Positions 1 to 64,000 of a DNA stretch of 64,000 nt are shown one piece after another (position 1 is the first letter of the stretch; every line of letters starts with the position of its first letter). The notes below the pieces were generated by a model. It saw only the letters and a list, made by a program, of their open reading frames with translations, ran no database searches and was not told the DNA's origin. The stretch lies in the NCBI RefSeq assembly GCF_001968825.1, contig NZ_MIEU01000011.1:310001-374000 (forward strand), read 5' to 3'. Position numbers and translations under genes: made by a program. This DNA comes from Tersicoccus sp. Bi-70. GTDB taxonomy: Bacteria > Actinomycetota > Actinomycetes > Actinomycetales > Micrococcaceae.

Positions 1-34
1 ATGCGGGACACGCTGGGGACATGTCCCGCGGGAC

Positions 35-57
35 GGCCAGGCGGGGGAGACCTGGCC
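35..57 (-). terminator. Candidate hairpin downstream of the persulfide dioxygenase operon
   Basis: GGCCAGG (35-41) and CCTGGCC (51-57) form a 7-bp stem with a 9-nt loop about 65 bases past the stop codon of the last operon gene. There is no U-tract, as is common in high-GC actinobacteria. Two overlapping short palindromes (GGGACATGTCCC at 16-27 and GTCCCGCGGGAC at 23-34) sit next to it; their role is unknown. Confidence 0.35.
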
Positions 58-120
58 GGCCGACTGGTCCACCGACCGCGGTCCGGCGGAAACCGGGCCG
101 CGGTCGGCGAGAGACTCGGC

Positions 121-1473
121 TCAGGCCGCCATCGGCAGGCCGGCGCCCGCGGCGTCACCGAAGGAGCCGTCGACGTGCACCGGGGTGCGGCCGGCGCGCT
201 CGAGCAGCGAGGAGGCCACCCCGGCGCGGTACCCGGAGCCGCAGTGGACCCACACGCGACCGGCGGGCACCTCGTCCATCCGGGAGACCAGCTCGTGCAG
301 CGGGATGTTGACCGCACCGTCGAGGTGCGACGCGGCGAACTCCTCGGTGCGTCGCACGTCCAGGATCGGCTCGTCGGCGGGGCGGTCCCGGAGCAGGCCG
401 GCCCAGTCGACCCGGTCGTAGGAGAGCACGGGCGTGCCCGGGGCGAGCTGCCGCGGGTCCTCGCCGACGGCAGCGTCGGGGGAGTCGATCCCGATCCGGG
501 ACAGGTCGCGGATCGCGTTCTCGACGTCGTCCTGGGAGCCGACGAGGGTCAGCTGCTGCTCGTACGGGAAGATCCAGCCGAGGAACGTGGTGAAGCTGCC
601 GCCGTTGCCGTACTCGAAGCTGATCGTGCCGGCCAGGTGGTCCGCGGCGTAGGCCACGCGCTGGCGCAGGTCGACGACCCACTCGCCGCGCTCCAGCCGG
701 GCGGTGAGCTCGTCCGTGGTCAGGGACTCGGGCACGCTCAGGTCCGCCTCGACGGGGCCGGCGCTGTTGGCCGGGCCCATGTGCACGTAGTAGCTCGGGT
801 ATGCCGTGAGGTTGGCGATCAGCTCGCGGACGAAGTGCGCCTCGTCGGCGTCGGTGTAGACGTGGTTGGCGGCGAACTGCTCGCCCAGGGTGGACTCGGA
901 GGCGCCGGTCGCGGGGCCGGAGGAGCAGAACGAGCCGAAGCCGTGCGTCGGGTACAGCGCGGCCTGGGCCGTCGCCTCCTTCGCCAGGCGCCGGGCGGAC
1001 GCGTACTGGTCGTGGGTCAGGCCCTCGGTGTGCTCGTGGCCGAGCAGATCGGTGCGGCCGACCGACCCGTAGAGCACACCGCCGCCGGAGAACACGGCCT
1101 CGTCCTGCCCGTGCGAGACGACGAACGAGAGGTGGTGGTGCGTGTGGCCGGGGGTCGCGACGGCCTTGACGGTCAGCTCGCCGACCTGCACGGTCTCGCC
1201 GTCGCTGATCGGCGTCCGGTCGAACGAGACGTCGTCGGCGGCGTTGACCAGGTAGGCCGCGCCGTGCTTCGTCGCGTAGATCAGGCCACCGGTCACGTAG
1301 TCGTTGTGGATGTGGGTCTCGGCCACGTGGGTGACGGTGACGCCGGCGGCCTCGGCGGCCTGCTCGACGCGGTCGATGTCGCGCTGGGCGTCGATGACGA
1401 GCGCGGTGGTGCCGTCGTGCACGAGGTAGCTGCGGTCGCCGAGCTGGGGGGTGTCGATGACGATGACGTCCAT
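121..1473 (-). CDS. cstB: MBL-fold persulfide dioxygenase with two rhodanese domains (CstB-like)
   Basis: This 450-residue protein likely oxidises protein- or thiol-bound persulfides and transfers sulfane sulfur. The N-terminal metallo-beta-lactamase domain (about 1-240) carries the metal-binding stretch THIHNDY at residues 53-59 and PGHTHHH further on. A first rhodanese fold (about 255-340) has no catalytic cysteine, so it is a pseudo-rhodanese. The C-terminal rhodanese (about 365-445) has the active loop HCGSGYR with Cys411. This three-part order matches Staphylococcus CstB. A strong AGGAGG lies upstream of the ATG. It is the last gene of a five-gene sulfur operon (3801 down to 121), 79 bases after trxA. 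The symbol is by architecture only. Confidence 0.85.
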   Translation of the reverse strand: MDVIVIDTPQLGDRSYLVHDGTTALVIDAQRDIDRVEQAAEAAGVTVTHVAETHIHNDYVTGGLIYATKHGAAYLVNAADDVSFDRTPISDGETVQVGELTVKAVATPGHTHHHLSFVVSHGQDEAVFSGGGVLYGSVGRTDLLGHEHTEGLTHDQYASARRLAKEATAQAALYPTHGFGSFCSSGPATGASESTLGEQFAANHVYTDADEAHFVRELIANLTAYPSYYVHMGPANSAGPVEADLSVPESLTTDELTARLERGEWVVDLRQRVAYAADHLAGTISFEYGNGGSFTTFLGWIFPYEQQLTLVGSQDDVENAIRDLSRIGIDSPDAAVGEDPRQLAPGTPVLSYDRVDWAGLLRDRPADEPILDVRRTEEFAASHLDGAVNIPLHELVSRMDEVPAGRVWVHCGSGYRAGVASSLLERAGRTPVHVDGSFGDAAGAGLPMAA

Positions 1474-1552
1474 GGTGATCCTCCTGGGGTGGTTCTCGGG
1501 TCGGTGGTGTGTCAGTGGGTGTGGGTGGAGCGCAGAGGTGGAGCGGCGCGGG

Positions 1553-1930
1553 TCAGGACGCGGTGGCGGCGGCCTGCTGCTCGGCCATGCGGGCCCGGAC
1601 GTCGTCCATGTCGAGGTCCTTGACCGCGCTGATGACCTTCTCGAGGCCGGCGGCGGGCAGCGCGCCGGGCTGGGAGAAGACGGGGATGCCGTCGCGGAAG
1701 GCCATCAGGGTCGGGATCGAGCTGATGCCGGCGGCGGCGGAGAGACGCTGCTCGGCCTCCGTGTCGACCTTCGTGAAGACCACGTCGGTGTGCTTCTCGG
1801 CGGCGGCCGCGTAGGTCGGGGCGAACTGACGGCACGGGCCGCACCAGGAGGCCCAGAAGTCCACGAGGACGACGTCGTTGGTCTCGATGGTGTCGGCGAA
1901 CTGCTGTTCGGTGATGTCGATGACGGCCAT
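1553..1930 (-). CDS. trxA: Thioredoxin
   Basis: A 125-residue cytosolic thioredoxin with the redox motif WCGPC (Cys30, Cys33) and the cis-proline stretch SSIPTLM. The C-terminus extends about 15 residues past the usual thioredoxin fold, rich in Ala, Gln and acidic residues. The open frame runs much further upstream, but the ATG at 1930 is preceded by AAGGAG at good spacing and the family begins here, so the longer reading is rejected. Its position between the TauE-like exporter and the CstB-like enzyme suggests it reduces rhodanese or protein persulfides in this operon rather than being the general thioredoxin; that role is inferred. Confidence 0.9.
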   Translation of the reverse strand: MAVIDITEQQFADTIETNDVVLVDFWASWCGPCRQFAPTYAAAAEKHTDVVFTKVDTEAEQRLSAAAGISSIPTLMAFRDGIPVFSQPGALPAAGLEKVISAVKDLDMDDVRARMAEQQAAATAS

Positions 1931-1977
1931 GGTGGGAACTCCTTCGGGGGAGAGGGGACGAGGGGGGAGGGAGGGAA

Positions 1978-2838
1978 TCAGGCGGTGGCGGTGCGCCGCA
2001 GCGGGCACCGGGGAACGGTGAACCAGCAGGCCACCGCGCCGAGAGCGAGGGCCGCGGCCACACCGCCGACGGCGATGCCGGTGGCACCGGGCAGGTTCTG
2101 CGCCAGGACGATGACGCCCATGGCGAGGACGAAGACGCCGAACCAGCGGCGGAGCGCGGGCGCCGGGATCCGGTCGACCAGGCGGGCACCGACGAGGCTG
2201 CCGGCGATCGCCACGAGCGTCACCGCGCCCACCAGCGGCCAGTTCAGGGCCGTGCTGGAGGTCAGGTGACCGGCCAGCCCGGCCGCGGAGTTGACGGTGA
2301 TGACGAGCAGGGACGTGCCGACGGCCTGCGGCATCGACAGCCCGGCCAGCAGGGTCAGCGCCGGCACGATCATGAAGCCGCCACCCGCACCCACCAGCCC
2401 GGTGAGCATGCCGACGCCGAGCCCGACTGCGAGGACGAGCGGCACGCGCCGCCGCACCGGATCCGCCGCGTTGCCTGACCCGCGGCGCCCTCGGATCATC
2501 GCGATCGACGTCACGAGCATCATCAGGGCGAAGAGGATCATCAGCACGGTGCCCGGGATGAGCCGGCCGATCAGCCCGCCACCGAAGGCGCCGAGCACGC
2601 CGGCGGCACCGAAGATCAGGCCGGTGCGCCAGGCGACCCGGCCGGCCCGGGCGTGGGCGATGACACTGACCGCGGAGGTCGTGCCGACCACCACGAGCGA
2701 GGCGGTGATCGCCTGCGCAGGAGCGAAACCGGCGACCCACGTCAGCACCGGGATGGTGAGGATGGATCCGCCCCCGCCGAGCAGACCGAGCAGGAGCCCG
2801 ATCAGCACGGAGAAGAGGAGCGTGAGGGTGAGGGTCAT
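1978..2838 (-). CDS. TSUP-family sulfite/anion exporter (TauE/SafE-like)
   Basis: A 286-residue integral membrane protein with about eight hydrophobic segments in two similar halves. Each half starts with a glycine-rich loop (LLGGGGSILTIPVL near residue 20; LVGAGGGFMIVPAL near residue 150), typical of the TSUP/TauE-SafE family. Members export sulfite, sulfoacetate or other sulfur anions. In Staphylococcus cst loci a TauE protein accompanies CstR, CstA and CstB, so export of sulfite or thiosulfate formed by persulfide oxidation is a reasonable inference. GAAGGA precedes the ATG; neighbours lie 40 and 47 bases away on the same strand. Confidence 0.88.
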   Translation of the reverse strand: MTLTLTLLFSVLIGLLLGLLGGGGSILTIPVLTWVAGFAPAQAITASLVVVGTTSAVSVIAHARAGRVAWRTGLIFGAAGVLGAFGGGLIGRLIPGTVLMILFALMMLVTSIAMIRGRRGSGNAADPVRRRVPLVLAVGLGVGMLTGLVGAGGGFMIVPALTLLAGLSMPQAVGTSLLVITVNSAAGLAGHLTSSTALNWPLVGAVTLVAIAGSLVGARLVDRIPAPALRRWFGVFVLAMGVIVLAQNLPGATGIAVGGVAAALALGAVACWFTVPRCPLRRTATA

Positions 2839-2878
2839 CGGTGGCGTCCTTCGCAGGTCGGGTGCGTGGGCGGGTGGC

Positions 2879-3175
2879 TCAGGCGGTGGGCAGGCCGGCG
2901 CGCTGCCAGGCGACCATGCCGCCGGCCATCGTGTCGGCCGCGAAGCCGGCCTGGTTCAGGGCATCCGCGACGTGAGCGCTGCGATTGCCGCTGCGGCAGA
3001 CCACGATCACGGGCCGGGTGCGGTCCAGTTCGCCCAGCCGGTCGCCCAGGGTGCCCATCGGGATGTGCAGGGCGCCGGGGATCATGCCGGCGCGCACCTC
3101 GACGTCCTCGCGGACGTCGAGGACCTGCTCGTTCGAACGACGCCGATCGGCGTCGGCCACGGTGATCTCGGACAT
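2879..3175 (-). CDS. Single-domain rhodanese sulfurtransferase
   Basis: A 98-residue rhodanese domain with the active-site loop CRSGNRS (Cys60) after a hydrophobic strand, and the conserved GALHIPMG stretch. It likely moves sulfane sulfur between thiols within the operon. The reading frame is open far upstream, but the ATG at 3175 has GAGGAG about 9 bases before it and gives a full-length domain without extension. It lies 38 bases after the membrane rhodanese gene and 40 bases before the TSUP exporter, so co-transcription is very likely. Confidence 0.9.
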   Translation of the reverse strand: MSEITVADADRRRSNEQVLDVREDVEVRAGMIPGALHIPMGTLGDRLGELDRTRPVIVVCRSGNRSAHVADALNQAGFAADTMAGGMVAWQRAGLPTA

Positions 3176-3213
3176 GGTGTCGTCTCCTCGACGTGTCAGG
3201 GGGTGGGGGTGAC

Positions 3214-3801
3214 TCAGGCGGTGGGGCGGGGCAGCTGACCGATCGCGGACGCGGCGGTCGGCTCCTCGGCGGTGCGGTTCCAGGGCATCTTCGCCAGCGC
3301 CTGCCCCATGGCGCAGGTGTTCGAGGCGGCGGAGAACGCGAGGCCGCCACCGATCACGCCGGCGACGGCGCGCAGCTTCGGCGAGACGAAGCGCCCGCCG
3401 AGGATGCTGGCGAGCACGAGCGAGCCGGCGGCCATCCGCACCTGGCGCTCCATGGCCCAGGTGCCGGCGCCACGGACGACGTCGCCGCCGGCCGCCGCGT
3501 AGCCCGGCGCGCCACCGGTGAGCACGTACGCCGTGTCGATGCCGGCGCCGGCGAGCTTCACGCGGGCCTGCTCGGCGCGGACGCCGGACTGGCAGACGAG
3601 CACGACGCGCTCGCCGAGGCGGGAGGCCAGCTCGGCGGTGTGCTCGGCGAGCAGCGGCAGCGGCACGTTGTAGGAGCCGCTGATGTGCAGGGTCTCGAAC
3701 TCGGCGGCGGACCGCACGTCGAGGATCAGGAGGTCGTCGTGTCGATCGATCCACCCGCGCACGGTGGTGGGCTCGACGGTGGTGATGGTGGGGGTCGTCA
3801 T
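3214..3801 (-). CDS. Rhodanese with C-terminal DUF2892 membrane domain (YgaP-like)
   Basis: This 195-residue protein has an N-terminal rhodanese domain with active loop CQSGVRAE (Cys70) and a C-terminal pair of hydrophobic segments (about 127-180) ending in the DUF2892 signature CAMGQALAKMPWNR. The same order is seen in E. coli YgaP, a membrane-bound sulfurtransferase. It is the first gene of the sulfur operon, starting 132 bases from the divergent CsoR/CstR-type gene. AGAGGACCTC precedes the ATG at 3801. Two operator-like palindromes lie just upstream, so its promoter is probably repressed by that regulator and released by reactive sulfur. Confidence 0.88.
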   Translation of the reverse strand: MTTPTITTVEPTTVRGWIDRHDDLLILDVRSAAEFETLHISGSYNVPLPLLAEHTAELASRLGERVVLVCQSGVRAEQARVKLAGAGIDTAYVLTGGAPGYAAAGGDVVRGAGTWAMERQVRMAAGSLVLASILGGRFVSPKLRAVAGVIGGGLAFSAASNTCAMGQALAKMPWNRTAEEPTAASAIGQLPRPTA

Positions 3802-3839
3802 GAGGTCCTCTCGACGGGTTCTCGATGGGGTGTGACACC

Positions 3840-3869
3840 AGCATGACAGATACCCCCAGGGGTATGTAA
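3840..3869 (-). promoter_or_regulatory. Candidate promoter of the sulfur operon
   Basis: On the minus strand a -35-like TTACAT (3864-3869) is separated by 18 bases from a -10-like CATGCT (3840-3845). The upstream operator (3850-3865) falls inside the spacer, as expected for a repressed promoter. Assigned by eye; both hexamers are imperfect. Confidence 0.4.
3850..3865. promoter_or_regulatory. CsoR/CstR-type operator 1
   Basis: A perfect inverted repeat ATACCCC-CA-GGGGTAT in the 132-base divergent promoter region. A/T-flanked C-run/G-run dyads of this form are the known binding sites of the CsoR/RcnR/CstR repressor family. The next gene on the right encodes such a repressor. Confidence 0.8.
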
Positions 3870-3870
3870 G

Positions 3871-3886
3871 ACACCCCCCGGGGTAT
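3871..3886. promoter_or_regulatory. CsoR/CstR-type operator 2
   Basis: ACACCCC-CC-GGGGTAT differs from operator 1 by one base in the left arm. Its centre is exactly 21 bases, two helical turns, from operator 1. It abuts a TACGAT -10 (3886-3891) for the rightward regulator gene, which suggests autoregulation. Confidence 0.75.
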
Positions 3887-3933
3887 ACGATGGAGAACTC
3901 TTCCGCAACTCGGACACGCCACAGGAGGCACCC

Positions 3934-4191
3934 GTGCAGCTCGACACCGAGGAACTGACCCCCGTCATCAACCGCCTGAAGCGCGCCCAGGGGCAGCTGG
4001 CCGGCGTCGTGCGCATGCTCCAGGAGGGGCAGGACTGCAAGGACGTCGTCACGCAGCTCTCCGCGGTCTCCAAGGCGCTGGACCGGGCCGGCTTCGCGAT
4101 CATCGCGAGCGGCCTGCAGCAGTGCCTGAGCAACCCCGACGAGTCGCTCGACACCAAGGACCTCGAGAAGCTGTTCCTCTCCCTCGCCTGA
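3934..4191 (+). CDS. cstR: CsoR/CstR-family persulfide- or metal-sensing repressor
   Basis: An 85-residue all-helical regulator of the CsoR/RcnR family, beginning with the typical stretch INRLKRAQGQLAGV. Only two cysteines are present, Cys35 and Cys64, matching the pair conserved in the family. The histidine that completes the copper site of CsoR is absent (Gly60-Leu61-Gln62-Gln63 precede Cys64). Two cysteines without the histidine are characteristic of CstR, which senses per- and polysulfides by forming a sulfur bridge. Context agrees: the divergent operon encodes persulfide-handling enzymes, and matching operators lie between them. The symbol is inferred from residues and context. Confidence 0.85.
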   Translation: MQLDTEELTPVINRLKRAQGQLAGVVRMLQEGQDCKDVVTQLSAVSKALDRAGFAIIASGLQQCLSNPDESLDTKDLEKLFLSLA

Positions 4192-4240
4192 GCAGCGGGC
4201 AGGCGAGGACGATCGCTGCGACCGGGAACGAGGAGTGCGT

Positions 4241-4597
4241 ATGACCGCGAACCGACCGGCAGGACTGCTGCTGCACGTGTTCGGCGGCGACCCGGCGGCC
4301 GTGACCGCGGGTGTCCGCGTGGCGCTGAACGCCCGGCGGGACCTACGAGACGACGCCGTCATCGAGCTCGTCGTCCAGGGCGGGGCGGTCCGGGGCCTGC
4401 TCGCGGACAGCGAGCCCGCGGCGTCGCTCGCCCCCCTCGACGACGATGCCGGCATCACCGTGCTGGCCTGCGAGAACAGCATGCGCTCGGCCGACCTGGA
4501 TGCCGCACGGCTGCGCGACGGCGTCGAGACCGTTCCTGCCGCGGTGGGACACCTCGCCCGTCGGCAGTGGGACGGCTGGGCGTACGTGCGCCTCTGA
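4241..4597 (+). CDS. DsrE-family protein
   Basis: A 118-residue protein resembling the DsrE/DsrF-like family of small sulfur-carrier proteins: an alternating beta-alpha pattern, a strand ending in a single cysteine (VLACENSM, Cys77) and the typical family ending RRQWDGWAYVRL. It begins 49 bases after the CstR-like gene, probably in the same transcript. The ATG at 4241 is chosen over a GTG six bases upstream because AGGAG lies 5 bases before it. A role in binding or relaying sulfane sulfur is inferred from family and neighbours. It is not part of the characterised staphylococcal cst set. Confidence 0.75.
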   Translation: MTANRPAGLLLHVFGGDPAAVTAGVRVALNARRDLRDDAVIELVVQGGAVRGLLADSEPAASLAPLDDDAGITVLACENSMRSADLDAARLRDGVETVPAAVGHLARRQWDGWAYVRL

Positions 4598-4650
4598 GCC
4601 GGCACCACCAGCGGGCGCACCGCACGGTCGACGGGCGGCGCAGGTCCGGA

Positions 4651-5019
4651 CTACGTCAGGCGGCGGTCCAGGATGTCGAGGAACTCATCGGCCCGCTCCA
4701 CCTGGCGGGCCAGCTTGGCGCGCCGGTCGCGGGCGTCCTGCTGCAGCGCGTCGAGCTCGGCGCGAGCGCGCGCCCGGTCCTCGTCGGCTCCGTCGCCCTC
4801 GACCACGTCGAGCAGGTCCAGGAGCCGCCCCATCTCCGCGGTCGAGTAGTCGAGCGCCTTCATCCGCCGGATCGTCATGAGCCGACGCAGATCCTCGTCG
4901 GTGTAGACGCGGAAGCCCCCCTCGGTGCGACCGGACGGCGGCAGCAGGCCGATCGCCTCGTAGTGGCGCAGCGTGCGCGAGGACAACCCTGACCGCTCGG
5001 CCATCTCACCGATGTGCAT
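4651..5019 (-). CDS. MerR-family transcriptional regulator
   Basis: A 122-residue MerR-type regulator. The N-terminal winged helix shows IGEMAERSGLSSRTLRHYE and GFRVYTDEDLRRL, followed by a long coiled-coil helix (about 75-120). No cysteine cluster for metal binding is present, so the inducer is not a soft metal bound in the classical way. It is divergent from the SulP transporter gene and about 70 bases from an 11-1-11 dyad that is the likely operator. Regulation of the transporter and of itself is inferred. Confidence 0.85.
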   Translation of the reverse strand: MHIGEMAERSGLSSRTLRHYEAIGLLPPSGRTEGGFRVYTDEDLRRLMTIRRMKALDYSTAEMGRLLDLLDVVEGDGADEDRARARAELDALQQDARDRRAKLARQVERADEFLDILDRRLT

Positions 5020-5077
5020 CGTCGCCCCTCCGTCCGCGTCGCAGGCCCGTGACGTCGGTCACCGTGGGCCGTGATGG

Positions 5078-5108
5078 TTGCGCATCAACCTTAACCAATG
5101 GTTAGGGT
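5078..5108 (+). promoter_or_regulatory. Candidate MerR-type promoter of the SulP gene
   Basis: TTGCGC (5078-5083) and TAGGGT (5103-5108) are spaced by 19 bases. Overlong spacers of 19-20 bases are the hallmark of promoters activated by MerR-family proteins. Assigned by eye; the -35 is weak. Confidence 0.45.
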
Positions 5109-5109
5109 T
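5087..5109. promoter_or_regulatory. Inverted repeat, probable MerR operator
   Basis: AACCTTAACCA-A-TGGTTAGGGTT: 11-base arms around a single base, with one mismatch. It lies in the divergent MerR/SulP intergenic region and overlaps the long-spacer promoter candidate. Confidence 0.6.
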
Positions 5110-5237
5110 GAGATGAACCTTCACGCGTGGTCAAGGTTTCCGATCCCTCGTGCGCGCTCGTCACCGGCAGCGTCGACACCGGGCTCACCGGCACCGCGCG
5201 CCCCGCTCAGCACCGCTCATTCCCCTCGGAGTCGCCC

Positions 5238-6764
5238 ATGTCCTCCCGCCCGGCCCGCTTCGGCACCACCGCCCTCACGCCCGAGCAGCGGGGTTCCCTG
5301 CGCGTCGCGCTGCGGAGCCCTCGACTGCTGCGCACCGAGCTCCTCGCCGGGCTCGTCGTGGCCCTCGCCCTGATCCCGGAGGCCATCGCCTTCTCCGTCA
5401 TCGCCGGGGTCGATCCGCGGGTCGGCCTGTTCGCCGCCTTCACCATGGCGGTCACGACCGCCGTCCTCGGTGGGCGTCCCGCCATGATCTCCGCCGCCAC
5501 CGGCGCCGTCGCCCTGGTCGTGGCGCCGTTGATGGCCTCGCACGGGGTGGACTACCTCATCGCCGCCGTCATCCTCGCGGGCCTGATGCAGGTCATGCTG
5601 GGGCTGGTGGGGGTCGCCCGGCTGATGCGCTTCGTGCCCCGCTCCGTGATGGTGGGCTTCGTCAACGCCCTGGCCATCCTGATCTTCCTCTCGCAGGTCC
5701 CGGAGCTCATCGGCGTGCCCTGGGCGGTGTACCCGCTCACCGCCCTCGGACTGGTGATCGTCTTCCTGCTGCCCCGACTGACCACCGCGGTCCCGGCGCC
5801 GCTGGTGGCCATCGTCGTCGTCACCGCCGTCGTGCTGGTGCTCGGCGTGGCGGTCCCGTCCGTGGGCGACAAGGGCCAGCTCCCCGATTCCCTGCCCGCG
5901 TTCCTCGTCCCGCAGGTCCCCTTCACCGTCGAGACCCTCCGGATCATCGCGCCGTTCTCGCTGACGATGGCGCTCGTCGGACTGCTGGAATCGCTGATGA
6001 CGGCCAAGCTCGTGGACGACATCACCGACACCCGCTCGAACAAGACCCGCGAGTCGTGGGCGCAGGGCGTCGCCAACGTCGTCACCGGCTTCTTCGGCGG
6101 CATGGGCGGCTGCGCCATGATCGGCCAGACGATGATCAACGTCCGTGCCTCCGGCGCCCGCACACGCCTGTCCACCTTCGCCGCCGGGGTGTTCCTGCTG
6201 ATCCTCGTGGTGGGCCTCGGCGACGTCGTCGGACGGATCCCCATGGCCGCACTGGTGGCCGTGATGATCTTCGTGTCCTGGGCGACGTTCGACTGGCACT
6301 CCGTCCGCCCCCGCACGCTCCGGCGGATGCCGGTGGCCGAGACCCTGGTGATGCTTGCGACCGTGGTGGTGACGGTGGCCTCGCACAACCTGGCGCTCGG
6401 CGTCATGGTGGGCGTGGTCGTGGCGATGGTCGCGTTCGCTCGCCGGGTGGCGCACCTGGTGACCGTGGATCGGGTCGTGGAGCAGCGCGACGGCGAGCAG
6501 ACCGCCGTCTACAGCGTGCACGGCGAGCTGTTCTTCGCCTCGTCCAACGACCTGTACACGTCGTTCCGGTACGCCGAGGATCCGCACCGGGTGGAGATCG
6601 ACTTCTCCGACTCCCACCTGTGGGACGCCTCCACCGTCGCGGCCGTGGATTCCATCACCGACAAGTACGCCCAGCGCGGCGTCCAGGTGCGCGTGGTGGG
6701 ACTGAATGCGGTCAGCAGCCGGTTCCGCGACCGCGTCAGTGGCGCTCTCGACGCGAGCCACTGA
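5238..6764 (+). CDS. SulP-family inorganic anion transporter with STAS domain
   Basis: A 508-residue membrane transporter of the SLC26/SulP family. About eleven hydrophobic segments fill residues 30-410, including the conserved early stretch ALALIPEAIAFSVIAGVDP. A C-terminal STAS domain (about 415-500) contains FSDSHLWDASTVAAVD. Members carry sulfate, bicarbonate or related anions into the cell; the sequence does not decide the substrate. The ATG at 5238 has GGAG 6 bases upstream and gives a normal N-terminus; an earlier in-frame GTG at 5127 lacks a ribosome site. Position beside the persulfide operon makes sulfate or sulfite plausible, but MerR-linked SulP genes also occur elsewhere. Confidence 0.85.
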   Translation: MSSRPARFGTTALTPEQRGSLRVALRSPRLLRTELLAGLVVALALIPEAIAFSVIAGVDPRVGLFAAFTMAVTTAVLGGRPAMISAATGAVALVVAPLMASHGVDYLIAAVILAGLMQVMLGLVGVARLMRFVPRSVMVGFVNALAILIFLSQVPELIGVPWAVYPLTALGLVIVFLLPRLTTAVPAPLVAIVVVTAVVLVLGVAVPSVGDKGQLPDSLPAFLVPQVPFTVETLRIIAPFSLTMALVGLLESLMTAKLVDDITDTRSNKTRESWAQGVANVVTGFFGGMGGCAMIGQTMINVRASGARTRLSTFAAGVFLLILVVGLGDVVGRIPMAALVAVMIFVSWATFDWHSVRPRTLRRMPVAETLVMLATVVVTVASHNLALGVMVGVVVAMVAFARRVAHLVTVDRVVEQRDGEQTAVYSVHGELFFASSNDLYTSFRYAEDPHRVEIDFSDSHLWDASTVAAVDSITDKYAQRGVQVRVVGLNAVSSRFRDRVSGALDASH

Positions 6765-6786
6765 CGCGGATGACTCCGCTTGAGAA

Positions 6787-6828
6787 CACGAGGAAGGCCC
6801 CCGGCAGCTGCCGGGGGCCTTCCTCGTG
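6787..6828. terminator. Bidirectional terminator, perfect 42-bp palindrome
   Basis: Two 21-base arms are exact reverse complements meeting at 6807/6808 (CAG|CTG), with no unpaired base in 42. It lies 22 bases after the SulP stop and 13 bases after the stop of the convergent dehydrogenase gene. It probably terminates both transcripts; there is no strong U-tract. Confidence 0.85.
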
Positions 6829-6841
6829 AACGGGGTGGAAC

Positions 6842-7861
6842 TCAGACGGTGAGCAGCACCTTCGTGGCGCGCCGCTCGTCCATCGCCTTGTAGCCCTCGG
6901 GCGCCTGGTCCAGGGGCAGCGTCAGGTCGAACACGGCGCCCGGGTCGATCTTCCGGTCCCAGATGAGCTGGATCAGTTCGGGCAGGTACTGCCGGACGGG
7001 GGCGGGACCGCCGTGCAGGTGGACCATCGAGCGGAACAGCTCCTGGCCGGGCAGCTCGACGTCGTGCGAGACGCCGACGAATCCGACGTGGCCGCCGTGG
7101 CGCGTCGACCGGACCGCCTGCATCATCGACTCCTGGGTGCCGACCGCCTCGATCACCGAGTGCGCGCCGAGGCCGTCGGTCAGCTCCTTGACCTTCGCGA
7201 CGCCGTCGTCACCGCGCTCCTCGACGATGTCGGTGGCGCCGAACTTCCGGGCCAGCTCCTGCCGGTCGGCGTGGCGGCTCATCGCGATGATCCGCTCCGC
7301 GCCCAGCTGCTTCGCCGCGAGCACGCCGAGCAGGCCCACCGCGCCGTCGCCGACCACGGCGACCGTCTTGCCCGGGCCGGCCTCGGCGGCGACGGCCGCG
7401 AACCAGCCGGTGCCGAGCACGTCCGAGGCGGCGAGCAGCGACGGGATCAGGTCCTCGTCGGGCTGGCCCGGGGTGGCGACGAGCGTGCCGTCGGCCAGGG
7501 GGATGCGGGCGTACTCGGCCTGGGTGCCGACGCCGCCCATCGGGACGACGTGCACGCACCGGGACTGGTACCCGGCCCGGCAGATCTCGCAGGTGTTGTC
7601 CGAGGCCATGAACGAGCCGACCACGAAGTCGCCGGGCTTGACGGTGGTCACGGCGTCGCCGATCTCGGTCACGACGCCGACGTACTCGTGGCCCATCGGG
7701 GCCCCGTCGACGTCGTCCGCGCCGCGGTAGGGCCACAGGTCCGAGCCGCAGATGCAGCTGGCGGCCAGCTTGATGATCGCGTCGGTGGGCTCGACGATGA
7801 CCGGGTTCTCGCGTTCCTCGACCCGGACGTCGCCGGGCGCGTGCATGATGACTCCGCGCAT
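6842..7861 (-). CDS. Zinc-dependent alcohol dehydrogenase family protein
   Basis: A 339-residue medium-chain dehydrogenase. The N-terminal catalytic domain has the zinc ligands in CICGSD and GHEYVG; a Rossmann fold follows with VVGDGAVGLLGVLAAKQLGA. The structural-zinc loop reads DNTCEICRAGYQSRC: three of four cysteines are present and the first is an Asp. The frame stays open upstream to 7957, but the ATG at 7861 has AAGGAG at good spacing and the family starts with MRGVIMH. It is divergent from an XRE-type regulator (131-base gap), a frequent pairing for redox enzymes of this kind. The substrate is unknown. Confidence 0.85.
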   Translation of the reverse strand: MRGVIMHAPGDVRVEERENPVIVEPTDAIIKLAASCICGSDLWPYRGADDVDGAPMGHEYVGVVTEIGDAVTTVKPGDFVVGSFMASDNTCEICRAGYQSRCVHVVPMGGVGTQAEYARIPLADGTLVATPGQPDEDLIPSLLAASDVLGTGWFAAVAAEAGPGKTVAVVGDGAVGLLGVLAAKQLGAERIIAMSRHADRQELARKFGATDIVEERGDDGVAKVKELTDGLGAHSVIEAVGTQESMMQAVRSTRHGGHVGFVGVSHDVELPGQELFRSMVHLHGGPAPVRQYLPELIQLIWDRKIDPGAVFDLTLPLDQAPEGYKAMDERRATKVLLTV

Positions 7862-7979
7862 GAATGTTCTCCTTGGTGTCGGAATGATTCGGTTCCCATT
7901 CCATCGTGCCTCACGCGGGTGGGGGAGTCCCTGTCGAGGGGTGTACCGGGAGGGCACCCCACGGGCGCGCGGGACTCCC

Positions 7980-7985
7980 TAGGCT
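7980..7985 (+). promoter_or_regulatory. -10 element of a leaderless promoter (XRE regulator)
   Basis: TAGGCT lies 7 bases before the ATG at 7993. No ribosome-binding site is present, so transcription probably starts at or next to the start codon. Confidence 0.6.
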
Positions 7986-7992
7986 GGAACGC

Positions 7993-8871
7993 ATGGATCA
8001 TCGGGCCGAGGTGCGGGAATTCCTCATGTCGCGCCGGGCGAAGCTGTCCCCGGAGGACGCCGGGCTGCCGGCGGGGCGCAACCGGCGGGTGCCGGGCCTG
8101 CGCCGCACGGAGGTGGCCACGCTCGCCGGCGTCAGCGTCGAGTACTACGCCAAGCTGGAGCGCGGGGCGATCGCCGGGGCCTCCGCGTCGGTGCTCGACG
8201 CCGTCGCCGGCGCCCTGCGGCTGGACGAGACCGAGCGTGCCCACCTGTTCGACCTCGCCCGGGCGGCGGACGGGATCCCCACCAGCGGGCGGCCACGGAG
8301 GCGGGCCACCCCGCCGCCCGCGGCGCGGATCGGGCTGCAGTGGGCGCTGGACGCCATCACCGAGGGCGTCGCCTTCGTCCGCGACCCGCGGCAGAATCTG
8401 CTCGCCACCAACGCGCTCGGCCGGGCGTTCTACTCGCCGGTGATCGGCGACGGCGGGCGCACCCCGAACCTGGCGCGCTTCCAGTTCCTCGACCCGGCCG
8501 CGGAGGACTTCTACCCCGACTGGGACCTGTTCGCGCAGATGTGCGTCGGCGTGATGCGCGCCGAGGCGGGACGCGACCCGCACGACAAGGAGCTGCAGGA
8601 CCTCGTCGGTGAGCTCTCCACCCGCAGCGAGACGTTCCGGCGGCTCTGGGGCGCCCACGACGTGCGCACCCACGGCTCCGGCCTCAAGCGATTCCACCAC
8701 CCGGTGGTCGGGGACCTGACGCTCACCTACGAGGAGCTCGCGCTGACCGCCGAGCCCGGTCTCGTGCTGCTCATCTACACGGCCGAGCCGGGCTCACCCT
8801 CCGCGGAGCGGCTGCGGCTGCTGGCCAGCTGGCAGGCGACCCGGGCGGCGGAGGCCACCCCCAGCGCCTGA
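7993..8871 (+). CDS. XRE-type helix-turn-helix regulator with MmyB-like ligand-binding domain
   Basis: A 292-residue regulator. The N-terminal helix-turn-helix (about 5-80) contains RRVPGLRRTEVATLAGVSVEYYAKLERG, the usual signature of this actinobacterial family. The C-terminal half (about 110-275) resembles the MmyB-like, PAS-type ligand-binding domain. It is divergent from the zinc dehydrogenase gene and probably controls it. The transcript looks leaderless, with TAGGCT seven bases before the ATG. The inducer is unknown; fatty acids bind some MmyB-type domains. Confidence 0.88.
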   Translation: MDHRAEVREFLMSRRAKLSPEDAGLPAGRNRRVPGLRRTEVATLAGVSVEYYAKLERGAIAGASASVLDAVAGALRLDETERAHLFDLARAADGIPTSGRPRRRATPPPAARIGLQWALDAITEGVAFVRDPRQNLLATNALGRAFYSPVIGDGGRTPNLARFQFLDPAAEDFYPDWDLFAQMCVGVMRAEAGRDPHDKELQDLVGELSTRSETFRRLWGAHDVRTHGSGLKRFHHPVVGDLTLTYEELALTAEPGLVLLIYTAEPGSPSAERLRLLASWQATRAAEATPSA

Positions 8872-8913
8872 CGAACGCGCCCCCGTGGCGCACCGTTCGA
8901 CCTCGGAAGGAGA

Positions 8914-8947
8914 ACGGGCGGCTCCCCCGTACAGGGGAGCCGCCCGT
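8914..8947. terminator. Bidirectional terminator hairpin
   Basis: Perfect 14-bp stem (8914-8927 with 8934-8947) and a 6-base loop CGTACA, between the convergent XRE regulator and glycoside hydrolase genes. Confidence 0.85.
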
Positions 8948-8964
8948 CGGTCATGCGGGCGCTG

Positions 8965-10269
8965 TCAGAGCGCCGGCTGCGCCAGCCGGGCCAGCTGCAG
9001 CGCCTGCTGCGGGAACCAGGCCCCGGCCGCCGGGTCGGTGATCCCGCCCCACTCCGGGTCCGTGGTGCTGCCCGCGAACCCGCGGTTGCACTGGCCGTCG
9101 GACTGGCCCGGCGTCTTGATCCACAGGTACGCATCGAGCAGCGGGTAGGCCGACGACGGGTGCGCCGCCGGGCGCGCTCCGAGGCCGCGGCCCGGAGGGT
9201 TGCACCAGGTCTGCGGATCCGGGTAGTCGGTGGTCACCGCCGGGGTCCAGGGGCCGCGGCCGTTCCGGCTGGTGTCCAGCACGAACCCGGCGGTCGGCCG
9301 GACACCGGCCGCCTGCAGTTCCTGCGCGTAGCGCGAGTCGATGCCCGCGACGTTCGCCGTCGGGTCCGTCGCCGTCGTGCTCCAGACCTTGCTTCCGTCG
9401 AGGGCGCCGCCCTGCCAGTCGTTCGCCGGGCCGCCGGAGTAGTACTGGTCGCCGCAGTCGGTCGGCGTCGTGGTCGCGGCATCCGGGTGCAGGGCGAGAC
9501 AGTTGGAGATCCAGGTCCCGTACTCGGAGAGGTTCGGGGTCCACTGGTAGTTCGACACGTTCAACGAGAACCCGCGCACCCCGCCCACGCCCGCCTTCGC
9601 GAGCCGGGCCGTGGCGTCGGCGACGCTGTGCCAGCCGCTGTGGCCGGCGTCCAGGTAGACCTGCGCGTGCCGGTTGCGGGTCGCGATGGTGGTGCCCGCG
9701 TACTTGACGTCCGCGATGCGGCCCGCCGTGAGCGCGGCGATGTCCTGGCCCGGGTAGGCGGCCGGGCAGTCCGAGGGCAGGTTGGCCAGGCCGTCGGGCT
9801 CGACGATCACGGTCGCCTGCTGCTTCGTCCCGAGACCACGGACGAAGCCGTCGATCCAGCTGCGGTACGCCGCGTCCGAACCGGCGCCGCCGGACGAGTA
9901 CTGCGAGCAGTCCCGGCCGGGCGCGTTGTAGACGACGAGCGTGGGCACGGCGCGCTGCCGGGCCGCCTGCTGCATCGTCGTCCGCACGGACTTCTCGACC
10001 TGCTTCGCGGTGCCGGAGGTGAACCACACCGCCTGCGGGGTGGTGACCTCCTTCGCGACCAGGAGGGCATCGGTCAGCTGGCCCGTCCGGGCGAGGGACG
10101 CGATCTGGGCCGCCGAGCCGTCCGGGAGGGGCGGGACGTAGTAACGAGTGGGGGAGGACGCGTGGGTGGGGGTGGCGGGTGCCGCTGCGGCACCGGTGAG
10201 GGGGGTGGCGACGACGAGGGCGGCGGCCGTGACGGCCACCGCGATGCGCGCCGGGATGCGGTTGAACAT
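8965..10269 (-). CDS. Secreted glycoside hydrolase family 6 (endoglucanase/cellobiohydrolase)
   Basis: A 434-residue beta-1,4-glucanase-type enzyme. The N-terminus is a Sec signal peptide with a hydrophobic Ala/Val core and likely cleavage after an AAA-type site near residue 30. GH6 signatures follow: PGRDCSQYSSGG with the catalytic aspartate, VIVEPDGLANLP, VYLDAGHSGW and LWIKTPGQSDGQC. There is no carbohydrate-binding module or sorting motif, so it acts as a free secreted enzyme. The ATG at 10269 has AGGAG upstream and begins the signal peptide; the longer frame to 10491 is rejected. It ends at a bidirectional terminator and is monocistronic. Confidence 0.9.
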   Translation of the reverse strand: MFNRIPARIAVAVTAAALVVATPLTGAAAAPATPTHASSPTRYYVPPLPDGSAAQIASLARTGQLTDALLVAKEVTTPQAVWFTSGTAKQVEKSVRTTMQQAARQRAVPTLVVYNAPGRDCSQYSSGGAGSDAAYRSWIDGFVRGLGTKQQATVIVEPDGLANLPSDCPAAYPGQDIAALTAGRIADVKYAGTTIATRNRHAQVYLDAGHSGWHSVADATARLAKAGVGGVRGFSLNVSNYQWTPNLSEYGTWISNCLALHPDAATTTPTDCGDQYYSGGPANDWQGGALDGSKVWSTTATDPTANVAGIDSRYAQELQAAGVRPTAGFVLDTSRNGRGPWTPAVTTDYPDPQTWCNPPGRGLGARPAAHPSSAYPLLDAYLWIKTPGQSDGQCNRGFAGSTTDPEWGGITDPAAGAWFPQQALQLARLAQPAL

Positions 10270-10631
10270 CGGACTCCTGAGCGAGTGTGGATGTGTGAGA
10301 GGAAGCGCGTGAGTGGCTGGGTCTGTCGTCGCCCCGGCTGCTCGAGACACGCGACACCACCGACGTGTGCGATCAAGGAGAACCCGCGGATCGTGTGAGC
10401 GCAAGCACTTTCGTCGATCGGCGCGGCCGGACCCGCGTCCACCGGCCTCTCCGCGGGCAAGTCCGCGGGGCGGGCCGGCCGATCGGTGCACGGATCGGGC
10501 CGCTTCTCCCTCCCCAGCCGGGCCTTTGCGGCAGGTTCTCCCCAGGGCCGTCCGACACCGGCTCGCCCGGTCCGGGCCCGGCCTAGCGTCGGGACGAGGA
10601 GCGGTCGGAGGCCGACGGGAAGGGGAGACGG
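10270..10631. other. Divergent intergenic region, cellulase / WXG-like gene
   Basis: 362 bases without a gene. TAGCGT at 10584-10589 is a likely -10 for the rightward gene, leaving a leader of about 37 bases. The left part must hold the cellulase promoter. A weak LacI-like partial dyad (GTGAGCGCAAGCAC near 10395) could be a sugar-regulator site but matches only 8 of 14 positions. Several GC-rich inverted repeats around CCGCGG (10450-10470) have no clear role. Confidence 0.4.
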
Positions 10632-10982
10632 ATGGCGGGGGAGAGCGTGGGCGGCGAGCGGACCGCCGCGGCGGTCCTGGTGGACGACCTGGCGGCGCGC
10701 GTGCGAGCGGAGGCGGCTGCCCTCACCGAGCACCGAGCCGACCTGGGGCGCTGTGCGTGCGCTGCGTGGCAGTCCAGGGCGGCGCAGGGCTATCGGGACT
10801 CCCTGCTGTCCCTGATGAGCGGGCTGACCGGCGTCGACGCCGACGTCCAGTCCCTGCACCAGCACCTGGGTCGGCTGGCGGAGGACCTGCGCCACGGGGG
10901 CGCCGGTGACCTGCTCGACGCCGAGGGCCGTGTCGCCGATGCCGTCCTGCGGGGATGGGCGACGCCGGGGACGACGCCGTGA
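10632..10982 (+). CDS. WXG-like small helical protein
   Basis: A 116-residue, all-helical protein with a heptad-like pattern and the stretch AAWQSRAAQGYRDSLL around residue 40. This resembles the W-x-S/G turn of actinobacterial WXG100-like proteins, which form helical hairpins and are often type VII secretion substrates or partners. No signal peptide or membrane segment is present. GGGGAG precedes the ATG. The next gene starts 22 bases downstream, so the two are probably co-transcribed and may interact. No secretion ATPase (EccC) gene lies in the window. Confidence 0.6.
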   Translation: MAGESVGGERTAAAVLVDDLAARVRAEAAALTEHRADLGRCACAAWQSRAAQGYRDSLLSLMSGLTGVDADVQSLHQHLGRLAEDLRHGGAGDLLDAEGRVADAVLRGWATPGTTP

Positions 10983-11004
10983 GCGCGGGGAACGGGGGTG
11001 GCCG

Positions 11005-12711
11005 ATGAGTTTCTCCTGGGGCCCGGCCGGTGAGGGCGGCACCCGGGCCGGGACGGTGCACCCGGTGCCGACACTGCCGGCCGCCTCCGGACCCACCAGC
11101 GGCACCCTGACGGTGCGCGGTGGTGTCGACGGGATCGCCTGCAGCCTCGAGGAGCTGGACGAGGCCTCCACCCGGGTCCAGGCGGTCGCCGAGGAGCTGT
11201 GCCGGGTCAGTGCGGTCCTCGGCGCGATCACCGGCGATCTCTGGCGCCTGCCCCCACCGGCTCAGCCGGCGGCCGCGGCAGCCCGCCTCGCCGGGGGATC
11301 CGCCCAGCTGTCCGCGGGCAGGCTCGGCAGCCGTCTGCTCGACCTGGCCGCCGGCGTGCGCACCGCCCGGGCCGTGTACGAGCGCAGCGAGGCGGCGGCG
11401 GTCGCGGCGGTCCTGGCCCGGCAGCACGCGGAGCTGACCGCCCTGCGCCTCGCGGGCAGCGCCGCGGCCGGTGCGCCGGCGGCCGGTCCGCTCGCCGGGG
11501 CCGCCGGCGCCCTGGGCGCCACGGGCATCGGCGGCTGGCTCACCGGCCTCGCCATCCGGGCGAGGGTGGTGGGATACCGCGACGCCGTCCAGGCCGAGGT
11601 GGCCACCCTGCCTCGGCTGATCGACCCGACCGATCCGCCGCTCGCGCTGCCCGCCCTCGATCAGCTGCTGCGGGACACGGGGCACGACATCGGGGCACTC
11701 GCCTGGGTCACCGTGAGCGCGGTGGCGGCGGGTCGGCGCGCGGGCATCGTCACCCCCGGCACCCTGACGGTCAGCGCCGTCGGCACGCCGCGGACGGAGC
11801 TCGCGACGCCCGCGACCCTCTCCTCGCTCACCGCGAACCTGCAGGCTGCCGGCGTCAGCTCCCGCGCCGGCCCGGACGGCGTCGCCCGCAGCACGGTGAC
11901 GGTCCGCCGCCTCGAGGGCGGCGCCGAGCCGGTCTGGGAGGTCGACGTCCCCGGCACCACCGGCTGGGAGCTGGCCGACGGCCCCGGTCTGTTCGATCTG
12001 GAGGGCAACGCGGAGGCGATCACCGCCATGGACGCCGACGGCACCACGGTCCGGCCCACGCAGGTCGCCGCGCTCGTCACGGCCGCGCTCGCCGCGTCCG
12101 GGGCGCCGCGCGGTGCCCGCGTCATCCTCACCGGCCACAGCCAGGGCGGCATCCACGCCACCGCGCTCGCGGCGGACCCGGCGTTCCGCCGTCGCTACGA
12201 CGTCCGGCAGGTCGTCACGGCGGGATCTCCCGTCGCGGGCTTCACCGTGCCCGCCGGCACGGCGGTGCTGAGCCTGGAGCACCGCGACGACGTCGTCCCC
12301 GCTCTCGACGGGCGGCCCAACCCGGACGCGCGGAATCGCGTCACCGTGACCGGGTCCTCCCCGCCGCCGTTCCCCGGGCCGACCGCCCGGCCCGCCGGCA
12401 CGCCGTCCGGCGCCCGCGGAGGGCTGGCCCTGCCCGCGCCCGTCGCGATGATCGCCGCGGCGCACGGCCTGGACTCCTACCGCCGGATCGCGGCCGAGGC
12501 CGACGGATCGACCGACGCCAGCCTGGCGGCGCAACGCGACTCGCTTCGCGGCCTCACCCGGGGCGTCTCCCGGCAGACCGTCTGGGTCTTCGAGGGCCGC
12601 GACGTGCCGGCGTGTATACCGGCGCCGGGAACCGCGACACCGCGAGCTCCGGACCCGCGACCGCCGCAGCAGGAGCGGCACGTCACCCCGGTCCGCTGGC
12701 CGAACGGCTGA
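11005..12711 (+). CDS. Large alpha/beta-hydrolase-like protein with complete catalytic triad
   Basis: A 568-residue protein with two parts. The N-terminal part (about 40-240) is Ala-rich and helical. The C-terminal part (about 330-500) is a lipase-like alpha/beta hydrolase with the nucleophile elbow GHSQGG (Ser379), an acidic loop HRDDVVP (Asp428/429) and a late histidine (His487) in AAHGLDSY. No signal peptide is visible. The tail after residue 520 is Pro/Arg-rich. The ATG at 11005 is used; upstream in-frame starts overlap the previous gene. It pairs with the WXG-like gene, so it may be a secreted lipase/esterase of type VII style. Substrate and export are unproven. Confidence 0.65.
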   Translation: MSFSWGPAGEGGTRAGTVHPVPTLPAASGPTSGTLTVRGGVDGIACSLEELDEASTRVQAVAEELCRVSAVLGAITGDLWRLPPPAQPAAAAARLAGGSAQLSAGRLGSRLLDLAAGVRTARAVYERSEAAAVAAVLARQHAELTALRLAGSAAAGAPAAGPLAGAAGALGATGIGGWLTGLAIRARVVGYRDAVQAEVATLPRLIDPTDPPLALPALDQLLRDTGHDIGALAWVTVSAVAAGRRAGIVTPGTLTVSAVGTPRTELATPATLSSLTANLQAAGVSSRAGPDGVARSTVTVRRLEGGAEPVWEVDVPGTTGWELADGPGLFDLEGNAEAITAMDADGTTVRPTQVAALVTAALAASGAPRGARVILTGHSQGGIHATALAADPAFRRRYDVRQVVTAGSPVAGFTVPAGTAVLSLEHRDDVVPALDGRPNPDARNRVTVTGSSPPPFPGPTARPAGTPSGARGGLALPAPVAMIAAAHGLDSYRRIAAEADGSTDASLAAQRDSLRGLTRGVSRQTVWVFEGRDVPACIPAPGTATPRAPDPRPPQQERHVTPVRWPNG

Positions 12712-12777
12712 TGACGGCACCGCACTCCGCTACGGTGTGAGCGGGACCACAGGGAACCATCACGGGAGGTCACGACG

Positions 12778-14457
12778 ATGCTGTCGGACATCGAGATCGC
12801 CAATGCCGCCGTCCTGCGCCCGATCCGGGACGTCGCCGCGGAGACGCTGGGCATCGCGGAGGAGCACCTCTCGCCCTACGGGCGCCACAAGGCGAAGGTC
12901 GATCTCGGGTACCTCGCGACGCTGGCGCACCGGCCTCTCGGCCGGCTGATCCTCGTCACCGCCCTCTCCCCGACGCCGCCCGGCGAGGGCAAGACGACGA
13001 CCACCGTCGGCCTGACCGACGCGCTGCACGGTCTCGGGCACCGCACGGTCGCGTGCCTGCGGGAGCCGTCGATGGGTCCGGTGTTCGGTATGAAGGGCGG
13101 GGCGGCCGGCGGCGGCTACAGCCAGGTGGTGCCGATGACCGACATCAACCTGCACTTCACCGGGGACTTCGCCGCGATCGCCGCCGCCAACAACCTGCTC
13201 GCGGCACTCATCGACAATCACGTCCACCACGGCAACGCCTTGGACCTGGACACCCGCACCATCACCTGGCGGCGCGTGCTCGACGTCAACGACCGGGCGC
13301 TGCGCGAGGTGGTGGTCGGCCTCGGCGGCCACGCCAACGGGTTCCCCCGGGAGGACGGATTCGACATCGTGGTCGCCTCCGAGCTGATGGCCATCTTCTG
13401 CCTCACCGAGTCGTGGGCCGACCTGAAGCGGCGCATCGGTGACATCGTGATCGGCTACAACCGCTCCGCCGCCCCCGTCACGGCGCGTGACCTGCAGGCC
13501 CACGGCGCCATGGCCGCCCTGCTGCGCGACGCCCTCGCGCCCAACCTCGTCCAGACCCTCGAGGGCGCGCCCGCCTTCGTGCACGGCGGCCCGTTCGCCA
13601 ACATCGCTCACGGGTGCAGCTCCGTCGCCGCGACGCGGGCCGGGCTGCGGCTCGCGGACTACGTCGTCACCGAGGCCGGCTTCGGCGCGGACCTCGGCGC
13701 GGAGAAGTTCGTCGACATCAAGTGCCGCAAGTCGGGGCTGCGGCCGGACGTGGCCGTCGTCGTCGCCACGGTCCGCGCCCTGAAGTATCACGGCGGGGTG
13801 GCGCTGGCGGATCTCGGCACCGAGGACGTGGCCGCCGTCGAGGCCGGCATGGTCAACCTGCGCCGGCACCTGGCCAACGTCCGCGGCGTGTACGGCATCC
13901 CGTGCGTCGTCGCCGTGAACCGGTTCCCCACCGACACCGACGCGGAGATCGCCCGGGTCGTGGACCTCGTGGCCGCGGAGGGGGTGCGCGCCTTCCCGGC
14001 CACCCACTTCGCCGACGGCGGGACCGGTGCCCGGGACCTCGCGCAGGGCGTGCTGCAGGTGCTCGACGAGCCGTCGGACTACACGTTCTCCTACACCTAC
14101 GACGACGGGGCGTCCCTGACGGAGAAGGTCGAGGCGATCGCGACGCGGCTCTACGGCGCGTCCTTGGTCACCTGGGACGCGCGGGCCCGGCGCCGGCTCG
14201 ACCGGATCGAGCACGACGGGTTCGGTGCGCTGCCGGTGTGCGTGGCCAAGACGCAGTACTCGTTCTCCACCGACCCGCACGCGGTCGGCGCCCCGACCGG
14301 CCACGAGATCCACGTGCGTGAGGTGCGGCTCTCCGCCGGGGCCGGGTTCGTCGTCGTCGTGTGCGGGGACATGATGACGATGCCGGGACTGCCCGCGACG
14401 CCCGCGGCCGGACGGATCGACCTGGCCGACGACGGCACCATCCTCGGCCTGTCGTAG
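12778..14457 (+). CDS. fhs: Formate--tetrahydrofolate ligase
   Basis: A 559-residue enzyme making 10-formyl-tetrahydrofolate from formate, THF and ATP in one-carbon metabolism. The ATP site [15 protein letters not shown] lies near residues 65-80, followed by the conserved [18 protein letters not shown] and the folate-site region [12 protein letters not shown]. Length matches the family (about 555-560). A TACGGT -10 at 12731-12736 leaves a leader of about 35 bases, and GGGAGG sits about 11 bases before the ATG. It appears monocistronic and ends at a hairpin shared with the convergent membrane-protein gene. Confidence 0.95.
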
Positions 14458-14481
14458 CCAGGGACCCGGGGCGGGAGCAGC

Positions 14482-14518
14482 CGCGTCCGGCCGGTCGGGG
14501 CCGGCCAGTCCGGACGCG
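14482..14518. terminator. Hairpin between convergent fhs and holin-family genes
   Basis: CGCGTCCGG (14482-14490) pairs with CCGGACGCG (14510-14518), a 9-bp outer stem enclosing further CCGG repeats. It lies 25 bases after fhs and 18 bases after the stop of the minus-strand gene. Confidence 0.65.
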
Positions 14519-14535
14519 CTCGGTCGGTGCCGGGG

Positions 14536-14973
14536 TCAGTCGGCGACGGCGCGACGCCGCGACCGGCGGTGCTCCGAGGGCTCCAGCCAGCCGACCAGCA
14601 GGGAGACCACGGAGACGATCAGCGCGGCCAGGATCGCGGTCCAGAAGAACGTGTCGATGCCCAGTTTCGCCGGGGTGAAGGTGCTCAGCCATGCGGTCAG
14701 CCACAGCATCAGCGCGTTGATGACGACGCTGAACAGGCCGAGCGTCAGGCACGTGATGGGGATCGAGAGGAACGCCAGGACGGGCCGGATGACGGCGTTC
14801 ACCAGCCCGAAGATGAGGCTGATGATGACGTACGCGGCCATCGTGGCCGCCTGCGCGCCGCCGAACGTGCGCACCATCGCGGCATCGGCGGTGATGGCGA
14901 GGCCCGGCAGCAGCCAGGCGGCGACGGCAAGGGCGAGGGCGTTGACCACCCAGCGGAAGAGGAACCGGCTCAC
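14536..14973 (-). CDS. Phage holin family (DUF360-type) four-helix membrane protein
   Basis: A 145-residue inner-membrane protein with four hydrophobic segments (about 5-25, 45-65, 72-95 and 110-130) and an Arg-rich tail. The stretch ISLIFGLVNAVIRPVL is typical of the widespread 'phage holin family 4' group (COG1950), whose bacterial members are chromosomal and not tied to phages. Function is unknown. The start is a GTG at 14973; the upstream frame is open but has a non-membrane composition. It is divergent from hisC, across a region with a 19-base tandem repeat. Confidence 0.8.
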   Translation of the reverse strand: MSRFLFRWVVNALALAVAAWLLPGLAITADAAMVRTFGGAQAATMAAYVIISLIFGLVNAVIRPVLAFLSIPITCLTLGLFSVVINALMLWLTAWLSTFTPAKLGIDTFFWTAILAALIVSVVSLLVGWLEPSEHRRSRRRAVAD

Positions 14974-14990
14974 GGCACCATCGTGCCATG

Positions 14991-15040
14991 GGTCGTACCG
15001 GGGACGCAGGGTCGTACCGGGGACGCAGGGTCGTACGGTG
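14991..15040. repeat. 19-bp tandem direct repeat, 2.6 copies
   Basis: The unit GGTCGTACCGGGGACGCAG occurs at 14991-15009 and, identically, at 15010-15028. A partial third copy (GGTCGTACGG) follows. It lies between the holin-family gene and hisC, upstream of both starts. Confidence 0.9.
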
Positions 15041-15080
15041 CGCCGACCTGTCGGCCGGCTCCGGTCGCCGGACCGATGAC

Positions 15081-15086
15081 TAGGGT
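15081..15086 (+). promoter_or_regulatory. -10 element of a leaderless promoter (hisC)
   Basis: TAGGGT ends 7 bases before the ATG at 15094; no ribosome-binding site is present. Confidence 0.6.
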
Positions 15087-15093
15087 GTTGCCC

Positions 15094-16236
15094 ATGACGC
15101 CCACCGACCCGACCACCACCAGTCCCGCCACCGGAGCCGACACGCCGAGCCCGTCGCCCGGCGTCCGCCCCCGTGCGGTGCTCGGTGCGCTCCCCGCCTA
15201 TGCGGCCGGCCGGCCGGCCACGGTGGTCGAGGGGATGGAGAGCTTCAAGCTCTCCTCCAACGAGAACCCGCTGCCCCCCATCCCGGCGGTGCTCGACGCG
15301 ATCCGCGACCTCACGTCGATCAACCGGTACCCCGACGCCGTCAGCACGCGGCTGCGGGAGCGGCTCGCCACCCACCTCGGCGTCCCGGCCGAGGACATCG
15401 TCACCGGCGGCGGCAGCCTCGGCGCCCTGAACCAGGTGCTCGCCACCTACGCGGGGCAGAACGACTTCGGCGCCCCCGACGAGGTCGTCTACGCGTGGCG
15501 CTCGTTCGAGGCCTACCCGATCTCCGTGGGTCTCTCCGGTGCCTCGAGCGTGCAGGTGCCGCTGCTGGCGGACGGGCGTCACGATCTGGAGGCGATGGCG
15601 GCCGCCGTCACCGAGAACACCCGGGTGATCCTGCTCTGCACCCCGAACAATCCGACCGGCCCGATCCTGACCCACGACGAGGTGACCTCCTTCCTCGCCC
15701 GGGTGCCGCGTCACGTCGTCGTGGTGCTGGACGAGGCCTACCTCGAGTTCGTCCGGGACCCGGCCGCGGTCGACGGCATCGCCCTCTACCGCGAGTACCC
15801 CAACCTCGTGCTGCTGCGCACCTTCTCGAAGGCGCACGGGCTGGCCGGCCTGCGCGTCGGCTACACCGTGGCGCAGCAGGGCATCACGGAGAACCTGCGG
15901 GTCAGCGCCGTGCCGTTCGCGGTCTCGTCACTGGCCGAGCAGGCGGCGATCGTCTCCCTCGACCACCTCGACGAGGTGCTCGCCCGGGTCGACGGCCTGG
16001 TCGCCGAGCGGGAACGCGTGGTCACCGCGCTCACCGAGCGGGGCTGGGACCTGCCGCAGGCCGAGGGCAATTTCGTGTGGCTGCGGCTCGGTGACCGGTG
16101 CGGTGCCTTCGCCGAGGCCGCCGAGCGGAAGGCCCTCGCCGTCCGCCGGTTCGGTGACGAGGGCGTGCGGGTGAGCATCGGTGAGGTCGACGGCAATTCC
16201 CGGTTCATCGAGCTCTGCCGCGAGTTCGGCGCCTGA
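15094..16236 (+). CDS. hisC: Histidinol-phosphate / aromatic aminotransferase
   Basis: A 380-residue PLP-dependent class I/II aminotransferase. Landmarks are SFKLSSNENPLPP, the substrate loop CTPNNPTG, DEAYLEF and the PLP lysine Lys246 in TFSKAHGLAGLRVGY. An N-terminal extension of about 25 residues is Thr/Pro-rich. It has no other his genes near it and precedes a 2-oxoacid dehydrogenase cluster, so an aromatic or branched amino-acid transamination role (annotated in relatives as HisC2 or Pat) is as likely as histidine synthesis. The leaderless -10 TAGGGT supports this start. Confidence 0.85.
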   Translation: MTPTDPTTTSPATGADTPSPSPGVRPRAVLGALPAYAAGRPATVVEGMESFKLSSNENPLPPIPAVLDAIRDLTSINRYPDAVSTRLRERLATHLGVPAEDIVTGGGSLGALNQVLATYAGQNDFGAPDEVVYAWRSFEAYPISVGLSGASSVQVPLLADGRHDLEAMAAAVTENTRVILLCTPNNPTGPILTHDEVTSFLARVPRHVVVVLDEAYLEFVRDPAAVDGIALYREYPNLVLLRTFSKAHGLAGLRVGYTVAQQGITENLRVSAVPFAVSSLAEQAAIVSLDHLDEVLARVDGLVAERERVVTALTERGWDLPQAEGNFVWLRLGDRCGAFAEAAERKALAVRRFGDEGVRVSIGEVDGNSRFIELCREFGA

Positions 16237-16364
16237 GCGGTGCGGTGCCCGCACCCGCGACCGGGACCCGGATGACGGGCGCTGGTTCACGCGGGCGGCG
16301 GCGCCGACCGCGGCCCGATCGTCCGCCCCGCATGGCGCGAATAGTGGCGGCCAACGGCGCTCGC

Positions 16365-16370
16365 TAGGCT
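16365..16370 (+). promoter_or_regulatory. -10 element upstream of the E1-E2 operon
   Basis: TAGGCT about 118 bases before the E1 alpha start. It would leave a leader of roughly 110 bases, within which the short ATGs have no ribosome site. The remaining 250-base gap after hisC shows only small weak hairpins. Confidence 0.45.
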
Positions 16371-16488
16371 AAGGCCGTCACTGCAGGTCATATGCGCCAT
16401 GCGGAATAAACGGGCCGTCTCCCGTCCGAGCGCCGATGACCGTCTCCCACCCCTCCAGGGCCATGCCGCCCGGACAGGAGCCGGATCG

Positions 16489-17745
16489 ATGTCTTCCCGC
16501 GCCACCACGGGCATTCCCGAGCCGACGCCCGCCGACCCGGACGCCGACGTCACCGCGCCCACCGGCGCGGAGAGCGACGCCCCTGCCGACACTCCGGCCG
16601 ACGACGCCGCCGTCGACCTGCCGGAGCTGCCGAGCGCCGACGAGATGATCCAGCTGCTCGACGTCGACGGCACCCGGCATCCCCACCCTTTCTTCGACGC
16701 CTACCTCGCCGACGTCACCGACGACGAGCTGCGCACGTTCTACCGGGACATGGCCGTCACCCGCCGCTTCGACGACGAGGCCACCGCCCTGCAGCGACAG
16801 GGCCAGCTCGCCCTCTGGGTCCAGTCCCGCGGGCAGGAGGCCGCGCAGGTCGGCTCCGGCCGTGCCACGGCGCCCCAGGACTACATCGTGCCCACCTACC
16901 GGGAGCACGCCGTCGCCCGCACCCGGGGGGTGGATTTCGCGGACATCCTCCGGCTCTTCCGCGGCGTCTCCAACAGCGGGTGGGACCCGCGCGAGCACAA
17001 CTTCCACACCTACACGCTGGTCCTCGCCGCCCAGGTGCCGCACGCGGTCGGGTACGCGATGGGCATCGGCCGGGACGGCGCCGTCGGCAACGAGGACCCG
17101 GCCCGCAACGAGGCCGTGCTCGGCTACTTCGGCGACGGCTCCAGCACCGAGGGCGAGGTGCACGAGGGCATGGTCTTCGCCGCCTCCTTCACCGCCCCGA
17201 TCGTGTTCTTCTGCCAGAACAACCAGTGGGCCATCTCGGTCCCGTTCGACGTGCAGTCCCGCGTGCCGCTGTCCCGCCGGGCCGCCGGCTACGGCTTCCC
17301 GGGCGTGCGGGTGGACGGCAACGACGTCCTCGCCGTTCACGCCGTCACCCGCTGGGCGCTCGAACGGGCCCGCGCCGGGTCCGGGCCGGCCCTGATCGAG
17401 GCCTTCACCTACCGCCTCGGTGCCCACACCACCGCGGACGATCCGACGAAGTACCGGCAAGCCTCCGAGGAGGAGGAGTGGGCCGGGAAGGATCCGCTGG
17501 TCCGGTTCGAGCGGTACCTGCGCGCCCAGGGCCTCGCCGACGACGCCTTCTTCGCCGACGTCGCGGCCGAGGGTGACGCCGTCGCCGCACACGTGCGCGA
17601 GACCACGCTCGGCATGTCGCTGACCGGCCTGGACCGGGCCTTCGACAACGTCTACGGCCAACCCCACCCCCTGGTCGAGGAGGAGCGGCGCTGGCACCAG
17701 CAGTACGAAGCGTCCTTCGACGACGCCGGCGACGGCACCCACTGA
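16489..17745 (+). CDS. pdhA: 2-oxoacid (pyruvate or branched-chain) dehydrogenase E1 component, alpha subunit
   Basis: A 418-residue thiamine-diphosphate subunit that decarboxylates a 2-oxoacid together with the beta subunit. The TPP motif begins GYFGDGSSTEGEVHEG and ends FFCQNNQWAIS (about residues 215-250). An N-terminal stretch of about 50 residues is acidic and Ala/Pro-rich, probably disordered. The ATG at 16489 has AGGAG eight bases upstream; an earlier ATG at 16399 lacks one. The beta subunit starts 13 bases after the stop. Position next to an aminotransferase favours branched-chain oxoacids, but pyruvate is possible. Confidence 0.85.
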   Translation: MSSRATTGIPEPTPADPDADVTAPTGAESDAPADTPADDAAVDLPELPSADEMIQLLDVDGTRHPHPFFDAYLADVTDDELRTFYRDMAVTRRFDDEATALQRQGQLALWVQSRGQEAAQVGSGRATAPQDYIVPTYREHAVARTRGVDFADILRLFRGVSNSGWDPREHNFHTYTLVLAAQVPHAVGYAMGIGRDGAVGNEDPARNEAVLGYFGDGSSTEGEVHEGMVFAASFTAPIVFFCQNNQWAISVPFDVQSRVPLSRRAAGYGFPGVRVDGNDVLAVHAVTRWALERARAGSGPALIEAFTYRLGAHTTADDPTKYRQASEEEEWAGKDPLVRFERYLRAQGLADDAFFADVAAEGDAVAAHVRETTLGMSLTGLDRAFDNVYGQPHPLVEEERRWHQQYEASFDDAGDGTH

Positions 17746-17758
17746 AGGGGAACGACAC

Positions 17759-18778
17759 GTGACCATCACCCAGCCCAGCCCCACGGCGTCCGCGACGACG
17801 GGCACCAGCACCCTCACCATGGCCAAGGCGCTCAACGCCGGCATGCGGGCCGCCCTCGAGCAGAACGAGAAGGTCCTGCTGATGGGCGAGGACATCGGTG
17901 ACCTCGGCGGCGTCTACCGCATCACCGAGGGCCTCAAGAAGGACTTCGGTGCCGCCCGCGTCGTGGACACCCCGCTCGGGGAGGCCGGCATCGTCGGCAC
18001 CGCCATCGGCCTGGCCCTGCGCGGCTACCGGCCGATCTGCGAGATCCAGTTCGACGGCTTCGTCTTCCCGGCGTTCAACCAGATCACCACCCAGCTGGCC
18101 AAGATGCGCACCCGCACCGACGGCAACCTCGGCGCCCCCGTCGTCATCCGGATCCCCTACGGCGGCGGCATCGGCTCGATCGAGCACCACTCCGAGTCCC
18201 CCGAGGCCTACTTCGCGCACACCCCGGGCCTGCGGGTGATCACCCCGTCCACCCCGCACGACGCGTACTGGATGATTCAGCAGGCCGTCCAGGGGCAGGA
18301 TCCGGTGATCTTCCTCGAACCGAAGCGGCGGTACTGGCTCAAGGGCGAGGTGGACACCCACCGCCCGACGGCCGACCCGTACCGGGCGCAGATCGTCCGG
18401 GAGGGCACCGACGTCACCGTGGTCGCCTACGGCCCGCTCGTCCCGGTCGCACTCGCGGCCGCCGACGCCGCCGCGGAGGACGGCCACTCGATCGAGGTGA
18501 TCGACCTGCGCAGCATCTCGCCGCTGGACGCCGACACCATCGAGAACTCCGTGCGCCGCACCGGCCGGCTCGTCGTCGCGCACGAGGCGCCCACGTTCGG
18601 CGGCATCGGCGGGGAGATCGCCGCCCGGCTGACCGAACGCTGCTTCTACAGCCTCGAGGCGCCCGTGCTGCGGGTCGGCGGGTTCCACCTGCCCTACCCG
18701 CCGGCCAAGGTCGAGGAGCACTACCTGCCCGACATCGACCGCATCCTCGACGCGGTCGACCGCGCGCTGGCCTACTGA
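17759..18778 (+). CDS. pdhB: 2-oxoacid dehydrogenase E1 component, beta subunit
   Basis: A 339-residue partner of the E1 alpha subunit. The N-terminal domain has [17 protein letters not shown] and the middle carries [19 protein letters not shown] with the invariant histidine pair. The C-terminal transketolase-like domain includes [12 protein letters not shown]. The GTG start at 17759 follows GAAGGGGAACG. Short gaps of 13 and 11 bases to the flanking genes show one operon. The first 20 residues are Ser/Thr-rich and precede the conserved fold. Confidence 0.88.
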
Positions 18779-18789
18779 GGGGAACGGAC

Positions 18790-20298
18790 ATGGCCCAGAC
18801 GTTCAACCTGCCCGACGCCGGCGAGGGACTGACCGAGGCGGAGATCGTCTCCTGGAAGGTCTCGCCCGGCGACACCGTGGCGATCAACGACGTACTCGTC
18901 GAGATCGAGACGGCCAAGTCCCTCGTCGAGCTGCCCAGCCCCTGGGCCGGCACCGTCGGTGAACTGCTGGTCGCGGAGGGCGTGACGGTCGAGGTCGGCA
19001 CGCCCATCATCACCGTCCTCGAGACCGGGGAGACCGCTGCCGCCCCGGCTCCCGCCGCGCCGGCCGCTGCCGGACACGACGACCCGACCCCGCCCGACGT
19101 CGGGCCGCAGGCCGCACCCGGACCGCTGGTCGGATCCGGTCCTCGCGCCGACGCCGTCAAGCGCCGCGCCCGGCACACCCCCACCCGCCCGCAGGCCTCG
19201 GGGGCCGGCCGGAGCAGCCAGACCGGCACCGCGACGCAGAAGAGCGCCGCCGCGCCGCAGGAACCGGACCGGACGCCGGCGGTGACGCCGCAGCCCGAGC
19301 CCAGCCCGCGCCCGCAGGCCGCTCCGACGCCTCCCGCGCCGGCACCGACCGCTCCCGCACCTGCGCCGGCCGCCCCGTCGCGACCGGCCGGCAACCCGAT
19401 CGAGCGGCTCGTGCAGCGCGTGCTCGCCAAGCCGCCGGTCCGCAAGGCCGCCAAGGATCTCGGCATCGACCTCGCCGACGTCACCGCGTCCGGCGCCGGG
19501 GGCGAGGTCACCCGCGAGGACCTGATCTCCTACGCCGAACAGGTGGCCCGCAACCAGGCCCGCGCCCCGCAGTTCTGGAACGCAGGCGCGAAGCACGGCC
19601 TGATCGAGAAGGTCCCGGTGCGCGGGGTGCGCAAGGCCACCGCGGCCGCCATGGTGCAGTCCGCGTTCTCGGCCCCGCACGTGTCGATCTTCGTCGACGT
19701 CGACGCCACCCGGACCATGGAGTTCGTCCAGCGGCTCAAGGCGTCCCGCGACTTCGAGGGCATCAAGGTGTCCCCGCTGCTGATCCTGGCGAAGGCCGTG
19801 ATCTGGGCCGCGGCCCGCAACCCGCAGGTCAACGCCAGCTGGGTGCCGGGCGATGCGGGCGACGAGATCCACATCAAGCACTTCATGAACCTCGGGATCG
19901 CCGCCGCCACCCCGCGCGGGCTGATGGTGCCCAACATCAAGAACGCGCAGGACCTGACCCTCAAGGAGCTGGCCGTCGCGCTCGGCGACCTGGCGGGCAC
20001 GGCGCGGGCCGGGAAGACGAAGCCGGCGGACATGCAGGGCGGCACGCTGAGCATCACGAACATCGGGGTGCTCGGCATCGACATCGGCACCCCGATCATC
20101 AACCCGGGCGAGGTCGCGATCGTCGCGTTCGGCACCATTCGGCAGAAGCCGTGGGTGGTCTCCGGCGAGGTGATCGCGCGCTGGATCACGACGCTGGGCG
20201 GCTCCTTCGACCACCGCGTCGTCGACGGCGACCTCTCGGCCCGCTTCATGGCCGACGTCGCCGCCATCATGGAGGAACCCGCCCTGCTGCTGGAGTGA
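18790..20298 (+). CDS. pdhC: Dihydrolipoamide acyltransferase (E2) component
   Basis: A 502-residue core protein of the oxoacid dehydrogenase complex. One lipoyl domain (1-80) carries the lipoylated Lys43 in [13 protein letters not shown] long Pro/Ala-rich linker follows (about 85-200), then an E1/E3-binding domain (about 210-250, [16 protein letters not shown]). The C-terminal acyltransferase domain contains the catalytic His475 in FDHRVVDGD. Only one lipoyl domain is present. No E3 (lipoamide dehydrogenase) gene is adjacent, so the complex must use an E3 encoded elsewhere. Confidence 0.9.
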
Positions 20299-20301
20299 TC
20301 G

Positions 20302-21261
20302 ATGCGTCCTGACCTGCTCGGCGTGTTCCGCCGCGAACTGCAACTGACCTTCACCGGCTCCCCCGGACGGGAGCCGGACTGGTCGGCTGCGCTCGCGGAC
20401 GGGAACGACGCCGGCTTCCTCGGGCCCGGATCGGCGGCCTGGGCGGTGCACGGGTCCATGGCGCCGATCGTCGGCGGCGTGCGGGCGCTGATGATGCAGG
20501 CCCTGCACCCCGGCGCCCTCGCCGGCGTCTACGAGCACTCCCGGTTCCGGGAGGATCCGCTCGGCCGGCTCGCGGGCACCATCCGCTGGATCTTCACCGT
20601 CACCTACGGGGACACGACCGCGGGCCGGACGGCCTCGGACCATGTGCGGCGCCTGCACCGCGCGGTCACCGGGACGTACCAGGACGGAACCGGGACCGAA
20701 CGGCCCTACGCCGCGAACGATCCCGACCTGCTGCGCTGGGTGCACCTGGCCTTCACCGACTCCTTCCTGGCGGCGCACCTGATTTGGGGCTCGTACTGGG
20801 GCGGGCGGGGGTCCATTCCGAAAGGCGCCGACGCGTACGTCGCCGAGTGGGCCGTCGCGGGCGAGCTGATGGGGGTGACGGACCCACCGCGCACGGCGGC
20901 CGAGCTCCGCAGCCAGCTGGACGACTACCTGACGAGTGGCCAGCTCGTCCACAGCGCCCGGTTGGACGAGGTGATGAGCTTCCTGCGGTCGCCCGGCCTC
21001 AGTCCCCTGCTGCTGCCCGGCTACCGCCTGCTGTTCGAGGGTGCGCTGGCGAGCCTGCGCGAGCCCTACCGGCAGCTGCTCGGCCTGGAGCGACGGCGGA
21101 TCGGACCGGTCCGGTTGCCCGCCGTGGCGGCCACGCGCGTCGTCCTCGCCGGGGTCCGCCTCGCCCTCGGCCGGCGCGGACCGACCGAGATCAGCGCGCG
21201 GCGCCGGCTGGCCCGGCTGCAGGCCGGCACGACGCGGGCGGACGACGCCGGGCGCCCTTGA
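20302..21261 (+). CDS. DUF2236 / MpaB-type oxygenase family protein
   Basis: A 319-residue protein with the DUF2236 hallmarks: MMQALHPGALAGVYEHSRF near residue 60, a VTYGDT stretch, and VHLAFTDSFLAAH around residue 145. The family includes the heme-dependent latex-clearing protein Lcp and fungal MpaB, but most bacterial members are uncharacterised. It begins only 3 bases after the E2 stop and is therefore likely translated with the complex. Why an oxygenase-like protein rides with this operon is not known. No signal peptide is seen. Confidence 0.75.
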   Translation: MRPDLLGVFRRELQLTFTGSPGREPDWSAALADGNDAGFLGPGSAAWAVHGSMAPIVGGVRALMMQALHPGALAGVYEHSRFREDPLGRLAGTIRWIFTVTYGDTTAGRTASDHVRRLHRAVTGTYQDGTGTERPYAANDPDLLRWVHLAFTDSFLAAHLIWGSYWGGRGSIPKGADAYVAEWAVAGELMGVTDPPRTAAELRSQLDDYLTSGQLVHSARLDEVMSFLRSPGLSPLLLPGYRLLFEGALASLREPYRQLLGLERRRIGPVRLPAVAATRVVLAGVRLALGRRGPTEISARRRLARLQAGTTRADDAGRP

Positions 21262-21263
21262 CA

Positions 21264-21269
21264 TAGGGT
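21264..21269 (+). promoter_or_regulatory. -10 element upstream of malQ
   Basis: TAGGGT, giving a leader of about 75 bases before the malQ ATG. TTGACA (21259-21264) touches it and is too close to serve as its -35. Confidence 0.4.
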
Positions 21270-21349
21270 GAATCGGGGCCCGAGCCGTTCCGTGCCACCA
21301 GCCACCGACGGTCCCGGGCCAGCACACCGCACGTCGACAGGGCAGGATC

Positions 21350-23494
21350 ATGACCGACATTCCCGCGCATCCCGCGACCGTCACCCTCTCCCCGGACCGC
21401 CTCCAGGCCCTCGCCCGGGCGTGGCGGGTGGAGACGACGGTCACCGGGTTCGACGGCATCACCCGCGACATCCCCGCGCCCACCCTGCTCGCCGTGCTCG
21501 CCGCGCTCGGCGTCACCGTGAGCAACGACGCGCAGGTCGACGCCGCCCTCGCGGACCGCGACCTCGCCCCCTGGCGGCGCCTGCTGCCGCCCGTCCTCGT
21601 CGTGACCGAGGGGGAACAGCGCACGTTCGGCGTGCACGTGCCCCACGGGGACGACGTCCTGGTCTGGGTCGAGACCGAGGACGGCCGGAACCTGCCGGTC
21701 CAGCAACGAGACGTGTGGACCGATCCGCGCGACGTCGACGGCACGCTCACCGGTCGCGCCACCTTCGCCGTCCCGGGCGACCTGCCCCTGGGCTGGCACA
21801 CGGTGGGCGCCAAGTCCGGCAGCCGGCTGGCCAGCTGCCGCCTGATCGTCACCCCGCGCCGCCTCGCGACTGCCGACACCGTCGGCGCCACCCGCCAGTG
21901 GGGCCTGATGACGCAGCTGTACTCGGTGCGGTCCCGGCGCTCGTGGGGCGTCGGGGATCTCGCCGACCTGGCGGACCTGGCGGCCATCAGCGGCCGGGAG
22001 GGCGCGGGCTGGCTGCTGATCAACCCGCTGCACGCGGCCGAGCCGGCGCCGCCCGTCGAGCCGTCCCCCTACCTGCCCAGCAGCCGGCGGTTCTTCCACC
22101 CGCTCTACATCCGCGTCGAGGACATCCCCGAGTTCGGCTACCTGCCGCAGGAGGACCGGGCCCGCGTCGCCGAGCTCGCCGGCCGGTGCTCCGCGGACAA
22201 CACGAGCGTCGACGCCATCGACCGGAACCCGGTGTTCGCGGCCAAGCTGGAGGCGCTGGCGCTCGTCCACGCCGTCGAGCGCAGCCCGTGGCGGCAGGAC
22301 GCCTACGCGGCCTTCGTGCGGCGCGAGGGCGCAGGCCTGCGGGACTTCGCCCTGTGGTGCGCCCTGCGCGAGCGGCACGACCCCGCCGACGGCGAGTGGG
22401 TCAACCCGGATCTCTCCGACGCCGAGATCGGGTACCTGCGGTCCGAGCTCGCCGGTCGCATCGACTTCTTCTGCTGGCTGCAGTTCGTCTGCGACGAGCA
22501 GCTCGCCGCCGCCCAGCGGGTGGCCGAGGGCGCCGGGATGGGCGTCGGCATCCTGCACGATCTCGCCGTCGGGGTGCACCAGCAGGGCTCGGACGCCTGG
22601 ACCCTCCGTCACGTGCTCGCCCACGGGGTGACCGTCGGCGCCCCCGCGGACATGTACAGCGCGCTCGGGCAGAACTGGAATCAGCCGCCGTGGCACCCGG
22701 AGCGGCTCGCGGAGGCCGGCTACGTCCCGTTCCGCGACATGCTGCGCACGATCCTGCGGCACGCCGGCGGCATCCGCGTGGACCACATCCTCGGCCTCTT
22801 CCGGCTGTGGTGGGTGCCCGAGGGCACGATCGCCGCGGACGGCGCCTACGTGGGCTACGACCACGAGGCCATGATCGGCGTGCTGGCGCTGGAGGCGCAG
22901 CGCGCGGGCGCCGTCGTGATCGGCGAGGACCTCGGCCTGTTCGAGCCGTGGGTGCGGCGCTACCTGGCCGATCGCGGCATCCTCGGCACCTCGATCCTCT
23001 GGTTCGAGTTCGACGAGGCGCACGCTCCGCTGCCCGTCGAGCAGTACCGCCGGCTGTGCCTGGCCAGCGTCAACACCCACGACCTGCCCCCGACCGCCGG
23101 GTATCTCAGCGGCGAGCACATCCGCCTGCGCGAGCGTCTCGGCATGCTCGACGCCCCGCTCGAGCAGGAGCTGGCCGCGGACCGGGCCGAGCAGAGTGCG
23201 TTCCTGGCGATGGCCCGGGAGCGCGGCCTGCTGCCCGACGGCGCCGACGAGGAGCGCACCATCGCCGCGCTCCACGAGCTGCTCGGCGCCTCGCCGGCGT
23301 GCCTCATCGGCGTCTCCCTCGTGGACGCGGTGGGCGAGAAGCGCGTGCAGAACCAACCCGGCACCAAGGACGAGTACCCCAACTGGCGGGTACCGCTGGC
23401 CGACGCCGACGGCAACGCCGTCCTGATCGAGGACCTCGCCGTCAGCCACCGGGCCCGCAGCCTCTTCTCCGCGGTCGCGAACGCCCTGCGCTGA
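21350..23494 (+). CDS. malQ: 4-alpha-glucanotransferase
   Basis: A 714-residue GH77 amylomaltase that transfers maltosyl or longer glucan units in maltodextrin and glycogen metabolism. An N-terminal beta-rich domain (about 1-170), common in actinobacterial MalQ, precedes the barrel. Key motifs are YLPSSRRFFHPLYI, GAPADMYSALGQNWNQPPW, RVDHILGLFRLWW with the nucleophile Asp, VIGEDLG with the acid/base Glu and VNTHDLPPTAGYL. Length matches the long bacterial form. It appears monocistronic, with a probable leader of 75 bases. The ribosome site is weak (GGCAGGATC). Confidence 0.93.
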   Translation: MTDIPAHPATVTLSPDRLQALARAWRVETTVTGFDGITRDIPAPTLLAVLAALGVTVSNDAQVDAALADRDLAPWRRLLPPVLVVTEGEQRTFGVHVPHGDDVLVWVETEDGRNLPVQQRDVWTDPRDVDGTLTGRATFAVPGDLPLGWHTVGAKSGSRLASCRLIVTPRRLATADTVGATRQWGLMTQLYSVRSRRSWGVGDLADLADLAAISGREGAGWLLINPLHAAEPAPPVEPSPYLPSSRRFFHPLYIRVEDIPEFGYLPQEDRARVAELAGRCSADNTSVDAIDRNPVFAAKLEALALVHAVERSPWRQDAYAAFVRREGAGLRDFALWCALRERHDPADGEWVNPDLSDAEIGYLRSELAGRIDFFCWLQFVCDEQLAAAQRVAEGAGMGVGILHDLAVGVHQQGSDAWTLRHVLAHGVTVGAPADMYSALGQNWNQPPWHPERLAEAGYVPFRDMLRTILRHAGGIRVDHILGLFRLWWVPEGTIAADGAYVGYDHEAMIGVLALEAQRAGAVVIGEDLGLFEPWVRRYLADRGILGTSILWFEFDEAHAPLPVEQYRRLCLASVNTHDLPPTAGYLSGEHIRLRERLGMLDAPLEQELAADRAEQSAFLAMARERGLLPDGADEERTIAALHELLGASPACLIGVSLVDAVGEKRVQNQPGTKDEYPNWRVPLADADGNAVLIEDLAVSHRARSLFSAVANALR

Positions 23495-23844
23495 CCGGCG
23501 ACGCCCGGCGGCCGTCCAGGGCGCGTCCAGCGTCGTGCCCCCGGGTCCAATCCGCTCGGCGCCCGTGTTCCGAACAGTGCATGACGAACCCATCGGGGGG
23601 TGGAGCGTGGACTGTTGCCGAGACATGGAGGAGGGGAACATGGTCACGCAGCAGCTCCGGGGACGTCCCGTCGGGGTCGTACGGGACTGTCCGGGGGGAG
23701 CGCGGGGCGTCGGGCGGTGTGTGGGGCCGCCCGACGCAACGTGCCGGCATCGCCCCTCGGCACCGACGGGCGCAGCGGTCACGTGCAGGTCAGTAGGGTG
23801 TGCCGCGGTTCCCTCGCCCAGCAGCGAAGTGACATGCTGGGTTC
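23495..23844. other. Intergenic region malQ - sigK
   Basis: 350 bases without a convincing gene. A TAGGGT -10 at 23794-23799 would start the sigK transcript with a leader of about 40 bases. An ATG at 23640 follows a good GGAGGGG site, but its frame runs Arg/Gly-rich into sigK in another frame and is not supported by composition. No terminator with a long perfect stem was seen after malQ. Confidence 0.4.
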
Positions 23845-24423
23845 ATGACCACACCGCCGGAATCCGTCAGGGCTTCCGACGCGCACCTGGAATCCGTGAT
23901 GAGCCGCGTGGCAGCCGGCGACCAGGAAGCGTTCAGCGCCCTGTACGAGGCCACGTCGGGTCACCTCTACGCCGTCATCCTGAAGGTATTGCGCAACCCG
24001 GCGCTCAGCGAGGAAGTCCTCCAGGACACCTACGTGCAGATCTGGCAGAACGCGGGCGGCTACGAGGCCGGCCGGGGCCGGGTCATCACGTGGTGCCTGA
24101 CCCTGGCCCACCGGCGCGCCGTCGACCGCGTGCGTTCGGTGAGGGCCAGCCAGGAACGTGACCTCGCCCAGGGCATCAAGGAGTACCAGGAGTCCTACGA
24201 CGACGTCGAGGACACCGTGGCCCTCCGCCTCGAGTCGGAGCGGGTGAACCGCGCGATGGAGAGCCTGAACACCGGTCAGGTCAAGGTCATCAAGCTCGCC
24301 TACTACGGCGGGTACACACAACAGGAGATCGCCCGGATCATGGACCTGCCGCTCGGCACGGTCAAGACGAGGATCCGGGACGGCATGAGCAGACTGCGCA
24401 CCACGTTGGGGGTGAGGACATGA
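23845..24423 (+). CDS. sigK: ECF sigma factor, SigK-like
   Basis: A 192-residue extracytoplasmic-function sigma factor. Region 2 (about 25-95) includes FSALYEATSGHLYAVILKVL and EEVLQDTYVQIWQNA. Region 4 (about 135-188) includes YYGGYTQQEIARIMDLPLGTVKTRIRDGMSRL. Region sizes and the SigK-type pairing with an RskA-like anti-sigma factor match the ECF19 group, known in mycobacteria to respond to redox or envelope stress. The stop codon overlaps the anti-sigma start (ATGA), so the two are translationally coupled. Confidence 0.9.
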   Translation: MTTPPESVRASDAHLESVMSRVAAGDQEAFSALYEATSGHLYAVILKVLRNPALSEEVLQDTYVQIWQNAGGYEAGRGRVITWCLTLAHRRAVDRVRSVRASQERDLAQGIKEYQESYDDVEDTVALRLESERVNRAMESLNTGQVKVIKLAYYGGYTQQEIARIMDLPLGTVKTRIRDGMSRLRTTLGVRT

Positions 24424-25268
24424 GCGATCAGCACGACGACGAGACGGACTTCTCCGACGTCGAGACCGAACTCGGTCTCGCCCTGCCGGTGATCACCCCG
24501 CGCGCCGAGGTCAAGGCCCGGCTGATGGCGGCCATCGCCGACCTGCCGCAGCTTCCCGCCGGTGACGGCGCGCTCACGGCCGCGGAGGACGGTCCGCGGC
24601 ACGCCGCGACCGACGACGACTGGGTCTCCGACGACCGGACCACCGGACGCCCGGCGTTCACCGCCGTCACCGGCGAACGGGCGACGGCGGCCGACGCCCG
24701 GAAGGCGTCGGCCACCACGGACGGCGACCGGACCGTGGCCCGGGGGACGGGAGACGGGGACAACGTCGTCCAGCTGAACCGGTGGCGTCGCACCGCCGCC
24801 TGGCTCGGTGCCGCGGCGGCTGTGCTGCTCGTCGCCGCGGTCGCCCTCGGCGGCTGGGCCGGCAACCTGAATCAGCAGCGGGTCGAGGCCCAGCAGCGGC
24901 TCGACTCCCAGAACGCCGGGCGGGAGGCCGCCCTCGCGGTGTTCGCCGCGCCGGACGCCGTCGTCCGCGCCGGGAACGCCGGCAACGGCGGTTCGATGAG
25001 CGTGGCGTCGTCGAAGTCGCTCAACCGCTCCGCGGTGATCAGCCGGGACCTGCCGGCGCTGGAGTCGGGCAAGACCTACGAGCTCTGGTACATCGCCGGG
25101 CAGCAGGCGCGGCCGGCGGGCACCTTCACGGGTTCATCCGGCGTCTCGTACACGGCGCTGGAGGGCCAGCTCGACGGGGCCACCCACGTCGGCGTGACGG
25201 TCGAACCGGCCGGTGGCTCGAAGGCGCCGACCACGACGCCGATCGTCGTCCAGCCCACCGAGGCCTGA
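24420..25268 (+). CDS. rskA: RskA-family anti-sigma factor
   Basis: A 282-residue single-pass membrane protein. The cytoplasmic N-terminal part (1-120) should bind the sigma factor, although the N-terminal 80 residues are short for a classical zinc-type anti-sigma domain. One transmembrane helix (about 122-145, WLGAAAAVLLVAAVALGGWAG) precedes an extracytoplasmic RskA domain (about 170-280) with LPALESGKTYELWYIAG. The overlap with the sigK stop shows coupling. Regulated proteolysis releases SigK in the mycobacterial system; the same is inferred here. A 50-residue Thr/Arg/Asp-rich insert lies before the membrane helix. Confidence 0.88.
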   Translation: MSDQHDDETDFSDVETELGLALPVITPRAEVKARLMAAIADLPQLPAGDGALTAAEDGPRHAATDDDWVSDDRTTGRPAFTAVTGERATAADARKASATTDGDRTVARGTGDGDNVVQLNRWRRTAAWLGAAAAVLLVAAVALGGWAGNLNQQRVEAQQRLDSQNAGREAALAVFAAPDAVVRAGNAGNGGSMSVASSKSLNRSAVISRDLPALESGKTYELWYIAGQQARPAGTFTGSSGVSYTALEGQLDGATHVGVTVEPAGGSKAPTTTPIVVQPTEA

Positions 25269-25288
25269 GCGCCCGCATCTGCCGCTGC

Positions 25289-25304
25289 CCGACCTCGCGG
25301 TCGG
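25289..25304. terminator. Short hairpin between convergent rskA and aminotransferase genes
   Basis: CCGACC-TCGC-GGTCGG, a 6-bp stem with a 4-base loop in the 45-base gap between the two convergent stops. Weak compared with the other terminators here. Confidence 0.35.
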
Positions 25305-25313
25305 TACCAGCCG

Positions 25314-26558
25314 CTACAGCGCGGCGCGGATCACCTCGGCCAGGCGCTGGACGCCCTCGGCGATCGCGTCCTCCTCGACGGCGCTGAACGAGAGGCGCAG
25401 GCTCGCGCTCGGCCCGTCGGCCGCCGTGAAGGCGCTGCCCGGCACGAACACGACGCCGGCCTCGATGGCCGGAGCGAGCAGGGCCTCCGCGTCCAGCTGT
25501 CCCGGCAGTGTCAGCCACACGAAGAACCCGCCGGTCGGCGTCGTCCACTGCACGCCGTCGGGCATGGCGGCCTCCAGGGCCGCGACCATCGCCTCGGCCC
25601 GCTTGCGGTACACCTCGCGGTACGAGCGCACCTGCGCGATCCAGTCGAACCGGTGCAGGTACTCGACGGCGAGCATCTGGTTGAACGCCGGCGGGCACAG
25701 GATCACGCACTCGTTCGCCAGATACAGGCGGCGCTTGAGGTGCGCAGGGGCGAGCAGCCAGCCCAGCCGCAGCCCCGGCGCGAAGATCTTGGAGAAGGTA
25801 CCGAGGTAGACGACGTCGTCCGGGTTGTCCGCCCGCAGCGGCCGCGCCGGCTCCCCGTCGAACGCGAGCATCCCGTAGGGGTTGTCCTCGACGACGAGCA
25901 CGTTGGCGGCCCGGCACACGTCGACCACGCGCTGCCGCCGGTCCGCGGCCAGGACGGCGCCGGACGGGTTGGCGAACGAGGGGATCGTGTAGAGGAACTT
26001 GACCCGCTTCCCCTCGGCGGTCACGGCGGCGATCGCGGCCTCGAGCGCGTCCGGCAGGAGCCCGTGCTCGTCGGAGTCCACGGGCCGGACGTCCACCTCG
26101 TAGGCCTCGAACGTGTTCAGCGCGCCGACGTAGGTCGGGTCCTCGGTGAGCACGACGTCGCCCGGATCGCAGAACACCCGGGTGCACGCGTCGAGGGCGG
26201 ACTGGGCGCCCGCCGTCACGACGACGTTCTCCGGCACCGCGTCCGTGATCGACTCCTCGGCCATCACGGTGCAGATCGCGCGGCGCAGCTCCTCGGTGCC
26301 CTGCCCACTGCCGTACTGCAGGGCCGTGGCGCCGTGCTCGACGATCAGGTCCCGCGCGATGTCCCCGAGCCCGTCCATCGGCAGGGTCTGCAGGAAGGGG
26401 TTCCCGCCGGCCAGCGAGATCAGGCCCGGGCGCATCGAGATGTCGAAGATGTTGCGCACCGCGGACTGCTTGATGTGCAGCGCCCGCGCCGAGAACAGGG
26501 TCTCGTGGCGGTGCGCGTCCGTGAGCCGGGTCGCGACGTCGGGAAGAGGGGAGTTCAT
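25314..26558 (-). CDS. PLP-dependent aminotransferase (2-aminoadipate/valine type)
   Basis: A 414-residue fold-type I aminotransferase similar to LysN and to MocR aminotransferase domains, but without a GntR DNA-binding part. Landmarks are ISLAGGNPF, LQYGSGQGTEELR, VTAGAQSALD, IPSFANPSG, VVEDNPYGML and the PLP lysine in GTFSKIFAPGLRLGW. Substrate could be a branched-chain, aromatic or 2-amino-adipate type. The frame is open for kilobases upstream, but the family start and a leaderless TAGGCT seven bases before the ATG fix the start at 26558. Confidence 0.87.
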   Translation of the reverse strand: MNSPLPDVATRLTDAHRHETLFSARALHIKQSAVRNIFDISMRPGLISLAGGNPFLQTLPMDGLGDIARDLIVEHGATALQYGSGQGTEELRRAICTVMAEESITDAVPENVVVTAGAQSALDACTRVFCDPGDVVLTEDPTYVGALNTFEAYEVDVRPVDSDEHGLLPDALEAAIAAVTAEGKRVKFLYTIPSFANPSGAVLAADRRQRVVDVCRAANVLVVEDNPYGMLAFDGEPARPLRADNPDDVVYLGTFSKIFAPGLRLGWLLAPAHLKRRLYLANECVILCPPAFNQMLAVEYLHRFDWIAQVRSYREVYRKRAEAMVAALEAAMPDGVQWTTPTGGFFVWLTLPGQLDAEALLAPAIEAGVVFVPGSAFTAADGPSASLRLSFSAVEEDAIAEGVQRLAEVIRAAL

Positions 26559-26565
26559 GCCGCCC

Positions 26566-26571
26566 AGCCTA
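26566..26571 (-). promoter_or_regulatory. -10 element of a leaderless promoter (aminotransferase)
   Basis: TAGGCT on the minus strand, 7 bases before the ATG at 26558; no ribosome site. Confidence 0.6.
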
Positions 26572-26633
26572 ACCGCGGGTTTTCTCTCGGTCACCCGTTG
26601 ATTCCTGCGAGTCCGACGTGTCGGGGCCGCTCC

Positions 26634-26639
26634 TAGACT
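26634..26639 (+). promoter_or_regulatory. -10 element of a leaderless promoter (GST-family gene)
   Basis: TAGACT, 6 bases before the ATG at 26646; no ribosome site. Confidence 0.6.
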
Positions 26640-26645
26640 GGCGGC

Positions 26646-27704
26646 ATGACCACCGAGAACGATCAGCAGGCGCCGGCGTCCGACGACGCGCACAGCACCC
26701 GGGGCTCCTACGTCCACGACGGCGAGGAGTTCACGCGCGACACCGCCTACATCGAGGACCGGATCACCCGCGACGCGCGCGACGGGTGGCCCGTCGAGGC
26801 CGGCCGCTACCGGCTGGTCGCGGCGCGGGCCTGCCCCTGGGCCAACCGCACCGTCATCGTGCGCCGCCTGCTCGGCCTCGAGGACGCCCTCTCCCTCGGC
26901 CTGCCCGGCCCGACGCACGACGCCCGGTCGTGGACCTTCGACCTGGACCCGGACGGCAAGGACCCGGTGCTCGGGATCGAGCGGCTGCAGCAGGCGTTCT
27001 TCGCGCGCTTCCCCGACTACCCCCGCGGCATCACCGTCCCCGCGATCGTCGACGTGCCCAGCGGCGGCGTCGTGACCAACGACTTCCCGCAGATCACCCT
27101 CGACTTCTCCACCGAGTGGACCGAGTTCCACCGTCCCGGCGCTCCGGTGCTCTACCCGGAGGACCTGCGCGAGGAGATCGACACCGTCAACCGGCGCGTC
27201 TACACCGAGGTCAACAACGGCGTGTACCGGTGCGGGTTCGCCGGCAGCCAGGAGTCCTACGAGGCGGCGTACGACCGGCTGTTCACCGCCCTGGACTGGC
27301 TGGAGGATCGGCTGCGGACCCAGCGCTATCTCGTCGGTGACACCATCACCGAGGCCGACGTGCGCCTGTTCACGACCCTGGTCCGCTTCGACGCCGTCTA
27401 CCACGGGCACTTCAAGTGCAACCGGTCCAAGCTGGCCGAGATGCCGGTGCTCTCCGCCTACGCCCGGGACCTGTTCCAGACGCCCGGCTTCGGCGACACC
27501 GTGGACTTCGTACAGATCAAGCAGCACTACTACATCGTCCACCGCGACCTGAACCCCACCCAGATCGTCCCCGTCGGCCCCGACACGTCCTTCTGGCGAA
27601 CGGAGCACGGCCGGGAGCGCCTGGGTGGCTCCCCGTTCGGCGCCGGGACGGCGCCCGGACCGGTCCGCGCGGGCGAGGAGGTCACCCCCGGCCACGGGGC
27701 GTGA
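26646..27704 (+). CDS. Glutathionyl-hydroquinone reductase-like (Xi-class GST)
   Basis: A 352-residue protein of the ECM4/YqjG/PcpF family. The thioredoxin-fold part has the active-site motif CPWA (Cys63 in RACPWANRT). The helical C-terminal domain includes NNGVYRCGFAGSQESYE and FTTLVRFDAVYHGHFKCN. Family members reduce glutathionyl-hydroquinones. Actinobacteria generally use mycothiol instead of glutathione, so the thiol partner may differ; this is inference. The last 30 residues are a Gly/Arg-rich tail. The next gene, a MarR regulator, starts 81 bases downstream and may regulate it or itself. Confidence 0.87.
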   Translation: MTTENDQQAPASDDAHSTRGSYVHDGEEFTRDTAYIEDRITRDARDGWPVEAGRYRLVAARACPWANRTVIVRRLLGLEDALSLGLPGPTHDARSWTFDLDPDGKDPVLGIERLQQAFFARFPDYPRGITVPAIVDVPSGGVVTNDFPQITLDFSTEWTEFHRPGAPVLYPEDLREEIDTVNRRVYTEVNNGVYRCGFAGSQESYEAAYDRLFTALDWLEDRLRTQRYLVGDTITEADVRLFTTLVRFDAVYHGHFKCNRSKLAEMPVLSAYARDLFQTPGFGDTVDFVQIKQHYYIVHRDLNPTQIVPVGPDTSFWRTEHGRERLGGSPFGAGTAPGPVRAGEEVTPGHGA

Positions 27705-27748
27705 CCCGCCGGCGACGGCGTCACGAACCTCTCGCTGCCCCGCAGCCT

Positions 27749-27778
27749 TTGATTGAAGCTTGAACTTTGTGGCATCAT
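27749..27778 (+). promoter_or_regulatory. Promoter of the MarR gene with AT-rich dyad
   Basis: TTGATT (27749-27754), 18-base spacer, CATCAT (27773-27778), then 7 bases to the ATG. The imperfect palindrome TTGAAGCTTGAA (27753-27764) lies between the hexamers and could be the MarR operator. The patch is AT-rich against a GC-rich background. Confidence 0.5.
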
Positions 27779-27785
27779 CGGGGGC

Positions 27786-28274
27786 ATGGCGGAGAAGGAC
27801 AAGTGGCTGAACGAGCGCGAGCGGGACGCGTGGCTGTCCTACCTGTTCGCCTCCATGCTCGTGCCCTCCGCGCTGGACAAGGGCCTGCAGCGGGCCGCGA
27901 AGATCTCGTTCTTCGACTACTCCGTGCTCGCGCACCTCTCCGAGAAGCGGGACCGCACGCGCACCATGAGTGACCTGGCGGCGTGCACGTCGTCGTCGCT
28001 GTCCCGCCTCTCCCACGTGGTGACCAAGCTGGAGAAGCGCGGCTGGGTGGAGCGCTCCGCCTCGAGCGACGACGGCCGGGTGACGGAGGCCCGGCTGACC
28101 GACTCCGGCTTCGCCCTCCTCGAGGGGCTCGCGCCCCGGCACGTCGCCCGCGTCCGGGCCCTCGTCTTCGATGCGCTCGACGCGCAGGACGTGCGCGACC
28201 TGGACCGGGTCAGCCGCAAGATCCTGGGCAACATCGACGAGGACCACTGGTTCTTCCGCCGCGACGAGGACTGA
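27786..28274 (+). CDS. MarR-family transcriptional regulator
   Basis: A 162-residue winged-helix regulator. The DNA-binding core (about 50-110) includes SFFDYSVLAHLSEK, TMSDLAACTSSSLSRLSHVVTKLEKRGWVER and the wing SSDDGRVTEARLT. N- and C-terminal helices would form the dimer interface. The frame opens at 27753, but the ATG at 27786 is preferred: it is seven bases after the -10 and starts the conserved region. No sensing cysteine is present. It likely represses its own promoter, where an AT-rich dyad is seen. Confidence 0.88.
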   Translation: MAEKDKWLNERERDAWLSYLFASMLVPSALDKGLQRAAKISFFDYSVLAHLSEKRDRTRTMSDLAACTSSSLSRLSHVVTKLEKRGWVERSASSDDGRVTEARLTDSGFALLEGLAPRHVARVRALVFDALDAQDVRDLDRVSRKILGNIDEDHWFFRRDED

Positions 28275-28348
28275 CGCGGCCCATCGCCTCGGCCCTCCCG
28301 CCGGCGTCACCGCCCGTCTCCCGGCTGGCGTCGCGACCGTATCGTCAG

Positions 28349-28354
28349 TAGGCT
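28349..28354 (+). promoter_or_regulatory. -10 element upstream of the SDR gene
   Basis: TAGGCT about 68 bases before the ATG at 28423; the SDR start itself has GGAGG, so this transcript has a normal leader. Confidence 0.45.
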
Positions 28355-28422
28355 GATGGATTGTCCGCGTCCGTCCGTGCGACGCCGGCCCCGGTGCCGC
28401 ACGGTGTCCCGATGGAGGTCCC

Positions 28423-29340
28423 ATGTCCGACCAGAACACCAGCGGCCAGCACGACCAGACCACCCTGCAGAACCCGGTGGACCAGCACGAGTCGATCAGC
28501 CCGCCGAAGCAGCACCAGGACCCGCCCGGCCTCGACAGCGAGATGACGCCCACCGCCGACCTCGGTGAGTCCAGCTACGCCGGCTCGGGCCGGCTGTCCG
28601 GCCGTCGCGCGCTCATCACCGGCGCGGACTCCGGCATCGGCGCCGCCGTGGCCATCGCCTTCGCCCGCGAGGGTGCCGACGTTGCGCTCGCCTACACCCC
28701 GGCCGAGCAGAGCGACGCCGAGCGCATCGCCGGCCTCGTCAAGGACGCCGGCCGCAGTGCCGTGCTGCTGCCGGGTGACCTCCTGGACCGCTCCTACCGC
28801 AACGGGCTGGTGGACGACGCCGCCGGTCAGCTGGGCGGCCTCGACATCCTCGTCAACAACGCCGGCAAGCAGGTGGCCGTCGAGACGCTCGAGGAGCTGA
28901 CCGACGAGCAGGTCGAGCAGACCTTCGACATCAACATCGTCGCGATGTACGCCCTGTCCCGGGCGGCCCTGAAGTACCTGCCGGCCGGTGGGGCGATCAT
29001 CAACACGACCTCGATCCAGGCGTACGAGCCGTCCCCGACGCTGCTCGACTACGCGGCGACGAAGGCCGCGATCAACGCGTTCACCAAGGGCCTGGCCCAG
29101 CAGCTGGCCGAGCGCGGCATCCGCGTCAACGCCGTGGCACCCGGGCCGATCTGGACGCCGCTGCAGGTCTCGGGCGGTCAGCCCAAGGAGGCGCTGCCCG
29201 AATTCGGCAAGAGCACCCCGCTCGGCCGTGCCGGTCAGCCCGCCGAACTCGCCCCGGCGTACGTGTTCCTGGCCTCCGCCGAGTCCAGCTACGTGCTCGG
29301 GGAGACGCTCAACGTCAACGGCGGCATGCCCACGCCGTGA
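28423..29340 (+). CDS. SDR family oxidoreductase (YhdF/YhxC type)
   Basis: A 305-residue short-chain dehydrogenase with an N-terminal extension of about 45 residues (Gln/His/Pro-rich), as in the Bacillus YhdF/YhxC general-stress subgroup. The cofactor motif is TGADSGIG, followed by NNAGKQ, a catalytic Ser in NTTSIQA and the catalytic YAATK pair, so the active site is complete. A tail motif YVLGETLNVNGG is present. GGAGG lies 6 bases before the ATG. Substrate is unknown. It ends at a strong hairpin. Confidence 0.88.
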   Translation: MSDQNTSGQHDQTTLQNPVDQHESISPPKQHQDPPGLDSEMTPTADLGESSYAGSGRLSGRRALITGADSGIGAAVAIAFAREGADVALAYTPAEQSDAERIAGLVKDAGRSAVLLPGDLLDRSYRNGLVDDAAGQLGGLDILVNNAGKQVAVETLEELTDEQVEQTFDINIVAMYALSRAALKYLPAGGAIINTTSIQAYEPSPTLLDYAATKAAINAFTKGLAQQLAERGIRVNAVAPGPIWTPLQVSGGQPKEALPEFGKSTPLGRAGQPAELAPAYVFLASAESSYVLGETLNVNGGMPTP

Positions 29341-29361
29341 CGCCTCCGGCAACCGCCGGTG

Positions 29362-29400
29362 CGACGGGCGGCCGTTCACTCCGTGTTCGGCCGCCCGTCG
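29362..29400 (+). terminator. Terminator after the SDR gene
   Basis: 13-bp perfect stem (29362-29374 with 29388-29400) and a 13-base loop, 21 bases past the stop. It ends 11 bases before the -10 of the next gene. Confidence 0.8.
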
Positions 29401-29411
29401 TCTGCCGTCCC

Positions 29412-29417
29412 TAGCCT
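29412..29417 (+). promoter_or_regulatory. -10 element of a leaderless promoter (SGNH hydrolase 1)
   Basis: TAGCCT, 7 bases before the ATG at 29425; no ribosome site. Confidence 0.6.
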
Positions 29418-29424
29418 GCGCACC

Positions 29425-30228
29425 ATGGCGCAACGATTCGTGGCCCTCGGCGACTCCTTCACCGAGGGCGTGGGCGACTGGAACGCCGCCCGCCCCAACG
29501 GGGTGAAGGGCTGGGCGGACCGGGTCGCGCGGCAACTGGCCCGGCAGGACCCGGCGTGGGAGTACGCGAACCTCGCGATCCGCAGCAAGCGGCTGCGTCA
29601 GATCGTCGCCGAGCAGCTGACCCCGGCCCTCGCGCTGGAGCCGACCCTGGTCACGCTCTACGCCGGCGGCAACGACATCCTCGACCTGCGCACCGACGTC
29701 GACGCCCTGCTCGCGCAGTACGAGCAGCTCGTGGTGGACCTGAGCGCCGCCGGGGCCCGCATCGTCCTCTTCACCGGGTACGACCTGAAGATCAGCCCCC
29801 TGCTCGAGCCGTTCCGCCGCCGGCACGACGTCTACAACGACGGGATCCGCCGGATCAGCGCCGCCCACGGCACCGACCTGCTCGACTTCTGGGCACTCAC
29901 GGCCTACCGGGATCCGCGGATGTGGGACCCCGACCGGATGCACATGTCCACGGCCGGCCACCGGTACATGACCGCCCGGGTGCTCGACCTGCTCGGGGTG
30001 ACGTACGTGCCGGATCTGCCCGACGACGACCCCGAGCGGCCGGGTCTGCGGGACGCGCTGCGGGCGGAGCGGCAGTGGGTCACCGACTGGGTGCTGCCGA
30101 TGTTCGGGCGGAAGCTGCGCGGCGTGACGCTCGGCGACGACCTCGAACCGCGCTGGCCGGACCCCATCCGCCCGGCCGACGGGATGAAGCGCCTGGCCCG
30201 GGCCCGGATGGCCCGGCTGGCAGGATAG
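29425..30228 (+). CDS. SGNH/GDSL hydrolase (copy 1)
   Basis: A 267-residue cytosolic esterase/lipase-type protein. Block I is FVALGDSFTEGVGD with the nucleophile Ser near residue 12. YAGGNDIL supplies the oxyanion Gly/Asn, and WDPDRMHMSTAGH supplies the catalytic Asp and His. No signal peptide. A second, clearly related gene lies at 54056-54850. The substrate is unknown. The next gene, an acyl-CoA ligase-like one, starts 34 bases downstream, so the pair may be one operon. Confidence 0.88.
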   Translation: MAQRFVALGDSFTEGVGDWNAARPNGVKGWADRVARQLARQDPAWEYANLAIRSKRLRQIVAEQLTPALALEPTLVTLYAGGNDILDLRTDVDALLAQYEQLVVDLSAAGARIVLFTGYDLKISPLLEPFRRRHDVYNDGIRRISAAHGTDLLDFWALTAYRDPRMWDPDRMHMSTAGHRYMTARVLDLLGVTYVPDLPDDDPERPGLRDALRAERQWVTDWVLPMFGRKLRGVTLGDDLEPRWPDPIRPADGMKRLARARMARLAG

Positions 30229-30262
30229 GAGCATCCGCAGCCAGCCCGATCGAGGAGGCCCC

Positions 30263-32005
30263 GTGACGTCGCCGTTCCCGGACCGCGCCGAGCCGGCCAC
30301 CCTGCCGGACCTGCTCGACGCGGCGGTCGCCGCCCACGGGGACGCCCCGGTCGCGGACCTGCTCGGTGAGACCATCTCCTACCGTGCGCTCGCCGCACGC
30401 GTCGACCGCGCCGCCGCCGGGCTGACGACCCTCGGCATCGGGCGCGGGGACCGGGTGGCGCTGGTACTGCCGAACTGCCCCGCCTGGCTGGTCGCCGCGT
30501 TCGCCGTCTGGCGGCTCGGCGGCATCGTCGTCGCCCACCATCAGGACTCCCGCGGCCGCGAACTGCGTCACCTGTTCGAGGATCACACCGCCGACGTCGC
30601 CGTGGTCTGGACCGGGGTGGCGGATCGCGTCGCCCGGCTGCCCGACGACGTCCGGCCCCGGCACCTGATCACCGTCAGCCTCGTCGAGGACCTGCCGCTG
30701 CGCCGTCGCCTCGCCCTGCACCTGCCGGGCACCACCGCGCGCCGGCTCCGCGAGGAGCTCGGCGACAAGGCGGTGCCGCGGGGCGGCATGACGTTCACCG
30801 CGCTGCTGGAGCGGGGCGCCCGCGGCAGGGCCGCCGCCGCGCTCCGGGACGTGCCGCGACCGACGCCCGACGACGCCGCCGTCCTGCAGTACACGGCCGG
30901 GACGACGGGGGACCCCCTGGGCGCGATCCTGCGTCACCGCAACCTGACCGCGAACGTCGCTCAGGCCCGTGCCGTGCTGCCCGAGCTGCCGGCCGGGTCC
31001 GCGGTGGCCTGCGTGCTGCCCTTCGTCCACGCCTGGGCGCTCACGCTCTCCCTGCTGCTGTCCGTGCGGTCGGGGGCCCGGCTCGTGCTGCTGCCGGCCG
31101 CCGACCCGGAGGACGTGCTCCGGGCGCAGCGGCGCGTGCCCCTGGACTACCTCGTCGCCGTGCCGCCGCTGCTGGACCGGCTCGCGGCCGCCGCGGAGGC
31201 CGACGACGACGGCTTCCCCGCCCTCCGCTTCGCCTTCTCGGGCGGGACGGCCCTGCCCGACCGGGTCCGGCGCCGCTGGTCCCGCATCGCCGCCGGCCCG
31301 CTGATCGAGGGCTACGGGCTGAGCGAGGCCTCCCCGCTCGTGCTCGCCGGCGACCCGGACCCCGGTGCCGTTGCCTCCGGCGCGGTCCCCTCCGGTGCTG
31401 AGTCGTCCAGCTCTGCTGGGCGGCCGGTGCCGGGCACCGAGATCCGGGTGGTGGACCGGGACGACCCGCGCCGCGACGTCACGGACGGCCCGGGGGAGCT
31501 GCTGGTCCGGGGCCCGCAGGTGTTCACCGGCTACTGGAAGAAGCACACGGCCACCCGGCAGGTGCTGCTGCCCGACGGGTGGCTGCGCACCGGGGACGTC
31601 GTGACCGTGCACGACGGCGTCGTGACGATCGTGGACCGGGCCAAGGACGTCATCGTCAGCGGCGGGTACGCCGTCACCCCGTCCGAGGTGGAGGCGGTGC
31701 TGCGCGAGCACCAGGGGGTACGCGACGCCGCCGTCGTCGGTGCGCTCACCGTGACCGGCGGGGAGGAGATCGTCGCCGTCGTCGTGATGGCGGAGCACGC
31801 CCGGTTCCGGGAGGAGGCGCTGCGCGCCTGGTGCGGCCGGCGTCTGGCGCCGTGGAAGGTGCCGCGCCGGATCGTCGCCGAGGACGAGCTGCCGGTCGAT
31901 GCCCTGGGCACGGTCAACCGGCGGGCGCTGCGCCACCAGCTCGCCGAACTGAGCTTCACCGGCCGCCTGCCGGTGGCGCGCGGACAGCAGCGCCGCCGCC
32001 GGTGA
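30263..32005 (+). CDS. AMP-binding (acyl-CoA ligase-like) protein lacking key lysines
   Basis: A 580-residue member of the ANL adenylating superfamily, closest to long-chain acyl-CoA ligases. Present: a P-loop-like YTAGTTGDPLG, YGLSEASP, the GWLRTGDVVT hinge region and DRAKDVIVSGG. Altered: the P-loop reads PLG where PKG is usual. The C-terminal catalytic lysine (usual pattern G-K-x-x-R-R) is replaced by Thr in ALGTVNRRALR. Both changes suggest reduced or altered adenylation. GAGGAGG precedes the GTG start. It follows an SGNH hydrolase by 34 bases; a joint lipid-related role is possible. Confidence 0.82.
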   Translation: MTSPFPDRAEPATLPDLLDAAVAAHGDAPVADLLGETISYRALAARVDRAAAGLTTLGIGRGDRVALVLPNCPAWLVAAFAVWRLGGIVVAHHQDSRGRELRHLFEDHTADVAVVWTGVADRVARLPDDVRPRHLITVSLVEDLPLRRRLALHLPGTTARRLREELGDKAVPRGGMTFTALLERGARGRAAAALRDVPRPTPDDAAVLQYTAGTTGDPLGAILRHRNLTANVAQARAVLPELPAGSAVACVLPFVHAWALTLSLLLSVRSGARLVLLPAADPEDVLRAQRRVPLDYLVAVPPLLDRLAAAAEADDDGFPALRFAFSGGTALPDRVRRRWSRIAAGPLIEGYGLSEASPLVLAGDPDPGAVASGAVPSGAESSSSAGRPVPGTEIRVVDRDDPRRDVTDGPGELLVRGPQVFTGYWKKHTATRQVLLPDGWLRTGDVVTVHDGVVTIVDRAKDVIVSGGYAVTPSEVEAVLREHQGVRDAAVVGALTVTGGEEIVAVVVMAEHARFREEALRAWCGRRLAPWKVPRRIVAEDELPVDALGTVNRRALRHQLAELSFTGRLPVARGQQRRRR

Positions 32006-32066
32006 TCACCCTCGGCCCCGCATCCCGTACGCTTCCAGCAGCATCGCATCAGCAGGGGGACACCGC

Positions 32067-32543
32067 ATGACCGAGGACGCCGCCGCGCGCCCGGAGCCGG
32101 GCCGTCGATCGGACGAGACCGCGACCAGCAGCACCACACCGCCCGCGCGCCGCCGCTTCCGGGCCAGCACCACCGTCGGCCTCGGGGTGACCGCGGTACT
32201 GGCCAGCGCGCTGATGACCGGGTGCTCGCCGGACGGGGACGTGATCGACGCCGACTACGCGCAGGTCTGCCAGGACCGCACCAGCCAGCAGCGCGTCGAG
32301 GACGACAAGTGCTCCGACTCCGGCCGCGCCGGCGGTCACTACGGCTGGTACTTCTTCCCGATGGGCTCCCGGAACTCCAGCTCCAGCCGCTCGCTGCCCG
32401 GCGTCGGCGACCGGCTGTCCGGTGGCACCACCTCCGTTCCCGCGGGGGCGAGCGCGAAGTCCGGTGTGCCCGCGAAGGGCTCGTCCAGCGTCAGCCGTGG
32501 CGGTTTCGGCGGCGGCGGCAAGGGCGTCCACGTCGGCGGCTGA
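32067..32543 (+). CDS. Lipoprotein with YgiB-like features
   Basis: A 158-residue secreted lipoprotein. After a hydrophilic 28-residue leader with Arg-Arg-Arg comes a hydrophobic stretch ending in the lipobox LMTGC (Cys53). The mature part has two further cysteines (VCQD, KCSD) and the conserved-looking GWYFFPMG, followed by a Ser- and Gly-rich tail. A small lipoprotein directly before a glutathionylspermidine-synthase-like gene is the arrangement of E. coli ygiB-ygiC and yjfM-yjfC; family membership is suggested by this context and the short motif, not proved. The next gene starts 46 bases on. Confidence 0.65.
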   Translation: MTEDAAARPEPGRRSDETATSSTTPPARRRFRASTTVGLGVTAVLASALMTGCSPDGDVIDADYAQVCQDRTSQQRVEDDKCSDSGRAGGHYGWYFFPMGSRNSSSSRSLPGVGDRLSGGTTSVPAGASAKSGVPAKGSSSVSRGGFGGGGKGVHVGG

Positions 32544-32589
32544 CCGACCCCCGCGACCACGACCCGTTGCACCGACGGAAGGAGTGCGC

Positions 32590-33786
32590 ATGGAGCGCAT
32601 CCGCAGTACCCCGCGCCCCGACTGGCGGCAGCGGACCGAGGCGCAGGGCCTCATCTACTCGACCACCGTCAAGGACGACGGCAGCACCGTCGAGTACTGG
32701 CACGAGGACGCCTACTACCTGTTCACGATGCCCGAGGTGGAGACGCTCGAGTCCGTCACCGAGGATCTGCACCGGATGAGCCTGGAGGCGGCCCGGTTCC
32801 TGGCCACCGGTGCCATGGGCGACCTCGGCATCGGCCCGGCCGCGATGGAGCTGGCCCGCCACTCCCTCGAGGCGGGCGACCCCGCCGTCTACGGCCGGTT
32901 CGACCTGGCCTACGACGGCACGGGCCCGGCGAAGATGCTCGAGTACAACGCGGACACCCCGACCGGGCTGGTCGAGGCCGCGATCTGCCAGTGGTACTGG
33001 TTGCAGGACGTCAAGCCGGCCAACGACCAGTGGAACGGCATCCACGAGGCGCTCGTCGCGGCGTGGGCCCGGCGGCGCACCGAGACCGGCCTGGCGCGGC
33101 TGCACGTCGCACACGTGGGGGAGGAGGGCACCGGCGAGGACTGGATGAACGCCGCCTACCTGCTGGACACCGCGCAGCAGGGCGGCTGGCAGACCCAGGG
33201 CCTCAACCTCGCCGACATCGGCTGGGACCGTGACGCCAAGCGGTTCGTCGACCTCGACGACGCCCCGATCGAGGCCATCTTCAAGCTCTACCCGTGGGAG
33301 CTGATGATGGCCGACCCCTTCGGCATGCACGTCCAGGACCATCCCGAGGCGGTCACCTGGTTCGAGCCGGCCTGGAAGATGTTCCTGTCGACCAAGGCGC
33401 TGCTGGCGGCGCTCTGGCACCTCTACCCGGACCACGAGAACCTGCTGCCGGCGTACCTGGACCAGCCGGGGCCGCTCACCGAGTGGGTCGCCAAACCGCT
33501 GCACGGGCGGGAGGGCGACAACATCGTCATCCACGCCGAGGGCATCGACCTGGTCCAGCCCGGTCACTACGGCAGCGAGGGCTGGTGCTACCAGGCGTTC
33601 CATCCGCTGCCCGACTTCGGCGGCAACCGGGCGGTCCTCGGTGCCTGGGTGGTCGACGGCGAATCGGTCGGCGTCGGCGTGCGTGAGTCCGACGGACTGG
33701 TGACGGACTACTTCGCCCGCTTCCTGCCCAACGTCATCGACGCCCCCGCTCCGGTTCCCGCACCGGCGGCGGAGGGCGCCCGATGA
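32590..33786 (+). CDS. Glutathionylspermidine synthase family (ATP-grasp amide ligase, YgiC-like)
   Basis: A 398-residue C-N ligase-type protein. The pattern DLAYDGTGPAKMLEYNADTPT (about 100-120) matches the substrate/ATP region of the GspS C-terminal-like domain. Later stretches IFKLYPWELMMAD and HYGSEGWCYQAFHPLPDF with a C-terminal GAWVVDG are typical. The amidase half of true glutathionylspermidine synthase is absent, as in YgiC and YjfC. The product is unknown; it could join an amino acid or polyamine to a peptide. GAAGGAG precedes the ATG. It overlaps the permease start by four bases. Confidence 0.85.
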   Translation: MERIRSTPRPDWRQRTEAQGLIYSTTVKDDGSTVEYWHEDAYYLFTMPEVETLESVTEDLHRMSLEAARFLATGAMGDLGIGPAAMELARHSLEAGDPAVYGRFDLAYDGTGPAKMLEYNADTPTGLVEAAICQWYWLQDVKPANDQWNGIHEALVAAWARRRTETGLARLHVAHVGEEGTGEDWMNAAYLLDTAQQGGWQTQGLNLADIGWDRDAKRFVDLDDAPIEAIFKLYPWELMMADPFGMHVQDHPEAVTWFEPAWKMFLSTKALLAALWHLYPDHENLLPAYLDQPGPLTEWVAKPLHGREGDNIVIHAEGIDLVQPGHYGSEGWCYQAFHPLPDFGGNRAVLGAWVVDGESVGVGVRESDGLVTDYFARFLPNVIDAPAPVPAPAAEGAR

Positions 33787-35240
33787 GCGCCGTACCGGGC
33801 CACGAGATCGCCGACGCCCCCACCGGGCCCAAGGGTCTGGCGGCCGGCAGGCTCGGTCTCGCCGGCTCCACGGCGCTCGGCATCGCCTCCACCTCCCCGG
33901 CCTACTCCCTGGCCGCGACGCTGGGACTGGTGATCGCCGCGTGCGGCCCGCAGACCCCGGTCGTGATGGTGCTCGCCTTCGTGCCGATGCTGTTCATCGC
34001 GATCGCCTACCGAGAACTCAATGCCTCCCTGCCGGATTGCGGCACCACCTTCACCTGGGTGTCCCGCGCCTTCGGCCGCCGCACCGGCTGGATGAGCGGC
34101 TGGGCGATGGCCCTGGCCGGCATCATCGTCCTCGCCAACCTGGCGCAGGTCGCCGGCCAGTACCTGTGGCTGCTGGTCGCTCCCGACGCCGCGGACAACA
34201 CCTGGCTGGTCACCGGCACCGGCGTCGTCTTCATCGCCGCGATGACGGCGGTGAACCTGCTCGGCATCGACCTCGGCCAGCGGTTGCAGTGGGGGATGAC
34301 CGTGCTCCAGTACGCCGGTCTCGCCGTCTTCGCGGTGGTCGCCGCCGTCGCCCTGGCCACCGGCGCGGTCCCGGCCGCGGCCGCCCCCGCCGCGGACTGG
34401 TTCAATCCGTTCGGCGTCGCCGACGGCGGGGCGCTCGGCTACGGGATCCTGCTCAGCCTGTTCATCTACTGGGGGTGGGACACCTGCCTGGCCCTGAACG
34501 AGGAGACGAAGGACCCGCGCACCGTCCCGGGCCGGGCGGCGGTGCTCTCCTCGGTGATCCTCCTGGTCACCTACGTGGTCATGGCCCTCCTCGTCACCGC
34601 CGTGACCGGGGCCGGCTCCGGCTCGGTCGATGTGAGCGCCGTGAGCGACGTGCTGCACGAGGCGAGCGTGGCCGTGATGGGCCCGTGGGCGCCGGTCATG
34701 CTGCTCGCCGTCCTGGTCTCCGTCATCGCCTCCACCCAGACGACCATCCTGCCCACCGCGCGCGGCACCCTGTCGATGGCCGTCCAGGGCGCCCTGCCGG
34801 ACGCCTTCGCCCGCGTGCACCCGCGGCATCTCACCCCGACGTTCTCCACCACGGTCGTCGGCGGCGCGGCGATCGGCTATCTCGTCCTGATGACGGCCCT
34901 GAGCACGAACCTGCTCGCCGATTCGATCGCCGCGATCAGCCTGTTCATCGCCGTCTACTACGCCCTGACGGGCTTCGCGTGTGCATGGCTGTTCCGTCGT
35001 GATGCCCGCGGGCCACGGCAGTGGCTGGACCGGGTGATCCTTCCCTTGGCCGGCGCCGTCATCATGACGGTGGCGCTGATCGCCTCCGCCGTCGACCTCG
35101 CCGATCCGGCGTCCGGCGCCACGAGCGTGCTCGGGGTGGGCGGGGGACTGGTGATCGGGATCGTCGCCCTCGCGGCCGGCGTCCCGCTGATGGTCGCCTG
35201 GTACGCGCACCGGCGGCGTCGGTCCACGGTCGACGCCTGA
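33783..35240 (+). CDS. APC family amino acid/polyamine permease
   Basis: A 485-residue transporter with about twelve hydrophobic segments from residue 20 to 475. The first helix region reads ASTSPAYSLAATLGLVIA and the loop region GRRTGWMSGW follows, as in the APC superfamily. Translation is coupled to the upstream ATP-grasp gene through an ATGA overlap, so the transported compound is probably a substrate or product of that enzyme. Direction and substrate cannot be read from sequence. The first 20 residues are cytosolic. Confidence 0.85.
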   Translation: MSAVPGHEIADAPTGPKGLAAGRLGLAGSTALGIASTSPAYSLAATLGLVIAACGPQTPVVMVLAFVPMLFIAIAYRELNASLPDCGTTFTWVSRAFGRRTGWMSGWAMALAGIIVLANLAQVAGQYLWLLVAPDAADNTWLVTGTGVVFIAAMTAVNLLGIDLGQRLQWGMTVLQYAGLAVFAVVAAVALATGAVPAAAAPAADWFNPFGVADGGALGYGILLSLFIYWGWDTCLALNEETKDPRTVPGRAAVLSSVILLVTYVVMALLVTAVTGAGSGSVDVSAVSDVLHEASVAVMGPWAPVMLLAVLVSVIASTQTTILPTARGTLSMAVQGALPDAFARVHPRHLTPTFSTTVVGGAAIGYLVLMTALSTNLLADSIAAISLFIAVYYALTGFACAWLFRRDARGPRQWLDRVILPLAGAVIMTVALIASAVDLADPASGATSVLGVGGGLVIGIVALAAGVPLMVAWYAHRRRRSTVDA

Positions 35241-35258
35241 GCCTGCCGGCGCCGCTGC

Positions 35259-35909
35259 TCAGCGGTGCGGTCGGGTGATCCAGTCGGAGTCGTAGGTCAT
35301 CGGACCGCCGCGGCGCGGCCCGCGCCGGCCGGGCCCGCCATCGTCGTCGCCGGGTTCGTCGTCCCGGCCCTCGGACAGCACGGCCACGGTGACCGCGATC
35401 GCTGCGGCGATGAACAGCGCGAGGGCGGACATCAGGCACGCGAGCACGAGAGAGGTCCCCGTCGCCTCGGCGGGGGTGTTGTCCACCAGGGGGACCATCA
35501 CCGCGCTCGCGCCGAGCAGGATCAGGCCGAGCACGGCGAGCACGATCGCGATCCGGCCCGGCCGCGTGCTCACCACCGCCCGCACCCGTGACGGCTCGCT
35601 CGGGCCGGCGTGCCGGGGCAGCCGCCCCGTGTTGACGAGGACGTACCCGACGACGCCGGTGACGGCGAGCAGAGCGGCGACGACGAGGAGCACGACCCGG
35701 GCGGGACCGGTCGCCGTCAGCCCGCCGGTGCCGAGCAGCAGACCGAGCACGATCGCGGAGAACGAGAGCCCCCGCCCCATCCGACGGTAGGCGACCAGTT
35801 CCCGGCCCACGAGCTCGCGCCGCGGTGGGGACGACGGCACGTCGAGGCGCTGACCCCAGCGGGGCTCGTGGTCCGGCGGTGTCGTGTGGTCGGAGTGCTC
35901 ACTGCTCAC
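35259..35909 (-). CDS. Four-helix membrane protein, unknown function
   Basis: A 216-residue protein with a hydrophilic N-terminus (about 1-55), four hydrophobic segments (about 58-78, 80-102, 122-144 and 154-180) and a charged Gly/Arg/Asp-rich tail. No family is recognised. The GTG at 35909 is chosen because a leaderless -10 TACGCT lies 7 bases before it; the frame opens further upstream at 35960 without support. It is convergent with the APC permease gene, 18 bases apart. Confidence 0.6.
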   Translation of the reverse strand: MSSEHSDHTTPPDHEPRWGQRLDVPSSPPRRELVGRELVAYRRMGRGLSFSAIVLGLLLGTGGLTATGPARVVLLVVAALLAVTGVVGYVLVNTGRLPRHAGPSEPSRVRAVVSTRPGRIAIVLAVLGLILLGASAVMVPLVDNTPAEATGTSLVLACLMSALALFIAAAIAVTVAVLSEGRDDEPGDDDGGPGRRGPRRGGPMTYDSDWITRPHR

Positions 35910-36132
35910 ACCGACGAGCGTAGGCCCGATCCCGCGGTACGGTATCCGGCCACGGCCCACCCGGTGGACCGGTCCGGTGCACGACGGTGCCCGCCTGGAG
36001 CAGGGCCAGCGCCCCGGACAGAGCCGCGACGCCGCCGAGGGTGCCGGCCGTCGCCGTGAAGGTCACGGGTGCTCGTCTCGGCAGGGCCAGGCACAGCCCC
36101 ATGAACAGCACCGTCGAGCCCACGACGGGCAT
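35899..36132 (-). CDS. Possible small membrane protein
   Basis: A 77-codon frame starting MPVVGSTVLFMGLCLALP with a second hydrophobic stretch (GGVAALSGALALLQAGTVV). An AGAAGAG precedes the ATG by only about one base, so the ribosome site is doubtful. Its end overlaps the next gene's start by 11 bases, and that gene's own -10 lies inside it. The hydrophobic pattern looks protein-like, but the GC-rich code makes chance frames common. Low confidence. Confidence 0.25.
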   Translation of the reverse strand: MPVVGSTVLFMGLCLALPRRAPVTFTATAGTLGGVAALSGALALLQAGTVVHRTGPPGGPWPDTVPRDRAYARRCEQ

Positions 36133-36399
36133 CTCTTCTCGTGCGGGTCCCCGCGCCGATCGGCGCCCCCGGATGCCAGGACGGTCATCACGGTCTTCGA
36201 CGCACGGTAGGGCACGTCCCGCGCCCGGCCGGCAAGGCGCGGAGAGGGAACCCTCCGTGTCCCGGCTCGTGCCACCGGTTCGCGACCACGGGACCGTACC
36301 GACGGCGCGTCACGGAGTGGCCCCGTCGTCCGCTCGCCTGCGAGGATGGCCACGACGACCACGTGGTGCACCCACGGGTCCGTGACGGAAGGAAGCCCC
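35910..36399. other. Intergenic region, membrane protein - peroxiredoxin
   Basis: 490 bases between divergent genes. Apart from the possible 77-codon frame and the leaderless -10 at 35917-35922, no dyad, repeat or strong hairpin was found. The peroxiredoxin ATG has GGAAGGAAG upstream, so its transcript has a leader; its promoter was not located. Confidence 0.4.
35917..35922 (-). promoter_or_regulatory. -10 element of a leaderless promoter (membrane protein)
   Basis: TACGCT on the minus strand, 7 bases before the GTG at 35909; no ribosome site. Confidence 0.55.
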
Positions 36400-36876
36400 A
36401 TGCCCGCGACCCTCACGCCCGGCGATGTCGCCCCGGCGTTCTCCCTGCCCGACGCGTCCGGCGGCACCGTGTCCCTGCAGGACCTGGCCGGGAAGAAGGT
36501 GGTCCTCTACTTCTACCCCGCCGCCTTCACCCCCGGCTGCACCGCCGAGGCCTGCGACTTCCGCGACAACCTGGCCTCGCTGGCCGGCGCCGGGTACACC
36601 GTGCTCGGGGTGTCCGGGGACCCCGTCGACAAGCTCGCGGACTTCACCCGCGAGTACCACCTGAACTTCGATCTGCTCTCCGACGACGAGGGCGCCGTCG
36701 CCCAGCGCTACGGGGCGTGGGGAGAGCGGACGCGGTCGGACGGCTCCACGACCGTCGGCCCGCTGCGCTCGACCTTCGTCATCAACACCGAGGGCGTCCT
36801 CGTGCTCGCCGACACCAGCGTCACCGCGGACGGCCACGTTGCGCAGCTGCGCCGGGACCTCGGCCTCGATCCCTGA
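36400..36876 (+). CDS. bcp: Thioredoxin-dependent peroxiredoxin (BCP/PrxQ type)
   Basis: A 158-residue peroxidase that reduces hydrogen and organic peroxides using thioredoxin. The active site FTPGCTAEAC contains the peroxidatic Cys47 and a resolving Cys52 five residues later, as in BCP/PrxQ. GVSGDPVDK and STFVIN follow in the usual order. The frame is open earlier (36346), but the ATG at 36400 has GGAAGGAAG and begins at the family start. It stands alone between a divergent membrane-protein gene and a convergent YjbR gene. Confidence 0.92.
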   Translation: MPATLTPGDVAPAFSLPDASGGTVSLQDLAGKKVVLYFYPAAFTPGCTAEACDFRDNLASLAGAGYTVLGVSGDPVDKLADFTREYHLNFDLLSDDEGAVAQRYGAWGERTRSDGSTTVGPLRSTFVINTEGVLVLADTSVTADGHVAQLRRDLGLDP

Positions 36877-36936
36877 GCCGACGCCCGTTCGCGGCGATCC
36901 CGGCGTTCCCGGCCGTGGCGGGCCGGTCGACCGCCG

Positions 36937-37350
36937 TCAGCGCCGGGGCGACCGCGTGAGGATCGCCGGCGCCGTCGCCCGCCAGGAGCCGTCGATGAGC
37001 TCGGCGATCTCGATCCAGTCGACGCCGCCGGCACCGTCGCGGTGCGTCAGGTCGATGCCGACCCAGCCGGAGGCCGAGAGGTACGCGGGCGCGTAGGACT
37101 GCGGCTGGGCCAGCAGGTACGCCTGCTCGGACGGGTCGGGGTGGACGAGCACCGACTGCTGATAGCGGGTGACGAGCCCCGTCTCGGGGTCGGCCTTCGT
37201 CGAACCCCCGTACAGGGCGAAGAGCTTGATGGTGCGGAACACCGGCCGGCCGTGGGAGATGAGCTCACTGGCGCCCGGCAGGGCGAGCGCGAGCGCCCGG
37301 ACCCGCGCGAGGTACTGGTCGTCCTCGTCGAACATGCGCGGGTGGGCCAT
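36937..37350 (-). CDS. MmcQ/YjbR family protein
   Basis: A 137-residue protein with the typical opening ALALPGASELISHGRPVFR and FALYGGST, and a later WVGIDL and WIEIAELI. The MmcQ/YjbR family has a CyaY-like fold and is often called DNA-binding, but biochemical roles are poorly known. The ATG at 37350 is the only sensible start. It is convergent with the peroxiredoxin gene (60-base gap) and lies behind the malate synthase terminator, so it is transcribed separately. Confidence 0.8.
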   Translation of the reverse strand: MAHPRMFDEDDQYLARVRALALALPGASELISHGRPVFRTIKLFALYGGSTKADPETGLVTRYQQSVLVHPDPSEQAYLLAQPQSYAPAYLSASGWVGIDLTHRDGAGGVDWIEIAELIDGSWRATAPAILTRSPRR

Positions 37351-37413
37351 GCGAGCATTCTCGACCAGTGCCCGATGACCGACAAGACCTGCGGCACGAT
37401 GGGCGCACGAGAA

Positions 37414-37441
37414 CGCCCGGACACCGTGCGGTGTCCGGGCG
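37414..37441 (-). terminator. Terminator after malate synthase
   Basis: Perfect 12-bp stem (37414-37425 with 37430-37441) and a 4-base loop GTGC, 23 bases past the aceB stop on the minus strand. Confidence 0.85.
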
Positions 37442-37464
37442 CCGACGTGTCGCTCCGCCGGTGC

Positions 37465-39075
37465 TCAGCGCCCGCTCGCCACCACGGCGTCGTAGGCCGG
37501 GACGGTGAGGAAGTCGGCGTACTCCTCGGAGAGCACCAGGTCCGCGACGACGGCCGCGGCCGGCTCGTAGAACCGGGTGTACTGCTCCTCGCCCACCTCG
37601 CCGCGCAGTTTCTCCTTCTGCGCGTCCAGGGCCGCCGTGACCAGCTCGCGGGTCGCGGTGTTGCCGGTGTCGGTGTAGACCACGCCGTTGGCGATCTGCT
37701 GCCACACCTGCGAGCGGGAGATCTCGGCGGTGGCCGCGTCCTCCATCAGGTTGTGGATCGCGACGGCGCCGTTGCCGGACAGCCACACGGCCGTGTAGGC
37801 GATGGCCACGTACAGGTTGGCGTTCAGCTCGGCCTCGGTGCGCTCGGCCCCGGCGGAAGGGACGTCGAGCAGCTGCTCGGGCGTCACCGTGACCTCCTCG
37901 CGAAGCCGGTCCACCTGGTTGGGCCTGTCGCCGAGGACGCCGTCGAAGACCTCCTGGCAGACGGGCACGAGGTCGGGGTGGGCCACCCACGAGCCGTCGA
38001 ACCCGTCGTTCGCCTCACGGGTCTTGTCGCTGCGGACCTTCTCGAACGCGGCCCGGTTGATCTCCTCGTCCTTGCGGGACGGGATGAACGCGGCCATGCC
38101 GCCCATGGCGTGGGCGCCGCGGCGGTGGCACGTCTTGACGAGCAGCTCGGTGTAGGCGCGCATCAGCGGCGCCGTCATGGTGACCTTCGAGCGGTCGGCG
38201 AGGACGAATCGGTCACCGGAGTCGCGGAAGTACTTGATGATGCTGAACAGGTAGTCCCAGCGCCCGGCGTTCAGGCCGGCGGCGTAGTCGCGCAGCTCGT
38301 GGAGGAACTCCTCCATCTGGAACGCGGCGGGGATGGTCTCGATCAGCATGGTGGCGCGGATGGTGCCGTGCTCGATGCCGAGGTCCTCCTCGGCGGCGGC
38401 GAACACCTCGGCCCACAGCCGGGCCTCGAGGTAGCTCTCCATCTTGGGCAGGTAGTAGTACGGGCCCTCGCCGTTGGCGATCAACTGCTGCGCCACGTGG
38501 AAGACGTGCAGGCCGAAGTCGACCAGGGCGCCGACGGCGGGCCGGCCGTCGATCGTCACGTGCTCCTCGTCCAGGTGCCAGCCGCGCGGGCGCATCACGA
38601 CGGTGGCCAGCGGCGCATCGGTGCGCAGCGCGTAGGTCTTCCCCTCGGGGGAGGTGAAGGCGAGGGTGCCGCGGGCGGCGTCGCGCAGGTTCAGCACGGA
38701 GTCGACGACGTTGTGCCACGTGGGCGAGCTCGCGTCCTCCATGTCGGCGAGCCACACCCTGGCCCCGGAGTTCAGGGCGTTGATCGCCATCTTGGCGGGG
38801 CTGGCGGGGCCGGTCATCTCGACGCGGCGGTCCTGCAGGGCCGGGGGCACGGGGGCGACGGTCCAGTCGCCCTCGCGCACGTCCCGGGTGGCCGGGTCGA
38901 AGGTGATCGTCCCGGCGGCGGCCACGGCCTGCTGCTGCTCGACGCGCTTGCCGAGCAGCTCGTCACGGCGGGCGGCGAAGCGGGTGTGCAGCGACGCGAC
39001 GAAGGCGAGAGCCTCGTCGGTGAGGATCTCGTCGGCGCGGTCGACGGGGGTCCGGTCGGTGGTCTCGATGCTCAT
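37465..39075 (-). CDS. aceB: Malate synthase A
   Basis: A 536-residue enzyme condensing glyoxylate with acetyl-CoA to malate. Landmarks are GPASPAKMAINALNSGARVWLADMEDASSP (split here around residues 95-125), VVMRPRGWHLDEEHV with the catalytic Arg, IEHGTIRATMLIETIPAAFQMEE and the late catalytic Asp in HNLMEDAATAEI. Length fits form A (about 530), not form G. The ATG at 39075 has GGGAG upstream. No isocitrate lyase gene is nearby. An IclR-type box lies in the divergent promoter shared with an SDR gene, which suggests induction by glyoxylate precursors. Confidence 0.94.
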   Translation of the reverse strand: MSIETTDRTPVDRADEILTDEALAFVASLHTRFAARRDELLGKRVEQQQAVAAAGTITFDPATRDVREGDWTVAPVPPALQDRRVEMTGPASPAKMAINALNSGARVWLADMEDASSPTWHNVVDSVLNLRDAARGTLAFTSPEGKTYALRTDAPLATVVMRPRGWHLDEEHVTIDGRPAVGALVDFGLHVFHVAQQLIANGEGPYYYLPKMESYLEARLWAEVFAAAEEDLGIEHGTIRATMLIETIPAAFQMEEFLHELRDYAAGLNAGRWDYLFSIIKYFRDSGDRFVLADRSKVTMTAPLMRAYTELLVKTCHRRGAHAMGGMAAFIPSRKDEEINRAAFEKVRSDKTREANDGFDGSWVAHPDLVPVCQEVFDGVLGDRPNQVDRLREEVTVTPEQLLDVPSAGAERTEAELNANLYVAIAYTAVWLSGNGAVAIHNLMEDAATAEISRSQVWQQIANGVVYTDTGNTATRELVTAALDAQKEKLRGEVGEEQYTRFYEPAAAVVADLVLSEEYADFLTVPAYDAVVASGR

Positions 39076-39252
39076 GGGGCACTCCCGTGGGTAGGAGGGG
39101 GGTCGGATGGTCGGTCGTGCTGACGGTGGTGCCGAGGCGGAACGTACGGTGAGGTCATCGCCGACGTCGACCGTCGTGCCCGTCATGGTGACGGCGGGCC
39201 CTCCGGATCGACGCGGGTGGAACGAACGGCGGCGTGGTGCGCCGCATCGCTG

Positions 39253-39267
39253 TTCCACGATATGGAC
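39253..39267. promoter_or_regulatory. Candidate IclR-type operator upstream of aceB and the SDR gene
   Basis: TTCCACGATATGGAC, with inverted TCCA/TGGA arms, inside an unusually AT-rich patch (about 39250-39292) of the aceB/SDR divergent region. Its first ten bases, TTCCACGATA, recur exactly at 42189 upstream of the IclR gene. A second TTC-N8-GAA dyad lies at 39274-39287. Confidence 0.55.
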
Positions 39268-39332
39268 TTTATGTTCTATTCAATGAAAGTACAACCCGTT
39301 CCGGTGGCGGCCGGCGGTGAAGGGGAGGCGTC

Positions 39333-40076
39333 ATGGGCGGCATCGCGGTGGTCACGGGAGCCGGCAGCGGCATCGGTCGAGCGGTCGCCCGGGGACTGCT
39401 CGCGGAGGGATGGCAGGTCGCGCTCGCGGGGCGCCGGGCCGAGCCCCTCGCGGAGTCCGCGGGCGGCCACCCGGACAGCCTCGTCCACCCGACCGACGTC
39501 ACCGACGAGGAGGCCGTGAACGCCTTGTTCGACGCCGTCGTCGACCGCTGGGGACGCGTGGACCTGCTCGTCAACAACGCCGGGATGTTCGGCACGGCTG
39601 CTGCGCCGGACGGGATCGACCCGGCGGTCTGGCGCCAGGTGCTCGACGTCAACGTCACCGGCGCCCTGCTGTGCGCTCGCGCCGCCTTCGCCCGGATGCG
39701 GGTCCAGGCACCACGCGGTGGGCGGATCATCAACAACGGTTCCGTGTCCGCGCACGTCCCCCGCCCGCACAGCGCCGCGTACACGGCGAGCAAGCACGCG
39801 ATGACGGGACTGACGAAGAGCCTCTCCCTGGACGGCCGGGAGGCGGGGATCAGCGTCGGCCAGATCGACATCGGCAATACGGCGACCCCGCTGCTGGACG
39901 GCCTCGGCGCCGCCACCGGGGCGCTGCAGGCCGACGGCAGCCGCCGCGTCGAGCCGACGTTCCCGGTCGAGCAGGCCGCACGCGCCGTCGTCTTCATGGC
40001 CTCGCTGCCGCTGGACTGCACGGTCGACTCGCTCGTCATCACCGCCACGGGCATGCCCTTCGTCGGCCGGGGCTGA
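39333..40076 (+). CDS. SDR family oxidoreductase
   Basis: A 247-residue classical short-chain dehydrogenase. The cofactor motif is TGAGSGIGRA, followed by NNAGMFG, the catalytic Ser in NNGSVSA and YTASKHAMTGLTK, so the active site is complete. A 3-oxoacyl reductase-like fold gives no clear substrate. GGGGAGG precedes the ATG. It is divergent from malate synthase across a 257-base region with an IclR-like box, so a role in glyoxylate or glycolate-type metabolism (for example hydroxy-acid oxidation) is possible but inferred. Confidence 0.85.
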   Translation: MGGIAVVTGAGSGIGRAVARGLLAEGWQVALAGRRAEPLAESAGGHPDSLVHPTDVTDEEAVNALFDAVVDRWGRVDLLVNNAGMFGTAAAPDGIDPAVWRQVLDVNVTGALLCARAAFARMRVQAPRGGRIINNGSVSAHVPRPHSAAYTASKHAMTGLTKSLSLDGREAGISVGQIDIGNTATPLLDGLGAATGALQADGSRRVEPTFPVEQAARAVVFMASLPLDCTVDSLVITATGMPFVGRG

Positions 40077-40119
40077 CGGGCGCGGCGCCGTCCGACAGGC
40101 GAGCGCGGCGCCGTGCCGC

Positions 40120-41214
40120 TCAGGCGGGTCGGTCGGTGTCGGCCCACCGGGTGGGCACGCCGTGCGCCGGGGCCACACCGAGAACACGGCTCGCGCCGTC
40201 GTCCTCGCCCCCGTGCCACAGGTCGGCGATCACGGGGAAGCCGCGGCGCCACCGGTCGCCGGACTCCATCGACAGGTGGAGGAAGGGAGCCTCGGCCGTG
40301 GCGTGGGCACCGATCCGCCGGATCGCCTCCGCACTCGCGGCGGCCTCCTCGGGACCGATGTACTGCCACATGACGGAGTGCCACAGCACCGTCAGCGTGC
40401 CGGGCCGGGGCTCGATGGCCTGGATGAACGGGAGGGCGCTGATGCGCTGCAGTCGCGCCGGCACCCGGTGGGCGACCTCGATGGCTCCGCGCAACCGGTC
40501 CATCCGCGCGGTCTGGTCCGGCCACACGAACGACATCAGGCGCAGGGCGCCCGCGTCGGTCGCGGCGTCGATCGGGTTGACGTCCGCCCCGACGCGCTCG
40601 ACGACGTCGACCCGGTCCGGGGCGCCGGCCGGCACGGTGGACCAGGCGCCGGCCAGGTGGACGGGGGAGTCGCCCGGCCCCCAGGTGGCGCCGTCCGCGT
40701 CGGTGTAGCGGTAGTGGTCCGCCCGCAGGTTCAGGCCGCCGGAGGTGCCGAGCTCGAACACGCGCACGGGCGTGTGCGGGTCGATCGCCCCGCCGCCGAG
40801 CACGGTCAGCAGGCCGCCGAGCAGCGCGGAGGAGCGGCCCACCTCGTTCGTCTGGGGGGCCAGGTCCAGCGCGTGGCGGAGGACATCGCGCTCGTCGACC
40901 AGCAGCCGGTGCAGGGCCGACCAGGCGCCCTCCACGTCGGCGTCCCCGCCGCAGCTGGGCAGGTGCGCGGCCAGGTCCGGGGCGAGGCCGGAGAGGGCGA
41001 GCCGATGGGCACCGCCGAGCAGCCGCAGGGAGAGGGCGTCGGACTCGGGGCGGTGCTCGTGCCCGGTGATGACGTCCGCCGTCGGACCGCCTGCGAGCAG
41101 GTCGTCCGCGAGGCGGGGCAGCAGGGCGGCGTAGAGCGGGGATCCGAGTCGCTCGCACGCCGCCGCCTGATGCCGGAAGTGCGTGGCGACGTCGGCGAGC
41201 AGCACGGTCATCAT
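40120..41214 (-). CDS. DUF2332 family protein
   Basis: A 364-residue protein with the DUF2332 features: HFRHQAAACERLGSPLYAALL at the start, LQTNEVGRSS-like APQTNEVGRSSAL, FELGTSGGLNLRADHYRY and, late, LTVLWHSVMWQYI. The glycine-rich ELGTSGGLN resembles a methyltransferase SAM loop, but the family is uncharacterised. Two adjacent ATGs (41214 and 41211) are possible. It is convergent with the SDR gene (43 bases). Two copies of GCGCGGCGCCGT (40080, 40103) lie in that gap. Confidence 0.8.
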   Translation of the reverse strand: MMTVLLADVATHFRHQAAACERLGSPLYAALLPRLADDLLAGGPTADVITGHEHRPESDALSLRLLGGAHRLALSGLAPDLAAHLPSCGGDADVEGAWSALHRLLVDERDVLRHALDLAPQTNEVGRSSALLGGLLTVLGGGAIDPHTPVRVFELGTSGGLNLRADHYRYTDADGATWGPGDSPVHLAGAWSTVPAGAPDRVDVVERVGADVNPIDAATDAGALRLMSFVWPDQTARMDRLRGAIEVAHRVPARLQRISALPFIQAIEPRPGTLTVLWHSVMWQYIGPEEAAASAEAIRRIGAHATAEAPFLHLSMESGDRWRRGFPVIADLWHGGEDDGASRVLGVAPAHGVPTRWADTDRPA

Positions 41215-41360
41215 CCTTCGATCATGCGCCGCCGGGCGAGGACGACACCGCCCGGGCGTAACACCACGTCGTCCGCCGAGGTCGGCCGGGGGTGTACGCG
41301 GATCAGCCGGATGAACCGATGGGGCACCGGCGCCCGCACCGGCGCCGGGTCACTCGCGGA

Positions 41361-42128
41361 TCAGCGCGGGCTCAGTTCCGCCGAGATCCGACGCGCGGAG
41401 GCCTGCAGAGCGGGCACGGCGCGGTCGGCGAAGTCCTCGCCCACCCGGGTGGTGGGGCCCGAGACGGAGACCGCCATGGGTGTGGGCGCGTCCGGGACGG
41501 CGACGGCGAAGCACCGCACGCCGAGTTCCTGTTCGCCGTCGTCGATGGCGTACCCGCGGCGGCGGATCTCGGCCAGGTCCTCGAGCAGCGACTCGGTGGT
41601 CGCGTGGCTGTGCTCGGTGTGCACGGGCATGCCGGCGCTCGCGACGATCCGGAGCACGTCGGCGTCCGGCAGCTGGGCCAGGATCGCCTTGCCGACGCCG
41701 GTGTCGTGGGTGTGGGCACGGCGCCCCACCTCGGTGAACATGCGCATCGGGTGCGGGGAGGGCTTCTGGGCGACGTACACGATCATGTCGCCGTCCAGCA
41801 CCGCCATGTTCGCGGTCTCCCCGAGGTCGTCGACGAGCGAGGCGAGCTCCGTGCGAGCCGCCGAGCCGAGCTGCCGGCCGGCCATCTCGCCGAGCTGGAT
41901 CAGCCGCGCACCGAGGGCGTACCGCCGGGAGGGCAGCTGCCGGACGTACCCGAGAGCCACCATGGTGCGCAGCAGCCGGTGGATCGTCGGCATCGGCAAC
42001 CCCGACAGGATGGCCAGGTCGCTCAGCGAGACCTCCCCGCCGGCGCCCGAGATGGCCTCGAGCAACTCGAACACCCGCTCCACGGACTGCACCCCGGCGC
42101 CGCTGCGGGCCTTCGCATTCTCGGTCAT
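41361..42128 (-). CDS. IclR-family transcriptional regulator
   Basis: A 255-residue regulator with an N-terminal winged helix (about 10-70, QSVERVFELLEAI and LPMPTIHRLLRTMVALGYV) and a C-terminal effector domain (about 80-250, GKAILAQLPDAD and YAIDDGEQELGVRCFAVAV). Family members near glycerate kinase include AllR, which senses glyoxylate. It is divergent from the glycerate kinase gene across 162 bases containing a dyad that recurs near malate synthase. It probably represses both loci. The effector is inferred from context. Confidence 0.88.
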   Translation of the reverse strand: MTENAKARSGAGVQSVERVFELLEAISGAGGEVSLSDLAILSGLPMPTIHRLLRTMVALGYVRQLPSRRYALGARLIQLGEMAGRQLGSAARTELASLVDDLGETANMAVLDGDMIVYVAQKPSPHPMRMFTEVGRRAHTHDTGVGKAILAQLPDADVLRIVASAGMPVHTEHSHATTESLLEDLAEIRRRGYAIDDGEQELGVRCFAVAVPDAPTPMAVSVSGPTTRVGEDFADRAVPALQASARRISAELSPR

Positions 42129-42188
42129 CCCGTGCTCCTCTCGCCGTGGCGTACCGGCACGGCGAGCCACCGTCCTACGGTCCAGACT

Positions 42189-42203
42189 TTCCACGATACA
42201 GAA
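42189..42203. promoter_or_regulatory. Candidate IclR-type operator (IclR/glycerate kinase)
   Basis: TTCCACGATACAGAA, an imperfect dyad (TTC...GAA arms), in the divergent promoter region of the IclR and glycerate kinase genes. It shares TTCCACGATA with the box at 39253. Confidence 0.55.
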
Positions 42204-42290
42204 TCGATGGGCGGGGGACGCGGGCTCGACCGCGACTATCCTGACCGCATCCGCCTTCGCACAGGGCACCGACGAGGAGATGAGCAGTCC

Positions 42291-43508
42291 ATGGCGCACC
42301 CGCCGGCACCGATCCACACCGCGACCGGCCCCCGCATCGTCATCGCCTCGGACAAGTTCAAGGGCTCCGCGACGGCGGACGAGGTCGGGGCGGCCCTGGC
42401 GTCCGGGATCCTCGCCGTCCGGGCCGACGCCACGGTCGAGGTCGTGCCGGTCGCCGACGGGGGAGAGGGCACGCTCGACGCCGCTCTCGCCGGGGGGTTC
42501 GGCCGTCGTGACGTGACGGTGCACGGGCCGACGGGGAAGCCGCTGACGGCGGCGTTCGGTCTCCGCGGTGACGAGGCGTTCGTCGAGATGGCGGCAGCCT
42601 CGGGTCTGGCCGTGCTGCCGGAGGGCCTGCCGGCGCCGTTGACGGCGAGCAGCCGCGGCACCGGGGACCTGATCCGCGCCGCCCTGGACGCGGGAGCCCG
42701 CCGTGTCGTCCTCGGTGTCGGTGGGAGCGCGAGCACCGACGGCGGCGCGGGCATGCTGACCGCTCTCGGCGTCCGGCTGCTCGACGCGGCGGGCCGGGAC
42801 CTGCCGGACGGGGGTGGTGCGCTGGAGCGGCTGGACCGTGTCGACGTGTCCGGACTCGACCCGCGCCTGCCGGACGTGGACGTCGTCCTCGCGAGCGACG
42901 TCGAGAACCCCCTCCTCGGCGCCCGGGGCGCCGCCGCGGTGTTCGGTCCGCAGAAGGGGGCCTCGGCCGAGGGCGTGCGACGCCTGGAAGTGGGACTGCA
43001 CTGGTACGCCGAGCTGCTGGGCGTCGCCCTCGGCGCGGCGGGCACCCGCCCCGCGGACCGGGCCGGCGCCGGTGCGGCGGGCGGCGTCGGGTTCGCCGCC
43101 CTGGCGGCGCTGCGGGCGCGGCGGCGGGCCGGAGCCGACCTCGTCATGGAGCTCGTGGGCCTTCCGGCGCGGATCGCCGGAGCCGACCTCGTGATCACGG
43201 GGGAAGGCAGCCTCGATGAGCAGTCCCTGGCCGGGAAGACGCCGATGGGCGTCCTCGCCGCCGGGCAGCGGGCGGGGGTCGCCGTGGTGGCCGTCGCCGG
43301 GCGCAGTCTGCTGACGCCGGAGCAGGTCCGCCGGGCGGGCTTCCGTGCCGTCCACACGCTGGCCGAGCTCGAACCCGACCCGGACCGCAGCATGCGCGGC
43401 GCGACGGCCCTGCTGCGCCTCATCGGTGAACGGATCGGCACCGGTCTGCACGACCCGGAGGGGCGTTCGCGAGGCGTCGTCCGCCCGGTGCCCGCCCCGC
43501 GGGCCTGA
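42291..43508 (+). CDS. glxK: Glycerate kinase
   Basis: A 405-residue enzyme of the GlxK/GarK family phosphorylating D-glycerate. Motifs are ASDKFKGSATADEV near the start, VADGGEGTLDA, GVGGSASTDGGAGMLTALG, ASDVENPLLG, AVFGPQKGA and TGEGSLDEQSLAGKTPMGV. Length is slightly above the usual 380, due to a 15-residue N-terminal and an Arg/Pro-rich C-terminal extension. Glycerate arises from glyoxylate via tartronate semialdehyde, which links this gene to the IclR regulator and, through the shared box, to malate synthase. GGAG lies 12 bases before the ATG. Confidence 0.92.
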   Translation: MAHPPAPIHTATGPRIVIASDKFKGSATADEVGAALASGILAVRADATVEVVPVADGGEGTLDAALAGGFGRRDVTVHGPTGKPLTAAFGLRGDEAFVEMAAASGLAVLPEGLPAPLTASSRGTGDLIRAALDAGARRVVLGVGGSASTDGGAGMLTALGVRLLDAAGRDLPDGGGALERLDRVDVSGLDPRLPDVDVVLASDVENPLLGARGAAAVFGPQKGASAEGVRRLEVGLHWYAELLGVALGAAGTRPADRAGAGAAGGVGFAALAALRARRRAGADLVMELVGLPARIAGADLVITGEGSLDEQSLAGKTPMGVLAAGQRAGVAVVAVAGRSLLTPEQVRRAGFRAVHTLAELEPDPDRSMRGATALLRLIGERIGTGLHDPEGRSRGVVRPVPAPRA

Positions 43509-43540
43509 CGACGGCCCGGATCGGCCTGTGACCTGGGACA

Positions 43541-43554
43541 CTTGAACAATCAAG
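43541..43554. promoter_or_regulatory. Palindrome over the promoter of the orphan gene
   Basis: CTTGA-ACAA-TCAAG, perfect 5-base arms, covering the -35 (TTGAAC at 43542). Likely an operator for an unknown regulator. Confidence 0.5.
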
Positions 43555-43571
43555 CACGAGCACCCTACGAT
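43542..43571 (+). promoter_or_regulatory. Promoter of the orphan gene
   Basis: TTGAAC, 18-base spacer, TACGAT (43566-43571). The -10 covers the upstream ATG at 43570, so that ATG cannot be in the transcript and the GTG at 43615 is the start. Confidence 0.6.
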
Positions 43572-43614
43572 GTACTCGTCAGTACGCATCCCAAGTTTCC
43601 GTGGGGGGAACACA

Positions 43615-43992
43615 GTGAATGCCTCGTACTCCGTTGTGCTCGACCGTGGTCTCCATGCACCGGATGCCCTTGAACGTCTCGTTCTGCCCGCCGACTCGAT
43701 GGCGCATGCCCGGCAGCTGCTCGGCAACGTCATCTCGGGGCTGAGCCCGCTGTTCGTCACGCGCGGGCGGCGCACCGACATCGTCGGGGTGAAGGAGGAT
43801 CACTTCATCCTCGTCACCAAGGGCCGCTTCGGCACCATCAAGGACATGACCCGGGCGCACATCGAGGTCTCCCTCGGCCCGGCGATCGACCGGGCCGCTA
43901 AGACCAACGTCGTCCCGGAGGCGCTGCAGCCCTCCGCGGTCATCGAGCTTCCCGTCCTCGCGCAGGACGAACCGGACCTGCTCGTCTCCTGA
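43615..43992 (+). CDS. Unknown small protein
   Basis: A 125-residue protein I do not recognise. It has no signal peptide, membrane segment or cysteine. Predicted alternation of strands and helices suggests a compact globular fold; the middle is Arg/Lys/Thr-rich (FVTRGRRTDIVGVKEDHFILVTKG) and the tail acidic. GGGGGGAA lies before the GTG. It has its own promoter with a palindrome and no operon partner, since a weak hairpin (near 44021-44048) precedes the next gene. Function cannot be proposed. Confidence 0.6.
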   Translation: MNASYSVVLDRGLHAPDALERLVLPADSMAHARQLLGNVISGLSPLFVTRGRRTDIVGVKEDHFILVTKGRFGTIKDMTRAHIEVSLGPAIDRAAKTNVVPEALQPSAVIELPVLAQDEPDLLVS

Positions 43993-44107
43993 GGCGCCCC
44001 GGCCCCGCCGGAATTTCTCGTCCTCCCCGCGGTTGTACCGGGGGAGAACGGCACACCCGACCCTCGGTCGCGCGTGCCATGGACGACGAGAAGAGAAGGG
44101 GTGAACC

Positions 44108-45124
44108 GTGGTCGCGCTCTCCATCCTCGACCTGGTCCCACGCAGTGAGGGGCAGGACGCGACCGACGCCCTGCAGGCCAGCGCCGATCTGGCGGTCGTC
44201 GCCGACGCCACCGGCTACCGGCGGCTCTGGTACGCCGAACACCACAACACCGGCGTCTTCCTCAGTTCCGCGACCGCGCTGCTGATCGGCCGTGCCGCGC
44301 AGCTGACCCAGCGGATCCGCGTCGGTTCGGGCGGTGTCATGCTCCCCAACCACCCGCCGCTGACCGTCGCCGAGCAGTTCGGCACCCTCGCCGCCATGTA
44401 CGGCGACCGGATCGACCTCGGGCTCGGCCGGGCGCCCGGCACCGATCCCCGCACCGCCGCCCTGCTGCGCCGGGGCGACTCGTCCGAACCCGCCTTCGCC
44501 GGGGAGATCGCCCAGCTGCAGGCCTGGTTCGGCGACCAGCGGCAGCTGCCGGTCAAGGCCGGCCCCGCCCTGAACCGGCACGTGCCGCTGTGGGTGCTCG
44601 GCTCCTCGACCTCCGGCGCGATGGTGGCCGGCCAGCTCGGCCTGCCCTACGCCGCGGCCTCCCACTTCTCCCCGCAGAGCCTGATGGACGCGCTCGCCGT
44701 CTACCGGCAGTACTTCGACCCGAAGGCGCCGACCGCCCAGATCGACCGGCCGTACGCGATGGCCGGCGTCAACGTCGTCGTCGCGGACACGGACGACGAG
44801 GCCGAGCGCCAGTTCACCACCCACCTGCAGATGGCCCGCGGCATCGTGCGCAACGACCGGCGCGCGCTGCTGCCGCCGGACCAGGCCGCGGTGAACAGTT
44901 GGGACCCCTACGAGCTGGCGATGGTCCGCTCGCGCCTCACCGCGAGTGCGGTCGGCAGCCCGGCCACCGTGCGGGAGCAGCTGGACCGCTTCGTGGCCAC
45001 CACCGGGGTCGACGAGCTGATGACCGTGACCTACACGCACGATCCGGCCGTCCGGGTGCGGTCCGTGCAGCTGCTGGCCGACGCGGTGCGTCCGACGGCG
45101 GAGGCGAGCGCCGCGGCACTCTGA
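44108..45124 (+). CDS. LLM-class flavin-dependent oxidoreductase
   Basis: A 338-residue luciferase-like monooxygenase-family protein. It begins with LSILDLVPRSEGQ and has RLWYAEHHNTGVFLSSATALLIG, RIRVGSGGVMLPNHPP, a GLGRAPGTDPRTAALLR loop and the late GSPATVREQLDRF, all typical of the FMN-dependent single-component subgroup. No second flavin protein is adjacent. The GTG start at 44108 has AGGGGTG upstream. Substrate unknown. Confidence 0.88.
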   Translation: MVALSILDLVPRSEGQDATDALQASADLAVVADATGYRRLWYAEHHNTGVFLSSATALLIGRAAQLTQRIRVGSGGVMLPNHPPLTVAEQFGTLAAMYGDRIDLGLGRAPGTDPRTAALLRRGDSSEPAFAGEIAQLQAWFGDQRQLPVKAGPALNRHVPLWVLGSSTSGAMVAGQLGLPYAAASHFSPQSLMDALAVYRQYFDPKAPTAQIDRPYAMAGVNVVVADTDDEAERQFTTHLQMARGIVRNDRRALLPPDQAAVNSWDPYELAMVRSRLTASAVGSPATVREQLDRFVATTGVDELMTVTYTHDPAVRVRSVQLLADAVRPTAEASAAAL

Positions 45125-45214
45125 TGCCCGGCCCGTCGACCTCCTGACCGGCCGACCCGCCGCCGACTAGGCTGGACCCGTCCCCGGGTGCCCCGGGGCG
45201 GGGAGGGGCGACCC

Positions 45215-46522
45215 GTGTCCACGAGCAGGTCCGGCAGCATCCCGGAGGCCGGTGACCCGGCCGGCGTGCGCGATCCGCACGGTCGCCTCGACGGCCCGCT
45301 CGCGCTCGCCGAACCCGTCGAGGGCGTCCGGCCGCGATGGGTCCTCTCGGTCACCCTCGCGACCCTCGGCGTCAACGCCGTCCTCTTCGCCTGCATCAAG
45401 ATCTACCTCGCCCTCCAGGCCCAGCAGTTCGACGCCGGGCAGAAGGAGGCGGTGCTCGCCCTCGTCACCGGCGTCGGCGCCGCGGTCTCCCTCGTCGCCA
45501 ACCCGGTGTTCGGGGCCGTCTCGGACCGCACCGTCTCCCGCTTCGGGCGGCGCGTGCCCTGGGTCGTCATCGGCGCGGGCATCGCCGTCGTGGGTCTGCT
45601 CGTGCTGGCGGTCAGCCCCGGCATCGGCGTCATGGTGGTCGGCTGGTCCCTCGTCCAGGCCGGCTGCAACGCCATGACGGCAGCTCTGACCGCGGCCGTG
45701 CCGGACCGGGTGCCCCGCCGGCAGCGAGGCCGGGTGGGCGGCTGGATCGCGCTGGGCACGACCACCGGCATCCTGCTCGGCATGGTGATCGCGAACGTCG
45801 CCCGGGACCTGCTGCCGGGCTATCTGCTCTGCGCCGCCGTCATCGTCGTCCTCGCCGTGCCGTACCTGCGCGGCTCCCGCGACGTGCCGCTGCAGCGGCA
45901 CGAACGCCCGGAGGCGAGCACCCGCGAGCTGCTCACCGGCTTCTGGATCTCCCCGCGCCGCCACCCCGACTTCGGCTGGGCGTGGATCACCCGGTTCCTC
46001 GTCTTCCTCGGCAACTCGATGTTCACGCTGTACCTGCTGTACTTCCTCCAGGACGCCGTGCACCACCCTGACCCGACGTTCGGGGTGCTCGTGCTCACCG
46101 GGTGCTACGTCGCCGCCGTGCTCGTCACCGCCGTGATCGCCGGGCCCGCATCGGATCGGATCGGCCGCCGCAAGCCCTTCGTCATCGGCGCCTCGCTCGT
46201 GATCGCGGCCGCCTCCCTGATCGCCGCCTTCGTTCCCACCTTCTCCGGGGCCCTGGTCGCCGCGATCGTGCTCGGCATCGGCTTCGGCGCCTACCTGGCC
46301 GTCGACTTCGCGCTGCTCACCGAGGTGCTGCCGGCCGCCGCGAACCGGGGCAGGGACATGGGGGTGATCAACATCGCGGCGTCCCTGCCGCAGGTGCTCG
46401 CCCCGGTGATCGCCTGGCCACTCGTCACCTCGGGCGGCGGTTTCGTGGCGTTGTTCTGCTGCGCCGCCCTGGCCGGGCTGCTCGGCGGGGTGTTCGTCGC
46501 GCCGATCCGATCGGTGCGCTGA
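45215..46522 (+). CDS. MFS transporter
   Basis: A 435-residue transporter with about twelve hydrophobic segments from residue 45 to 430. The loop after the second helix carries FGAVSDRTVSRFGRRVPWV, a variant of the family's G-x-x-x-D-R/K-x-G-R-R/K signature, and the second half has GPASDRIGRRKPFVIG. A TAGGCT -10 (45168-45173) and GGGGAGGGG ribosome site support the GTG at 45215. Substrate is not indicated. The short N-terminal extension is cytosolic. Confidence 0.85.
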   Translation: MSTSRSGSIPEAGDPAGVRDPHGRLDGPLALAEPVEGVRPRWVLSVTLATLGVNAVLFACIKIYLALQAQQFDAGQKEAVLALVTGVGAAVSLVANPVFGAVSDRTVSRFGRRVPWVVIGAGIAVVGLLVLAVSPGIGVMVVGWSLVQAGCNAMTAALTAAVPDRVPRRQRGRVGGWIALGTTTGILLGMVIANVARDLLPGYLLCAAVIVVLAVPYLRGSRDVPLQRHERPEASTRELLTGFWISPRRHPDFGWAWITRFLVFLGNSMFTLYLLYFLQDAVHHPDPTFGVLVLTGCYVAAVLVTAVIAGPASDRIGRRKPFVIGASLVIAAASLIAAFVPTFSGALVAAIVLGIGFGAYLAVDFALLTEVLPAAANRGRDMGVINIAASLPQVLAPVIAWPLVTSGGGFVALFCCAALAGLLGGVFVAPIRSVR

Positions 46523-46560
46523 ACCGCCGACGCAGATCGAACCCGGCCCACCGCCTGTCC

Positions 46561-46566
46561 TACGCT
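46561..46566 (+). promoter_or_regulatory. -10 element of a leaderless promoter (CitE-like gene)
   Basis: TACGCT, 6 bases before the ATG at 46573; no ribosome site. Confidence 0.55.
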
Positions 46567-46572
46567 GGATCC

Positions 46573-47418
46573 ATGCCCGTTCTCCGCAACCAGCGCGCCG
46601 CCGCCCTGCCCGCCACCCTGTCCCGATCCTGGCTGCTCGCCGCCGCCGGGGAGAACGCGGACTTCGCCGCCGCGCTGGCCTCCGAGGCCGACTCGGTCGT
46701 CTTCGACATCGAGGATGCCGTGCCCGCGGACGGCAAGGCCGCCGCGCGTGAACGGGTCCTGAAGGCCCTCGACGGCGGCATGACCGGCTGGGTGCGGATC
46801 AACGACATCAACACCGAGTTCTGGCAGGACGACCTCGACGCCCTGGCCAACGCCCCCGGCCTGCGCGGCGTCATGCTCGCCAAGACCGAGAAGCCCGAGC
46901 ACGTGACCCTGACGGCCATGCGGTTGCGGCCCGGCACCCCCGTGCTCGCCCTGGTCGAGTCGGCGCTCGGCGTCGAGAACGCGACCGACATCGCGAAGGC
47001 CCCGGGCACCTTCCGGCTGGCGTTCGGCATCGGCGACTTCCGCCGGGACACCGGCGTCGGCGACGATCCGCTGGCCCTCGCCTACGCCCGCGGCCGGCTC
47101 GTCGTCGCCTCCCGCGTCGGCCAGCTGCCCGGCCCGATCGACGGACCGAGCGTCGGTGCCGCCGGGGACGACCTGATGGCCGCCTGTGGCGTCTCCGCCT
47201 CGATGGGCATGACCGGCAAGCTCACGCTGAAGATCGAGCAGACCGAGACGATCAACGCGGGCCTGAGCCCGAGCGCGAGCGAGATCATGTGGGCGCACGA
47301 ACTGCTCGAGGCCCACGAGCACGGCGAGGCCGGCGGCGACGGCAGCTACCTGCCCCGTCTCGCGCGCGCCCAGAAGATCCGCAACCTGGGGGAGTCCTAC
47401 GGGCTCTGGAACGAGTGA
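46573..47418 (+). CDS. HpcH/HpaI aldolase - citrate lyase beta-subunit family (CitE-like)
   Basis: A 281-residue TIM-barrel lyase of the CitE/Mcl family. SWLLAAAGENADF and DSVVFDIEDAVPADGKAAARE give the magnesium-site Glu/Asp; LALVESALGVENA and FGIGDFRRDTG follow. No citrate lyase alpha, gamma or CoA-transferase genes are near, so it is a stand-alone CitE-like enzyme. Such proteins split or form malyl-, citramalyl- or beta-methylmalyl-CoA-type substrates. The actual one is unknown. Leaderless start after TACGCT. Confidence 0.85.
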   Translation: MPVLRNQRAAALPATLSRSWLLAAAGENADFAAALASEADSVVFDIEDAVPADGKAAARERVLKALDGGMTGWVRINDINTEFWQDDLDALANAPGLRGVMLAKTEKPEHVTLTAMRLRPGTPVLALVESALGVENATDIAKAPGTFRLAFGIGDFRRDTGVGDDPLALAYARGRLVVASRVGQLPGPIDGPSVGAAGDDLMAACGVSASMGMTGKLTLKIEQTETINAGLSPSASEIMWAHELLEAHEHGEAGGDGSYLPRLARAQKIRNLGESYGLWNE

Positions 47419-47478
47419 TGCCGCGCACCTGATGCGGATTACATAAGCAAAGCGTTTTCTAATTCGCGGTCGGTGGGG

Positions 47479-47497
47479 TTAGGGTTGCCTTACCCGT
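47479..47497. promoter_or_regulatory. DtxR/IdeR-like iron box
   Basis: TTAGGGTTGCCTTACCC and two further bases match the 19-base IdeR consensus at about 13 positions, with the dyad TTAGG/CC-T-ACC preserved. It lies 40 bases before the siderophore-binding protein gene, the usual position for iron-dependent repression. Confidence 0.75.
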
Positions 47498-47536
47498 TCG
47501 ACGCGGCCCTGTGGTCGCCCTGCCCCGAGGATGCTC

Positions 47537-48568
47537 ATGACTCGCGTGCTCCGACTGCTGGCCGTGCTGGTCAGCGGCGTGCTGTTGCTCAGCGCCTGCT
47601 CCACCGGCCCGGCCTCGACGGGCGGCAGCTCCAGCGGGACCGCCTCCTCCGCCGGTGCCGAGGCGGGAGCCTTCCCGGTCACCATCAAGCACGCGTTCGG
47701 GCAGACCACGATCGAGAAGCAGCCCACCCGGGTCGCCACCATCGGCTGGAGCGATCAGGACATGGCCCTGAGCCTCGGCGTCGTGCCGGTCGGCTCGACG
47801 AAGATCACCTACGGCGGCAACGGCGCCGGATCGACGGACTGGTTCGACGCGAAGCTCAAGGAGCTCGGCGGCACCCAGCCGACCCGCTGGGACGAGAAGG
47901 ACGGCGTCCCGTTCGACGCCGTCGCGAAGGCGAACCCCGACGTCATCCTGGCCACCAACTCGGGGCTGACCCAGGCGGACTACGACAAGCTCACCAAGAT
48001 CGCCCCCGTCGTCGCCTACCCGGACCAGGCGTGGACGACGCCGTGGCAGACGTCCCTGACCATGGTGGGCCAGGCGCTCGGCCGTCCGGCCGCGGCGAAG
48101 AAGGCGGAGCAGGAGACCCTCGACCGCATCCGCACGGCCGTCGACCAGCACCCGGCCGTCAAGGGCAGGACGTTCATCTTCGCCTCCGCGATGTCGACCG
48201 ACACGTCCAAGCTCTCCGTCTACACCTCGGTGGACAACCGGGTACGGGTGCTCTCCGAGCTCGGCCTGAAGGTCGCGCCCGTCGTCGAGCAGCTGAACAG
48301 CTCCAAGGGCGCCTTCTACTACGACGTCTCCGCCGAGCGGGCGCCGAAGCTGACCTCCGACATCGCGATGATCTACTCCGACGCCAAGGACGTGGCGACG
48401 AAGGACAAGTTGCTCAGCCAGATGCCGGCCATCAAGCGCGGCGCGTCGGTGGTGGTGACGGACGAGCCGGAGGCCACCACGCTGACCACCCCGTCCCCGC
48501 TGTCCATCCCGACGCTGCTCTCGACCTACCTGCCGCAGCTGGACGCCGCCGCCCAGAAGGCCGGCTGA
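47537..48568 (+). CDS. Iron-siderophore ABC transporter, substrate-binding lipoprotein
   Basis: A 343-residue lipoprotein. The signal peptide ends in the lipobox LLSAC (Cys21), followed by a Ser/Thr-rich linker and a class III siderophore-binding fold (about 45-340) with RVATIGWSDQDMALSLGV and NPDVILATNSGL. The ATG at 47537 is chosen over one six bases upstream because CGAGG then has proper spacing. It heads the siderophore operon and lies just after the iron box. Binds ferric siderophore outside the membrane. Siderophore type unknown. Confidence 0.9.
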   Translation: MTRVLRLLAVLVSGVLLLSACSTGPASTGGSSSGTASSAGAEAGAFPVTIKHAFGQTTIEKQPTRVATIGWSDQDMALSLGVVPVGSTKITYGGNGAGSTDWFDAKLKELGGTQPTRWDEKDGVPFDAVAKANPDVILATNSGLTQADYDKLTKIAPVVAYPDQAWTTPWQTSLTMVGQALGRPAAAKKAEQETLDRIRTAVDQHPAVKGRTFIFASAMSTDTSKLSVYTSVDNRVRVLSELGLKVAPVVEQLNSSKGAFYYDVSAERAPKLTSDIAMIYSDAKDVATKDKLLSQMPAIKRGASVVVTDEPEATTLTTPSPLSIPTLLSTYLPQLDAAAQKAG

Positions 48569-48604
48569 CCGGACGCCGGCGCGACCGGGGACACGCATCG
48601 ACCG

Positions 48605-49699
48605 ATGAGCACGACGACGGAGCACGTGACGACAGAGCACACGACGACCGGGGCCACGACCCCGCTGCCGGGAACCGCCGCGCGCGGCGGTGCGCAGCGG
48701 GTCCTGTCCTCGCGCGTCGCGCTGCTGGCCGCCGGCTCCGCGGTGCTCCTCGTCCTGCTCTGCTTCGCCTCGCTCGCGATCGGCTCCCAGCCGTTCGCCC
48801 CGGACACCGTCATCGCCGCGCTGACCCACCCGGACCCGAACAGCGGGACCGACGCCATCATCGGCGCCCGCGTGCCCCGCACCGTCGCCGGCCTGCTCGT
48901 CGGGGCGGCCCTCGGCCTCTCCGGCGGCGTCCTGCAGGGCATCACCCGCAACCCCCTCGGGGACGCCGGCCTGCTCGGCATCAACGCCGGCGCGGCGGTC
49001 GCCGTCGTCCTCGCCATCTTCACCGTCGGCGTCGGCTCCCTGACCGGGTACGTGTGGTTCGCCCTCGCCGGCGCCGCGATCGCCACGCTGGTGATCTTCG
49101 CCCTCGCCGGGCTCGGCCCGGGGCGGGCGACCCCGCTCAAGCTCGCCATCACGGGGGCCACCGTCAACGCCGGCCTGGCGTCCATCATCTCGGGCGTGCT
49201 CGTCTCCAGTTCGGAGAGCTTCGACGCCTACCGGCAGTGGCAGGTGGGACTGATCGCCGGGCGCGACTGGGAACAGGTGCTCGTGGTCGCGCCGTTCCTC
49301 GCCGTCGGCGCGGTGCTCGCCCTCGTCAGCGGGCCGGCCCTGAACGGTCTGGCGCTCGGCGACGACGTCGCCCGCGGCCTCGGCCAGCGCATCGGCCTGA
49401 CCCGCGCCGTGGTCTGCGTCGGCGTCGTCCTGCTGGCCGGAGGCGCCACCGCCCTCGCCGGGCCGGTCGCCTTCATCGGCCTCGTCATCCCGCACGCCGT
49501 GCGCTCCCTGACCGGGCCGGACTACCGCGCCGTCCTGCCCCTGTGCGCTCTGCTCGGCCCGACGCTGCTGCTCGGCGCGGACATTCTCGGAAGGGTGATC
49601 GCCCCGCCCGGCGAGATCGCCGTCGGCGTGATGACGGCCGTGATCGGGGCGCCCGTGTTCATCGCCCTGGTCCGCCGCCGGAAGCTGGGCGCCCTGTGA
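48605..49699 (+). CDS. Siderophore ABC transporter permease (FecCD family, 1)
   Basis: A 364-residue permease with about ten hydrophobic segments after a hydrophilic 35-residue N-terminus. The FecCD signature ARVPRTVAGLLVGAALGLSGGVLQGITRNPLG lies near residues 85-120 and LAGPVAFIGLVIPHAVR near 280. It starts 36 bases after the binding-protein gene and overlaps the second permease by four bases (GTGA). Forms the membrane channel with that partner. Confidence 0.92.
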   Translation: MSTTTEHVTTEHTTTGATTPLPGTAARGGAQRVLSSRVALLAAGSAVLLVLLCFASLAIGSQPFAPDTVIAALTHPDPNSGTDAIIGARVPRTVAGLLVGAALGLSGGVLQGITRNPLGDAGLLGINAGAAVAVVLAIFTVGVGSLTGYVWFALAGAAIATLVIFALAGLGPGRATPLKLAITGATVNAGLASIISGVLVSSSESFDAYRQWQVGLIAGRDWEQVLVVAPFLAVGAVLALVSGPALNGLALGDDVARGLGQRIGLTRAVVCVGVVLLAGGATALAGPVAFIGLVIPHAVRSLTGPDYRAVLPLCALLGPTLLLGADILGRVIAPPGEIAVGVMTAVIGAPVFIALVRRRKLGAL

Positions 49700-50784
49700 C
49701 CTCCACCGTGCCCACCGTTCCGGCCACGCCCGCCATGTCCGCCACGTCCGACCTGGACGCCGTCCAGCGGCGGCTCACCGGCATCCGCCGTGCCGCCGGC
49801 CGGCAGTGGGCCCTCGTCGCCGGATCCCTCGGCCTGCTCGTCCTCGCGCTGTTCGCCTGCCGGGTGCTGCTCGGCGACTACACCGTCACCGTGCCGGACT
49901 TCTTCCGCCTGCTGGCCGGGGAGAACATCCCGGGGGCCCGGTTCATCGTGATGGAGTCGAAGCTGCCGCGCGCGCTGATGGGCCTGCTCACGGGGCTGTC
50001 CTTCGGGGCGGCCGGCGCCGTCTTCCAGACCATGCTCCGCAACCCGCTGGCGAGCCCCGACATCATCGGCGTGAGCCTCGGCTCCAGCGCCGGCGCGGTG
50101 ATCGCGATCGTGCTGATCGGCGGGACCGGTGCCCTGGTGCCGGTCGCGGCGCTGATCGGGGCGCTCGTCGTCGCGGCCGTGATCTTCCTGCTCTCCCGGC
50201 ACCAGTCCACCGCCGGCATCCGCATGGTGCTCGTGGGCATCGGCGTCGCCGCCCTGCTGCAGGCCGTGGTCGTGCAGCTGCTCTCGCGCACCGACATCTA
50301 CCGCGCCAACGACGCGCTGCAGTGGATCGTGGGCAGCCTGAACGGGGCGACGTGGGAGCGGCTGGCGCTGCTGGGCCTCGGCCTCGTGCTGGTGGCCCCG
50401 TTCCTCGCCGCCTGGGGCCGGCGCCTGCGCATCCTCCCGCTGGGGGACGACCTCGCCGCGGGGCTGGGGCTGGACGTGGAGCGCACCCGGCTCGCCCTGC
50501 TCGTCGTCGGCGTCGCCCTGACCGCGTTTCCGACCGCGGCCGCCGGGCCGATCTCCTTCATCGCCCTGCTGTCCGGCCCGATCGCCCGGCGCCTGAACGG
50601 GGGGCGCGCGACGATCGTGATCGCCGCCCTGGTCGGCGCCGCGATCGTGCTCGCCGCCGACTACGCCGCGGCCTACCTCATCCCCGGCACCGTGCTCCCG
50701 GTCGGCGTCCTGACCGGTGGGCTGGGTGCCCCCTTCATGCTGTGGCTGCTGCTCAGCCGCCGCGCCGGCGCGAGTGAGGGCTGA
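49696..50784 (+). CDS. Siderophore ABC transporter permease (FecCD family, 2)
   Basis: A 362-residue permease pairing with the preceding one. Signature SKLPRALMGLLTGLSFGAAGAVFQTMLRNPLA lies near residues 90-125, and AAGPISFIALLSGPIARRL near 280-300. About ten hydrophobic segments. The frame is open back to 47473, but the GTG at 49696 overlaps the upstream stop and gives the family length. Its 30-residue N-terminus is Thr/Pro/Ala-rich. Confidence 0.92.
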   Translation: MTSTVPTVPATPAMSATSDLDAVQRRLTGIRRAAGRQWALVAGSLGLLVLALFACRVLLGDYTVTVPDFFRLLAGENIPGARFIVMESKLPRALMGLLTGLSFGAAGAVFQTMLRNPLASPDIIGVSLGSSAGAVIAIVLIGGTGALVPVAALIGALVVAAVIFLLSRHQSTAGIRMVLVGIGVAALLQAVVVQLLSRTDIYRANDALQWIVGSLNGATWERLALLGLGLVLVAPFLAAWGRRLRILPLGDDLAAGLGLDVERTRLALLVVGVALTAFPTAAAGPISFIALLSGPIARRLNGGRATIVIAALVGAAIVLAADYAAAYLIPGTVLPVGVLTGGLGAPFMLWLLLSRRAGASEG

Positions 50785-50837
50785 CCATGAGGACGACGAC
50801 CCCGCCGACCCCCACCCCGCCGACCCGGGAGGAACCC

Positions 50838-52016
50838 ATGGCCGCTCCCACGCCTCCGCGCGCCGCCGCGACCGGCCCCACCGTTCGCCCCGTCGATCCG
50901 GGCACCAACCCGGACACCGACCCGGGCAACGAGACGAGCCTGCGCACGGATGCGGTGACGCTCGGCTACGACGGGCGGACCGTGGTCGACGGCCTGACCG
51001 TGGCGCTGCCGCCCGGCCGGATCACCGTGATCGTCGGCGCCAACGCGTGCGGCAAGTCCACCCTGCTGCGCGGGCTCTCCCGGCTGCTGAGCCCGCAGTC
51101 CGGCACCGTGCTGCTGGACGGCAAGGACGTGCACCGCTACCCGGCCAAGGAGCTCGCGCGCCGGGTCGGGCTGCTGCCTCAGTCGCCCACCGCCCCCGAG
51201 GCGGTCACCGCGGTGGACCTCGTCACCCGAGGCCGCTACCCGCACCAGGGCTTCTTCCAGCAGACCACCCAGCGGGACCGGGACGCCGTTGCCGAGGCGA
51301 TGGTCGTCACCGGCACCCTCGACCTCGCCGCCCGGCCCGTGGATGAGCTCTCCGGCGGGCAGCGGCAACGAGTGTGGATCGCGATGGCGCTGGCCCAGCA
51401 GACCGACGTCCTGCTGCTCGACGAGCCCACCACCTACCTGGACGTGACCCACCAGATCGAGGTGCTCGACCTGATCACGGACCTGAACCGGAGCCGGGGC
51501 ACGACGATCGTCCTCGTCCTGCACGACGTCAACCTCGCCAGCCGGTACGCGGACCACCTCATCGCCATGAAGGACGGCGCCGTCGTCGCCGAGGGGGCGC
51601 CCGCCGCCATCCTCACGGCCGAGCGGGTGCGCGACGTGTTCGGGCTGGAGGCCCGGGTGCTCACCGATCCGGTCAGCGGCACCCCGATGATCGTCCCGAT
51701 GGGCCGCCACCACCGACAGCACCGTCAGCACGGACAGCACGCACAGCACGCACAGCACGGGCTCGCGGCCCCGGACGCCGACGCCCCGGACGCCCCGGCT
51801 CCTGAGCGCGCACCGACCACCGAGCGCGCGGAACCGGGCGATGCCGTGTCCGGCGTCCCGTGGGCCATGCGCCGGCTCGGCGACGAGCAGACCGCCGACG
51901 ACACGATGCCCACGCCCCCACCAGCCCCGATGCCCACCGAGACCCACCCTGAGCCCACCACCGAGCCTTCCGCCGGTGCCGGTCCCACGCGACCCCACGA
52001 GGAAGTACGCCCATGA
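50838..52016 (+). CDS. Siderophore ABC transporter ATPase with His/Gln-rich tail
   Basis: A 392-residue FecE-type ATPase. The nucleotide-binding domain (about 30-285) has Walker A GANACGKST, signature LSGGQRQRVWIAMAL, Walker B VLLLDEPT and the switch histidine in LHDVNLAS. The tail (about 290-392) is unusual: a QHx triplet repeat (residues 294-308, His-rich) and then a Pro/Thr/Glu-rich low-complexity region. Canonical relatives end near residue 280. The ATG at 50838 has GGGAGG five bases upstream; an ATG at 50787 is a weaker alternative. The stop overlaps the next start (ATGA). Confidence 0.9.
   Translation: MAAPTPPRAAATGPTVRPVDPGTNPDTDPGNETSLRTDAVTLGYDGRTVVDGLTVALPPGRITVIVGANACGKSTLLRGLSRLLSPQSGTVLLDGKDVHRYPAKELARRVGLLPQSPTAPEAVTAVDLVTRGRYPHQGFFQQTTQRDRDAVAEAMVVTGTLDLAARPVDELSGGQRQRVWIAMALAQQTDVLLLDEPTTYLDVTHQIEVLDLITDLNRSRGTTIVLVLHDVNLASRYADHLIAMKDGAVVAEGAPAAILTAERVRDVFGLEARVLTDPVSGTPMIVPMGRHHRQHRQHGQHAQHAQHGLAAPDADAPDAPAPERAPTTERAEPGDAVSGVPWAMRRLGDEQTADDTMPTPPPAPMPTETHPEPTTEPSAGAGPTRPHEEVRP
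51718..51762 (+). repeat. 9-bp tandem repeat encoding QHx triplets
   Basis: Five units of pattern AGCACnnnn in tandem (51718, 51727, 51736, 51745, 51754); the third and fourth units are identical. In frame they encode repeated Gln-His-x. Confidence 0.9.
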
Positions 52017-53122
52017 CCGCCACGACCACGTCCGCTTCCCCGGTCGTCTCCGTCGACGCCGAGGTGATCGCCGTCCACGACCTGAGCCCGCACTACCGGC
52101 GGATCGTCTTCGGCGGCCCCGGCCTCGAGAACTTCGGACCCGACCGCGACCCCCTCGACCTGCGGATCAAACTGCTCATCCCGAGCCCGGGCCGGCCCGC
52201 CCCGATGCTCGAGGTGGGCGACGACGGGTGGTACCAGCGGTGGCTGGCGGCCGACCCCGACACCCGCGGCCAGATGCGCACCTACACGGTGCGGTCCGTG
52301 GACGACGCGCTCGACGACGCCGGGGTGCCGCAGCGGACGGTGACCATCGACTTCGTGCTGCACGGCACGCGGCCCGACGGCGCCACCGGAGCTGCCGGCG
52401 ATCCCGATGCTCCCGGAGCCCCGCACGATGCCGCGGGACCGGCGGCGCAGTGGGCCGCCGCGGCCCGGCCCGGGGACCGGCTGTGCCTGCTCGGCCCCCA
52501 TCGCGCGGCCGGCGGCCGGTCCGGCATCGAGTTCGATCCGGGGCCGGCCGAGCGGATCCTGCTTGTCGCGGACGAGACCGCGGTGCCGGCCGTGGCGTCG
52601 ATCCTCGCCAGCGGCCCCACCCAGACCGGCGACGTCTACCTCGAGGTGCCCACCACCGCCGACATCCTCGACCTGCCGTCGGTCCCGGGCATCACCGTGA
52701 CCTGGCTGGCCCGGGACGGCGCGGAGCACGGCGACCTGCTGATCGGCGCCGTCCGCAGCGCCCTCGGGCTGACCTGTGCGCACCGCGACTGCGGGGTGGA
52801 CTGCGTGCTGCTCGGTTACGCCGCCGACCACATGACGGTGGTGCCCGCCCCGCACGCCGACGCTGCCGAGGCGGTCATCGAGGCCCCCGACAGCCTGCTC
52901 TGGGAGACCCCGCAGTACTCGTCCGGCGGGGAGCCGCTCGAGGACGAGCCCGTCCCGGCGACCCCCGCGACGGCGGTGGTGGACGACCCGCTGTACGCGT
53001 GGATCGCGGGGGAGTCCGGCATGGTCAAGCACCTGCGCCGCTGCCTGGTGCGCGAGCGCGGCATGGAGCGGCACCGGGTGGCCTTCATGGGCTACTGGCG
53101 GCAGGGGGCGGCCCAGCACTGA
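52013..53122 (+). CDS. Siderophore-interacting protein (FAD-dependent ferric reductase family)
   Basis: A 369-residue protein of the SIP/ViuB family. The FAD-binding domain (about 10-180) has the flavin motif MRTYTVR, and GDRLCLLGPHR follows. The SIP C-terminal part includes ILLVADETAVPAVASIL and LRRCLVRERGMERHRVAFMGYWRQG. It frees iron by reducing the ferric-siderophore in the cytosol. An insert of about 50 residues (Ala/Asp-rich, around 120-150) separates the domains, and a second insert lies near 230-310. Overlaps the ATPase stop by four bases. Confidence 0.9.
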   Translation: MTATTTSASPVVSVDAEVIAVHDLSPHYRRIVFGGPGLENFGPDRDPLDLRIKLLIPSPGRPAPMLEVGDDGWYQRWLAADPDTRGQMRTYTVRSVDDALDDAGVPQRTVTIDFVLHGTRPDGATGAAGDPDAPGAPHDAAGPAAQWAAAARPGDRLCLLGPHRAAGGRSGIEFDPGPAERILLVADETAVPAVASILASGPTQTGDVYLEVPTTADILDLPSVPGITVTWLARDGAEHGDLLIGAVRSALGLTCAHRDCGVDCVLLGYAADHMTVVPAPHADAAEAVIEAPDSLLWETPQYSSGGEPLEDEPVPATPATAVVDDPLYAWIAGESGMVKHLRRCLVRERGMERHRVAFMGYWRQGAAQH

Positions 53123-53213
53123 CCCGGACCGGGGATCGGACCCAGTCCGCTTTCCCGTCAGCGCGACGCCCGCCCGTCCGGCGGCCGGTCTCGCGCAGCG
53201 CCTGGTCGGCATC

Positions 53214-53255
53214 CGGCCTGCCCGATACGCCGCCCAGGACGCGGCCTGCCCGATA
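53214..53255. repeat. Short direct repeat upstream of the kinase gene
   Basis: CGGCCTGCCCGATA occurs at 53214-53227 and 53242-53255, 28 bases apart, just before the kinase promoter. Role unknown. Confidence 0.8.
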
Positions 53256-53266
53256 AGGGTCCTCGG

Positions 53267-53272
53267 TAGGGT
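53267..53272 (+). promoter_or_regulatory. -10 element of a leaderless promoter (kinase)
   Basis: TAGGGT covers an upstream GTG (53271) and lies 7 bases before the GTG at 53280, which is therefore taken as the start. Confidence 0.6.
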
Positions 53273-53279
53273 GAGGCGC

Positions 53280-53978
53280 GTGCCCGTTCCCCTGGACCTC
53301 GACGCCGCGTTGCGCCGATTCGATGCCGCCGCCGGCACCGCGGTGGCCTCCGGCCGACGGCTGCTGCTCGGGCTCGCTGGTGCCCCCGGCGTCGGCAAGT
53401 CCACGCTCGCGGAGGAGCTCGTCGCGCGCGCCCGCGCCGCCCACGGGTCCGACGTCGCCGTCGTGCTACCCATGGACGGATTCCACCTGGCCAACGCGCT
53501 GCTGATCGCCCGCGGCAGCCGCGATCGCAAGGGCGCCCCGGACACCTTCGACGACGCCGGCTTCGCAGCGCTGCTCGCGCGCGTCCGCGATCAGCGCACC
53601 GGCACCGTCAGCAGGGCCGGCACCGGCACCGAGGAGGCGAGCGAGCGCACCGTCTACGCACCCCGGTTCGACCGCGAGCACGACGAGTCCATCGGCTCCG
53701 CGGTCGCGGTGCCCGCCGCCTGCGCCGTCGTCGTGGTCGAGGGCAACTACCTGCTCGCGTCCGACGGGGCGTGGCCCGAGGCGGCCCGCTGCCTCGACGA
53801 GGTGTGGCACCTGACGCTGCCCGAGGAGCAGCGGCACGAGCGGCTGATCGCCCGGCACGTGCGGCACGGGATGACGCCGGAGGCCGCCCGGGCCTGGGCG
53901 CTCGGCCCCGACGAGGCCAACGCGGCACTGATCGCCGCGGCCGGCGCCCGGGCCGACGTCGTCGTCACCCTCGACTGA
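53280..53978 (+). CDS. Nucleoside/pantothenate kinase-like P-loop protein
   Basis: A 232-residue P-loop kinase of the uridine kinase/CoaA-like group (annotated in relatives as nucleoside or nucleotide kinase family protein). Walker A is GAPGVGKST (about residue 38), followed by LPMDGFHLAN with the substrate Asp, and VVVEGNYLL as the later strand. The lid has EEQRHERLIARHVRHGM. The true substrate (panthothenate, uridine, fructose or other) cannot be decided. Probably leaderless, as the -10 is 7 bases from this GTG. Confidence 0.75.
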   Translation: MPVPLDLDAALRRFDAAAGTAVASGRRLLLGLAGAPGVGKSTLAEELVARARAAHGSDVAVVLPMDGFHLANALLIARGSRDRKGAPDTFDDAGFAALLARVRDQRTGTVSRAGTGTEEASERTVYAPRFDREHDESIGSAVAVPAACAVVVVEGNYLLASDGAWPEAARCLDEVWHLTLPEEQRHERLIARHVRHGMTPEAARAWALGPDEANAALIAAAGARADVVVTLD

Positions 53979-54043
53979 GCGGAACGGCGACTTAGTCGAA
54001 CGAGCGGAGCCACCCCGTGTCCCGGGGTGCGCGCTGCTGGTGG

Positions 54044-54049
54044 CAGACT
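54044..54049 (+). promoter_or_regulatory. Possible -10 of a leaderless promoter (SGNH hydrolase 2)
   Basis: CAGACT, 6 bases before the GTG at 54056; it differs from TAnnnT at the first base. Confidence 0.4.
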
Positions 54050-54055
54050 GGATCG

Positions 54056-54850
54056 GTGGTTGAACACGATGCTGAACACACCCGATTCGTGGCCCTGGGC
54101 GACTCCTTCACCGAGGGCGTCGGCGACCCGGACCCGTCCCTGCCGAACGGCGTGCGCGGCTGGGCCGACCGCGTGGCCGAGCAGCTCGCCCTGGCCGATC
54201 CGCGCACCGAGTACGCGAACCTCGCCATCCGCGGCCGGAAGCTGCGGGAGGTGGTCGAGGAGCAGATCGAGCCCGCCGTGGCGATGGCGCCGACCCTGGT
54301 GACCCTCTACGCGGGCGGCAACGACATCCTGCGGCCCCGCGTGGACATCGACGCGCTGATGGCCGGGTACGACGACGCCATCCGCCGTCTGCGGGCCACG
54401 GGAGCCGCCGTGCTGCTGTTCACCGGCTTCGACACCGTGGCCTCCCGGTTCTTCTCGGTCAACCGCGGGCGCACGGCGATCTACAACGAGCTGGTGCGCG
54501 AGGTGGCGGACCGGCACGGGGCGACCATCGTGGACTACTGGCGGTTCGACGAGTACGACGACCCGCGGATGTGGGACGTCGACCGGCTGCACATGTCCAC
54601 CCGCGGCCACATCACCATGGCCGGCCGCGTGCTCGACACGCTGCGCCGGGAGCACACCCTCGAGCAGGATCCGCTGCCCGCGCTGGTGCCGGTGCGCCGG
54701 CTCGACGCCGTCCGCGCCAACGTGCGCTGGACGCGCCAGCACGTGGGTCCGTGGGTGATGCGCCGGCTCCGGAACACGTCCTCGGGGAAGTACCTAGAGC
54801 CGCGCCGACCGGTGCCGACGCCGCTCGCGGTCACGCCGATTGCGCCCTGA
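54056..54850 (+). CDS. SGNH/GDSL hydrolase (copy 2)
   Basis: A 264-residue paralogue of the SGNH hydrolase at 29425. FVALGDSFTEGVGD is identical in both, as is LYAGGNDIL. The catalytic Asp/His block is WDVDRLHMSTRGH. No signal peptide. The GTG at 54056 is chosen by the nearby -10-like CAGACT and family start; an ATG at 54017 would add a Cys/Trp-rich stretch not seen in the paralogue. A strong hairpin follows. Substrate unknown. Confidence 0.86.
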   Translation: MVEHDAEHTRFVALGDSFTEGVGDPDPSLPNGVRGWADRVAEQLALADPRTEYANLAIRGRKLREVVEEQIEPAVAMAPTLVTLYAGGNDILRPRVDIDALMAGYDDAIRRLRATGAAVLLFTGFDTVASRFFSVNRGRTAIYNELVREVADRHGATIVDYWRFDEYDDPRMWDVDRLHMSTRGHITMAGRVLDTLRREHTLEQDPLPALVPVRRLDAVRANVRWTRQHVGPWVMRRLRNTSSGKYLEPRRPVPTPLAVTPIAP

Positions 54851-54917
54851 CGCCGTCGCTCGTACCTCGGCGCCTCCGTACCGGAGCGGCACAGCGTTCC
54901 GCTCCGGGACGTGAAAA

Positions 54918-54961
54918 GCCCCGACCGGGCACCATCGGGGGAAACGATGCCCGGCCGGGGC
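54918..54961 (+). terminator. Terminator after SGNH hydrolase 2
   Basis: 14-bp stem (54918-54931 with 54948-54961) with one A-C mismatch and a 16-base loop. A short A-run precedes it. Located 68 bases past the stop. Confidence 0.75.
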
Positions 54962-55127
54962 AGAACGGGGTCCATCGGCCGAGGCGGACATGCGGCGGTA
55001 ACTGGCCCTCACGATGACGTGGTTCCCGACCCGGCGGATGGAGATGGTGAGACCGACCGTCCCACCATCGAGGGAGATACTACCGATCATCCTGCGGCTC
55101 ACCAACCGGCTCGCCGCGGGCCCGGAT

Positions 55128-55156
55128 TTGCACAGGTTCGGCGCCCACCGTAGACT
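55128..55156 (+). promoter_or_regulatory. Promoter of the rpmB-rpmG-rpsN operon
   Basis: TTGCAC (55128-55133), 17-base spacer, TAGACT (55151-55156). The only near-consensus promoter seen here with the optimal spacing. Expected start about 55163, leaving a leader of about 240 bases. Confidence 0.7.
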
Positions 55157-55162
55157 TGATCG

Positions 55163-55401
55163 CTGTCGTAGGTGGAACCCACTGCTCGACACCAGATCTT
55201 CACCGTCTTCCCCGCGGCGAGGGGTCCGGATCGGCGTCCTGACGCCGATGTACCGGTCCGCCACGAGCGCCGCAGTCGTCAGGTGTCCATGGTGACGGGA
55301 CGCAATCAACCGCGCATGATCCGCCGACTCCGCGCACGCTCGCGTGCCGGTCGACGTGATTCCAGACAACTGCGTACCGTCCGAGCTATTTGGAGGAGAA
55401 C
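55163..55401 (+). promoter_or_regulatory. Structured 5' leader of rpmB operon
   Basis: About 240 untranslated bases between the promoter and the rpmB ATG. It contains ATCGGCGT-CCTG-ACGCCGAT (55230-55249), a perfect 8-bp hairpin, and several looser inverted repeats. Ribosomal protein operons are often autoregulated through such leaders; no known leader class was recognised. Confidence 0.45.
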
Positions 55402-55638
55402 ATGGCAGCGCACTGCCAGGTGACCGGAGCCCAGCCGGGTTTCGGCCACAGCATTTCGCACTCGCACCGTCGCACGAAGCGTCGGTTCGACCCGAACATC
55501 CAGAAGAAGCGTTACTGGGTCCCGTCGCTGCGCCGGACCGTGGTGCTCAATGTGAGCGCTCGCGGCATCAAGGTGATCGACGTGAAGGGTATCGACGCTG
55601 TCGTGGCCGACATCCGGGCGCGCGGGGAGAAGATCTGA
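55402..55638 (+). CDS. rpmB: 50S ribosomal protein L28 (cysteine-poor form)
   Basis: A 78-residue L28 with [29 protein letters not shown] at the start and [12 protein letters not shown] later. Only one cysteine remains, so the zinc-ribbon found in many L28 proteins is absent. GGAGGAG precedes the ATG. First gene of rpmB-rpmG-rpsN; rpmG begins one base after the stop. Confidence 0.93.
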
Positions 55639-55639
55639 G

Positions 55640-55807
55640 ATGGCCAAAGACAAGGACGTTCGTCCGATCATCAAGCTGAAGTCCACCGCGGGCACCGGTT
55701 TCACCTACGTGACCCGCAAGAACCGGCGCAACGACCCGGACCGGATCACGCTGAAGAAGTACGACCCGGTCGTGCGCAAGCACGTCGAATTCCGAGAGGA
55801 GCGCTGA
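55640..55807 (+). CDS. rpmG: 50S ribosomal protein L33 (cysteine-free form)
   Basis: A 55-residue L33 ([18 protein letters not shown], then [14 protein letters not shown]). All four zinc cysteines are absent. The ATG at 55640 follows the L28 stop by one base; the ribosome site GGGGAGA lies inside the end of rpmB. The stop is at 55805-55807. Confidence 0.93.
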
Positions 55808-55810
55808 CCC

Positions 55811-56116
55811 ATGGCCAAGAAGTCCAAGATCGCCCGCAACGAGCAGCGCAAGCTCGTCGTCGACCGCTTCGCGCAGAAGCGGCTCGAGCTGAAGAAGACC
55901 CTGGTCAACGAGAACGCGACCGCGGAGGAGCGTGAGGAGGCCCGTCTGGGTCTGCAGAAGCTTCCCCGGAACGCCTCGCCGATCCGCCTGCGCAACCGCG
56001 ACCAGATCGACGGTCGCCCCCGCGGCACCCTCCAGAAGTTCGGCATCTCCCGGGTGCGGTTCCGGGAGATGGCGCACCGCGGTGAGCTCCCCGGCGTCAC
56101 CAAGTCCTCCTGGTGA
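55811..56116 (+). CDS. rpsN: 30S ribosomal protein S14 (cysteine-free long form)
   Basis: A 101-residue S14 with [30 protein letters not shown] near the end. The CxxC zinc motif of short S14 is absent; the position of the usual Cys is Asp in [18 protein letters not shown] lies before the ATG. Three bases separate it from rpmG. A strong terminator follows 50 bases downstream. Confidence 0.93.
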
Positions 56117-56166
56117 CCTCTGGCAGCACCCTGCCGCGGCGGTGACGTGACGTCACCACCCGACCA

Positions 56167-56209
56167 ACGACGAAGGCCCGTCAGCACCTCGCTGGCGGGC
56201 CTTCGTCGT
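56167..56209 (+). terminator. Terminator of the rpmB-rpmG-rpsN operon
   Basis: 19-bp stem (56167-56185 with 56191-56209) including one G-U-type pair, loop ACCTC. Strong and 50 bases past the rpsN stop. Confidence 0.88.
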
Positions 56210-56304
56210 GCCCGCACCCCTCCGGACGGTTCGCCGAGTGGAGAATGGCGGAAAATCAAGGCAGTTCGGGGGTCGAAACCACCGGAACGGCGTGCACCGG
56301 CTGG

Positions 56305-56310
56305 TAGGTT
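56305..56310 (+). promoter_or_regulatory. -10 element upstream of the HU gene
   Basis: TAGGTT, about 78 bases before the HU ATG, which has its own AGGAGG ribosome site. Confidence 0.45.
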
Positions 56311-56387
56311 GGCCGATGAGTGGCGACCCGACGGGCCGCCGCGAGCAACCGAACGAGAACCCGATCGAGCAACAGGAGGCCAGACGT

Positions 56388-56669
56388 ATGGCTAAGAATC
56401 GCAGTGAACTGGTGGCCGAGGTCGCCGAGAAGGCCGGCACCACCCAGACCGCGGTGAACGGTGTCCTCGACGCCCTGTTCGACGTCTTCTCCTCGTCCGT
56501 CAAGAGCGGCGAGAAGATCACGATCCCGGGTTGGCTGGCCGTCGAGCGCACCGAGCGCGCCGCCCGTACCGGTCGCAACCCGCAGACGGGTGAGACCATC
56601 CAGATCGCCGCCGGCCACAGCGTCAAGCTGACCGCGGGCAGCAAGCTGAAGGCTGCTGCCTCCAAGTGA
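56388..56669 (+). CDS. hup: HU family DNA-binding protein
   Basis: A 93-residue HU protein with VAEVAEKAGTTQTAVNGVLDALFD, the GWLAVERTERAARTGRNPQTGE beta-arm and a C-terminal Lys/Ala tail typical in size for the short actinobacterial HU (no long PAKKA extension). It binds and bends DNA in the nucleoid. The frame opens at 56208, but the ATG at 56388 after AGGAGGCC is the family start. Two hairpins follow. Confidence 0.93.
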   Translation: MAKNRSELVAEVAEKAGTTQTAVNGVLDALFDVFSSSVKSGEKITIPGWLAVERTERAARTGRNPQTGETIQIAAGHSVKLTAGSKLKAAASK

Positions 56670-56677
56670 TCTCCCGG

Positions 56678-56698
56678 CCGCGGCGCACCGCCGCGGCA
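56678..56698 (+). terminator. Terminator after the HU gene
   Basis: GCCGCGGCG-CAC-CGCCGCGGC, 9-bp perfect stem, 3-base loop, 9 bases past the stop. A second weaker hairpin (about 56704-56742, CGAGGCGGGG / CCCCGTCTCG) follows. Confidence 0.75.
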
Positions 56699-56827
56699 GG
56701 ACGACGAGGCGGGGACGACCGATGACGGTCGGCCCCGTCTCGCTCCGTGTCCGGGCCCGGATGACGCCGGATGTGGCGTGCGTCGCCCGTTTTCCGGCCG
56801 ACGGTCCCGGTGACGGACAATGGAGGC

Positions 56828-59065
56828 GTGGTGAGCACGCAACAACGACAGGGGTCGGGCCGCGCGTCCGGCAGGGCACCCGCGGCCCGTGACGCGGAGC
56901 GGACGCCCGCGCTGCCCCCGAACGCGGCTTTCTGGCTCGCGCCCGCCGCCGTGGCCGCCGTCATCGGCGTCGTCGCCGGCCTGCAGCTGACCGGCGCCGC
57001 CGCGCCCCGGGCCCTCTCGGACCCCGGTGCCGTGGTCCGCTGGGGTCTGCCCGTTGCGCAGATGACCACCTACCTCAGCATGGCCGTCGTGATCGGCTGC
57101 CTGCTCTTCGCCGCGACCCTCGTCCCCGCCTTCGCCGACCGGCGCCGGCCCCGCTCCCGCGCCGTGCCGGACCGGGACGCCGAGCACCCCGCCTTCCGCC
57201 GGCTGATGACCGCCGCGGCCGCGGGCGGTGTCGTCTGGACGCTCGCCGCGATCGTCGTCACCGTCCTGACCTACTCGGACGTCTCGGGCAGCCGGCTTTC
57301 CGCCGCGCCCGCCTTCACCGCCCAGCTGGCCTACTTCGTCACGACGCTCGGCACCGGGCAGGCCTGGCTGACGATCACCGTCATCGCCGCCCTCGTCAGC
57401 ACGCTCGCCCTCGGGGTCCGCAACATCACCGGGCTCGCCCTGACCACGCTGCTCGCGCTCGGCGCGACCATCCCGCTCTCCCTGATCGGTCACGCCGCCT
57501 CGGCCGGCGACCACGAGGGCGCCACCAGCTCGCTCGGCCTGCACCTCGTCGGGATCAGCCTGTGGGTGGGCGGCATCGGCGCCCTCGCCGTCGCGGCACC
57601 CGCCCTCGGGGCGCTGACCGGCGTCACACTCCGGCGGTTCTCCGCTCTCGCCGGGGTCGCCTACGTCCTCGTGTTCGCCTCCGGCGTCGTCAACGCCGCC
57701 ATCCGGCTCGGCGACTGGGGTGCGCTCGGCTCGCCCTACGGCCTGCTCGTGGTCGCCAAGACGGTCGCGACCGTCGTGCTCGGCGTCTTCGGCTTCGCGC
57801 ACCGCCGGTGGGTGATCCCGCGGTTCGACTCCGGCCGGCTCGGGGCCCGCCGGGTGATGAGTCAGCTCGTGGTCGGCGAGATCGTCGTCATGGCCGCGAC
57901 CATGGGCCTCGGCACCGCCCTGTCCCGTTCCCCCACCCCGGTGCCCGAGGACCTCACCCCGGACGCCTCGCCCGCCTACCTCCTCTCCGGGTACGACCTG
58001 CCGCCGGAGCTCACGCCGGGGCGGATGCTGACCGAGTGGCGCTGGGACTGGCTGTGGATCGCCGTCGCCCTCCTGGCCGCCGTCGGGTATCTGCGCGGCG
58101 TGTGGGTGCTGCACCGCCGCGGCGACGCCGTACCCGTGCTGCGCACCATCAGCTGGCTGGTGGGCTGCCTCGCCCTCGTGTACGTCACCTCGGGCGGCCT
58201 GGCCGTGTACGGGCGGGTGATGTTCAGCATCCACATGGTCGACCACATGGCGTTGACCATGGTCGTCCCGCTCTTCCTCGTCGTCGGCGCCCCGATCACC
58301 CTCGCGCTGCGGGCGCTGCGGCCCCGCACCGACGGCACCCGGGGGCCGCGCGAGTGGATCCTGCGCGTCGTGCACTCCCGGTACTCGGCGCTGATCACCC
58401 ACCCGGTGGTCGCGGCGGTGCTCTTCGGCGGGTCCCTGCTCGTCTTCTACTACACCCCGCTGTTCGGCTTCGCCCTGACCGAGCACGTCGGTCACGAGCT
58501 GATGAACCTGCACTTCCTGCTCACCGGCTACCTGTTCGTGCTCGTGCTGATCGGCATCGACCCGCTGCCCCGCCGGCCCGTGTACCCGCTTCGGCTCGTG
58601 CTGCTGCTCGCGACGATGGCGTTCCACGCGTTCTTCGGGGTCACGCTGATGAGCTCGACGACGCTGCTCGAACCCGATTACTTCGGCAACCTGGGCCGCC
58701 CCTGGGGGCTCTCGCCGATCGCGGACCAGCAGCTCGGTGGCGCCTTCGCGTGGGGCATCGGCGAGATCCCGACGCTGGTCGTCGCGATCGGCGTGGCCGT
58801 CATGTGGTCCCGCGCCGACACCCGCGAGTCACGGCGCCGCGACCGGGCCGCGGACCGGAATAACGAGGCGGAACTGTCCGCTTACAACGACATGTTCGCC
58901 CGGCTGGCGGAGGGCGGCGCTCCCGCGCAGCCCGGCCGGCCCGGCGACTCCCCGACCATCCGACCGACCGGAGGGCCGTCCACCCCGGCGGCCGGCCGCG
59001 CGTCCACCGCGACGCGCCCGGCCTCCGGCACGGACCCGGACGACCCCGCGAAGGAGACCTCGTGA
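56828..59065 (+). CDS. CopD-CtaG fusion membrane protein (copper resistance / cytochrome oxidase assembly)
   Basis: A 745-residue protein with many hydrophobic segments. The N-terminal half (about 30-350) looks like CopD: GHAASAGDHEGATSSLGLHLVGISLWVGGIGAL with its histidines near 230-250. The C-terminal half (about 400-680) looks like a caa3-type CtaG: YGRVMFSIHMVDHMALTMVVPLFLVVGAP and HVGHELMNLHFLLTGYLF. The tail (about 690-745) is Pro/Thr-rich. A -10-like GACAAT lies 6 bases before the GTG at 56828; the GTG at 56831, with GGAGG four bases upstream, is an equal alternative. Likely handles copper for cytochrome c oxidase. Overlaps the next start by four bases. Confidence 0.85.
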   Translation: MVSTQQRQGSGRASGRAPAARDAERTPALPPNAAFWLAPAAVAAVIGVVAGLQLTGAAAPRALSDPGAVVRWGLPVAQMTTYLSMAVVIGCLLFAATLVPAFADRRRPRSRAVPDRDAEHPAFRRLMTAAAAGGVVWTLAAIVVTVLTYSDVSGSRLSAAPAFTAQLAYFVTTLGTGQAWLTITVIAALVSTLALGVRNITGLALTTLLALGATIPLSLIGHAASAGDHEGATSSLGLHLVGISLWVGGIGALAVAAPALGALTGVTLRRFSALAGVAYVLVFASGVVNAAIRLGDWGALGSPYGLLVVAKTVATVVLGVFGFAHRRWVIPRFDSGRLGARRVMSQLVVGEIVVMAATMGLGTALSRSPTPVPEDLTPDASPAYLLSGYDLPPELTPGRMLTEWRWDWLWIAVALLAAVGYLRGVWVLHRRGDAVPVLRTISWLVGCLALVYVTSGGLAVYGRVMFSIHMVDHMALTMVVPLFLVVGAPITLALRALRPRTDGTRGPREWILRVVHSRYSALITHPVVAAVLFGGSLLVFYYTPLFGFALTEHVGHELMNLHFLLTGYLFVLVLIGIDPLPRRPVYPLRLVLLLATMAFHAFFGVTLMSSTTLLEPDYFGNLGRPWGLSPIADQQLGGAFAWGIGEIPTLVVAIGVAVMWSRADTRESRRRDRAADRNNEAELSAYNDMFARLAEGGAPAQPGRPGDSPTIRPTGGPSTPAAGRASTATRPASGTDPDDPAKETS

Positions 59066-60996
59066 CCAGCTCCACGACGAGTACCGCCAGTCTGCGCACC
59101 GACTACCGGGTGCGCGCCTCCGAGCTGGTCGGCCGCGGCTGGCTGAACACCGGCGGGACCGACGTCACGCTCGCGTCGCTGCGGGGCAAGATCGTGGTCC
59201 TCGACTTCTGGACGTTCTGCTGCATCAACTGCCTGCACGTGCTCGACGAGCTGCGTCCGCTCGAGGAGAAGTACGGCGACGTCCTCGTCACGGTCGGCGT
59301 GCACTCCCCGAAGTTCGAGCACGAGGCGGACCCGGACGCCCTCGCCGCCGCCGTCGACCGGTACGAGATCCACCGGCCCGTCCTCGACGACCCCGAGCTG
59401 ACCACGTGGTCCGCGTACGCGGCGCGGGCATGGCCGACGCTCGTCGTCATCGACCCCGAGGGCTACATCGTCGCCCACCTGACGGGGGAGGGGCACGGCC
59501 ACGGTCTCGCCTCTCTCATCACCGAACTCGTCGAGGAGCACGACGCGAAGGGCACGCTGCACCGCGGGCAGGGCCCGTACGTCCCGCCGCCCGCCTCCGA
59601 GTCCGCCCTCCGCTTCCCGGGCAAGGTGCTGCCGCTCGGTGAGCGCGGGCAGGGTCACTACCTGGTCAGCGACACCGGGCACCACCGGATCGTCGAGCTC
59701 GACGCCGACCTCAGCACCGTCGTGCGGGCCTGGGGCGACGGGCAGCGCGGCGACAGCGACGGCGACGCCGGTGCGGCGCGGTTCAGCGAGCCGCAGGGCG
59801 TGGCCCTGCTGCCCGCCGACGTGGCCGCCCGCGTCGGGTACGACGTCGTCGTCGCCGACACCGTCAACCACCGGCTGCGCGGCCTGAACCTGGCCGACGG
59901 AACCGTGACGACCGTCGCCGGCAACGGCGTGCAGCGGCTGATCCAGGACCCGGCCGACGCCGCCCGCGAGCCCGAGCGGCTGGCCGGCGCGGACCCGGTG
60001 ACCGTCGCCATCTCCTCACCGTGGGACGTCGTGTGGTCCCCGGAGCTGCAGACGGTCGTCGTCGCCATGGCCGGCACGCACCAGATCTTCGCCTTCGACC
60101 CTGCCGCGCCCTCCCTGCGCATGCTCGCCGGCAACGGCAACGAGGGGCTGCTCGACGGTGCGGGCCCGGACGCCTGGTTCGCCCAGACCTCCGGCCTGGC
60201 CACCGGCACGGACGGGTCGATCTGGGCGGCGGACTCCGAGACCTCGTCCCTGCGGCGCCTGGTCCCCACCGAGGACGGCGGCGTCACGGTCGAGACCGCG
60301 GTCGGCGCCGGCCTGTTCGACTTCGGCTTCCGCGACGGCGACGCCGCGCAGGCCCGGCTGCAGCACCCCCTCGGGGTGACCGTGCTGCCGGACGGCTCGG
60401 TGACGATCGCGGACACGTACAACGGCGCCATCCGGCGCTACGAGCCGGCCACCGGTCAGGTCAGCACCCTGGCGCGGGAACTCGCCGAGCCCTCCGACGT
60501 GCTGCTGGACACCACCGGCACCACGCCGCTGCTGCTCGTCGTCGAGACGAACGCGCACCAGCTGGTCCGCCTGCCGGTGCCGGCGACGGCCCTGCAGGTC
60601 GACGAGGGGGCCGCGCAGACGCAGCGTCCGCGCACGCCCGTGGCCGCCGGCGCGTTCGACGTCGCGATCCGGTTCAGCGCCCCGACCGGGCAGAAGCTGG
60701 ACGACCGCTGGGGCGATCCCACCCAGCTGAAGGTCTCGGCGACCCCGGCGGAGCTGCTGCTCGACGGCGCGGGCTCCTCGACCGGCCTGACCCGCACGCT
60801 GCGGCTCAACCCGGAGGTGACCGAGGGTGTGCTGCACCTGACCGCCCGGGCCGCGTCCTGCGACGGCGAGAAGGACGGCCCGATCCCCGACCACGCGGCC
60901 TGCCACCTGTACCAGCAGGACTGGGGCATCCCGGTCACGGTGGGCACCGACGGGGAGACCGAGCTCGTCCTGGACCTGCGCGGCATCAACGCCTGA
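59062..60996 (+). CDS. Thioredoxin-like/NHL-repeat protein
   Basis: A 644-residue protein with two domains. An N-terminal thioredoxin-like domain (about 30-150) has the redox pair Cys54/Cys57 in FWTFCCINCLH. A beta-propeller of NHL repeats (about 180-500) follows, with DTGHHRIVELD, VADTVNHRLRGLN and IADTYNGAIRRYE. A C-terminal beta-rich domain completes it; this order matches the thioredoxin-NHL family including human NHLRC2. No signal peptide. The GTG start overlaps the CopD-CtaG stop (GTGA), so the two are translated together, which suggests a redox role near the copper/oxidase protein. Confidence 0.88.
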   Translation: MTSSTTSTASLRTDYRVRASELVGRGWLNTGGTDVTLASLRGKIVVLDFWTFCCINCLHVLDELRPLEEKYGDVLVTVGVHSPKFEHEADPDALAAAVDRYEIHRPVLDDPELTTWSAYAARAWPTLVVIDPEGYIVAHLTGEGHGHGLASLITELVEEHDAKGTLHRGQGPYVPPPASESALRFPGKVLPLGERGQGHYLVSDTGHHRIVELDADLSTVVRAWGDGQRGDSDGDAGAARFSEPQGVALLPADVAARVGYDVVVADTVNHRLRGLNLADGTVTTVAGNGVQRLIQDPADAAREPERLAGADPVTVAISSPWDVVWSPELQTVVVAMAGTHQIFAFDPAAPSLRMLAGNGNEGLLDGAGPDAWFAQTSGLATGTDGSIWAADSETSSLRRLVPTEDGGVTVETAVGAGLFDFGFRDGDAAQARLQHPLGVTVLPDGSVTIADTYNGAIRRYEPATGQVSTLARELAEPSDVLLDTTGTTPLLLVVETNAHQLVRLPVPATALQVDEGAAQTQRPRTPVAAGAFDVAIRFSAPTGQKLDDRWGDPTQLKVSATPAELLLDGAGSSTGLTRTLRLNPEVTEGVLHLTARAASCDGEKDGPIPDHAACHLYQQDWGIPVTVGTDGETELVLDLRGINA

Positions 60997-61015
60997 CCGG
61001 CTGGCGACGGGTGTC

Positions 61016-62023
61016 TCAGCCGGTGGCGTCCGGCCCGGTGACCCGCGGGTGCACCGTCACGGTGTCCCCGTCCACCTCGATCGTTGCCGTGAAGCTGAAG
61101 TCCGACGTGGTGTGCAGCTGCCGCTCCACGCCGGTGTAGAGGTCCGTCTCCTTCGTGGACAGCGCGGCCTGCCCGGAGAGCGGCTGGACCGTCCACGCAC
61201 CGTCGCGGTACGCGAGGGCCGGCTGCGGGTACCGCGTGATCCTCCACGAGACCGGACCCGTGATCAGGTTGTCGGAGAAGTGGTAGAACGGGCAGCCGGC
61301 GGGGGCGAGCACCTGTTGGCTCGCGCACGCGTCCAGCATCCGGTGCACCTGGTCGTCGACCGAGCTGACCACGGCCGGCGTCGGCTGCGCCGCGAGGGCC
61401 ACGGCCCGCGCATCGCCCAGCCCTGACACGGTGGTGCTGTGTTCCGGCGCCTGCACGAGCTTGTCCGACCACCCCGCTGTGACCGTCGCCGGTGCGAAGC
61501 TGAGCACGGTGGCCCTGCCCTTCGGCGCCGCCACCGTGGCCCCGTTCACCCGGGCACGGTCCTGGCCGGGAAAGGTCACGGTGGTGTGCGGCAGGCTCGT
61601 GCCGGCCAGCTCCCACCGGTCGAAGAACAGCCAGGTGACGCCGGCCCGGTGCACGGGGAACACCGTGGTGCCGGCCCTTCCGTCCAGGGTGTAGTGCGCC
61701 GTCACGGTCGCGTCCTCGCCGTTCCGGTCCGAGACCGTCAGGTCCACGTCCTTCAGCTTCGCGACCGAGCGCTTCAGCGGCTCACCCGTGAGCAGCGTCG
61801 GGTCCCCGGCCGGCACCGTCGCCCCGAGCAGGCCGAGCGCACGGGACCCGTCCCCGTCGTGCAGGGCGTCCAGGTAGGCCCGCACCGCATGCTCGGGTCC
61901 GTAGCCACGCGCATTCACCGTCGTGACGACGACGCCGGCGATCGCGAGCACGGCGAGCAGGGCGAGCGCCCAGAGCAGGGTCGCGCGCCGGAGACGGTGG
62001 TCGGTGTCGATCGCCCGCCCCAC
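61016..62023 (-). CDS. Single-pass membrane protein with NTF2-like/unknown extracellular part
   Basis: A 335-residue protein with a short cytosolic N-terminus, one hydrophobic helix (about 15-38, TLLWALALLAVLAIAGVVV) and a large extracellular domain. The region EHAVRAYLDALHDGDGSRALGLL is typical of lipoprotein-like NTF2-type folds, but no family is certain. Two cysteines (DACASQ, AGCPFY) could form a disulfide. The GTG at 62023 starts one base after the HerA-like stop; coupled translation is likely. Confidence 0.65.
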   Translation of the reverse strand: MGRAIDTDHRLRRATLLWALALLAVLAIAGVVVTTVNARGYGPEHAVRAYLDALHDGDGSRALGLLGATVPAGDPTLLTGEPLKRSVAKLKDVDLTVSDRNGEDATVTAHYTLDGRAGTTVFPVHRAGVTWLFFDRWELAGTSLPHTTVTFPGQDRARVNGATVAAPKGRATVLSFAPATVTAGWSDKLVQAPEHSTTVSGLGDARAVALAAQPTPAVVSSVDDQVHRMLDACASQQVLAPAGCPFYHFSDNLITGPVSWRITRYPQPALAYRDGAWTVQPLSGQAALSTKETDLYTGVERQLHTTSDFSFTATIEVDGDTVTVHPRVTGPDATG

Positions 62024-62024
62024 G

Positions 62025-63605
62025 TCAGCGACGGCGGCGGCGCGTGCCGAACAGCCCGCGCACGAACTCGCGACCGACCTGGCCCGCGATGGACGCCGCG
62101 ACGTCGAGCAGCGGGTTGTCCGCGGCGCGGGGCGCGCTGCGTGCCCGTTCCGGTTCCCGGCGCTCGGGCTCACGGCGTTCCGGCTCGCGGGTGATCTGGT
62201 CCTCGATCCGCTGCGCCTCGGCGTCACCGCCGCCGGTGCTGGCCGGGGCCGCGCTGCGCGCGTTCAGCTTCTCGTACGCCGACGGCGAGTCGACGGGCGT
62301 GCCGTAGGTCGCCTGGCCCGGGGACGCGGCGACGGCCGCCTGCATGGCGTCCGCCGGGGCGGGGCCCATCAGGGACCGGGGCGCGATCATCCGGGTCCAG
62401 GCGACCGGGGTCGGGGCGCCGCGCTCGTTCATCACGGTGATGACGGCCTCGCCGGTACCGGCGGACGTCAGGACCGAGGAGAGGTCGTACGGGCTGACCG
62501 GGAAGGTCGCGACGGTGGCCTTGAGGGCCTTCGCGTCGTCGGGTGTGAACGCGCGCAGGGCGTGCTGCACCCGGTTGGCGAGCTGGCCGAGGACGTCGCC
62601 GGGGACGTCCTTCGGAGTCTGCGTGACGAAGAAGATGCCCACGCCCTTCGAGCGGATCAGCCGCACGGTCGTGAGGATCGAGTCGAGGAACGCGGGGGAG
62701 GCGTCCTTGAACAGCAGGTGCGCCTCGTCGAAGAAGAACACCAACTTCGGCTTGTCCACGTCGCCCACCTCGGGCAGGTCGGTGAACAGGTCGGCCAGCA
62801 GCCACATGAGGAACGTGGAGAACAGGGCCGGCTTCGTCTGCACGGTGGGCAGCTCGAGGCACGAGATGACGCCGCGGCCGTCCGACGCCGTGCGCAGCAC
62901 GTCCTTGCTGTCGAACTCGGGCTCTCCGAAGAACTTCTCCATCCCGTCGGCCTCCAGGCCCACCAGCTCGCGCAGGATGACGCCCGCGGTCGCCTTGGAC
63001 AGGCCGCCCAGCTCGGCGAGGGACTGCTTGCCCTCGGGCGAGGTCAGGTGGGTGATGACGGCGCGCAGGTCCTTGAGGTCGTACAGCTCGAGGCCCTGCT
63101 GGTCGGCCCAGTGGAAGATCAGCTGGAGGCTGGACTCCTGCGTCTCGTTCAGGTCCATGATCCGGGAGAGCAGGATGGGGCCGAAGCTGGAGACCCGGGC
63201 GCGCAGCGGCACGCCGGTGCCGTCACCGCCGAGCGCGTAGTACTCGACCGGGAACGACGCCGGCGACCAGTCCATGCCGACGTCGGACGCGCGGGCGGTG
63301 ATCTTCTCGTTCGGCGTCCCCGGGGCGGACAGCCCGCTCAGGTCGCCCTTGATGTCTGCGAGGAACACGGGAACGCCCGCGGCGGAGAGCTGCTCGGCCA
63401 TCAGCTGCAGGGTCTTCGTCTTGCCCGTGCCGGTGGCGCCGGCGACGAGGCCGTGCCGGTTCATCATGGCCAGGGGCAGCCGGACGGGCGCGTCCGCGTG
63501 GACCTGCCCGTCGACGAGGGCGGCGCCGAGCGCGATGGCGGGGCCGCTGAAGGTGTACCCCTCGGCGATGGCGTGGACCTGGTCCGTGGAGGTCTTCTCG
63601 GTCAT
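62025..63605 (-). CDS. HerA/DUF853-type ATPase (helicase-like)
   Basis: A 526-residue ATPase of the DUF853 group, which has a FtsK-HerA P-loop fold. Walker A is GATGTGKTKT (about residue 60) and Walker B VFFFDEAHLL (about 285). LADIKGDLSGLS and FVTQTPKDVPGDVLGQLANRVQHALRAFTP match the family (YjgR in E. coli). The tail (about 440-526) is repetitive and Arg/Glu-rich, with repeated REPERREPER. Its substrate (DNA or protein) is unknown. A leaderless -10 TAGCCT lies 7 bases before the ATG. Confidence 0.85.
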   Translation of the reverse strand: MTEKTSTDQVHAIAEGYTFSGPAIALGAALVDGQVHADAPVRLPLAMMNRHGLVAGATGTGKTKTLQLMAEQLSAAGVPVFLADIKGDLSGLSAPGTPNEKITARASDVGMDWSPASFPVEYYALGGDGTGVPLRARVSSFGPILLSRIMDLNETQESSLQLIFHWADQQGLELYDLKDLRAVITHLTSPEGKQSLAELGGLSKATAGVILRELVGLEADGMEKFFGEPEFDSKDVLRTASDGRGVISCLELPTVQTKPALFSTFLMWLLADLFTDLPEVGDVDKPKLVFFFDEAHLLFKDASPAFLDSILTTVRLIRSKGVGIFFVTQTPKDVPGDVLGQLANRVQHALRAFTPDDAKALKATVATFPVSPYDLSSVLTSAGTGEAVITVMNERGAPTPVAWTRMIAPRSLMGPAPADAMQAAVAASPGQATYGTPVDSPSAYEKLNARSAAPASTGGGDAEAQRIEDQITREPERREPERREPERARSAPRAADNPLLDVAASIAGQVGREFVRGLFGTRRRRR

Positions 63606-63612
63606 GCGCCCA

Positions 63613-63618
63613 AGGCTA
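63613..63618 (-). promoter_or_regulatory. -10 element of a leaderless promoter (HerA-like ATPase)
   Basis: TAGCCT on the minus strand, 7 bases before the ATG at 63605; no ribosome site. Confidence 0.55.
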
Positions 63619-63645
63619 GCCCAGCGGGGGTCGGATCCGCCCAGC

Positions 63646-64000
63646 TCAGGCCAGTAGCGCCGCGATCAGGATGAGCACGGGCACCGAGAGCACGGTGGTC
63701 ACGAGCACGGTGTCCTTCGTCTGGCTGACGGCCGTGCCGTAGCGCGCGGCGACGACGTAGGCGTTCTGCGCGGTCGGCAGCGCCGCCATCACGACGACGG
63801 CGAACAGGGCGGGACCCGACAGGCCGAGGACCAGGGCACCGAGGGCGAGGGCGACCAGCGGCTGGACGACGACCTTCGACGTCGTCGCGGATGCCACGTC
63901 CGCCCACTGGGACCGGTCCCGCAGGGGGCGGGAGCCGTGCAGCCCGATCCCGAACGCGAGCAGCATCCCGGGCACCGCGATGCCGCTGATCAGCCGGAAC
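63646..64000 (-). CDS. AEC family transporter, partial (C-terminal part)
   Basis: The last 117 residues of a membrane transporter; the gene runs off the window, and the true start is not seen. In-frame codons continue upstream (LISGIAVPGMLLAFGIGLHG). Four hydrophobic segments remain, with VVVMAALPTAQNAYVVAARYG and a final VLIL repeat, typical of AEC (auxin efflux carrier) proteins. The GTG at 63975 is only an internal codon. It probably exports organic acids or auxin-like compounds. Confidence 0.7.
   Translation of the reverse strand, partial: FRLISGIAVPGMLLAFGIGLHGSRPLRDRSQWADVASATTSKVVVQPLVALALGALVLGLSGPALFAVVVMAALPTAQNAYVVAARYGTAVSQTKDTVLVTTVLSVPVLILIAALLA

Follow-up and report, generated by a model that had tools for sequence, protein, structure and literature searches.

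Seven genes occupy positions 121-4597 of the window (the whole 64,000-nucleotide stretch of DNA that we analysed), and translations and Pfam searches return the order, strands and coordinates that the earlier note had given (Table 1). A cstR-like gene and a DsrE-like gene, separated by 43 bp, are divergent from a run of five genes in the order YgaP-like rhodanese, rhodanese, TauE, thioredoxin and metallo-β-lactamase (MBL)-rhodanese fusion, whose intergenic gaps measure 38-79 bp. Pfam domains exceed the Pfam cut-offs in six of the genes, the exception being the DsrE-like one, and no SQR gene lies within the block. For the TauE-type exporter, the substrate is a provisional assignment made by family only.

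Table 1 Genes and predicted operators of the block
Feature	Position	Strand	Basis
MBL - pseudo-rhodanese - rhodanese fusion, CstB / type III persulfide dioxygenase architecture	121..1473	(-)	Pfam Rhodanese and Lactamase_B
Thioredoxin, WCGPC active site	1553..1930	(-)	Pfam Thioredoxin; TIGR01068 above cut-off; stop codon read
TauE/SafE-family exporter (by family)	1978..2838	(-)	Pfam TauE, PF01925 173.7 bits
Soluble rhodanese, single-domain, loop CRSGNR	2879..3175	(-)	Pfam Rhodanese
Rhodanese with C-terminal YgaP-like transmembrane domain, loop CQSGVR	3214..3801	(-)	Pfam Rhodanese and YgaP-like_TM
Operator 1, ATACCCC CA GGGGTAT, perfect palindrome	3850..3865		matches published ScCsoR site ATACC-N6-GGTAT
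Operator 2, ACACCCC CC GGGGTAT, one mismatch	3871..3886		start 21 bp from operator 1
CstR-type repressor (DUF156), C35 and C64, G60 replacing CsoR His	3934..4191	(+)	Pfam Trns_repr_metal
DsrE-like protein of MTH1491/ST0148 kind, Cys79	4235..4597	(+)	sequence matches to solved proteins; Pfam below cut-off

The MBL-rhodanese fusion had been described as a CstB-like oxidase, and in architecture this holds. The MBL - pseudo-rhodanese - rhodanese order is present, the model matches 3tp9 (TM 0.89/0.85) and 3r2u, and the protein has the fold and architecture of 3r2u, an S. aureus MBL protein that we take to be CstB. Membership of the canonical CstB/PDO group, however, fails on the feature tested, because the iron-ligand Asp of canonical persulfide dioxygenases is replaced by Gly131. 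H54 and H110 of the iron triad are present, but the third ligand of the 2-His-1-Asp set is missing, whereas 3r2u retains the Asp in the alignment, and all five solved homologues aligned carry it. The site is Gly in 17/17 near homologues (the window protein counted) and in the best 29 phylum-wide loci fetched, and Asp in 76/76 distant homologues; the Asp-less proteins form one tree branch with support of 100/100. H54, H56, D58, H110 and H177 are conserved in all 93 compared sequences, and the rhodanese active-site Cys411 is present in 17/17 near and 76/76 distant homologues. Since the oxidase falls in this Asp-less clade, its iron site probably differs from the standard 2-His-1-Asp arrangement. 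Our guess is that the iron might be held by His54 and His110, with His56, His177 or another residue standing in for the Asp.

Alternatively, the fusion, having lost its Asp, may now be a persulfide-binding sulfurtransferase or hydrolase, with thioredoxin rather than oxygen removing the sulfur as H2S. Gly131 runs throughout the clade as sampled, the thioredoxin gene adjoins the fusion gene in the operon, and 7 of 80 cstR loci hold both an Asp-less and an Asp-bearing MBL-rhodanese protein, as if their jobs differed. Replacement of the corresponding Asp of AcPDO by Ala, Glu or His is reported to leave 0.5-2% of the activity, a cost of 98-99.5%, and therefore counts against an efficient dioxygenase (PMC6060420). 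Set against this are the five retained residues named above and the behavior of S. coelicolor ScPDO, for which O2 uptake with GSSH is described at a Vmax of 1.19 umol/min/mg (PMC7533328). The sgRNA printed for the ScPDO gene reads TGGSLL, one mismatch from the Asp-less site of a related locus (L351), and judged from these letters ScPDO very probably belongs to the Asp-less clade. Thus, an Asp-less enzyme appears to be active, if slow, and we hold a non-oxidative role for the fusion to be unlikely, though it is the most serious of the competing explanations. With one apparently active member known, this actinobacterial clade of persulfide-dioxygenase-like proteins offers a natural experiment on the role of the ligand.

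The gene set recurs in relatives. We looked up to 6 kb away from 80 related cstR genes, the best-scoring places of our search, the window included, and found TauE in 63, a YgaP-like protein in 58, an MBL-rhodanese protein in 63, rhodanese in 38, thioredoxin in 20 and DsrE in 14. The MBL-rhodanese matches of ~100-160 bits near other cstR genes are not the same protein as ours, as the 35 sampled fall in a separate, Asp-bearing clade of the tree. All five operon genes lie near cstR in 16/80 and all six genes in 7/80. A search for the same gene order, proposed in the earlier note, found the five genes in exactly this order and divergent from cstR in 5 of the 80 loci, one of them (L065) from a genome of the same genus.

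The DsrE-like protein scores 18.7 bits against Pfam DsrE, below the cut-off of 22.7. It matches the solved proteins MTH1491 and ST0148 (1l1s and 2pd2, both titled hypothetical; E 3e-13 and 6e-13), which presumably have the DsrE-like fold, as well as an engineered 'DrsE like sulfur reductase' (E 9e-12). Its Cys79 is invariant in 31/31 rows. This protein and the thioredoxin had been read as an actinobacterial variant of the pathway. A lineage-specific extension of this kind could draw on the five-gene order repeated in 5 of 80 loci, the same-genus one among them, and on the few neighborhoods with all six genes, but both genes are a minority option in this family, and a CstR-type cluster of B. 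licheniformis is reported to contain both, as YrkE and YdfQ (PMC9918477). We therefore reject the idea that the two genes are exclusive to actinobacteria, and regard a lineage-specific extension as improbable. Because the Bacillus cluster already has them, thioredoxin and DsrE count as optional modules rather than as something invented by actinobacteria, and given their frequencies in the survey neither is an essential part.

The repressor scores 80.1 bits against PF02583 (DUF156; cut-off 22.8). In the alignment of 81 repressor rows, which takes in the window's own protein, both cysteines occur in 81/81, and position 60 is Gly in 79, Ser in 2 and His in none. Among solved structures the repressor matches 7mq1 best, an entry filed as CsoR that we take to be pneumococcal CstR. 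With two Cys and without the metal-ligand His of CsoR, the repressor is of the CstR type by its sequence, as the earlier note had it, and the operator pair adds to that assignment. The two palindromes sit between the divergent genes, one exact and the other with one mismatch to the site of the ScCsoR type; the S. coelicolor consensus, ATACC-N6-GGTAT, is described as backed by EMSA and released by polysulfide (PMC7533328). Two sites with ≤2 mismatches compare with 0.07 expected, and two sites appeared in 0/100 shuffles. Of the 80 loci, 79 have an operator in the 250 bp preceding cstR at ≤2 mismatches, 74 at ≤1 and 31 as an exact match, and 45 carry a pair spaced 20-22 bp. The gene content, the cysteine pattern, the operators and their conservation are direct observations. 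The pair places a predicted CstR operator at the repressor's own promoter and at the target promoter, as membership in a CstR regulon entails. A copper sensor (CsoR) heading a copper-resistance island with thiol chemistry is very improbable, and we reject it: the protein family is the same, the operator fits the CsoR type in general and the PDB names relatives CsoR, but the metal-ligand His is missing, two separate paralogues in the genome carry the canonical C-H-C pattern, their stretches (3.2 and 2.4 kb) hold no site within 3 mismatches of the operator, and the repressor's own neighbors are sulfur genes rather than copper pumps. The operators, like the missing Asp and everything beyond the window, are absent from the earlier note.

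Taken together, we consider it highly likely that the block serves to detoxify sulfane sulfur (persulfide/polysulfide), as a self-regulated regulon of the CstR kind in a bacterium of the Micrococcaceae. The reduced repressor would occupy the two palindromes, 21 bp apart, and silence both divergent promoters, and persulfidation of C35, aided by C64, would free it from the DNA. The rhodaneses, the DsrE-like protein and thioredoxin may gather, relay or reduce sulfane sulfur, the MBL-rhodanese fusion would convert persulfide to sulfite by oxidation, and TauE would export the resulting product. The sensing, oxidation and export steps are modeled on published relatives.

At ≤1 mismatch, the operator recurs at a single other place in the genome, preceding the gene of a 57-aa Cys/His protein, P0009 (G000:C16:369574-369744), by 66 bp. 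Its relatives are ~57 residues long, with the pattern C-x4-C-x2-C-x7-C-x2-H-x13-C with TWxGCGxH; no Pfam or NCBIfam model matches P0009. They occur in 70/82 genomes with CstR vs 2/38 without, a co-occurrence for which Fisher values overstate independence because the genomes compared are related, and they often lie in a CstR operon or carry a CstR operator. The association has exceptions. P0009 is missing from 12 of the 82 family genomes having CstR, including both other genomes of the window's genus, and 7 of the 19 phylum genomes having it give no CstR-type match at E 1e-13. Neither operator nor cstR gene is present in the stretch at 9 of 78 distinct named loci, and among the 27 family copies that lack an operator of their own, 12 are also not directly downstream of cstR. 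In control stretches, the operator was found in 46/4,674 at named loci and in 243/4,000 random 250-base stretches at family loci, the latter rate being high because those loci were chosen for cstR and its promoters. A fold search with the model of a relative (L248; mean pLDDT 73, pTM 0.42) gave no match (best E 5.8), and a PDB sequence search with the small protein gave one match only, at E 0.59. Of 30 P0009-like plasmid places shown, from 61 matching records, 28 have no feature listed in a gene table that is incomplete. No paper was found for the motif WAGCGQH or for a small cysteine-rich CstR-regulon protein, which is thin ground for calling it unpublished.

P0009 is a probable overlooked member of the CstR regulon. 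Most likely, it too is controlled by the block's repressor, from this distant operator; it is coupled to a SAM methyltransferase, an arrangement that is rare (5/208 distinct places). More tentatively, and with somewhat less than even confidence, we suggest that the CstR regulon of Actinomycetota holds an undescribed ~57-residue family whose members, under high persulfide, would take up sulfane sulfur or shield zinc, sometimes coupled to a TPMT/TehB-like methyltransferase for sulfide/persulfide, and beside it a persulfide dioxygenase clade whose iron lost its carboxylate ligand. Linked to CstR through operator, operon and co-occurrence, the small protein merits specialist attention.

As a whole, the block adds another example to a kind already in print, as sulfane-sulfur regulons of the CstR type are described for Streptomyces (PMC7533328). 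The ScCsoR circuit of S. coelicolor comprises SCO0618 pdo, SCO0619 tauE, SCO0620 csoR and SCO0621 rhod, and it shares with our block a two-Cys CstR-type repressor, the ATACC-N6-GGTAT operator, rhodanese, TauE and an MBL-rhodanese fusion, but it has four genes in another order (PMC7533328). DsrE does not occur in the text of that paper, and thioredoxin occurs once, in the introduction. The 11-gene yrkD cluster of B. licheniformis likewise is described with a CstR-type repressor, DsrE-like protein, RHOD, PDO-like protein, TauE and thioredoxin, and additionally with TusA, SQR, a second PDO and the NreBC two-component system; it is co-directional with the repressor gene first, whereas our block is divergent (PMC9918477). 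In S. aureus, the cst operon consists of cstR, tauE, cstA, cstB and sqr (PMC5480029). It differs from our block in having SQR and in CstA, a single multidomain protein (PMC5480029) that fuses DsrE, RHOD and TusA parts (PMC9918477), and thioredoxin is not among the CstR targets named in the portion of the source used here (PMC5480029). As proposed for our block, S. aureus CstR governs a persulfide dioxygenase-sulfurtransferase and TauE, and its deletion raises tauE, cstA, cstB and sqr 40- to 70-fold (PMC5480029).

Translations and Pfam matches bear out the seven genes of the block (window G000:C11:310001-374000; genome 3.48 Mb; window G+C 72.9%), and the earlier interpretation, a CstR regulon, is well founded. 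The source is most likely a member of the Micrococcaceae, since a stretch of another genome in the same family group (G095:C14) includes, base for base, a stretch of Arthrobacter wenxiniae NZ_JAAMFM010000021.1, a species of that family. Spacing within the five-gene run is tight; cstR and the DsrE-like gene make up the divergent unit. The DsrE-like protein scores under the Pfam cut-off, yet has relatives with solved structures. The block belongs to an already known kind of CstR regulon. Past the fusion gene, co-directional with it and mostly outside the window, the stretch L064:6036-8120 (G000:C11:308036-310120) holds an ORF and a second YgaP-like membrane rhodanese, which scores 293 bits against the window's YgaP-like protein. 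The ORF carries a RHAFDADHI motif and looks like a NiCoT nickel/cobalt transporter. These ORFs could lengthen the five-gene operon. Within the window, a MerR-type regulator (Pfam; 4651-5019, minus strand) diverges from a long ORF that resembles a transporter, by eye of the SulP kind (5127-6764, plus strand); the inverted repeat CAACCTTAACC-aat-GGTTAGGGTTG lies in the gap. Outside it (L064:3131-4456), a short HTH-like ORF and, after it, one with a P-loop (GPPGAGKST) look by eye like a zeta-toxin-type pair.

The repressor has 85 residues, with C35, C64 and a Gly at the CsoR His place. Both cysteines occur in all 81 rows compared (80 places, the best-scoring of the genome search with the own cstR included, plus the query), and the CsoR-His place is Gly in 79 and Ser in 2. 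An operator lies within 250 bp upstream of cstR at 79 of the 80 places with up to two mismatches, at 74 with up to one and at 31 exactly; at least two sites are present at 65, and a pair 20-22 bp apart at 45. At up to two mismatches, 0.07 sites are expected by chance in the window. In S. coelicolor, ScCsoR binds the 16-nt palindrome ATACC-N6-GGTAT and is released by polysulfide, Cys37 and Cys66 both taking part (PMC7533328, available part). Because the cysteine pattern and operators resemble this published circuit, we infer by analogy that the known control mechanism would act here.

Operators and the predicted second unit (window numbering for the operators)
Feature	Position	Description
Operator 1	3850-3865	ATACCCCCAGGGGTAT; between divergent starts
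Operator 2	3871-3886	ACACCCCCCGGGGTAT; between divergent starts
P0009		57-aa ORF, MCRAVTCKTCGKTTWAGCGQH...; start 66 bp downstream of operator G000:C16:369492-369507
Predicted unit	G000:C16:369492-370391 (L147:4993-5892)	exact CstR-type operator, P0009, TPMT/TehB-like SAM methyltransferase

An AlphaFold model of the fusion protein (15 sequences; mean pLDDT 83.9, pTM 0.82) matches 3tp9 across nearly its full length and also S. aureus 3r2u, and the modelled fold is CstB-like. In the alignment, the fusion reads SGG, whereas 3tp9, 3r2u, 8zbd, 4ysb and 2gcu read SGD or TGD. In PDOs this Asp helps to bind the iron, and changing D130 of AcPDO to Ala, Glu or His leaves 0.5-2% of activity (PMC6060420, available part). 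H54, H56, D58, H110 and H177 are present in 93 of 93 sequences compared. All 17 near homologues (>400 bits, window included) have Gly, and all 76 distant ones have Asp. The fusion search matched 83 of 198 phylum genomes; the window's own locus aside, the 29 best-scoring loci that were retrieved all have Gly. A tree was built from 82 rows: every Gly row, with the window counted twice, and a random draw of 35 from the 76 Asp rows. A branch with 100/100 support separates the 47 Gly rows from the Asp rows. The window's genome has one full-length copy, the block's own. Elsewhere, at L075, L082, L107, L115, L117, L125 and L134, Asp-less and Asp-bearing fusions share a CstR neighbourhood, which suggests two proteins with different jobs.

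The sgRNA printed for the S. coelicolor pdo gene (PMC7533328, available part) translates in frame to TGGSLL and differs by one mismatch from the Gly131 site of L351, a locus in an 8.2 Mb genome where csoR-type, tauE and rhodanese genes neighbour the fusion gene. ScPDO is therefore, very probably, a member of the Asp-less clade. In the same source, its O2 uptake with GSSH is 1.19 umol/min/mg, about 1/100 of the 111.5 U/mg in print for AcPDO, conditions and assay differing between the two. We take this to mean a slow or different oxygenase rather than a dead one.

With up to one mismatch, the genome has the operator three times, as the window's two copies and an exact site at G000:C16:369492-369507; read backwards, the pattern gives no site at that tolerance. 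The third site precedes P0009, a small Cys/His protein that matched no Pfam or NCBIfam model. The P0009 ORF and the methyltransferase gene overlap, stop codon on start, a pairing found at 5 of 208 distinct places. From sequence, we predict a second CstR-controlled unit here. Of 120 family genomes, 72 have P0009. The 82 genomes with a CstR-type match (best E up to 1e-15) account for 70 of them, and the 38 that lack such a match for 2 (Fisher 6.7e-18). An operator of its own, with up to one mismatch and no further than 250 bp away, accompanies 69 of 96 full-length relatives in family loci. Of the other 27, 15 follow a CstR-type gene of the same strand at no more than ~165 bp, and 12 do not. Copies without a cstR gene within 2 kb of stretch carry the operator in 35 of 49 cases (fragments included), against 243 of 4,000 random 250-base stretches of family loci, which were themselves chosen around cstR promoters.

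A wider search gave 80 named actinobacterial loci (78 distinct), the best 80 of 584 confirmed. Among these 78, a CstR-type gene is in the stretch at 56, an operator within 300 bp at 40, an operator or a place directly behind cstR at 53, and neither operator nor cstR at 9; of 4,674 stretches of 300 bases drawn at random from these loci, 46 have the operator. Position 60 of the 58 CstR-type genes in the 80 named loci is A, G, S or T, never His. M1, C2, C7, C10, T13, T14, W15, G17, C18, G19, H21, V25, V29, P30 and C35 are invariant in 30 P0009 rows taken from these 80. In 198 phylum genomes, P0009 occurs in 19, CstR in 43 and both in 12 (Fisher 4e-5). On Curtobacterium plasmid pC1a, no feature is listed for the P0009 ORF; on one side of it is a gene annotated as 'metal-sensitive transcriptional regulator', and on the other are genes for rhodanese, DsrE, TauE, thioredoxin and an MBL protein. 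A Rhodococcus erythropolis plasmid has TauE and rhodanese genes 3-4 kb from the ORF, with no such regulator listed in the stretch around it. The strong association points to P0009 as a probable further member of the CstR regulon. It may be a sulfane-sulfur sink or carrier, or a zinc protein, the last made worth considering by the zinc-limitation response to sulfide reported for S. aureus (PMC5480029, available part). In loci L248-L253, CstR and a copy of the small protein stand at the same distance from each other, and the copies are 81-84% identical to P0009. These loci come from Haematomicrobium, Microbacterium (one on a 465-kb plasmid), Thermocrispum, Cellulosimicrobium and Microlunatus, which suggests horizontal transfer.

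Two things are new, then: the clade of oxidases that lack the Asp, and the small Cys/His protein P0009. The gene block itself is of a known kind. Within 6 kb of the 80 cstR genes we found TauE at 63, YgaP-like at 58, MBL-rhodanese at 63 (Asp-type in 57, Asp-less in 13, both in 7), rhodanese at 38, thioredoxin at 20 and DsrE at 14, directly behind CstR at 7. All five operon genes are near cstR at 16 of 80 and all six at 7, and the exact order YgaP-rhodanese-TauE-thioredoxin-fusion, divergent from cstR, is held by 5: the window, a same-genus genome (G045, locus L065, with no DsrE match) and three others of the family. Relatives of the DsrE-like protein occur in 40 of 197 family genomes, and 10 of 30 loci read (own included) also contain a CstR-type gene within that 3.3 kb. 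From these counts, the sulfur modules combine freely around cstR. The earlier note took thioredoxin and DsrE for an actinobacterial variant; as an exclusive trait this fails, because the B. licheniformis CstR-type cluster, in the available part of PMC9918477, contains both, just as the window's block does.
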